Position numbers and translations under genes: made by a program
Shown: positions 1-34,379 of the stretch, piece after piece
Layout: each line of letters starts with the position of its first letter
Numbering within the stretch: position 1 is the first letter of the stretch
The notes under the pieces: generated by a model
What the model was told of the DNA's origin: nothing
The model's input: only the letters and a program-made list of their open reading frames with translations
Databases searched by the model: none
NCBI GenBank assembly: GCA_031279155.1
Contig: JAITJB010000221.1
Coordinates: 1-34,379 of the forward strand
Length of the DNA stretch: 34,379 nt
From: Deltaproteobacteria bacterium
GTDB taxonomy: Bacteria > Desulfobacterota > Desulfarculia > Adiutricales > Adiutricaceae
Direction of reading: 5' to 3'

Positions 1-298
1 CCTGGTCTCCATGGCTTACCTGGCTAGGGATGCCGAAAAAAGAATAGGGCAGCTCGCCTAAGTTTCTAGGACCAATGAGTTCGGCCAGGGCCTTTTTATC
101 TAAGGTGGGCCATACCTCAGGTGGCGGGCTAAGGGGAAGCGTTACCCGGTTTTCGCCGGCTAGTTGCCCAGGGTTTCTGGCCAGACTTTTAATGGTATAA
201 ACTACACAAACAGATAATGCAATCGTTAAAGCAGCAAAACAAAGTAATATAGCTAGCGGCTTAAGATAACTAGATCTTTTTTCGACTGTTGTTTCCAT
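1..298 (-). CDS. N-terminal part of a membrane-anchored protein of unknown function (runs off the window edge)
   Basis: Manual minus-strand translation from ATG at 298: METTVEKRSSYLKPLAILLCFAALTIALSVCVVYTIKSLARNPGQLAGENRVTLPLSPPPEVWPTLDKKALAELIGPRNLGELPYSFFGIPSQ...; one N-terminal TM segment; open to position 1. Confidence 0.6.
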   Translation of the reverse strand, partial: METTVEKRSSYLKPLAILLCFAALTIALSVCVVYTIKSLARNPGQLAGENRVTLPLSPPPEVWPTLDKKALAELIGPRNLGELPYSFFGIPSQVSHGDQ

Positions 299-343
299 TT
301 CAGCTAACAAAAGTTCGCCTCCAGCTAAAAATAGCTCGGGTCA

Positions 344-1627
344 TTAACCCTTAGCCGGGCCAATGACCGTGATATCGCCCATATAAGGCCGTAAGACCTC
401 GGGCACCACGACCGATCCATCGGCCTGTTGATAATTTTCCAAAATAGCTATTAAGGTCCGGCCAACGGCCAGACCCGATCCGTTTAAGGTGTGGACAAAC
501 TCCGGTCGGCCGCCCTTGGTCCGCCGAAACCTGATGTTGGCTCGTCTAGCCTGAAAATCGGTGAAGCACGAGCAAGAGGAAATCTCGCGGTAAACCCCTG
601 GGCCTGGCAAAAAGACTTCGAGATCGTAAGTCTTAGCTGAGGCAAAGCCCATATCCCCGGTCGATAGAAGCATTACCCGGTAAGGGAGCTTTAAAAGCTT
701 AAGAACCTCTTCGGCGTGGGAGGTTAGTTCCTCTAAGGCGCCAAAGGAATCATCGGGCCTAGTAAACTTAACTAACTCGACCTTATCAAATTGGTGCATC
801 CTGATCATGCCCCGGGTATCGCGACCGGCGGCCCCGGCTTCGGCCCGAAAGCATGGGGTATAGGCGGTTAGCGAGATAGGTAGCTCACTATCGTCTATGA
901 TCTCATCGCGCTTAAGGTTAGTTAGGGGGACTTCGGCCGTTGGGGCCAGCCAAAGATCGCGTCCCTCGATTTTAAAACCATCTTCGGCAAATTTTGGTAG
1001 CTGCCCGGTACCGTACATCGAGGCGGAATTTATCATAGCTGGCGGCCAGACCTCGAGGTACCCATGTTTTTTGGTATGAAGATCGAGCATAAAATCGATA
1101 AGAGCCCTATTGAGCTTAGATAATGGCCCGTAGAGAGCAACAAAACGGCTACCTGAGATCTTAACGGCCCGGTTAAAATCCAATAACCCACTACTCTCCC
1201 CGATCTCCCAATGATTTTTCGGCGTAAAATCAAAGTCCTTAGGCTCCATAATGCGCCTGACCTCGAAATTAGACGATTCGTCGCCAACTATTACCGAAGA
1301 ATGGGGGATATTGGGGATATTAGCCAATAATTCCCTCTGGCTCTCTTCGACCTCAGCTAAAATTGGCTCTAACTCCTTGATCTTAGCTCCCAGAGCCCGG
1401 TTGGCTTCGATTAAGTCATCGGCGCTCTGACCGGCTTTTTTTAATTCGGCAACTTTATCGCTAGCGCGGTTGCGTTCAGACTTGTACTGTTCAGTCTCGC
1501 GCAGAAGAGCCCTTCTTTTTTGATCGAGCTCACTAAATTTACCGATGGTCGCAGGATCGCCTTGGCGGTTGGCGATCATCTGGCCAATGGCTTCCAAATT
1601 ATCTCGGACATATTTTAGATCCAACAT
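344..1627 (-). CDS. serS: Seryl-tRNA synthetase
   Basis: 427 aa; starts MLDLKYVRDNLEAIGQMIANR; class II motifs (PCFRAEAGAAGRDTRGMIRMHQFDKVELVKF, EISSCSCFTDFQARRANIRFR, HTLNGSGLAVGRTLIAILEN). Confidence 0.97.
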   Translation of the reverse strand: MLDLKYVRDNLEAIGQMIANRQGDPATIGKFSELDQKRRALLRETEQYKSERNRASDKVAELKKAGQSADDLIEANRALGAKIKELEPILAEVEESQRELLANIPNIPHSSVIVGDESSNFEVRRIMEPKDFDFTPKNHWEIGESSGLLDFNRAVKISGSRFVALYGPLSKLNRALIDFMLDLHTKKHGYLEVWPPAMINSASMYGTGQLPKFAEDGFKIEGRDLWLAPTAEVPLTNLKRDEIIDDSELPISLTAYTPCFRAEAGAAGRDTRGMIRMHQFDKVELVKFTRPDDSFGALEELTSHAEEVLKLLKLPYRVMLLSTGDMGFASAKTYDLEVFLPGPGVYREISSCSCFTDFQARRANIRFRRTKGGRPEFVHTLNGSGLAVGRTLIAILENYQQADGSVVVPEVLRPYMGDITVIGPAKG

Positions 1628-1663
1628 AGGCGGCCCTTCCTCTCAAGCCAGTTTCATGGTTTT

Positions 1664-1797
1664 ACTTAGCTTGTGTCACTTGGCTTGTGTCACTTGGCTA
1701 GTGTTATTTGGCTAGTGTTACTTGGCTAATGTTATTTGGCTTTTATTACATGGCTGGCGTTACTTAGCTAGTGAAATTTAGCTAGTGTTACTTGGCC
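1664..1797. repeat. Degenerate 14-nt tandem repeat, 9 full copies plus a partial; consensus about AYTTGGCTAGTGTT
   Basis: Units read directly: acttagcttgtgtc/acttggcttgtgtc/acttggctagtgtt/atttggctagtgtt/acttggctaatgtt/atttggcttttatt/acatggctggcgtt/acttagctagtgaa/atttagctagtgtt/acttggcc. Confidence 0.92.
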
Positions 1798-2183
1798 AGA
1801 CTAAAGTCATATACCAAACTTAGGTGTTTGTCAGGGATTTTAGCTCAAAAAATCTGATTTCAAGATCGAAAATAATCGGCTGGCCGGCCAAATAAATGCG
1901 GTCTTTGCCCAATTGGCCTTTTTAGCCGCCTCAAATATGTGGCTTCCAGAGAGAGTTGCCTCATGTTAAGCTAAGGTAACCCTGAATTATATTAAATTTT
2001 CTAACTCAATTTGTCAACACTTAGGTTAACCTAAAGTTAACCCTAGGTTAGCCTTGGCTCAGGCTTTGGCTCAGGCTTTAATCATTATTTTTTTCGCCTT
2101 AGCTAACCTAGCTCCAAAATAAGACCGGTCAAAGGCCGATTTTAAGGCCAATGACCGGCAAAAATTTATGAAAAATTTTAAAA

Positions 2184-2750
2184 TTAGCGAACGACGTTAA
2201 TCTGGCCGGATTTACGCGAATGGGCTTTGGGGTTGGGCACAGCCGGATAGCCGATGGCAGCTGATCCGATAACTAAGTGAGTGGCCGGAAAACCTAGGCT
2301 CGAGAGGTAGCTCCGAAAGCCAGGCTCCTCGCCCACCGCCGTCAGCTGGTTGACCCAACAAGCCCCTAAGCCGACAGCGTGGGCGGCTAAGAGGATATTA
2401 CCCAAAACCAAGGTCCCATCTTCCTTGGGGCAGACGGAATCTACCCGGTGGGCACCAACGATAATGAAGACCGGGGCGTTTTTAAAATTGATAGTGTAGG
2501 CCCCGCTGACGAACTTGCGGTAGCGATCAAAACCCTCGATCTGCGAGGCTTCTTTGAGTTTGCCGTCGAGATCCTTAATCTTATCTAGACCAACAATGGC
2601 CGTGATGTGCCAGGCCTGGGTGCCGTTAGCCGTGGGCGCGAAACTGCCGGCATTTAAAATAGTGTCTAAGACCCCATCTTCGATGGGATCGGTCTTAAAG
2701 CTTCGGATGCTGCGCCGCTCACGAATGGCCTTGATGACTTCGTTATCCAC
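2184..2750 (-). CDS. Nitroreductase family protein
   Basis: The ORF from 2843 includes a likely non-coding N-terminus; a GTG start at 2750 gives (V/M)DNEVIKAIRERRSIRSFKTDPIEDGVLDTILNAGSFAPTANGTQAWHITAI, typical of FMN-dependent nitroreductases. Confidence 0.88.
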   Translation of the reverse strand: MDNEVIKAIRERRSIRSFKTDPIEDGVLDTILNAGSFAPTANGTQAWHITAIVGLDKIKDLDGKLKEASQIEGFDRYRKFVSGAYTINFKNAPVFIIVGAHRVDSVCPKEDGTLVLGNILLAAHAVGLGACWVNQLTAVGEEPGFRSYLSSLGFPATHLVIGSAAIGYPAVPNPKAHSRKSGQINVVR

Positions 2751-2917
2751 GTTGTGTCTCCTTAGTTGTTGCCTCTGGCCTAAGAGTGGCCGCACGTCAG
2801 CCGGTCCTAGGCCCAAGGGTTGGCGGGAAAAAAATGGGCTCAAAAAAAGCTTCTCTCTAACGAACGATCATTACTACAAAAATCATTACCCCTAAAATAA
2901 ACCAAAAATTTAATTCG

Positions 2918-4543
2918 TCATTCATAGGGCTCAGCCACCGGGTGGTCGAAGCCCTCGATAAGCGGGCCCTTGGGCGTTACGATCTCCACTGGCGGTGGTT
3001 TGGCTTTAAAGGGATCGAGACTTACTAAATCGATGGGCCAGACCTCTGGCCACATCGGGTGAGGGCTTATACCTGAGAGCCGGCGGTCGATAACTATTTT
3101 AACTTCCTTTTGATAGAGCATCACGTAGGGATGTTTTTCTTGGGCCATTATGGCCAGCCGCCTTAAGACCCTAGAGCGCTCTTGGCGGTCGGGAGTTGAT
3201 AGTTCGGCTATCAAATCGTCAGTTTCGTAGTCACTAAACCCGGCGGGATTGGAGTTAAAAGAAGATCGAGAATCTAATAAGCCGCCCAGCCATAATTCCG
3301 GGCTAGGTAGCCAGGGCCGGCGGCTGCCTAAATAGAGATCAAAATCCCTCTTCTCCAAAAGACCTTGGCCGTGATTGCCTTTAAGGGGTACGGTCCGTAT
3401 GGGGAGCCCGAAGGCTATTAATTTTTCGGCCAAACGTTCAGCGTCTATCCTGGCTTGAGCTTCATCTGATGGGTAAACTAGATCCATAGGCAGCCTAGAT
3501 TGCCCGATACTTGTTAGTAATTGGCTAGCCCTCTGTTGGGCGGCCGTTACGTCTAAAGTCTTTGAGCCATCAAAGCCCGGCAGTAACCCTGGCGGGACGA
3601 TGGCTAGAATTTTAACGGCTTGAGCATTACTCGCTTGGCTATTGCCAGTTTGGCTATTACCGGCTTGAGTATTACTAGCTTGGCTATTGCCTACTTGGCT
3701 CTGGTTAAAGGTTAGAGCCGCCAAAAGCGAGATGGCCTCGCGGACCCCATCGAGCTTTAAGTAGGGCCTATCTAAGTTAAAGGCCAAAAAGCGGGTCTCA
3801 AAGGCGGGGAGGCTAATCTCTTGGTAATCTTTGGAATCTTGAGAATACTCGCTACCCCCTCTAACCCCCCAAGCTAAGTGGGCCTTTTTATCGACCATGA
3901 CCTTAGCCCTTAAATCGTCATCTGGCTCAAAGTAAAAATCTACGCTATCTAATTTTGGAATAAATGGAGCGTCAGATCGGATTTTAAGCTTAACGCCATC
4001 AGTTGTCAGTTCCGCCTCAAAGCGGCCGGAGCCCAAAGTACGGTTATCTAAAAAACCGGCCGGCCTAGTGGCCGCCAAAGGACTTATGAGAGAGGCCATG
4101 GGCGTGGTTAAAGCCGCCAAAAAGGGCGACCAGGGTTGGTCCAGATGAAGCCTAAAAGTGTAAGGACCTACGATTTCTAAAGTTTTTAGGGCCCGAAAAT
4201 AAAGTTGACCAGTATCTGAAGCCATGAGCCTATCGAAGGTAAAAAGGGCGGCATAGCTATCTACCGGCGCGCCATCAGTAAAGGTCTGACCTTCTCTTAA
4301 AACGATAGTATAAATTAATCCGTCATCAGAGACTCTATAAGTCGTAGCTGCCGAATCGGTATTGTCCAGTTCGCTCGTCCCGGGCTTAAGGTTAAATAAG
4401 CGCTTGTAGGAGGTCATAATGACCGGCCAAGCCATGGGGTCGGGCGGATAATGCTGAGGGTCTAAGCTGACCGGAGCTCTGGGGTAAACTAGCCTTAGGG
4501 TATCAGCCGAGGCCTTATGGAGAAAAACACCAAAAAAAGACAA
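2918..4543 (-). CDS. Peptide/solute ABC transporter substrate-binding protein (SBP family 5)
   Basis: LRLVYPRAPVSLDPQHYPPDP...YTIVLREGQTFTDGAPVDSYAALFTFDRLM; ends with the family-like ISPHPMWPEVWPIDLVSL region. Predicted start is TTG at 4543. The frame upstream encodes a better signal peptide (KLRIFPSLLIIFLVFLSFFGVFLHKASA) without an obvious ATG/GTG/TTG. Confidence 0.82.
   Translation of the reverse strand: MSFFGVFLHKASADTLRLVYPRAPVSLDPQHYPPDPMAWPVIMTSYKRLFNLKPGTSELDNTDSAATTYRVSDDGLIYTIVLREGQTFTDGAPVDSYAALFTFDRLMASDTGQLYFRALKTLEIVGPYTFRLHLDQPWSPFLAALTTPMASLISPLAATRPAGFLDNRTLGSGRFEAELTTDGVKLKIRSDAPFIPKLDSVDFYFEPDDDLRAKVMVDKKAHLAWGVRGGSEYSQDSKDYQEISLPAFETRFLAFNLDRPYLKLDGVREAISLLAALTFNQSQVGNSQASNTQAGNSQTGNSQASNAQAVKILAIVPPGLLPGFDGSKTLDVTAAQQRASQLLTSIGQSRLPMDLVYPSDEAQARIDAERLAEKLIAFGLPIRTVPLKGNHGQGLLEKRDFDLYLGSRRPWLPSPELWLGGLLDSRSSFNSNPAGFSDYETDDLIAELSTPDRQERSRVLRRLAIMAQEKHPYVMLYQKEVKIVIDRRLSGISPHPMWPEVWPIDLVSLDPFKAKPPPVEIVTPKGPLIEGFDHPVAEPYE
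3619..3700. repeat. In-frame 15-nt tandem repeat in the SBP gene, about 5.5 copies
   Basis: cttgagcattactcg/cttggctattgccag/tttggctattaccgg/cttgagtattactag/cttggctattgccta/cttggct...; encodes NSQASNTQAGNSQTGNSQASNAQA. Confidence 0.88.
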
Positions 4544-4620
4544 AAATACTAGAAAAATTATTAAAAGACTAGGAAATATTCTTAATTTAAGCCAAGGCCA
4601 AGACCCAGGCCTTTGGGCCT

Positions 4621-4704
4621 GGCTTTGAACCGGGCTTTGAGTCTGGCCCTGGACCGAGTTTGTTCCGGGTTTTGTTCCGGGCTTTGTTCCGGGCTTTGAT
4701 CCGG
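4621..4704. repeat. Degenerate 12-nt tandem repeat, about 7 copies (consensus about GSTTTGWWCCGG)
   Basis: ggctttgaaccg/ggctttgagtct/ggccctggaccg/agtttgttccgg/gttttgttccgg/gctttgttccgg/gctttgatccgg. Confidence 0.85.
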
Positions 4705-4751
4705 GCTTTTACCCTGGCCAGGGACGCCAGCTATGGTCTTAGGTCGGACTT

Positions 4752-5123
4752 TCACATGTGAGCCAGGGCCGGGCCAATAGCTCCTAGCCCCCAAATAAAA
4801 ATACTGTAGATAAAAAAGCCAAAGACAAAGACAAAGGCGGCCATAAAACAAAAAATACCCTGCCCCTCAAGCCTTAGGTACATGTCGATCAGGGCGTTAT
4901 ACCATTCTTTGCGCCAAGGACTTATGAGAACAAAAATAGCCGTAGAGAGCGGGGCTAAGACCAAAAAGAGAAATTTTTCCCGCCAGATAAGGCTACTGCG
5001 GAAGCGATCGGTAGTGTAGACCCAGGTAAAAAAAATGGCCACGGTCGCCAAGTAGGCTATATGCCAACGAAGGAATCGGTTAATCTGCTTTGATTGCTCG
5101 GCATTTAAGGCAAAGAGACGCAA
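4752..5123 (-). CDS. Small integral membrane protein of unknown function
   Basis: 123 aa, about 3 hydrophobic segments (HIAYLATVAIFFTWVYT; FLFLVLAPLSTAIFVLI; GIFCFMAAFVFVFGFFIYSIFIWGLGAIG). No family recognised. Confidence 0.6.
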   Translation of the reverse strand: MRLFALNAEQSKQINRFLRWHIAYLATVAIFFTWVYTTDRFRSSLIWREKFLFLVLAPLSTAIFVLISPWRKEWYNALIDMYLRLEGQGIFCFMAAFVFVFGFFIYSIFIWGLGAIGPALAHM

Positions 5124-5558
5124 TTAGTTTCTCCTAAAATACAATATGTAAATTTATAGTAAGCAGGCGGCATTCATAGGCAGGGCCTAAATTTGGCCAA
5201 AAAAACTGGGGGGCCTTACCTGGAACAAAATTTTACCTCAAGAGGCCGGCTAAGTCCATAATTTGTCCGGGCCTAGCTTGCCCGTAGGTTTAGAGCTACA
5301 GAGTGGTTCTAAACTAAGAATAAAATTAATTTATGTTTTTTTGTTATTTGTGCTACCATGATCTTGCCATATGCCTCAGCTACCCCGATCACATTACCCA
5401 AAAAACTAGCTTTAGTTAGTTGCTTTTAAGAAAATACCTAGGTCTCAGATCTCCTTCATTTTTTGGCCCTGATCTTGCAATCTTCTTGGTAGACCGGAAT
5501 TGCGACCGGATTTTCCCTCTTTGCTTTTTAGTCAACTTCGTTCTGATATGAGGAAAAA

Positions 5559-7466
5559 ATGGCCGACGATTTAAAGGAGCAACCGCCTCAGGCCGACGGA
5601 CTAGAATCATCGCCTGAACCGCGCGAGCTGAACGGAGCAGCCAGCCCCGAAAATGCTCAAAGTGATATCCCGCCTCAAAGTGAGATAGCCCCTCAAGCTG
5701 AAGCCGGATCTAATCAAGATATCCCGCCACAAGGCGCTCCAGAGATACCCTCCATGGCCGCCACTTCCCGGCTCAGGCCCTTTGGCGCCCGCCGGGCCGA
5801 AGAAGATCTGACCAATCCACCGCCTAAAGCTAACGCCTCAAATCTGGCCACAACTGTCCATAGCGGCGCCGATTCTGTAGCCGCCTTGGATTTGACGCCA
5901 CCAGGCGGAGCTCCTAGCGCTAAGTCCTCCAAGCATATATTAGTTAAGGGGGCGGCGGCAGCTTGGGAAAAAATGGTCCTTCTCTGGAAGCGCATCCCCC
6001 CGGTCGAGGATATTTTCGATATGGTCTTGGCCTCGCTAGGTTTTCAGAGAAAACCGGCCAGTATGCTTCGCCGGGCCCAATCACTGGCCGCCAAAGGCCG
6101 CTACGCCGACGCTGTCAAATGGTTTAGGGATATTCTTTATTTAAGGCCTCTTACTATCGCCGCTTACGACGGCTTAGGCCGGGTCTATTTCCGCATGGGC
6201 TTAGTGGAAGAAGCCACCCGGGAATTTACCATTGCCGATTCTCTAGAGCGTTTGGTCAACAACCGAGATGACCTAGACGCCGCTTGCTCTCTAGCTAAAG
6301 CCTTAATGGAGCGCAAGCAGTCTAAGATGGCCGTCTCCCTTTTGGAGCCGGTTTTAATCGCTCATTTTTATACGCCCAACAATAGCGATCTTTTAAAGCG
6401 CATGGGCCTTTTATACACTGACCTTAGAGCCACCAAAAAACTCCACCAGGTCTATGAGGCCGGTCTGGCCCAGCACCCTGATGACCACGAGTTTTATATC
6501 CTTATGGGTAATCTTGAGGTCAAATTGGGCCGCTCAGCTGAGGGCGAAAAACTCATCCGTTGGGGCCGCCTAATGGGCCGGCTCAAGGAAAATCCCAATG
6601 ACCTTAACGCTAACATGGCCTTCGGCGAACTGTGCCTCAAAGAAAACAAGCTCGAAGAAGGCCTCGATTACCTAAGGAACGCCGCCGCCTTATCGCCAGA
6701 AAATAGCGGCATCCGCTGGCGGCTCTTCAATCTCTACCAAAAGCAGGGTAACTACAACGAGGCTCTGCGCTACTTCTTAGAGGTCTTGGCCATAGAGCCG
6801 GAAAACGAAGAACTTAAATATAAATTGGCCGATTTTTACCGCAAAAACCACCACTACGACGAGGCCTTGGAGATCTACCGGGCTCTGGCCAAAGAGCATC
6901 CTCGCGAGCCCAAACCTAGATTTTTGATGTCCTCGCTTTTGAGCGAAACCGGACAATTTGATGAAGCCCAAAACTTTAAAACCCTAGCTGAGACCTTGGC
7001 TATCGGACTTAAGCCCGATCCCGACCATCGGGAGACGGTCATCTTTATGAACTATCTGTTCAGCATCCATCATAACGCCGAAGCCACCGAGTGGCTCAAT
7101 CGCGGCCTAGCCAAGTGGCCCTACCATGGCGAGTTGATTATTACCAAAGTTAAGATGCTCTACAACGAATACCGCTACAAAGAGGCCGTAAATCTCCTTA
7201 AGCGCCTGATTAGCGTCAAGCACGACATGGCTGAGCCCCACATGTGGATGGCTCTATGTTACCAGCGCTTAGGTAACCACATGGCCTCCTTAGCCGAAGC
7301 TCAGCTGGCCACCAGGCTGGCCCCCAAGAGCTTTACCTCGCACAAGGTCTTAGGCGACATCTTAAAAGAGCAGAAAAAAATCAGTCAAGCCAACGCCGCC
7401 TACGAGGTCGCCGATATGATAAGGCTCTCGCAGACTAAGTCTGTGGCCCATAGTTCTGGCCTATAA
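5559..7466 (+). CDS. TPR-repeat protein with a disordered acidic/Pro-Gln-rich N-terminus
   Basis: 635 aa; multiple TPR-like helices (AKGRYADAVKWFRDILYLRPLTIAAYDGLGRVYFRMGLVEEATREF; QGNYNEALRYFLEVLAIEPENEELKYKLADFYRKNHHYDEALEIYRALAKEHP). Confidence 0.88.
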   Translation: MADDLKEQPPQADGLESSPEPRELNGAASPENAQSDIPPQSEIAPQAEAGSNQDIPPQGAPEIPSMAATSRLRPFGARRAEEDLTNPPPKANASNLATTVHSGADSVAALDLTPPGGAPSAKSSKHILVKGAAAAWEKMVLLWKRIPPVEDIFDMVLASLGFQRKPASMLRRAQSLAAKGRYADAVKWFRDILYLRPLTIAAYDGLGRVYFRMGLVEEATREFTIADSLERLVNNRDDLDAACSLAKALMERKQSKMAVSLLEPVLIAHFYTPNNSDLLKRMGLLYTDLRATKKLHQVYEAGLAQHPDDHEFYILMGNLEVKLGRSAEGEKLIRWGRLMGRLKENPNDLNANMAFGELCLKENKLEEGLDYLRNAAALSPENSGIRWRLFNLYQKQGNYNEALRYFLEVLAIEPENEELKYKLADFYRKNHHYDEALEIYRALAKEHPREPKPRFLMSSLLSETGQFDEAQNFKTLAETLAIGLKPDPDHRETVIFMNYLFSIHHNAEATEWLNRGLAKWPYHGELIITKVKMLYNEYRYKEAVNLLKRLISVKHDMAEPHMWMALCYQRLGNHMASLAEAQLATRLAPKSFTSHKVLGDILKEQKKISQANAAYEVADMIRLSQTKSVAHSSGL

Positions 7467-7471
7467 CTTTT

Positions 7472-7506
7472 AGGGGCGCCAAAAGATGGCGCCCCCTATT
7501 TTTTTG
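7472..7506 (+). terminator. Rho-independent terminator of the TPR gene
   Basis: AGGGGCGCC-aaaagat-GGCGCCCCCT followed by a T-run. Confidence 0.9.
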
Positions 7507-7863
7507 TTGTCAGCGCTTTTTTAGTTCTCCCTAAAGCCCCTCTCTTTAGTCCGCCAAAGACCCACTATTACTGTTTGGACTCAAATTTGATGCATCTTTG
7601 GCTCAAAAACGCGCTCGCCCTAGAGCTAAAATAGGCGGCCTCGCTGATTCAGCCCCTGACTAAATCCCCCTGACTCAAGAGTGGTTAGTGGTATTGGCTA
7701 GATGTGGGGCTTTACTTTTATTATAATAATGATTTGGCCCTTTAAAGTTTGCCCAAGCTAACGTCAAAAAAAGACTTGTAAAACTGAAGAAAATTTGATA
7801 TACTGCCAATATTGTTTTCTTGGCTTGAAACAATTTTTTGTCGTCTAGAATGTCCAGACCTAC

Positions 7864-8031
7864 CTAGAAGGCCTAGGACGTCTGAACGCCTAGATTGCTT
7901 AGCTTGCTTAGCTTGCTTAGCTTGCTTAGAATGCTTAGAACGCTTAGCCCCCTTAGAACGTCTGGCTGCCTCTGGCGCCTTGAACGCCTGGCCGCCTAAG
8001 CTGACTTAGATGCCTAAGCTACCTAAGCTGC
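7864..8031. repeat. Degenerate 9-nt tandem repeat array, about 18 units
   Basis: Phase is kept across ctagaaggc/ctaggacgt/ctgaacgcc/tagattgct/tagcttgct x3/tagaatgct/tagaacgct/... ending ctaagctac/ctaagctgc; core is three gcttagctt units. Confidence 0.85.
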
Positions 8032-8118
8032 CTAAATTTTTTGGGCCAAGAGCCAAGGGCATTATCTGGACTTTTTTCGGCTAAATTCAGCCATTTTTCG
8101 TTGAAGGCAGGTTTTTTG

Positions 8119-8472
8119 ATGACCATCACCAAGGAATCCATTATCAGGCAAATCGTCGACAAAACGGATTACAACCGGTACGAATCAAAACAATTTATGG
8201 AGATATTGCTAGACATTATCTTCAAAAAGCTCAGCGCCGGCGAAGACGTTCTCATCTCTGGCTTTGGTAAGTTCAAAGTTTTGAAAAAAAACGCTCGCTT
8301 AGGCCGCAATCCCCACACCATGGAAGAGATCAAACTCCAAGCCAGAAGAGTTGTGACCTTTAAGGCCTCTGAGAACCTTAAGCGCAAGACTAACTTCCCG
8401 GAAGAATACCTCCGCCAGGCGGCTATCAGGGATGCTATCATCTTAAACGCTCAAAACACCAAACGCCCCTGA
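8119..8472 (+). CDS. HU/IHF family DNA-binding protein (IHF-alpha-like)
   Basis: From ATG 8119: MTITKESIIRQIVDKTDYNRYESKQFMEILLDIIFKKLSAGEDVLISGFGKFKVLKKNARLGRNPHTMEEIKLQARRVVTFKASENLKRK; GRNPxT arm motif. The longer ORF start at 8041 is unlikely. Confidence 0.93.
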   Translation: MTITKESIIRQIVDKTDYNRYESKQFMEILLDIIFKKLSAGEDVLISGFGKFKVLKKNARLGRNPHTMEEIKLQARRVVTFKASENLKRKTNFPEEYLRQAAIRDAIILNAQNTKRP

Positions 8473-8675
8473 TGTAGCCCTAAGTTAGATCGCACTCAGC
8501 CAGCTGGTAAGCCTCTTTTTCCCCTTTTTTATCTTTAACGATCGTTCATAATCCCAGCCAAGACGCCATCAACCCTAAAAAACATTAACCTTATAAGCGG
8601 CAATTTGATTAGGAGTTCTTGGGGCTGAGCTATCTCATAAATAGTTCCGATCGCTCGTAAACCTAGGCAAAAACA

Positions 8676-8717
8676 AAAACCCTGATGATGACCTTTAATC
8701 GGTCCCTCACCAGGGTA
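8676..8717 (-). terminator. Putative Rho-independent terminator of the minus-strand HU gene
   Basis: Minus strand reads CCCTGGTGA...TCATCAGGG (one mismatch) followed by TTTTTGTTTTTG. Confidence 0.6.
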
Positions 8718-8779
8718 AAAATACAAATTATTTTTTGTTCCCGCTATCTTAGCTTAGCCAAGTAGGTCCTAGCTAGGGA

Positions 8780-9088
8780 TCACTTCTTGCTGCGCGGGGC
8801 TTTGGGTTCCTTGCCGTTAGCCACCAGGGCTTTGAGTTCCCGTCCGACCCTAAAGAAGGGCATGCGCTTGGGTGGAACGTAGATGGCCATGCCAGTCTTG
8901 GGATTGCGACCAGTATAGCCGCGATATTCCCTGACTTTAAAGGAACCGAGTCCGCGTATCTCCGTGCGCTCGCCATTGACCAAACCATCTTCAATGGTCT
9001 CAAAAAAAGCTGTGATAACCTTCTCAGCGTGACTGTGCGGAATACTGGCTGCCTCTGAAAGGGCCATTACCAGTTGGGATTTGTGCAT
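8780..9088 (-). CDS. HU/IHF family DNA-binding protein (HU/IHF-beta-like)
   Basis: MHKSQLVMALSEAASIPHSHAEKVITAFFETIEDGLVNGERTEIRGLGSFKVREYRGYTGRNPKTGMAIYVPPKRMPFFRVGRELK. Confidence 0.93.
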   Translation of the reverse strand: MHKSQLVMALSEAASIPHSHAEKVITAFFETIEDGLVNGERTEIRGLGSFKVREYRGYTGRNPKTGMAIYVPPKRMPFFRVGRELKALVANGKEPKAPRSKK

Positions 9089-9462
9089 TTTTTACCTCCC
9101 CTCGGGCTAAGCCCGCAGAAACTAAGCACAAATGAGCCAAGAAAATATTGCTTTGAAAAAACCAGCCAATAGAGCTCTTTACCGGTCAAGCCCTACTGCC
9201 TCACCGATTTTGCTTTTTTTTCTAGAAGACTAAAGAAAAACTTCTTGACTCCCCCCTATTTTAATGCGAACGTTTCAAAATTACAAGATATTTTCCGCTG
9301 GCCGGTCCTGGTAGTTCCCTGTACAGACCACTTATCTGTGGTTTCTATGGCTTGTCTAGGGTTTTATATGGTCACTGATAGAAGCTAAATATTTAATTTT
9401 TAATCATTAAAATTTTGATTATTTTCTGAAATCTACTGAAACATATTTAGGCTAGGGAAAAT

Positions 9463-11499
9463 TCAAAAATCTGGGGGCTCTGAGAGCGGCAGTCCCACCG
9501 GGGCCGTCAGATCGTGGTAATTATAGCGGCCCAGATAAGCCGATTCGTAAATGGCCTGGCTCTCTAAAACTCTTTTGACGTATATGGAGCTCTCCGAGAA
9601 GGGTAGGCTCTCGATAAAGAGATCTAAGGGCCTCTGGGGCACGGCCTTCATATAGGCGTTTATGTTAAAGGGCCCGCCATTATAGGCGGCTAGGGCTAGA
9701 GGGAGGCGCCCAAAAACCCGGATTAACTCGCTTAAATAAGCCGTACCATAGCGGATGTTGAGATCGGGATCGAAGAGATCTTCTTCTCGTAGTTCTCTGT
9801 CGCCCTCCAAAATAGCTAACCGCGCCGCCGTGCTGGGCAGTATCTGCATTAAACCCCGGGCGTTGGAAGTAGAAACGGCTACTTTTTCAAAGGCGCTTTC
9901 GGTACGGATAACGGAGAGAACGAGCTGCGGACTTAAGCCGTGGCGCCGCCAGGCGCCTAAAACGGCCCTGGCAAAAACCATGGGGTGGTTCCAGCGCCGG
10001 CTTTGGCTATCAGTTTTCAGGCGGTTAAGTAACTTAACGGCCAAAGAGTATTCACCGCTAGTTGCGGCAAGCAGAATATACCTCTTGGCCGCTAAATCGG
10101 AGGGCAATGTTTTAAGCGGAAGTATCGTTTCCGTAGCCGCCAAAAGCTCATCTAAGGCCGCCAAATAATCGCCAGAATCTAGATAATAGTCGATAGCCGC
10201 CTTTGATTCCTCGCGCGAGCCCTCTATTGAGGGATCAATTGGTTTTGGTGTTGCGATCTGATAGATATCTGGCCAGGGCAGGCTTAAGCGGTCAGAGAGC
10301 CACATGTAATAGCCTAGGCTATCGCCGTCTCCCCACATATCGCCGGCCGGGCCTTTAAGTAAGGCGGCCAAGGGAACAGATAGGGCTATTTTTTTGTATT
10401 GACCCAAAAGTGTTGCCAAACGGCCTTCGGCCAATAGCCGGTAATAACCCAAATGACTGGCCGCTACCCTTCGGTAAAAATTTATGGCTTCCTTTTTTTG
10501 CCCCAACATCTCGTGGGCCCGGGCCTGATAATAAAGGCTGGCCGCGATTTTCCCGCCCGAACGAACAGTCTCTTTTTTAAAGTAATTTATGGCTTTTTGA
10601 GGGTCCCCTGCCAATAGGGAGGCTAAGCCTAGCGAATAAGCGTTATCGGCTAGCCTTTTGGCTAGATCTTTTCTTGATTTTAGTAAGTCTTCGGCCTCGT
10701 CAATCAGCCCGCCCTTAACTAAGATGTCAAAGCATCTTTCAAGCTCTCTTAATTGAGCATTACCTTTAAGCTTACTTGCTACTTTGGTGCGGGCGCTATA
10801 AGCCGCCTCAAATTTACCCTGCCTTAAATTTAGAGTTGATAACCACCTAAGGGAAGTTGTGTCAGTGCGTTTTTGCCAAAAAGCGTAGGCCGCCTCAAAG
10901 TCCCCGACCCTTAAGGCTAAGACGGCCCCAAAGGCCTTGAGCTCGTTTTGAAGTTCCTTAGGAAGATTTTCTTGGGCTAAAACTTGAGATAGAAGAGCTC
11001 TGGCCTCGTTATTTCGCCATTCTAGACCTAAAGCGCGAATGAGCTTAGCTTTAGCCCCAAAGTCCCCTTTCTCTGACAGGCGGCCCAAGATGACCCGGTA
11101 GCCGTTTAAGGCCCTGACCCAATGGCGATCGCGGGCAGGGCCGTTAATGATCCGGTAATATATGTCTAAGGCTTCTAGGGGATCGCGGCCGGCGACCAAG
11201 CCGGCTTCCAGGGAGGCTAAGCCGGGCCAATCTCTTAGTTCGCCGCTTTGACGGCGTATGAAGGCTAAGGCTTCGGTAAATCTCTCTTCGATAATAAAAC
11301 CCACGGCTCTAGCCCGCGCCTGAGCCCGGCGAGAGTGGAGGGTGGGGTTTTTCATGGGGATAGCTTCAATATTGGGAGGCGGGAGGGTCTTTTGGGGGGC
11401 TGACTCAAAAAAAGACAATCTAGGTGGACCGGCGGGCTCAATTGCCGATATGCTGTTTAAGCCCGCCATCATGCTAAAGGCTAGTAGCCAAGCTAACAT
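9463..11499 (-). CDS. Soluble lytic murein transglycosylase (Slt70-like)
   Basis: C-terminal SLT domain: VLSVIRTESAFEKVAVSTSNARGLMQILPSTAARLA...NIRYGTAYLSELIRVFGRLPLALAAYNGGPFNINAYM; preceded by a long helical-repeat region. Confidence 0.92.
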   Translation of the reverse strand: MLAWLLAFSMMAGLNSISAIEPAGPPRLSFFESAPQKTLPPPNIEAIPMKNPTLHSRRAQARARAVGFIIEERFTEALAFIRRQSGELRDWPGLASLEAGLVAGRDPLEALDIYYRIINGPARDRHWVRALNGYRVILGRLSEKGDFGAKAKLIRALGLEWRNNEARALLSQVLAQENLPKELQNELKAFGAVLALRVGDFEAAYAFWQKRTDTTSLRWLSTLNLRQGKFEAAYSARTKVASKLKGNAQLRELERCFDILVKGGLIDEAEDLLKSRKDLAKRLADNAYSLGLASLLAGDPQKAINYFKKETVRSGGKIAASLYYQARAHEMLGQKKEAINFYRRVAASHLGYYRLLAEGRLATLLGQYKKIALSVPLAALLKGPAGDMWGDGDSLGYYMWLSDRLSLPWPDIYQIATPKPIDPSIEGSREESKAAIDYYLDSGDYLAALDELLAATETILPLKTLPSDLAAKRYILLAATSGEYSLAVKLLNRLKTDSQSRRWNHPMVFARAVLGAWRRHGLSPQLVLSVIRTESAFEKVAVSTSNARGLMQILPSTAARLAILEGDRELREEDLFDPDLNIRYGTAYLSELIRVFGRLPLALAAYNGGPFNINAYMKAVPQRPLDLFIESLPFSESSIYVKRVLESQAIYESAYLGRYNYHDLTAPVGLPLSEPPDF

Positions 11500-11523
11500 A
11501 GCTCTATTAATACCCTCAATACT

Positions 11524-12459
11524 TCAAGGTAGCTTGCCTAGGGTAAGATAATCCACAATGATCTCAGCTACCCTGACGGCCACGCCCAGTTGGGCCTCAT
11601 AAGTTGAAGCTCCGAGGTGGGGGGTAGCGGCGAAGTTATCGAGCGACAATAGTGGCGACCAACCCGGCGGTTCCTGGACGAAGACGTCGCTGGCCGCCCC
11701 GGCTAACTTACCCTCTTTTAAAGCGCTGTAAAGAGCCTCTTCATCAATTAAGCCGCCTCGGGCGCAATTTATGAGATAGGCTGAATCTTTCATCTTAGCT
11801 AAGACGCTTTTATCGATCATGTTGGTCGTCTCTGGCGTCTTAGGTAGGTGGAGGGAGATAAAATCCGATTTAGTAAAGAGTTCTTCGAGGGTTACGGGTT
11901 CTGCGCCAGCGCTTTTTATGGCGTCTTGGGTTAAATAAGGATCGTAGGCTAAAACGCTTAACCCCAAACCCTTTGATTTATTGGCCACCAAGCGGCCAAC
12001 GGCCCCTAAACCAACTAAGCCAATGGTTTTACCTAAAACTTCCGTTCCCGTAAGGCCTTTTTTCTCCCAGCGTCCAGCCTTAATCGAGCTCATGGCCGGC
12101 GAAAGTTTGCGTGATAATATTATCAAGTAAGCAATGACCAATTCGGCCACAGCGTTGGCGTTTAAGCCAGGGGTGTTAACGACCTTAATACCGCTGGCTA
12201 AAGCTGCGGCTAAATCGATGTTATCGAGTCCGGCCCCGGCCCGGCCAACGATCTTAAGTTGACCTTCGGCGCCTTTGGCTAGGATTTCTTTGGTGACGGT
12301 GGTCGCGCTCCGGACAATTAAAGCCTGATAATCTCCGATAATGGCTTCCAGCTCTTTAGAAGGGAGGCCATTTTTTTGGTCAACGGTAAAACCGGCTTTT
12401 GCCAAGATGTCCGGGCAAACCGACTCAATTTTATCGCTGATAAGTACCTTAATTGTCAT
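11524..12459 (-). CDS. serA: D-3-phosphoglycerate dehydrogenase, short form without an ACT domain
   Basis: 311 aa; VGRAGAGLDNIDLAAALASGIKVVNTPGLNANAVAELV; NAD-binding GLVGLGAVGRLVANKSKGLG; ATPHLGAST; adjacent to serC. Confidence 0.92.
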   Translation of the reverse strand: MTIKVLISDKIESVCPDILAKAGFTVDQKNGLPSKELEAIIGDYQALIVRSATTVTKEILAKGAEGQLKIVGRAGAGLDNIDLAAALASGIKVVNTPGLNANAVAELVIAYLIILSRKLSPAMSSIKAGRWEKKGLTGTEVLGKTIGLVGLGAVGRLVANKSKGLGLSVLAYDPYLTQDAIKSAGAEPVTLEELFTKSDFISLHLPKTPETTNMIDKSVLAKMKDSAYLINCARGGLIDEEALYSALKEGKLAGAASDVFVQEPPGWSPLLSLDNFAATPHLGASTYEAQLGVAVRVAEIIVDYLTLGKLP

Positions 12460-12499
12460 AATAAGCTCCAGGATATATTATATTTTAATAAGCGCATAA

Positions 12500-13582
12500 T
12501 TAGCCGCGCCTCCTCTGAAATTCAGCCATAAAACCGGTCAAGGCCTTGACAGCGTTTAAATCTAAAGCATTATAAAGCGAGGCCCTTAAGCCGCCGACGC
12601 TTCTGTGCCCGCCCAAACCTACTAAGCCTTCCTTTTTGGCTTCCTCTTGGAAAGGCTTATCTAGTGAAGCATCTATTAGGCGAAAGGTCACGTTCATGAT
12701 CGAGCGGCTGGTTTCCTTAGCCGTTCCCTTATAAAAACCACCGCTAGAATCAATAGCCGCATAAAGAGTTTTAGCTTTTTCGCGGTTTAAGGCATCCATG
12801 GCTTTTAAGCCGCCAATGGTCTTTTTTAGCCAGCGAAAAACTAAGCCGGCTACGTAGATGGCAAAAACCGGCGGCGTATTGTACATGCTATCATTATCAA
12901 TATAAGTTCGGTAGTCCAGCATGTGGGGGAGACCCTTTTTGCCGCTAAGAGCAAAATCCCGCCTAATAATGGCGATAGTTAGCCCCGCCGGGGCCACGTT
13001 CTTTTGGGCCCCGGCAAAGATGAGCCCAAAATTAGTCAGATCCAAGGGGCGCGATAAAAATTCTGAAGACACGTCGGCAATAAGTGGCGCCGGGACGCTA
13101 GAGGGAAAATTTGGCCACTGCGTTCCCCGGACCGTGTTATTGGAAGTTAAGTAAATATAATTGGGCTTTGAAGAAAAATCAAAGGTTCCGGGAATATAGG
13201 TAAAGTCATCATTTTTGCTGCTGGCCGCAATTTTGGCGCCTGCCCCGCAGATCAAGGCCTCTTGATAAGCTTTGGTCGACCAAAGTCCCGTATCGATATA
13301 GTCGCATGAGGCCCCATCGGGAGCAAAATTTAAAGGGGCCATGGCGAACTGTAAACTAGCTCCGCCTTGACAGAAGGCCACCGCCCAATCGTCGTTTAAA
13401 CCCAAGAGATCTTTTAAGAGAACTTGGGCGTCATCGGCCATCTTGACCACTTCTTTGGCCCGGTGGCTGTTTTCCACGATGGACATCCCTGTGTTTTGCC
13501 AATCGAGGAATTCTTCTTGAACCTCCTGGAGAACCGGAAGGGGTAAGGCGGCAGGACCGCCGTTAAAATTGTAAACACGCAT
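12500..13582 (-). CDS. serC: Phosphoserine aminotransferase
   Basis: MRVYNFNGGPAALPLPVLQEVQEEFLDWQNTGMSIVENSHRAKEV; FAGAQKNVAPAGLTIAIIRRD; GGHRSVGGLRASLYNAL. Confidence 0.97.
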   Translation of the reverse strand: MRVYNFNGGPAALPLPVLQEVQEEFLDWQNTGMSIVENSHRAKEVVKMADDAQVLLKDLLGLNDDWAVAFCQGGASLQFAMAPLNFAPDGASCDYIDTGLWSTKAYQEALICGAGAKIAASSKNDDFTYIPGTFDFSSKPNYIYLTSNNTVRGTQWPNFPSSVPAPLIADVSSEFLSRPLDLTNFGLIFAGAQKNVAPAGLTIAIIRRDFALSGKKGLPHMLDYRTYIDNDSMYNTPPVFAIYVAGLVFRWLKKTIGGLKAMDALNREKAKTLYAAIDSSGGFYKGTAKETSRSIMNVTFRLIDASLDKPFQEEAKKEGLVGLGGHRSVGGLRASLYNALDLNAVKALTGFMAEFQRRRG

Positions 13583-13730
13583 GGTGATTAGACTTTCCCA
13601 AAAATAAGTAATTTATGCCCGGACGCGGGCGACAGGCAAGAGGCCGGCTGGGCCATTGATCAGAGACCCGGAGAGGAATTTTGGTCTCCGAAACCGCCAA
13701 AGGCTTTTTATATTAAGTTTTTTTTACCTC

Positions 13731-15416
13731 TCAGTCAATAAAAATTAAGTCAGAAACAAAATCCAAATCAAGGCTTTCGGTAAGAGGACCCTCACAAACC
13801 TCCTGGCCAAACCTCATAACTTTAGGATCGCTTGGATCGTATTTGGGCCACAGGGCTTGGCAAGTAGGCTCGCTTGCAATTTGGCTAGCAATTTGATTTG
13901 ACGTCCTTAAACCCTCATTGGGACTACCGGTTTTTATAAAATTGACCCAGCGGCTTTGGATTTCTTCCTTAAGTTTTTGACCGCTTGGGCCTAAGGGCGC
14001 AAGTCTTTCTTGTATGCCAAAAACAAAGGGTAGTTCTGAGGTATGATAGGCCCCTATTGCGGCCTCTTGAGCCTCCTTCCCAACGTATTCAAACCTATAA
14101 AAATAGACGTCAGCGTGATCTGAGTGGAGATCGGCGAAACGCTTCATCCCAGCGCTAAAAAAACTCGTCTTAACGCTTAAGCGGGCCCGGTCGATAATCG
14201 TAAATTCTTCGGTCACCGGAAAACGCCGCCAAAATTCTTCGGCCCCTTTGGGCCCAAAGGTGGTGGCCACCATATTATAGATAGGATCTTCCTCTGTTTG
14301 GCTATCAATAAAAATCGACCCTTCATCTTGGTTAAAACCCAATAGTAACTTAACTTTATTGTGTTGACCTGCTTTCATGACCTTTTGAATGTCAAAAGGT
14401 ATGACCTTTCCATCGATAACCGGGAAGAGCGAAAAAGCGGCGGGCCTGGCTAGTTCAGGGTTAAAGGGGGATATCCTGGAAAAAATCTTAGGATCTAGCG
14501 CACGTGCGGCCTTTATTCCCCAGGCGTCGTCAGTAAGCCTTAGGGAGGCTAAAAGAAGCTTCGCTTGATCTTGGGCTAAAATTAGATCCCCAAAACTTGG
14601 GGGGTTAGCCTTTAAAGTAAAGACCGAGCCGCTCTCCATAATGGCCCCGCGAAAAAGGCCGCTAGAGAGCGGGCTGGTTATCAGAGCCGATACGCTAATG
14701 GCCCCCGCGCTCTCCCCGCCGATAGTAACCTTTTCGGGGTCGCCGCCAAAGGCGCTGATGTTATCGCGGACCCATTTTAGAGCCTTAATCTGATCTAATA
14801 GCCCCCAATTGCCAGTTGTGCCGTAGAGATCTTTTAGGTGCTTACTTGCCAAAAAACCAGAGGCGGCCAGCCGGTAATTTAATGTCACCACCACCAGGCC
14901 TTCTTTAGCTAACGAGCTTCCATCGTATAAGTCTTGGCTGCCAGATCCGATACCAAAACCCCCGCCGTGGATAAAAACGTAAACGGCTAGGTTATCCCCG
15001 CTCTTGGTGCCTTCGGGCAGGTAGATATTTAAGTTTAAGCAGTCTTCTGAAACGATAGAGTCCGTCTTAAGGCCGAAAAAGCTAGTGTCGCTCAGTTCTT
15101 GATAGCAGGCCGGACCAAATTTGAAGGCTTTAAAGGGTTCCGTCCAGGGTTCAAGATCGGCTGGCGGGGCAAAGCGCAGATCGCCCAAAGCTCCCTTGGC
15201 GTAGGGTATGCCCTTAAAAGAAATGACTTTATCGGCCAAAAGGCCGATTACCGGCCCGGCTGGCGGCTGAAAATTTACCTCTTTTTGATTATCTGCGCGA
15301 GCGGCCGGCGTAAAAACCATAAAAAAAACGACTGCGGCGGCCAAAACCATAACACCCAAAAAGCTATAGCCCATAGAACTAAAGCCCATGGAATACTCGA
15401 AGGCAGAATTGTCCAT
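13731..15416 (-). CDS. Type B carboxylesterase, probably exported
   Basis: FKGIPYAKGALGDLRFAPP; SEDCLNLNIYLP; GGESAGAISVSALI nucleophile motif; GAYHTSELPFVFG His motif; N-terminal hydrophobic segment ending AARA. Confidence 0.93.
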   Translation of the reverse strand: MDNSAFEYSMGFSSMGYSFLGVMVLAAAVVFFMVFTPAARADNQKEVNFQPPAGPVIGLLADKVISFKGIPYAKGALGDLRFAPPADLEPWTEPFKAFKFGPACYQELSDTSFFGLKTDSIVSEDCLNLNIYLPEGTKSGDNLAVYVFIHGGGFGIGSGSQDLYDGSSLAKEGLVVVTLNYRLAASGFLASKHLKDLYGTTGNWGLLDQIKALKWVRDNISAFGGDPEKVTIGGESAGAISVSALITSPLSSGLFRGAIMESGSVFTLKANPPSFGDLILAQDQAKLLLASLRLTDDAWGIKAARALDPKIFSRISPFNPELARPAAFSLFPVIDGKVIPFDIQKVMKAGQHNKVKLLLGFNQDEGSIFIDSQTEEDPIYNMVATTFGPKGAEEFWRRFPVTEEFTIIDRARLSVKTSFFSAGMKRFADLHSDHADVYFYRFEYVGKEAQEAAIGAYHTSELPFVFGIQERLAPLGPSGQKLKEEIQSRWVNFIKTGSPNEGLRTSNQIASQIASEPTCQALWPKYDPSDPKVMRFGQEVCEGPLTESLDLDFVSDLIFID

Positions 15417-15440
15417 CTAACCACCTCTATCTAATTTTTT

Positions 15441-18113
15441 TTAGTCGCCTAAATGATAATTTTTGGCAAAAACCCTTTCATCTTCTAAGCTATTGACCAA
15501 GCCGTCCAAGCGGGCCTCTCTTAAGGCTGAGAGGACCTTTTGAATGCCCGGCCCTGGGGGGAGCCCTAGGGCTAATAGATCGTCCCCGCCAACTAAGGGG
15601 CTGACTTTACGGTAAATGGCCAAATAGGCCGCTCCGGCCCGATCGAGCGATTCCCCACGGGATTTGGCCATGATATATAAAATGCCTGGCCAAGAAAGAG
15701 TTGAGAAGAGCTTATCGATTTCACTTGGCTTAAGCTCGCCGCCAGCGCGGCGCCGGCGGTTGGAAGATAAGATCCAATTGAGCTTAGATCGCTCCGCTAT
15801 GAGCTCTTTAGCGGCTTTGCGGTGGGTCTCTAGGTTATCGGTCAAGCGCTCCAATTGAGCCTGGGAGAGGTTTTCAGTTAAGACCAGGTAATAGACTAGC
15901 CAAAAGTTAGACATCCTCTGGCCGCCAAAGGTCAATTGAAACCAAGATCTTACTTTAGAGACCTCTTTGAGAAATTCTTTTTGGTGGGCCATTAACTTTA
16001 ATTCTGGATGGATAGTAGTCAGTAACCCCAATTCCGAGAGTTTTTCTAAGGCTGGCTCGGCTTCGGCCTCCTGGCAGACGTACTTAAGTTCCGTTAAAAG
16101 CCTTCGAGGATGGATGTTATCAAAAAAACCATTGCGCACAGCGTTCTCAACTAGACTCAAAGTCATGCGGCTAATTTTAAAGCCTAGGCGAGCGGCAAAC
16201 CTTACGGCCCTAAAGGCCCTGGTCGGATCTTCGATGATACTTAAGCTATGTAGGACACGAATTAGCCCCTCCTTGATGTCCTGATAGCCACGGTAAAAAT
16301 CAAATAATTTACCGAAATCTTCCGATCCCAAACTGAGAGCCAAAGCGTTAATGGTAAAGTCCCGGCGCTGGAGATCTAGTTGGATTGAGGCTTTGGAGAC
16401 TACCGGTAGGGCCCCAGGGTATTCGTAGTATTCCACCCTGGCGCTAGAGAGATCGACTCTAATGCCGTCTGACAAGATGACCGTAGCCGTCTGAAACCTA
16501 GGATGCCTTTTGATCTTTTGGATATTGAGCTGACTTTGAATGGTATCTAAAAAGCCTCCCAGATCGCCGGTTAAGCAGATATCGAGATCGCCCACGGGCT
16601 TGAGCATAATAAGATCGCGGACCGTGCCGCCCACTAAGTAAAGTGACGATGAAACTTCTTTGGCAATCTGACCTAAATTAAAAACTAGATCTAGTATTTT
16701 GGCCGGCAGCCTATCTTCCATTAGGCCCCTGATGTTTTTTTCGTAGGGCCCGGTGCGCCCGCGCTTAAGTTCATCGGAAGCGCCCGAGGTTTCCCCGGCT
16801 AAGAGCCTTAGTAAATCCGTCCTGGTGATGACGCCAATGGCCCGGCCAGAGGGATCAATTATCGGGAGGATCCTTTGACCTTGATCGACAATCACGGCCT
16901 TAATTTCCCCAAAAGTTGCTTCCGGCGGCAGAGTCTGAAACTCGGTCGTCATAACCTCTTTGACCGGATAAGCCGTCAGCCCATGATAGATGGCCTTAGA
17001 GAGGGTGTGTTCGCTTACGATACCGGTAGTCCGGCCCTCAAGATCGGTTGCCAAAAGAACGTTTAAGCTGAAGCGGACCATCATGTCCATGGCTTCGGTT
17101 AAGGGCCTTTCTTCGCGTACGGTAATGGGCGGATGGACCATGATGTTAAAAGCGCTATAGAGGCGGCCCAAGGTATTTTTTAAGCTATCTTCCAGCATAG
17201 CCCGGGCTTCTTGGAGGCTTTTTCCCCGGATAGCCGCCGCTGCCGCCGCCGCATGCCCGCCCCCGCCCAAGGCTAAAGCGATTTGACTTACGTCAAAATC
17301 CCGCAGCCTAGAGCGGCAGACTACTTGGACCAAGCTTTCCATCTCAACTAAGAGAAATAATAGATCAGCCCCCAAAATATCGACCATCTTGTGGGCTAAG
17401 ACGGCCACATCCTCGATGTGGTTTTCGCGTCTAGCCATGGCCACGACCAAATTGCGGCCCCTAGTCTCCCTGGTTTCGGAATTTAAAATGAGCTCATTTA
17501 AAAGCGAGAGCTGCTCAGCTGTAAGCTCCCGGGAGGTGAGTTCGGAAACTACCGAAAGATCGGCGCCCATCTCAACTAGCCAGGCCGCGCTCATCAGATC
17601 CATCGGGGTAGTTGACCCAAAAGTAAAGGCTCCCGTGTCCTCATATAAGCCCAAAGCGAGCATGGTGGCTTCTTGCGGCGATAGTGGGAGATTTTGCTCG
17701 CGGATGAGCCCGGTCATGATGGTGACGTTAGCCCCCACCATCTTAACTACTTCTAAGCTGCCTTTAAGATCGCCGGGACTATCGGGATGGTGATCGTAGA
17801 GGTGGATATCGAGAGAGGGGTTTTCTAAGCAAGGGGTAGCCGCACCCAAGCGGTCGCGCTGCCTGGTATCGACGACAACTAGTTTGGAAACCGACTTAAA
17901 GTCCAGATCTTTTGGCCTTACCACATCAAAATAATATAAAAGCGATTGGATGAAAAAATTTCTGATGTTGCGGCCCTGCCCCCCTGGAAAGAGCATGACG
18001 GCCTCAGGATAGAGCTTAGTAGCCGCAACCATGGAAGCCACAGCGTCGTAATCGGGGTTAACGTGCGTGGTGATGACCGTAGGCGCCTTGATGGCCTTTC
18101 CTCTATCGGTCAT
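15441..18113 (-). CDS. DHH/DHHA1 - CBS pair - tRNA nucleotidyltransferase/poly(A) polymerase-family fusion
   Basis: DHH motif YDHHPDSPGDL; GGGGHAAAAAAAIRG (DHHA1); two CBS segments (VKEVMTTEFQTLPPEATFGEIKAVIV...GRAIGVITRTDLLRLL); nucleotidyltransferase LYLVGGTVRDLIMLKPVGDLDICL. Confidence 0.92.
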   Translation of the reverse strand: MTDRGKAIKAPTVITTHVNPDYDAVASMVAATKLYPEAVMLFPGGQGRNIRNFFIQSLLYYFDVVRPKDLDFKSVSKLVVVDTRQRDRLGAATPCLENPSLDIHLYDHHPDSPGDLKGSLEVVKMVGANVTIMTGLIREQNLPLSPQEATMLALGLYEDTGAFTFGSTTPMDLMSAAWLVEMGADLSVVSELTSRELTAEQLSLLNELILNSETRETRGRNLVVAMARRENHIEDVAVLAHKMVDILGADLLFLLVEMESLVQVVCRSRLRDFDVSQIALALGGGGHAAAAAAAIRGKSLQEARAMLEDSLKNTLGRLYSAFNIMVHPPITVREERPLTEAMDMMVRFSLNVLLATDLEGRTTGIVSEHTLSKAIYHGLTAYPVKEVMTTEFQTLPPEATFGEIKAVIVDQGQRILPIIDPSGRAIGVITRTDLLRLLAGETSGASDELKRGRTGPYEKNIRGLMEDRLPAKILDLVFNLGQIAKEVSSSLYLVGGTVRDLIMLKPVGDLDICLTGDLGGFLDTIQSQLNIQKIKRHPRFQTATVILSDGIRVDLSSARVEYYEYPGALPVVSKASIQLDLQRRDFTINALALSLGSEDFGKLFDFYRGYQDIKEGLIRVLHSLSIIEDPTRAFRAVRFAARLGFKISRMTLSLVENAVRNGFFDNIHPRRLLTELKYVCQEAEAEPALEKLSELGLLTTIHPELKLMAHQKEFLKEVSKVRSWFQLTFGGQRMSNFWLVYYLVLTENLSQAQLERLTDNLETHRKAAKELIAERSKLNWILSSNRRRRAGGELKPSEIDKLFSTLSWPGILYIMAKSRGESLDRAGAAYLAIYRKVSPLVGGDDLLALGLPPGPGIQKVLSALREARLDGLVNSLEDERVFAKNYHLGD

Positions 18114-18115
18114 AT

Positions 18116-19231
18116 CTAGCCATCACTTCTAGGATGGAAGCAGCGGTGGACCTCATCTAAGCGCTTGATTTCCACTTTAAGGTAAACTTCCGTGGTGCCC
18201 AACGACTCGTGACCCAACATCATCTGAACAGAGCGTAAATCAGCTCCGCCCTCTAAAAGATGGGTAGCAAAGGAGTGCCTTAAAACGTGGGGCGAGAGAT
18301 CGGGAAGGCCGGCTTCTTTGGCGATTTCAGCTATCAGCCGCCAAAGGTACTGCCTAGAGAGCCTTTGGCCGCGTTTATTTAAAAAAACATTGGGCGGAGA
18401 GTTTTTTACTGTGAGCTTTGGCCGGCCGTATTTTAGCCACATGCCTAAGAGCTTTTGGGCCATCTCGCCAATGGGAACCAATCGCTCTTTAGATCCTTTC
18501 CCGCGAACCCTTAAAAATCCTTCTTTTAAATTTAGGTTAGCTAAGGGCAGATCTAAGAGTTCCGATGCCCTAAGGCCCCCGGCGTATAAGACCTCTAGCA
18601 TGGTCCGGTTGCGAAGCCCAAAGAGATCGTTAATGTCCGGATAAGTCACCAGCCTCTCCATGGCCTCTTTATCCAAGGCTTTGGGCAGAGGCTTAGGGAC
18701 CTTAGAACCCGGGATCCTAACCGCCGGGTTTTGGTCGAGCGCGCCCTCAATCTCCAAAAAGGCGCACCAGCCCCGGATGGCCGAAAGTTTTCTGGCCCGG
18801 CTGCGCGGGCCTAAGCCATCTACCTCAATTAAATGAGTTACATAACTTAAAATAGATTCCGGCTTGATCTGCCCTGGCTCAGTTATGCCTATCTCACCTA
18901 GGTAACGAAAAAAAGAACTTAAATCATAACCATAGGCATCCAAAGTATGGCCAGATAAGCCTCTTTCCACCCTTAAGTGCCCAAGGTAGCTATCGAGGGT
19001 GATTTCCAAGGCCTGAAGTTTTTGGTCAGCCAGGACTTCATGGTCAGCCTGGGCTTTTGGGTCGGCCTGGAATTTTTGGTCCTCCTGAAGTTTATGGCTA
19101 GCTTGGGCTTTTCTGTCAGCCTGGGCTTCTCTGTCGGCCTGGACTTTTCTGTCGGCCTTAGCTGCGGTCTTAGATGATTGAGGCTTTGGGCTTACATTGG
19201 TATCTCTAGGTTTTGGTTTCTTGGGAGCCAA
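18116..19231 (-). CDS. xerD: Tyrosine recombinase XerD-like, with a repetitive charged N-terminal extension
   Basis: LDSYLGHLRVERGLSGHTLDAYGYDL; LEVLYAGGLRASELLDL; SPHVLRHSFATHLLEGGADLRSVQMMLGHESLGTTEVYLKV. TTG start at 19231. Confidence 0.92.
   Translation of the reverse strand: MAPKKPKPRDTNVSPKPQSSKTAAKADRKVQADREAQADRKAQASHKLQEDQKFQADPKAQADHEVLADQKLQALEITLDSYLGHLRVERGLSGHTLDAYGYDLSSFFRYLGEIGITEPGQIKPESILSYVTHLIEVDGLGPRSRARKLSAIRGWCAFLEIEGALDQNPAVRIPGSKVPKPLPKALDKEAMERLVTYPDINDLFGLRNRTMLEVLYAGGLRASELLDLPLANLNLKEGFLRVRGKGSKERLVPIGEMAQKLLGMWLKYGRPKLTVKNSPPNVFLNKRGQRLSRQYLWRLIAEIAKEAGLPDLSPHVLRHSFATHLLEGGADLRSVQMMLGHESLGTTEVYLKVEIKRLDEVHRCFHPRSDG
19013..19156. repeat. In-frame 18-nt tandem repeat in the xerD N-terminus, 8 copies
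   Basis: ctgaagtttttggtcagc/caggacttcatggtcagc/ctgggcttttgggtcggc/ctggaatttttggtcctc/ctgaagtttatggctagc/ttgggcttttctgtcagc/ctgggcttctctgtcggc/ctggacttttctgtcggc; encodes ADRKVQ-ADREAQ-ADRKAQ-ASHKLQ-EDQKFQ-ADPKAQ-ADHEVL-ADQKLQ. Confidence 0.93.
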
Positions 19232-19675
19232 TTTTCATCTCCTAATCTGTTTGGCCAAAAACCTAGGCCAAGAATTTAGGTTTTCTCGCTCTTATTTTAT
19301 CATAATTTCACTTCATGAGCCTACCTAAACTCTAAAGCCCTCGCTTACGCTATGTTCCTCAGATGAGTTGACTTAGATAACGTTACTTTTTCTTTTTATA
19401 AGGAGAATCTAAGATTTCCTAGAAGGACAATCTAAAAATTCTTATCTGGACAATCTAAGAAAATATTTTTATGGCGTGGGCTCAGTAGGCCTTTGGCCGC
19501 GACATCAAAACGCCGCCGGAAAACTAAAAAAAATTTAGACTTTTGTTTGGTCCAATATTCCCGATTATCTTGAGTAAAATCTAGCCACCATGTAAAATAA
19601 TGACATCTTGGTGGACCTGTTCTACCCATGTTTTAGGAAAGCCAAAAACCAATACTTCCCAGGAGGATCTCTTAC

Positions 19676-20263
19676 ATGGCATCCAAAAAGATTCTGTTTT
19701 TAGTTGGCGATTTTGTCGAAGATCTGGAAATCATGGTGCCCTTCCAAGCCTTAGCGGCTGTTGGCCACCAAGTTTTCGCCGTCTGCCCGGGCAAAAAAGC
19801 CGGCGATCTGGTCCGCACGGCCATCCACGATGGCGAGGGCGATCAGACCTATTCGGAGAAAAGGGGCCATAATTTTGTTTTAAACGCCGATTTTGATTCG
19901 GTTAAGACCCCTGACTACGACGCCCTGGTCGTCCCCGGCGGCCGGGCCCCGGAATACCTGCGGCTAAACCAAAGGTTACTGGAAATCGTCAGGGAATTTG
20001 ATGCGGCTAAAAAGCCCATCGCCGCCGTCTGCCACGGGCCGCAGATCCTCATTTCGGCTGGCGTCCTTAAGGGCCGTACGGCTACCGCCTACCCGGCCGT
20101 CCAACCCGACGTCGTTGACTGCGGCTGCAACTGGTCGCCGACAACTCCGGGGTTAGATAACGCCGTAACCGACGGTAACCTCGTAACCGCCCCGGCCTGG
20201 TCGGCCCATCCGGCTTGGCTGGCCGCCTTCTTGAAGGTCTTGGGCACTAAGATCGAGCTTTAA
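19676..20263 (+). CDS. DJ-1/PfpI family protein (type 1 glutamine amidotransferase-like)
   Basis: [76 protein letters not shown] with nucleophile Cys. Confidence 0.93.
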
Positions 20264-20324
20264 AAAGGCCTCCCCTCCGGGCCGCCAGGTGGCCCGGAAA
20301 TAAGGCTCCCCCATTAAGCCCCCG

Positions 20325-20385
20325 CCCCCGGCTTTTTTTGAGCCTCTCTAGCGAGCGATCGCTCTGGCCAGGCCGGGTTTTTTTT
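20325..20385 (+). terminator. Possible terminator region downstream of the DJ-1/PfpI gene
   Basis: ccccggcttttttt ... GAGCGATCGCTC palindrome ... gccgggtttttttt; two T-runs with complementary GC arms. Confidence 0.4.
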
Positions 20386-20620
20386 GGTAAAATCAAGCTA
20401 TCGTCAAGAAATAATTAGACCCAAGGCCTATAAAATATCAGTATAAAACATGCTTGGGTAGTGTAAAGCCATTGACAGTTTTTAGGATCACAAAAATTGC
20501 GCGCCCCATTTTTTGGGCGCCCCATAAATTTTGGGTTGGCTTTAAGCCGGATAATTTTTTAAATTTATTTTCATCACAGGCGTAAGTCATCCCTTTTCAC
20601 TTTCCTTTCGGGGGTTATAC

Positions 20621-23600
20621 ATGGCTACTAAAATGGTTTATTCGTTCGGGGGCGCCAAGACTGATGGTCACGGCGGCCTGAGGAACCTTTTAGGTGGTAA
20701 AGGCGCTAACCTAGCGGAAATGGCCCGCATAGGTCTGCCAGTCCCGGCTGGCTTCACCATCACCACCGAGGTCTGCACCGCCTATTATGAAAGCGGCAAA
20801 AAATTCCCAGTCAAGCTCTTTGACCATGTCAACGAGGCCCTGGCTAAGGTGGAAAAACACATGGGAGCCAAATTCGGGTCAGCCGAAAACCCACTTTTGG
20901 TCTCCTGCCGCTCTGGGGCCCGGGTCTCAATGCCTGGCATGATGGACACCGTCCTTAACATCGGCTTAAACGATTCCACGGTTGAGGGCTTAATCGCTAA
21001 AACCGGTAACCCGCGCTTTGCCTACGACTCCTACCGCCGCTTCGTGGCCATGTATGGCGACGTGGTCCTCGGCCTAAAACCGGAGACGGACAAGGAAAAG
21101 GATCCCTTCGATGAGATAATCGAAAAGGTCAAGCGCGATAAGGGCTACCATAGCGACGTGGAACTTACGGAAGATGATCTCAAAAATTTACTGACGGCCT
21201 TTAAAGATCTCATCCACCGCAAAACCGGTCACCCCTTCCCGGAAAAGCCCCAAGATCAGCTATGGGGCGCCATCGGGGCCGTTTTTGAATCCTGGATGAT
21301 CCCAAGGGCCCATGAGTACCGTAAGCTCTACCAGATCCCTGAAACTTGGGGGACAGCCGTTAACGTCCAGGCCATGGTCTTCGGCAACATGGGCGTAACT
21401 TCGGCGACCGGCGTGGCCTTCTCCCGCGATCCCTCAACGGGTGAAAACTATTTCTACGGCGAATACCTAACCAACGCCCAGGGCGAAGACGTGGTGGCCG
21501 GCATCCGCACCCCCAACCCCATTAACCGGGCCAAAAAGCTGCCCGAAGGGGTTGAAACCACTTTAGCCGACGAGATGCCCAAGCTCTACCAAGAACTCGA
21601 CTCCATCCGTTTGACGCTGGAATCTCACTACCGCGACATGCAGGACATCGAGTTTACCATCCAAGAGGGAAAACTTTGGATGCTCCAATGCCGAAATGGC
21701 AAGCGCACGGCCCAAGCGGCTATTAAGATAGTCTTAGATTTAGTTAGCGAAAAACTCATCACCAAGCGCGAGGCCGTTCTTCGGATAGATCCCCACCAGT
21801 TAACCCAACTACTCCTACCGACCTTTGATATTAAAGATCCCAAATACCTAAAGCGCCATATATTGGCCAAGGGCTTACCGGCCTCCCCCGGGGCGGCCTT
21901 GGGCCAGGTGTATTTTTCCGCCGCCGAGGCCGAAGCCCACGCCGCTAGCGGGACTAAGGTTATCTTGGTTCGGGAGGAGACCAGCCCCGAAGACATCAAG
22001 GGCATGAACGCTGCCCAAGGCATCTTGACCTCTCGCGGCGGCATGACCAGCCACGCCGCCGTCGTGGCTCGCGGCATGGGCCGCACCTGCGTAGCCGGGG
22101 CCACCATTAACGTCGATTACCACCGCGACCGCTTTACCGCTTCTGACGGCACCGTCATCCATCAAGGCGATTGGATCTCTTTGGACGGCACCTCTGGCGA
22201 GGTCATTAAAGGCGCCCTGCCCTCGGTTAAGGTGGAGCTGGGCGACGAGTTCAAGACCTTTATGCAGTGGGTGGAAGCCGAAAAGATCATGAAAGTCCGG
22301 GCCAACGCCGATACGCCCAACGACTCGGCTGTAGCCCGTCAATACGGAGCCGAGGGCATCGGATTGTGCCGGACCGAACACATGTTTTTTGAGTCCGACC
22401 GCATCGATCACGTTCGGGCCATGATCTTAGCCAACGATATAACTGGCCGGCAAAAGGCCTTGGATTCACTTCTGCCCATGCAGCGCCAAGATTTTGTGGG
22501 CTTATTTAAGGCCATGGACGGTTACCCGGTGACCATCCGCACCTTAGATCCGCCTCTCCACGAGTTTTTGCCTCAGGCCGAAAGCGATATCGAGGCCTTG
22601 GCTAAAAAGTTTAACCTGCCTTTAGAAAAGGTCAAAGAGCGCATAAATTCTCTTAAAGAGCAAAACCCCATGTTGGGGCTCCGCGGCTGCCGTCTAGGCA
22701 TCTTGTGGCCCGAGATAACGGCCATGCAGGCCCGGGCCATCTTTGAGGCCGTAATCGAGGCTTCAGCCGATGGGGTTAAGGTCTTACCGGAGATCATGAT
22801 ACCGCTCATCGGCAATGAAAAGGAGTTTATCCTCCAAAAGAAAGTTGTCGATAGCGTAGCTAAAGAAATCCAACTTCAGCGCGGCGTTAAGCTCCATTAC
22901 CTGGTCGGCACCATGATTGAGCTGCCTAGGGCGGCCTTAGTGGCCGATAAGGTGGCAGACGCCGGGGCGGAATTTTTCTCCTTTGGCACTAACGATCTTA
23001 CGCAGACAACTTACGGCCTCTCCCGCGATGACTCGGGCATCTTTTTACCCCAATACTTAGAGCAGAAAATTTGGGACCAAGATCCCTTTGTGACCCTCGA
23101 CCAAGAAGCCGTGGGGGAACTTATCGACATCGCCGTGGCCAAGGGCCGCTCTGTTAACCACAAACTTAAGATAGGCATCTGCGGCGAGCACGGAGGCGAC
23201 CCTGATAGCGTGGTCTTCTGCTTCAATGAAGGTTTTGACTACGTATCATGCTCACCTCACCGCGTGCCCTTAGCTAGATTGGCTTCGGCCCAGGCCTCTA
23301 TCCGGGAGAAGATGGCCGAAGAAGAAGTCAAAGAAGTCAAAAAACAAATGACCAAAAAAACCAAAGCCGAAAAAGAGCTGCCTAGAAAAGTTGGTCGCCC
23401 GAGAAAGTACCCGGAGAAAAAGAACACTGTTTCTATTAAGACTCTAACGACTAAAGTCACCATTACCCCTAATACCCCTAAGCAAACTAAGCCCAAGCTC
23501 GAGCCTTCTAAGCGCAAGGGTATCACCATTAATCCCGTGGCCATTAAGGCCATTGAAACCTTAAAGCCCATCCCCAAGCCGGGATCGCCCAACTATAAGC

Positions 23601-23668
23601 CGGTACCTAAACCCAAAGCCCCGGCTAAAACTACCGGCAAAACTGGTCCCAAAAAGACGACCAAATAG
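20621..23668 (+). CDS. ppdK: Pyruvate, phosphate dikinase with a Lys/Pro-rich C-terminal extension
   Basis: VYSFGGAKTDGHGGLRNLLGGKGANLAEMARIGLPVPAGFTITTEVC; LTSRGGMTSHAAVVARGMGRTCVAG; FSFGTNDLTQTTYGLSRDD; tail of about 120 aa after the conserved domain. Confidence 0.97.
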   Translation: MATKMVYSFGGAKTDGHGGLRNLLGGKGANLAEMARIGLPVPAGFTITTEVCTAYYESGKKFPVKLFDHVNEALAKVEKHMGAKFGSAENPLLVSCRSGARVSMPGMMDTVLNIGLNDSTVEGLIAKTGNPRFAYDSYRRFVAMYGDVVLGLKPETDKEKDPFDEIIEKVKRDKGYHSDVELTEDDLKNLLTAFKDLIHRKTGHPFPEKPQDQLWGAIGAVFESWMIPRAHEYRKLYQIPETWGTAVNVQAMVFGNMGVTSATGVAFSRDPSTGENYFYGEYLTNAQGEDVVAGIRTPNPINRAKKLPEGVETTLADEMPKLYQELDSIRLTLESHYRDMQDIEFTIQEGKLWMLQCRNGKRTAQAAIKIVLDLVSEKLITKREAVLRIDPHQLTQLLLPTFDIKDPKYLKRHILAKGLPASPGAALGQVYFSAAEAEAHAASGTKVILVREETSPEDIKGMNAAQGILTSRGGMTSHAAVVARGMGRTCVAGATINVDYHRDRFTASDGTVIHQGDWISLDGTSGEVIKGALPSVKVELGDEFKTFMQWVEAEKIMKVRANADTPNDSAVARQYGAEGIGLCRTEHMFFESDRIDHVRAMILANDITGRQKALDSLLPMQRQDFVGLFKAMDGYPVTIRTLDPPLHEFLPQAESDIEALAKKFNLPLEKVKERINSLKEQNPMLGLRGCRLGILWPEITAMQARAIFEAVIEASADGVKVLPEIMIPLIGNEKEFILQKKVVDSVAKEIQLQRGVKLHYLVGTMIELPRAALVADKVADAGAEFFSFGTNDLTQTTYGLSRDDSGIFLPQYLEQKIWDQDPFVTLDQEAVGELIDIAVAKGRSVNHKLKIGICGEHGGDPDSVVFCFNEGFDYVSCSPHRVPLARLASAQASIREKMAEEEVKEVKKQMTKKTKAEKELPRKVGRPRKYPEKKNTVSIKTLTTKVTITPNTPKQTKPKLEPSKRKGITINPVAIKAIETLKPIPKPGSPNYKPVPKPKAPAKTTGKTGPKKTTK

Positions 23669-23679
23669 ACTACCAAATA

Positions 23680-23731
23680 GGCTACTAAGCTAGGCTACTA
23701 AGTTAGGCTACTAAGTTAGGCTACTAAAATG
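23680..23731. repeat. 13-nt tandem repeat, 4 copies (GGCTACTAAGYTA)
   Basis: ggctactaagcta/ggctactaagtta/ggctactaagtta/ggctactaaaatg immediately after the ppdK stop. Confidence 0.9.
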
Positions 23732-23733
23732 CC

Positions 23734-23773
23734 AAAAAAAAAAGCCGGGCCCGTAAGGGCCCGGCTTTTTTTT
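23734..23773. terminator. Strong bidirectional Rho-independent terminator between convergent ppdK and the por operon
   Basis: aaaaaaaaaa-GCCGGGCCC-gtaa-GGGCCCGGC-tttttttt. Confidence 0.95.
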
Positions 23774-23787
23774 GGCTTATTTCAGTT

Positions 23788-24738
23788 TTAAACTGGAAAT
23801 CTCTCGCTCAAAGCCACCAAGCGCTCATAGTCTTGGTTGACCCGGTTAGTTATCGTGCTAATATCGTCTTCCTTAAGGTGCCGGAAGCGACCTTGGATTT
23901 TAAAGTATTCCGAAATAGGCGTGGGATTATCGACCTTACGGTTGATGACGTAGTTACCGTCAATGACCTCATAGAGAGGGAAAATGCGGGTAGCTACGGC
24001 CAGTTTACCGCTTTCTATGGCCAATTCCGGTTTCATGCGCCAGCCCGTGGGGCAGGGCGCGTAGACGTGGAGATAGGCTGGACCTTTGATGGCTACGGCC
24101 CGGCGGATCTTATTCATCAGATCGAGATGGAAGGCCGGGTTAGCTGTGGCCACATAGGGCACCCCATGGGCGGCGGCGATGGCCGGCATGTTCTTCTTCC
24201 AGGTGTATTGACCCTTGGAATGGGAGCCGACCGGGGAGGTGGTGGTGTTGGCGCCAAAGGGCGTAGATGAGCTCCTTTGGATACCGGTATTCATGTAAGC
24301 CTCGTTATCGAGGCAGACGTAGACGAAGTTCTCGTGATAACGCTCCAAGGCCCCGGAGAGGGCTTGAAGGCCGATATCAGCCGTACCACCGTCGCCGGCT
24401 ACGGCCACCACCGGGATCCTCTGATCGTAGCCGCGCCCCTTGCGCCTTAAAACGTGAGTGGCCGCTTCAACCCCTGAGGCCACGGCGGCGGCGTTTTCAA
24501 AAGCCACGTGGATCCAGGGCATGCGCCAAGCCGACTGCGGGAAAGGTCCAGTACACACTTCCATACAGCCGGTGGCCGAAACAGCGATAAACTCGGTGCC
24601 TAGGGATTTAAGTAAAAGCCTTAAGGCCAAAACTTCACCGCACCCCTGACAGGCCCGATGACCTGGCGCCAGAGAATCCGGCCCTTTAGGAAAGTTTTTA
24701 GCGGTTACCTTTTCAAACGGTACATCAGCGGCTCTCAT
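23788..24738 (-). CDS. porB: Pyruvate:ferredoxin oxidoreductase beta subunit (2-oxoacid family)
   Basis: GHRACQGCGEVLALRLLLKSLG; TPP motif VAVAGDGGTADIGLQALSGALERYHENFVYVCLDNEAYMNTGIQRSSSTPFGA. ATG at 24738 overlaps the porA stop by 4 nt. Confidence 0.93.
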   Translation of the reverse strand: MRAADVPFEKVTAKNFPKGPDSLAPGHRACQGCGEVLALRLLLKSLGTEFIAVSATGCMEVCTGPFPQSAWRMPWIHVAFENAAAVASGVEAATHVLRRKGRGYDQRIPVVAVAGDGGTADIGLQALSGALERYHENFVYVCLDNEAYMNTGIQRSSSTPFGANTTTSPVGSHSKGQYTWKKNMPAIAAAHGVPYVATANPAFHLDLMNKIRRAVAIKGPAYLHVYAPCPTGWRMKPELAIESGKLAVATRIFPLYEVIDGNYVINRKVDNPTPISEYFKIQGRFRHLKEDDISTITNRVNQDYERLVALSERFPV

Positions 24739-25901
24739 TCGTACACCCCCACGATTTCGCAACGGACTTGGGCCTCACCGGAGGCAGCCTGGTCAAATAT
24801 ATATCTAAATTCTTCGCGCGTTACGTCACGACCGCCCAAGCCCAACACGTAGTTGGTGACCTTGGGATTTAATTGGGAGCCGTAGAGTAGCGACTTGATC
24901 TCCATGCCCACCGCGCTGGTATCGCTGCCTAAGACCACGTGACGGTCGACGACGGCCACGTTTTTAGCCTTTGATAAGGCGGCTAGAAGTTCGGTCCTGG
25001 GAAATGGTCTCCAGAGCCTTATCCTGACTAAACCGACTTTTTTACCTTCAGCCCGAAGTTCGTCTACCGTGGTCATAGCCGTTTCAGCAATGGACCCCAT
25101 GAGGACGATAACCGTCTCAGCGTCTTCGATACAGTAGGTTTCCACCACCTGGTATTTACGGCCAAAGACTTTATCGAACTCGTCAAAAGCCTTTTTAATT
25201 ACAGGAACTGACGCTTCCAAGATGTCATCAGCCGCCTTACGGGATTCGGTGTAGCATTCCGGGCCGCCTAATAAGCCAATGGAGATGGGATTTTTGATAT
25301 CCAACTGAAGGCTGGGCTTATAGGGGGGCAGAAATTTATCGACCTCTTGTTGATCCGGAATAATGATGGGCTCAATGAAGTGGGAGAGGGTAAAACCGTC
25401 TAGGTTAACGTTAACCGGGAGGCTGACAGCGGGATCTTCGCCAATTCTAAAAGCTAAGAGCGTAAGATCTAAAGCTTCCTGGCCGTTTTCGGCAAACAAG
25501 CTGATCCAGCCAGCGTCGCGGACGCTCATGATGTCGGAGTGATCGTTCCAGATGTTAATGGGCGCGCTTAAGGCCCGGTTGGCAATGGCCAAGACGATAG
25601 GGGTCCTTAGGATGGGCGCGATATAGATCATCTCGTTCATCAAGGCTAGGCCTTGAGAACTGGTAGCCGTAAAGGTCCGGGCCCCGGCAGCCGAGCTGCC
25701 GATGCAAGAGCTCATGGCTGAGTGCTCGCTTTCCACCGGGATATAGGCGGCGTCTAAGCTGCCGTCAGCTACTAGTTCGGAGAGGTGCTCAACGATGTGA
25801 GTTTGAGGCGTGATAGGATAGGCGGCGATAACGTCGGTGTTAGCTAGCTTTACAGCTTCCGAGACAGCCAGTGAGACTTCAATACCAATTCTTTTACCCA
25901 T
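24735..25901 (-). CDS. porA: Pyruvate:ferredoxin oxidoreductase alpha subunit
   Basis: MGKRIGIEVSLAVSEAVKLANTDVIAAYPITPQTHIVEHLSELVADG...VESEHSAMSSCIGSSAAGARTFTATSSQGLALM. Confidence 0.93.
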   Translation of the reverse strand: MGKRIGIEVSLAVSEAVKLANTDVIAAYPITPQTHIVEHLSELVADGSLDAAYIPVESEHSAMSSCIGSSAAGARTFTATSSQGLALMNEMIYIAPILRTPIVLAIANRALSAPINIWNDHSDIMSVRDAGWISLFAENGQEALDLTLLAFRIGEDPAVSLPVNVNLDGFTLSHFIEPIIIPDQQEVDKFLPPYKPSLQLDIKNPISIGLLGGPECYTESRKAADDILEASVPVIKKAFDEFDKVFGRKYQVVETYCIEDAETVIVLMGSIAETAMTTVDELRAEGKKVGLVRIRLWRPFPRTELLAALSKAKNVAVVDRHVVLGSDTSAVGMEIKSLLYGSQLNPKVTNYVLGLGGRDVTREEFRYIFDQAASGEAQVRCEIVGVYE

Positions 25902-25903
25902 AA

Positions 25904-26206
25904 TCACACCTCCTCCAAGGTCATAGTTATGGCCTTCTTGGGGCACTCCTGAGCGCAAATCCCACAGCCCTTGCAGAAATTGAGGTCCACTTTATACCAT
26001 TTCTCATCTTTCCCCATGTCCTCATAGGTGCCATCGGGGCAGTAATAGTAACAGAAACCACAATAAACGCACTTTTCTTTGTCGAGGACCGGGCGGACCG
26101 AACGCCAGTCACCGGTTTTAAATGCAACCGTGCTGCCAGGTTGAGCTGTAAAGCCCAAAGGCAGATCGCCGGCCTTTTGCACTCCTTCGGATTTGGGCTT
26201 TTTCAT
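25904..26206 (-). CDS. porD: Pyruvate:ferredoxin oxidoreductase delta (2x[4Fe-4S] ferredoxin) subunit
   Basis: CVYCGFCYYYCPDGTYEDMGKDEKWYKVDLNFCKGCGICAQECPKKAI. Confidence 0.94.
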   Translation of the reverse strand: MKKPKSEGVQKAGDLPLGFTAQPGSTVAFKTGDWRSVRPVLDKEKCVYCGFCYYYCPDGTYEDMGKDEKWYKVDLNFCKGCGICAQECPKKAITMTLEEV

Positions 26207-26784
26207 AACTCGGCCTCCACTTTTGTCTCGTCATAAGCCTTTTTAAAGGCATCTAAGTTTTTCGGGGCCAAAGAGGGCCCGAAACGGTGATTGAAGGGTT
26301 CGACAACGTCGGCCGGCGTAGCTTGCCCGAGAGCCTTAGAAAAAGCCCCCAACATAACGGTGTTGGTTATGGGTACCTTGAGGATTTCTAGGGCAATACT
26401 CATAGCGTCGATGGTGGCGATTTTCTGCTTGAAGCCGTAGACTTTCCTGAGCTGCTCCACCGGATGGGTGGTGTTGATCAGTAGGATCCCGTCTTCCTTC
26501 AGACCTTGGTCGACCTTAGTCACGTTCATGACGGTCGGATCTAAAACCACGACCACATGAGGACTGTAGACCTTCTCCCTAATACGGATGGGATGATCAC
26601 TAATCCTCAAAAAGGCGGTAACAGGCGCGCCGCGCCTCTCCGGGCCGAAACTTGGGAAGGCCTGAGCGTATTTACCCTGGCTGATAGCTGTTTGGGCCAT
26701 CAACTCAGCTGAGGTAACTGCCCCCTGCCCCCCGCGGCCGTGAAACCTTGTTTCGATCATAAAATTCTCCACGTAACTTGCCAT
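26203..26784 (-). CDS. porC: Pyruvate:ferredoxin oxidoreductase gamma subunit
   Basis: MIETRFHGRGGQGAVTSAELMAQTAISQGKYAQAFPSFGPERRGAPVTAFLRIS; overlaps porD by 4 nt. Confidence 0.93.
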   Translation of the reverse strand: MASYVENFMIETRFHGRGGQGAVTSAELMAQTAISQGKYAQAFPSFGPERRGAPVTAFLRISDHPIRIREKVYSPHVVVVLDPTVMNVTKVDQGLKEDGILLINTTHPVEQLRKVYGFKQKIATIDAMSIALEILKVPITNTVMLGAFSKALGQATPADVVEPFNHRFGPSLAPKNLDAFKKAYDETKVEAEL

Positions 26785-26879
26785 TTTTCCTTAGGCCAAG
26801 TTACTGTCCTCCTTTCCATGCGAGTTGTACTACTTCATCACCCACCTAAGCGGTCAGCTTTAGACAGAAAAATAGAGGG

Positions 26880-26907
26880 CGGTTTTGGGGATAATATACC
26901 AAAACCG
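26880..26907. promoter_or_regulatory. 9-bp inverted repeat around a 10-nt AT-rich -10-like spacer, upstream of porC
   Basis: CGGTTTTGG-ggataatata-CCAAAACCG; about 95 nt upstream of the minus-strand por operon. Confidence 0.55.
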
Positions 26908-27012
26908 ATGCCTCCGGTTGACCTACTTGCTTGGTGTTTACGGTGATGTTTATCCAAACCAGGACAAAAAAAATTTAAAAAAAGCCAAATCCAAAGCTGT
27001 ATCTAAAAAAAA

Positions 27013-27234
27013 ATGCTCAAAACAGATATTATAGACGCTGATAATTGCACGGGCTTTGGCTGTCAAAAAATCTAGGACTAACTTAAAGCTCGCCCCATTG
27101 ACGTGATTATAGCAGAATATTTACACATAATAAAGGCCTGCCCAAATTTTGGCCGTAAAAAAAGCGTCAAATATTATGGCGATTACTCTTCTGATGGCTC
27201 TATGGTCAAACCAAAATTAGTTGATGCTCAAAAA
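27013..27234 (+). pseudogene. Possible decayed ferredoxin-like coding remnant
   Basis: Manual frame from ATG 27013: MLKTDIIDADNCTGFGCQKI*D*LKARPIDVIIAEYLHIIKACPNFG; resembles D.dNCtGCGxC...aCPvDVI with Cys losses and two stops. Confidence 0.25.
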
Positions 27235-28096
27235 ACCTCCGAACGCAATAGGGATTGTAGACGTATGTCCGGGAGTCAAAGCTCCAACCATCGTCGCCCT
27301 CTTTCATCTCTGCGATTAGCTGCTCTCTGGTTATCTTTCGGCTTTTAGTGATCTCCCAAATCCTATAGGCGTAATACCTTTCTATCTCGCTTAGGGTAAA
27401 GCCGGTAATGCCCCCATATTTGCGCCTGAAGGTAATATCGGTGTGCCGATCGAAGGCCGAATTCATGTGAGAATATGCTATGCCCGTGACCCCGGTCATA
27501 AAAAGAAAAGAGATAAATTTATCACAAAATTTTAGTTTCTTGTAAAATTTACGAAGTCTTTGGCGAACTTCTTCGGCATAATCAATTGTATCTGGATGGC
27601 TCAAAAGTTCCCGGACCGGATAATCGTAGTCGTCTATGAGAAAGGCCACCTGGCCATTATACTTGCGCACGCAACTGACGAGTAGCTGTTGCAAAAGATA
27701 GCTGGAAGAAGTTCCGCCAAATAATTGAATGTCGTGTTCTAGGGCGACTTCTACGATTTTATCTCTAAGGTTATTTTCAAATTCTCGGGACCCTAGCGAC
27801 ATGTCCAATGAACCCATGTCCAGGTGGATGACCGGCCTGGGAGCGTAGACCGGCTTACGAAGCCTTTTTTCAATATATAAACCTCTAAAAAGATCTTTTT
27901 TGCCCGCAAACAGTGCTTTCAAAGTGGAAATAGTTAAAGACTTGCCATATAACCTGGGCCGAGCCAAAAAATGAGCCCGGTTGTCACTTTCAACCAAAAA
28001 AGCTAAGTATTTTGTCTTATCAACATAAACAATATCTTTTGAGATAAATTCCTCAAAGGTCTCATGTCTATCCGACACCTGAAAAATTTCTCCCAT
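27206..28096 (-). CDS. AAA-ATPase-like protein, C-terminally truncated relative to typical ATPase + PD-(D/E)XK architecture
   Basis: FEEFISKDIVYVDKTKYLAFLVESDNRAHFLARPRLYGKSLTISTLKALFAGKKDLFRGLYI...VIHLDMGS...VAFLIDDYDYPV; stops at YNPYCVRRFF, where homologues normally continue. Confidence 0.8.
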   Translation of the reverse strand: MGEIFQVSDRHETFEEFISKDIVYVDKTKYLAFLVESDNRAHFLARPRLYGKSLTISTLKALFAGKKDLFRGLYIEKRLRKPVYAPRPVIHLDMGSLDMSLGSREFENNLRDKIVEVALEHDIQLFGGTSSSYLLQQLLVSCVRKYNGQVAFLIDDYDYPVRELLSHPDTIDYAEEVRQRLRKFYKKLKFCDKFISFLFMTGVTGIAYSHMNSAFDRHTDITFRRKYGGITGFTLSEIERYYAYRIWEITKSRKITREQLIAEMKEGDDGWSFDSRTYVYNPYCVRRFFEHQLILV

Positions 28097-28295
28097 ATAA
28101 CCTCCGGGTTTTAATTCTTCCCACTCTACGAAAAAAGCCTTTTCATGGTATCATCAGATCAGTTTTTCAGCCATCAAAATGGCCGGCTGCCTGACTGCCA
28201 GGGCCGCCAACCTGTCATGACTACCAACTTGGCCTGGCTAGAAACCTGGCCTGGCCGCTGGCCTTTGAGGGCCACCAAAATCCACGGAAATACCT

Positions 28296-29054
28296 ATGGT
28301 TAAGCAGAAACAAACTCACCAAACCGATAGTTTGGAAAAACTCCTCATCTACCTCTTAGGGGTCGCCCCCCATGAGTTTGGCCTTTTGCCGGACGCTAAC
28401 GGCTATATCTCTCTAAAAGAGGTCATAGCCGCCATCAAAGGCGAAGAGGGCTTCGGCGGGGTTTCTTCTGGCCGCATTACCGAGATCTGCCAGCGCCCAG
28501 GCCAATTATCAAAGCTTGAGATCTTAGATGGGAGGATCCGGCTTAAGCCTGAAATCCCCCTAAGCCCCAAGGAAGATGATTCTGTAGAACCTCAAATTAA
28601 GCCTAAAATTCTCTTTTTGGCTCTTAAGCCTTCGGTCTGGGCTCACGCTTTTACCTACGGTCTGGACCCCAAGCCCGGGGAGCCAGCTATCAGGTTATTT
28701 ACCGATAAACAGACCGCCCTTAAGGTGGCCTCCCGCTTCTGCCCGGACCCTGTAACCATAACCGTCCAAGTGCGAGCCGCCGAAAACGAGGGAGCTAGGC
28801 TCAACTATTACGCCGGCCAGATGTATACCGCCGAACATCTTAACCCCAATTGGCTCTCAGGTCCACCCATCGCCCCTAGGGAGGAAAAATCCCCGGCCAA
28901 AAATAAGGCCGACGATCTGCCGGGGGCCAGTAGTTCTCTTTTTGTTGAAAGCTTAGCCAACCAAAATAAGCCAGACAATAAGCGCACAAAAAAGAACAAA
29001 TACCAAGACTCCCCGGACTGGAAGACCAGAACGCGCCGCGAGCGCCGCAAATAA
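28296..29054 (+). CDS. KptA/Tpt1 (RNA 2'-phosphotransferase)-like protein, divergent active site, basic C-terminal tail
   Basis: LEKLLIYLLGVAPHEFGLLPDANGYISLKEVIAAIKGEEGF (KptA N-terminal domain-like); LEILDGRIRLKPE; LFLALKPSVWAHAFTYGLDPKPGEPAIRLFTDKQTALKVASRF (KptA C-terminal domain-like). Confidence 0.7.
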   Translation: MVKQKQTHQTDSLEKLLIYLLGVAPHEFGLLPDANGYISLKEVIAAIKGEEGFGGVSSGRITEICQRPGQLSKLEILDGRIRLKPEIPLSPKEDDSVEPQIKPKILFLALKPSVWAHAFTYGLDPKPGEPAIRLFTDKQTALKVASRFCPDPVTITVQVRAAENEGARLNYYAGQMYTAEHLNPNWLSGPPIAPREEKSPAKNKADDLPGASSSLFVESLANQNKPDNKRTKKNKYQDSPDWKTRTRRERRK

Positions 29055-29152
29055 TTTCGCAAGCTATGCAGCAATTGATGTCGCAAGGGATATCTATCGC
29101 CAGCGCTTGAGATTATCTTGGAATATTTTGGGGAAAAATTTTTTCGTATTAT

Positions 29153-30604
29153 CTAAGCTACGACTGACACCATGTTGCGGCCCGATTGCTTGGACTTATA
29201 GAGGGCTTGATCGGCCCTAGCCAAAATCGAGGTCGGGGTATCGCCCTTAACCACTTCGCTGACGCCTAGGGAAATGGTCACCGGGATGGTCGTATCGCTA
29301 TTTTGATTAACTTGAAACTCCACCACCTCAATTTGACGGCGAAGTTTATCCGCCACCTTGACCGTGTCCCTTAAATTGGCTTCCGGCAAGATTACTATAA
29401 ACTCATCGCCGCCATAGCGGAAAATGAAGTCATCGCTCCTTAAAGCTTCCCTGACCAACCTGGCCACGTGGCATAAGATGCCGTCGCCGGCCAGGTGGCC
29501 AAAATTATTATTAACATCGCGGAAATTATCAATATCAAAAATAATAAGACCAAAGGTTAGTAAGCCGCCTTTGGCAAAATTGTTTAGGGTCAAGGCAATC
29601 TGCTCATCGTAGGCCCGCCGATTATAAACTTGGGTCAAGGAGTCGCGCAGGGAGATCATCTTAATGGCCTCCAGCTCGTGGAGGGCCGAGTGACTCTGGC
29701 AGACAAAGGAGTTGTAATCGCGGCGGACAGATTCTAGGGAGTTTTCAAGCCTCTTTTTTTCAACATCGAGTTCGCCCAATCTAATTTCGTCATCTTGGTT
29801 CTTTTTGGAAATAGCCGCAAAAATGTTATCGAGCTTTTCATTGATAACCATGATCAAACTGTCAGGATCGCTACCATTGACGTCGGTTACGGTCGATCGA
29901 ATATCGGTGAGATCCGAGGTCAATCCCTGGCAAAAACTGCGGTTTTCCTTATCAAAATAGTTTATAGAGCGATCCAAAAACTTAGTGTACTCTTTTTCGG
30001 TGAAGATCAAAGTTCGGATGATCGAGGTCAACCTAAAGGAAATCTTTCCCAATTCATTGCCGTAGTCCCTTAAAAACCTCGAACAAATATCGACTAAAAC
30101 CGGTAAAAAATTTTCTAGCGAGGCCCCGATATCCATCAGGTGCCTTAAGACCTGCCCTGAGCGCTGGTAGCGGTTGTGCTTAAACTTCTCAAGTTTGTCG
30201 GCCAGTCCCCGGATGACCTCCTTGAGGTTAAGTTCCTCGTGCTCAGTTAATGCTGGCCCTTCGAGGTTCCAAGTCGTGACCGTTTTACCGCCGCTATTTA
30301 ACTTGGCAATGGCCTGGACGGCCTGCTCAACTAATTCCAAATAACCCGTGTCGGTTCCCAGCTGAACTTCCAACTGCTTAAGATGGTTGACCAGATCGTT
30401 ATTAAAGCCCCTCTGCCGCAAGATGGTCGAGGTCGCCCGAAGGACAAGCCTCATGGCTTGGACAAAGTCTATGCGTTCGAGCTCCATAATCTGGAGCCTA
30501 CGTTCGGCAGCCAAGAACTTTAATTTCAGAGCGTCGGTATTATCCAGACTTAGTTCATCTTTGGCTTCCACGAAAGAACCTGCCCAATTTTTTTTGTCAT
30601 CCAC
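29153..30604 (-). CDS. GGDEF-domain diguanylate cyclase with a helical N-terminal region
   Basis: DSLTQVYNRRAYDEQIAL; RSDDFIFRYGGDEFIVILPEA (intact GGDEF and an RxxD I-site-like motif); SLGVSEVVKGDTPTSILARADQALYKSKQSGRN. Confidence 0.95.
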   Translation of the reverse strand: MDDKKNWAGSFVEAKDELSLDNTDALKLKFLAAERRLQIMELERIDFVQAMRLVLRATSTILRQRGFNNDLVNHLKQLEVQLGTDTGYLELVEQAVQAIAKLNSGGKTVTTWNLEGPALTEHEELNLKEVIRGLADKLEKFKHNRYQRSGQVLRHLMDIGASLENFLPVLVDICSRFLRDYGNELGKISFRLTSIIRTLIFTEKEYTKFLDRSINYFDKENRSFCQGLTSDLTDIRSTVTDVNGSDPDSLIMVINEKLDNIFAAISKKNQDDEIRLGELDVEKKRLENSLESVRRDYNSFVCQSHSALHELEAIKMISLRDSLTQVYNRRAYDEQIALTLNNFAKGGLLTFGLIIFDIDNFRDVNNNFGHLAGDGILCHVARLVREALRSDDFIFRYGGDEFIVILPEANLRDTVKVADKLRRQIEVVEFQVNQNSDTTIPVTISLGVSEVVKGDTPTSILARADQALYKSKQSGRNMVSVVA

Positions 30605-30705
30605 TGACCATTGAACTTATTTTCGATTATCTTTGCCAAAACTTCAAGCCAAAAATTGAAAAGAAACAAAATAAAAGCTTGGGAGATCTTAGGGCCATTT
30701 AAGAG

Positions 30706-30727
30706 TAAGGCCGCTTAAGCGGCCTTA
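30706..30727. repeat. Perfect 22-nt palindrome
   Basis: TAAGGCCGCTTAAGCGGCCTTA is its own reverse complement. Confidence 0.9.
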
Positions 30728-30764
30728 AAATAACCAAAAAACAGATAGCGCCGGGGCGGGCGCT

Positions 30765-30791
30765 AAGCCCTACAAGCCCTACAAGGCTAAC
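30765..30791. repeat. Short 9-nt tandem repeat (AAGCCCTAC), 2 exact copies plus one diverged
   Basis: aagccctac/aagccctac/aaggctaac. Confidence 0.7.
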
Positions 30792-30827
30792 AGGTCCTGA
30801 TGGTTCTCACGATAACATTGAGAGTTC

Positions 30828-31292
30828 TTACGATGAAATAGTCGTTTTGCGAATTAACATCGGGACCTTAAAAAACTCCACCCCTTCCTTTTTGAGCACC
30901 ATCTCCTCATCAGAGGTGGACATACCCCGGATATTGCGCTTGGGGCTGGCCCCATAGTGCATTTTTAAAGCCTCGGTGGTAAAATTTACGCCTACGTCGT
31001 CAAAATCTTTTTCTAAAGTCTGAGTCATAGCTTTGATCTGCTCGAAGGCCTTAACAATATAAGCGTGTTCTTCGGCGGTTAATTCCACCGTTTGCTCCTG
31101 AGGCGTTGGCGTTACCTCCGTAGGACGACTTTTGACCAGGCCAAAGGTGGACGGACGGCGGACGATGTTGTCGGCCCCGCAGATAGGGCAGGTCAGAATC
31201 TTAGCCTCTACTTGCCGCTCTAAATCCGATAAGGAGGTAAACCAACCTTCAAAATGGTGCCCTTTATCGCACATTAAATCAAATATTACCAT
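30828..31292 (-). CDS. DUF1178 family protein
   Basis: MVIFDLMCDKGHHFEGWFTSLSDLERQVEAKILTCPICGADNIVRRPSTFGL; Cys-rich N-terminus typical of DUF1178; internal ATG at 31292 preferred. Confidence 0.85.
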   Translation of the reverse strand: MVIFDLMCDKGHHFEGWFTSLSDLERQVEAKILTCPICGADNIVRRPSTFGLVKSRPTEVTPTPQEQTVELTAEEHAYIVKAFEQIKAMTQTLEKDFDDVGVNFTTEALKMHYGASPKRNIRGMSTSDEEMVLKKEGVEFFKVPMLIRKTTISS

Positions 31293-31499
31293 ATTAATTA
31301 CCACTCTACCTAAGCAAACGAACCTAACCTTACGGCCCGGTGGTTCGATACCCGGTAATTAAAATAATAAGCTTCCTATCAAATTTTGTCAATTAAATCC
31401 CCCATGAAAACGGGCTGACATGTTTGTCTTGCGTCAATCTGCGGTTTGCCAATTGCGGCTAGAAATTTATTTTTCTTTGTAAATTTAAGATTTAAATGA

Positions 31500-31542
31500 A
31501 AAGCCCAAACCAAAAGGCTGACAAGCTTTGGGCCTTTTTTTT
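31500..31542 (+). terminator. Terminator-like hairpin without an upstream plus-strand CDS
   Basis: GCCCAAA-ccaaaaggctgacaagc-TTTGGGC-cTTTTTTTT. Confidence 0.7.
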
Positions 31543-31773
31543 AAGCCACCAAAAAAAACTGGCCCTTGATAAGGCCTTAAAATTAGCCGGCTTTACAATA
31601 TTTCTTGTTTATACCTGCCATATTCTGGTAACATAAGCAAACCAGCGGAAAAAAAACCGCCCGGAGACGGCCTTCGCCGACCATGCGAGGTCAAGCTAAA
31701 GCCGCTCTAGTTTCAGGGGGGAGGAAAATTAATTTTTTTCAAAGATTTTTGTTTAAAATGGCAGGAGTAGTCT

Positions 31774-32352
31774 ATGCAATATTCCGTAACGTTCCGACAT
31801 ATGGAGCCCTCCGAACACCTTAAGGAGTACGGACGAGACAAGTTAGCAAGATTAGAGAAATATTTGGACTCGGTTCTTGACGCTGACGTAACTTTTACAG
31901 TCGAAAAATTCCGACACAAAGCCGAGGCCGTGCTGACCTCAGATGGCTTGAAGATCAAAGCCGAAGAAGTCACCGATGACATGTACTCGGCGATGGACTT
32001 ATTGAGCGACAAACTGGAAAAGCAGATCAAGCGCCATCGCGAAAAGCTCAAGGGCCACGGCAAAGGTCAGAACAACGCCAAAAGGGCCTTCGGCGGCAAC
32101 GGTAATGGCGCCCGCCAAGACGATCGCCATGATGGTCGCCAAGATGAAATCATTGAAGATTCCGAATTCGACGTCGTCGCCGACAAAACCCGCGATCTGA
32201 CCCTCAGCCGCATGGGTCTAAACGAAGCCGCTGAAATCCTGGCCCAATCCAAGCACCCTTTCGTGGTCTACCTCGATGCCAATGATGGCGGTTTAAGGCT
32301 CCTGCATCAGCAGCAGAGCGGCACTTTGGAACTTTTGAGGCTCCACGCCTGA
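31774..32352 (+). CDS. hpf: Long-form ribosome hibernation promoting factor / sigma-54 modulation protein
   Basis: MQYSVTFRHMEPSEHLKEYGRDKLARLEKYLDSVLDADVTFTVEKFRHKAEAVLTSDGLKIKAEEVTDDMYSAMDLLSDKLEKQIKRHREKLK; C-terminal domain LSRMGLNEAAEILAQSKHPFVVYLDANDGGLRLLHQ. Confidence 0.93.
   Translation: MQYSVTFRHMEPSEHLKEYGRDKLARLEKYLDSVLDADVTFTVEKFRHKAEAVLTSDGLKIKAEEVTDDMYSAMDLLSDKLEKQIKRHREKLKGHGKGQNNAKRAFGGNGNGARQDDRHDGRQDEIIEDSEFDVVADKTRDLTLSRMGLNEAAEILAQSKHPFVVYLDANDGGLRLLHQQQSGTLELLRLHA
32113..32148. repeat. In-frame 12-nt repeat in the HPF linker, 3 copies
   Basis: cgccaagacgat/cgccatgatggt/cgccaagatgaa encoding RQDD-RHDG-RQDE. Confidence 0.75.
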
Positions 32353-32509
32353 TCCCTAGAAGCCCTCCCTGGCCCTAGGCTCCTCCCCCCTGGCGCCTTA
32401 GGTTTTGGCTTTTCCGACCGCAACACCCGGTCGCAATTCTTCCAAGCGGTGTGCCGACGAATAGTGTTGGCCCGCCGCTTGTAATTTTTAAACCGTTTTT
32501 GGCTTAATA

Positions 32510-32980
32510 ATGCAACTAGACAAGATCATCACCCAAGAGGCCGTCTGTCTTAACTTTGAGGCCAACGACAAGACCGAGGCCATTGATAGCCTCTGCGGCT
32601 TCGCCGCCAAGGTCTTAGGCTTAGAAAAAGGCCCCATCTTAGAGGTGGTTTCTGAGCGCGAAAGCTTGGGATCTACCGCCGTTGGCGGCGGGGTAGCTAT
32701 ACCCCACGGTAAGACTTCTTTAGTTGACACGGTCTTTTTGTTTATGGCCAGGACCGCTCCAGGCTTTGAGCTGACCGATTTTGATAGCCCCGACGGTCGA
32801 CCCGTCCGGCTCTTGGCTCTACTATTGAGCCCCGAAAAGCCCGACCCCGATCACTTAAAAGTCTTAGCTGTCCTAGGCCGCTTGTGGAAGACGCCACAAA
32901 ACCTCAACCTCATGATGGCGGCTAAAGACAGCCGCTCTTTTTTGGAAACCCTTTTGAGCCTCACTGGCTTTTCATCTTAG
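32510..32980 (+). CDS. ptsN: PTS IIA-like nitrogen regulatory protein
   Basis: VVSERESLGSTAVGGGVAIPHGKTSLVD contains the conserved phospho-His; neighbours hpf and rapZ. Confidence 0.92.
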   Translation: MQLDKIITQEAVCLNFEANDKTEAIDSLCGFAAKVLGLEKGPILEVVSERESLGSTAVGGGVAIPHGKTSLVDTVFLFMARTAPGFELTDFDSPDGRPVRLLALLLSPEKPDPDHLKVLAVLGRLWKTPQNLNLMMAAKDSRSFLETLLSLTGFSS

Positions 32981-33004
32981 GTCAACAGAGGCGCCCTTAA
33001 GACA

Positions 33005-33877
33005 ATGAGCGAAGTCAATAAAATCGGCCTAATCGTCGTGGTAACCGGCCTATCGGGCTCTGGCAAATCCTCAGCCTTAAAGTCCCTTGAGGACAATGGT
33101 TTTCTGGCCATCGATAACCTACCGGTCCAGCTACTAGCTAAATTTCTGGCCATCCGCAAGGAAAGCGGTGATTTTATCCGCATAGCCGTCGGCATGGACG
33201 CCCGTGAGTCTGAGCTGATGGATCATTACGAAGAGGCCTTCACCCAATCGCGGGACCTAGGCTACGAGCTGAGGCTTTTGTTTTTGGAAGCCGAAGATCA
33301 AGTCTTAGTTAAGCGTTTTTCCGAAACCCGCCGGCCCCATCCCCTGGCCCCTGAAGGCGGGCTTTTGGCGGCCATCACCTTCGAGCGTGAGCGCCTGGCC
33401 CCTTTAAGAGAAATAGCCGATCTTATTATTGATACCTCGACCATTAAAGCCCCGCAACTAAAGGAGATGGTCTTAGAGCGCTTTGTCCAGACCCAAAATC
33501 GCCGCAATTTGGCCGTTGAGGTCTTGTCTTTTGGCTTTAAAAATGGTCTCCCTCCTGAGGCCGATCTGATGCTCGACGTTAGGTTTCTGCCCAACCCCTT
33601 CTACATTGAAAAGCTACGTGCCCTAGATGGCCGCGACAAGCGGGTCAGCGACTATGTCTTATCCTTTAAGGAAACCGAGGGCTTTTTAACTAGATTACTG
33701 GAACTTTTAAACTTTTTACTGCCCCTCTATCAGAGGGAGGGTAAGAGCTACCTGACCATCGCCGTTGGCTGCACTGGCGGTCAACACCGCAGCGTGGCCA
33801 TCGCCTGCTACTTGTGGGAAAGTCTCAGAGATAATTTTCCCGGCAGCTTAATGCTGCGCCACCGCGATATCGTCTAA
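33005..33877 (+). CDS. rapZ: RNase adapter protein RapZ (YvcJ family)
   Basis: VVVTGLSGSGKSSALKSLEDNGFLAIDNLPVQLL; SFGFKNGLPPEADLMLDVRFLPNPFY; IAVGCTGGQHRSVAIACYL. Confidence 0.96.
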   Translation: MSEVNKIGLIVVVTGLSGSGKSSALKSLEDNGFLAIDNLPVQLLAKFLAIRKESGDFIRIAVGMDARESELMDHYEEAFTQSRDLGYELRLLFLEAEDQVLVKRFSETRRPHPLAPEGGLLAAITFERERLAPLREIADLIIDTSTIKAPQLKEMVLERFVQTQNRRNLAVEVLSFGFKNGLPPEADLMLDVRFLPNPFYIEKLRALDGRDKRVSDYVLSFKETEGFLTRLLELLNFLLPLYQREGKSYLTIAVGCTGGQHRSVAIACYLWESLRDNFPGSLMLRHRDIV

Positions 33878-33900
33878 AGTCAGACTATGGGCCAGATAAA

Positions 33901-33948
33901 AAAAAGCCCCAACCCTATAGGCGAGATAAGGGTTGGGGCTATTATTTT
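33901..33948. terminator. Bidirectional terminator between convergent rapZ and an outer-membrane gene
   Basis: aaaaAGCCCCAACCCT-ataggcgagata-AGGGTTGGGGCTattatttt. Confidence 0.92.
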
Positions 33949-33960
33949 GGCTATTTTTAG

Positions 33961-34379
33961 TTAAAAAGCGTACCTTACGCCGAATAAGACATCATGCATT
34001 TTGATATCAGCTTCTAAGCCGACCTCAAAAATATCGGAGGTTAAGGATTTTAAGCTGGCGTCGGTATACCTATAGGCCAGAGATAATGACCAATCATTAT
34101 TTAAAGCATAGGAAACACCGGCGTTAAGGCCCCAAGCCAACTGAACATCGGCGGCATGCATATTGGTGTGTTCGGCGTAATAGTCCTCGATTGCGATACT
34201 CTTTATTTTTAGGTGTAAGACGGCCAAACCAAAGCTAGCCCCGACAAATGGGGTAAAGGCCGTATTGGTGTTTAGGTCGTAATAGGCGTTAGCCATGATG
34301 GTGTGGACGCCGATATCGGAACTCTCGTGGACGGATATTACTTCCGGGATATCAACTAAATTCTCGAGATCCTTGACCC
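33961..34379 (-). CDS. Outer-membrane beta-barrel protein, C-terminal part (continues past the window)
   Basis: FGLAVLHLKIKSIAIEDY...WGLNAGVSYALNNDWSLSLAYRYTDASL...HDVLFGVRYAF, terminal Phe; the frame stays open upstream (VKDLENLVDIPEVISVHESSDIGVHTIMANAYYD). Confidence 0.75.
   Translation of the reverse strand, partial: VKDLENLVDIPEVISVHESSDIGVHTIMANAYYDLNTNTAFTPFVGASFGLAVLHLKIKSIAIEDYYAEHTNMHAADVQLAWGLNAGVSYALNNDWSLSLAYRYTDASLKSLTSDIFEVGLEADIKMHDVLFGVRYAF

Follow-up and report, generated by a model that had tools for sequence, protein, structure and literature searches.

The closest described relatives of the protein considered here are the Tpt1/KptA enzymes (CthTpt1, 6E3A/6EDE; TkoKptA; E. 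coli KptA), which are built from a winged-helix RNA lobe and an ADP-ribosyltransferase (ART) lobe. In CthTpt1 the tetrad of Arg18, His19, Arg68 and Arg121 is described as essential both in vivo and in vitro; Arg68 contacts the 2′-phosphate, the HGT motif at residues 101-103 holds the adenosine ribose of NAD, and the NAD phosphates are caged by Arg121, Arg139 (which contacts them) and Arg140 (PMC6333775). In RslTpt1, alanine at the position equivalent to Arg18 slows step 1 380-fold and step 2 710-fold, and the upkeep of KptA in bacteria lacking a yeast-type RNA ligase is described as a long-standing riddle (PMC6333775).

We have analysed a gene related to these enzymes in a 34,379-nucleotide stretch of DNA (the window), which belongs to a draft genome of 2.89 Mb in 339 contigs. 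The nearest named relatives of this genome are 'Deltaproteobacteria' metagenome bins, a Candidatus Adiutrix bin and the complete Deltaproteobacteria bacterium Smac51 genome (CP026657.1), all of which we take to be termite-gut Desulfobacterota. On one side the gene has a divergent AAA-ATPase-like neighbour and on the other a convergent GGDEF gene (Table 1). AAA-ATPase-like (PF09820) proteins are usually longer than 296 aa, and this neighbour may be truncated. The GGDEF gene recurs as a neighbour in about a dozen genomes, mainly of the window's own bacterial family, and the 2-oxoacid:ferredoxin oxidoreductase (POR) cluster in about ten genomes of that family; since no neighbour family occurs at more than 14 of 101 loci, and none is common across the phylum, no partner can be inferred from gene order.

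Table 1. Features of the locus, in window coordinates
Feature	Position	Strand	Basis
POR-type oxidoreductase cluster	23788-26784	-	Neighbour conserved within the window's bacterial family
AAA-ATPase-like gene, 296 aa	27206-28096	-	PF09820, E=1.8e-42
Candidate KptA/Tpt1-derived pseudoenzyme, whole coding sequence, 252 aa	28296-29054	+	Profile searches, PDB match, Foldseek
N-terminal winged-helix (RNA) lobe, about residues 1-90	28296-28565	+	AF2 model, CthTpt1 alignment; boundary taken from CthTpt1 (PMC6333775)
Gly22-Val23, replacing catalytic Arg18-His19 (RHxP motif)	28359-28364	+	Profile alignment, hmmalign
Lys41, family-specific near-invariant RNA-lobe residue	28416-28418	+	Member alignment
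Arg82, equivalent of CthTpt1 Arg68, kept (112/116 members)	28539-28541	+	Profile alignment
C-terminal ADP-ribosyltransferase-like (NAD) lobe, about residues 101-188	28596-28859	+	Profile alignment, AF2, Foldseek
Leu108-Ala109-Leu110, replacing NAD-binding HGT	28617-28625	+	Profile alignment, hmmalign
Gly128-Glu129, loop at expected position of tetrad Arg121, lost	28677-28682	+	Placement approximate, loop one residue longer
Arg133, replacing His125 (HLS motif)	28692-28694	+	Profile alignment, hmmalign
Arg147, equivalent of NAD-phosphate Arg139, kept (111/116 members)	28734-28736	+	Profile alignment
Basic, mostly disordered tail, residues 193-252	28872-29051	+	AF2, composition
Predicted terminal basic helix, residues 241-251, with WKxxxRxxR motif	29016-29048	+	AF2, family alignment
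GGDEF protein gene	29153-30604	-	Neighbour conserved within the window's bacterial family

A sequence-only reading of this DNA had picked out the open reading frame, which is present as described, and had proposed that both halves of its product resemble KptA. This is borne out, with homology covering both lobes. The NCBIfam model NF002013 matches residues 8-188 (E=1.4e-11; 44.2 bits against a curated threshold of 231), Pfam PF01885 taken by itself stays under its cutoff (15.9 against 26 bits), the best PDB sequence match is the Tpt1 structure 9ld3 (E=1.1e-7), and a family profile of 27 sequences matches CthTpt1 (6ede) at E=1.1e-44. The AF2 model (pLDDT 85) is confident in both lobes and low in the inter-lobe linker and the middle of the tail, and its significant Foldseek matches are all Tpt1/KptA (E=3e-12), giving the Tpt1 fold of winged-helix and ART lobes. 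Superposition of the model on Tpt1 at an rmsd of about 9-11 Å might be taken as a re-orientation of the lobes, but the control model of an active-site-complete relative (L033) that is 44% identical to CthTpt1 has an equally odd inter-lobe geometry, and we have therefore disregarded this as a modelling artefact.

The catalytic positions were mapped on CthTpt1 by family-profile alignment and hmmalign, the alignment being collinear across residues 11-183. The mapping agrees with the earlier proposal that the RHxP-like motif has lost its Arg and His, that the HGT segment has been replaced and that the HVHL-like segment is altered; His125 is changed and Arg121 lost (Table 1). Within the KptA fold, then, just one of the four tetrad positions is recovered, Arg82. 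The earlier view that nothing but the IR of GRIRLKP seems kept holds for the tetrad and fails for the NAD site, where Arg147 has also been retained; it is the sole survivor of the Arg121/139/140 cage, Arg140 being replaced by Phe148. Judged by these residues, the protein is apparently not a functional KptA.

We have compared 116 distinct members of the family, with eight canonical KptA proteins for reference. Arg18 is kept in 13 of the 116 members, His125 in 16 and His101 in 19. We refer to the 12 members that keep Arg18, His19, Arg68, His101 and His125 as complete and to the other 104 as dead, a classification by residue identity. Nearly all of the dead members lack HGT, His125 and Arg121; the equivalents of Arg68 and Arg139, the tail motif and Lys41 show conservation in both groups, Lys41 being lysine in 100 of 104 dead and all 12 complete members and in one of the eight canonical proteins. 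L050 (from genome G089 of family f33) and its relatives in G125, G159 and G281 are extremely divergent and come from small genomes; in L050 not even Arg68 and Arg139 are aligned.

Conservation of this kind bears on what the remnant site might do. It could be that the protein is a neofunctionalised ADP-ribosyltransferase, as the earlier reading had also suggested, or another nucleotide-using enzyme, with its active site rearranged around Arg82 and Arg147. An ART-like lobe is predicted with high confidence, both arginines are near-invariant, and Arg140 is kept in 54 of the 103 members without Arg18; because Arg140 or Arg139 is still present in most dead members, there is room for nucleotide binding. 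However, the ART-lobe columns that are at least 75% conserved in the dead clade contain no new Glu, His or Asp, and with HGT, His125 and Arg121 gone from nearly all of them the NAD pocket has been dismantled, which makes this explanation unlikely. Slightly less probable still is that the protein is a reader and not an eraser, binding 2′-phosphorylated or ADP-ribosylated RNA without processing it. Arg82 and Arg147 correspond to residues that contact the 2′-phosphate and the NAD phosphates (PMC6333775), and archaeal tRNA is known to be 2′-phosphorylated, while some bacteria have active homologues of ArkI (PMC9095486), but the remaining phosphate-binding residues Arg18, His19 and Arg121 have been lost. 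Retention of the two arginines could also be a purely structural matter. A genuine KptA of low activity, whose residual function depends on substitutions elsewhere, would account for the retention of the overall fold and Arg82, but we consider it very improbable given that three residues of an essential tetrad (PMC6333775), along with HGT, are missing.

The Lys/Arg-rich tail noted earlier is indeed basic, although its length is nearer 60 than 80 residues. Residues 193-252 include 17 Lys/Arg (pI 10.2), of which 13 fall in the last 28 residues (pI 11.1). Such a tail is common to dead members and active-site-complete relatives: W[KR] occurs within the last 45 residues of 102 of the 116 members, the last 35 residues carry a median net charge of +8, and the median length is 251 aa, versus 182-193 aa in seven of the eight canonical, plasmid-borne KptA proteins; the eighth, archaeal, is 227 aa. 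A profile of 22 tails finds no homologue in the PDB, its one match being uL2 at E=4.7, and it lends no support to a resemblance to SmpB-type tails, which we had considered. Four members of one bacterial family, f43 (L122, L124, L129 and L147), have a basic tail with RYARKK in place of the WK motif. An otherwise disordered linker also carries a short PG[ST]F-like motif (residues 209-210 of the window protein and their equivalents) in dead and complete members, with the G217 column conserved in 85 of 104 and 9 of 12 respectively; it may be a docking motif.

A tree built without the catalytic columns and without the tail separates the 116 members from the eight canonical proteins with 100/99 support, a monophyly that is relative to this small canonical sample. 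The conserved, catalytically dead clade that the sequence-only reading had suggested looking for is present, with about 100 dead rows, the window protein among them, grouped at moderate support (84/79). The dead state requires four changes on the tree, and a single clade of all dead rows is rejected (p-AU 0.0036, for a group named after the first tree and before the AU test), from which it follows that catalysis has been lost at least twice. Two members (L111 and L121), from the same bacterial family (f16) as the complete member L033, have lost Arg18 (to Gln and Leu) and keep HGT and His125; these intermediates are apparently early stages of independent active-site loss. Within family f43, L147 has undergone its own, independent loss of Arg18 and HGT. 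The earlier reading had catalysis lost and a tail gained, an order that is probably wrong: because complete members carry the basic tail too, the tail is most simply the older, and it probably arose before the loss of catalysis, with the caveat that the basic tails of family f43 lack the W.

Homologues are present in 64 of 98 relatives of the source genome, in all genomes at least 90% complete of the window's own bacterial family, and in about a third (135 of 395) of genomes sampled across Desulfobacterota, nearly always as a single copy and with homology reaching into the tail. A PF01885 search of 96 relatives revealed no additional canonical KptA. The protein has no match in either the plasmid or the phage collection, and a plasmid or phage origin is therefore unsupported. 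The distribution over 41 bacterial families needs 41 changes on the tree, where the minimum is 40, and inheritance is thus essentially vertical. Nei-Gojobori dN/dS values range from 0.08 to 0.48 over 15 pairs, which include 13 comparisons of one dead copy with another and of which the more distant approach saturation at synonymous sites; the gene is under purifying selection in the pairs tested even where the catalytic residues have been lost. The idea of a decaying gene without function, which the loss of the active site might suggest, is contradicted by dN/dS values that stay well under 1 in every pair, by a reading frame that is open in nearly all of the listed relatives and by the presence of the gene throughout the near-complete genomes of its family, and we regard it as hardly credible.

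The loss of nearly all of the active site while the gene and its basic tail are kept suggests retention for a non-catalytic job, which is probably RNA binding. The reading that we favour, with some confidence, is accordingly close to the pseudoenzyme first proposed: an RNA-binding protein derived from KptA/Tpt1. Its status as a pseudoenzyme is well supported by sequence: three-quarters of the tetrad and HGT are gone, about 100 relatives that are inherited vertically and under purifying selection show losses of the same kind, and the sampled genomes yielded no second KptA. Binding of RNA or nucleotide is a reasonable inference from the La-like winged-helix lobe, the basic tail and the retained phosphate-contacting arginines, and we infer that the protein can no longer use NAD. 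We suggest that an ancestral Desulfobacterota KptA was still active when it gained its basic tail, which in most cases has a WKxxxRxxR helix at the end; that a binding role assumed by this tail together with the winged-helix lobe made NAD-dependent phosphotransfer dispensable; and that loss of the catalytic centre followed on at least two occasions, in the large clade to which the window protein belongs and in small side branches. The ligand would be a phosphate-rich structured RNA, most likely tRNA or rRNA, contacted by the winged-helix lobe (Lys41, Arg82), by what is left of the phosphate site (Arg82, Arg147) and by the terminal basic helix, and the protein would serve as a chaperone or adaptor for RNA, without catalysis. 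Whether this widespread family represents at least two independent conversions of KptA into a factor that binds RNA without catalysis and has a core role in the cell, selection having kept binding by the RNA lobe and tail and not the 2′-phosphotransferase chemistry, is a broader proposition that we consider evenly balanced.

In the open-access PMC literature, where work on Tpt1/KptA deals with active enzymes, with viral copies and with RNA ADP-ribosylation, we found no description of a catalytically dead KptA or of a dead, tailed clade; the automatic name 'RNA 2′-phosphotransferase' is probably wrong for most members in Desulfobacterota. Like the described Tpt1/KptA enzymes, the window protein has two lobes and keeps the equivalents of Arg68 and Arg139, but it has lost Arg18, His19, Arg121, HGT, His125 and Arg140, and the canonical proteins of 182-193 aa lack its tail of about 60 residues. 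The next Foldseek matches after Tpt1 are La-motif (LaM) winged helices such as that of LARP1, which resemble the N-terminal lobe weakly (probability up to 0.98, E about 0.1) and bind RNA without catalysis, as is proposed here; they have no ART lobe, and the likeness is one of fold. Closest of all are the tailed complete KptA proteins of other Desulfobacterota (the L033, L043 and L095 type), which share the clade, Lys41, Arg68, Arg139 and, in most, the tail motif, but differ in keeping HGT (A-T in three) as well as all four residues of the Arg-His-Arg-Arg tetrad, from which we would expect them to be probably active. Desulfobacterota thus offer a lineage that has retained the KptA gene though its chemistry is apparently gone, with tailed complete relatives still extant, and comparison of dead with complete tailed members separates a binding role from a catalytic one and makes the riddle of KptA upkeep testable.
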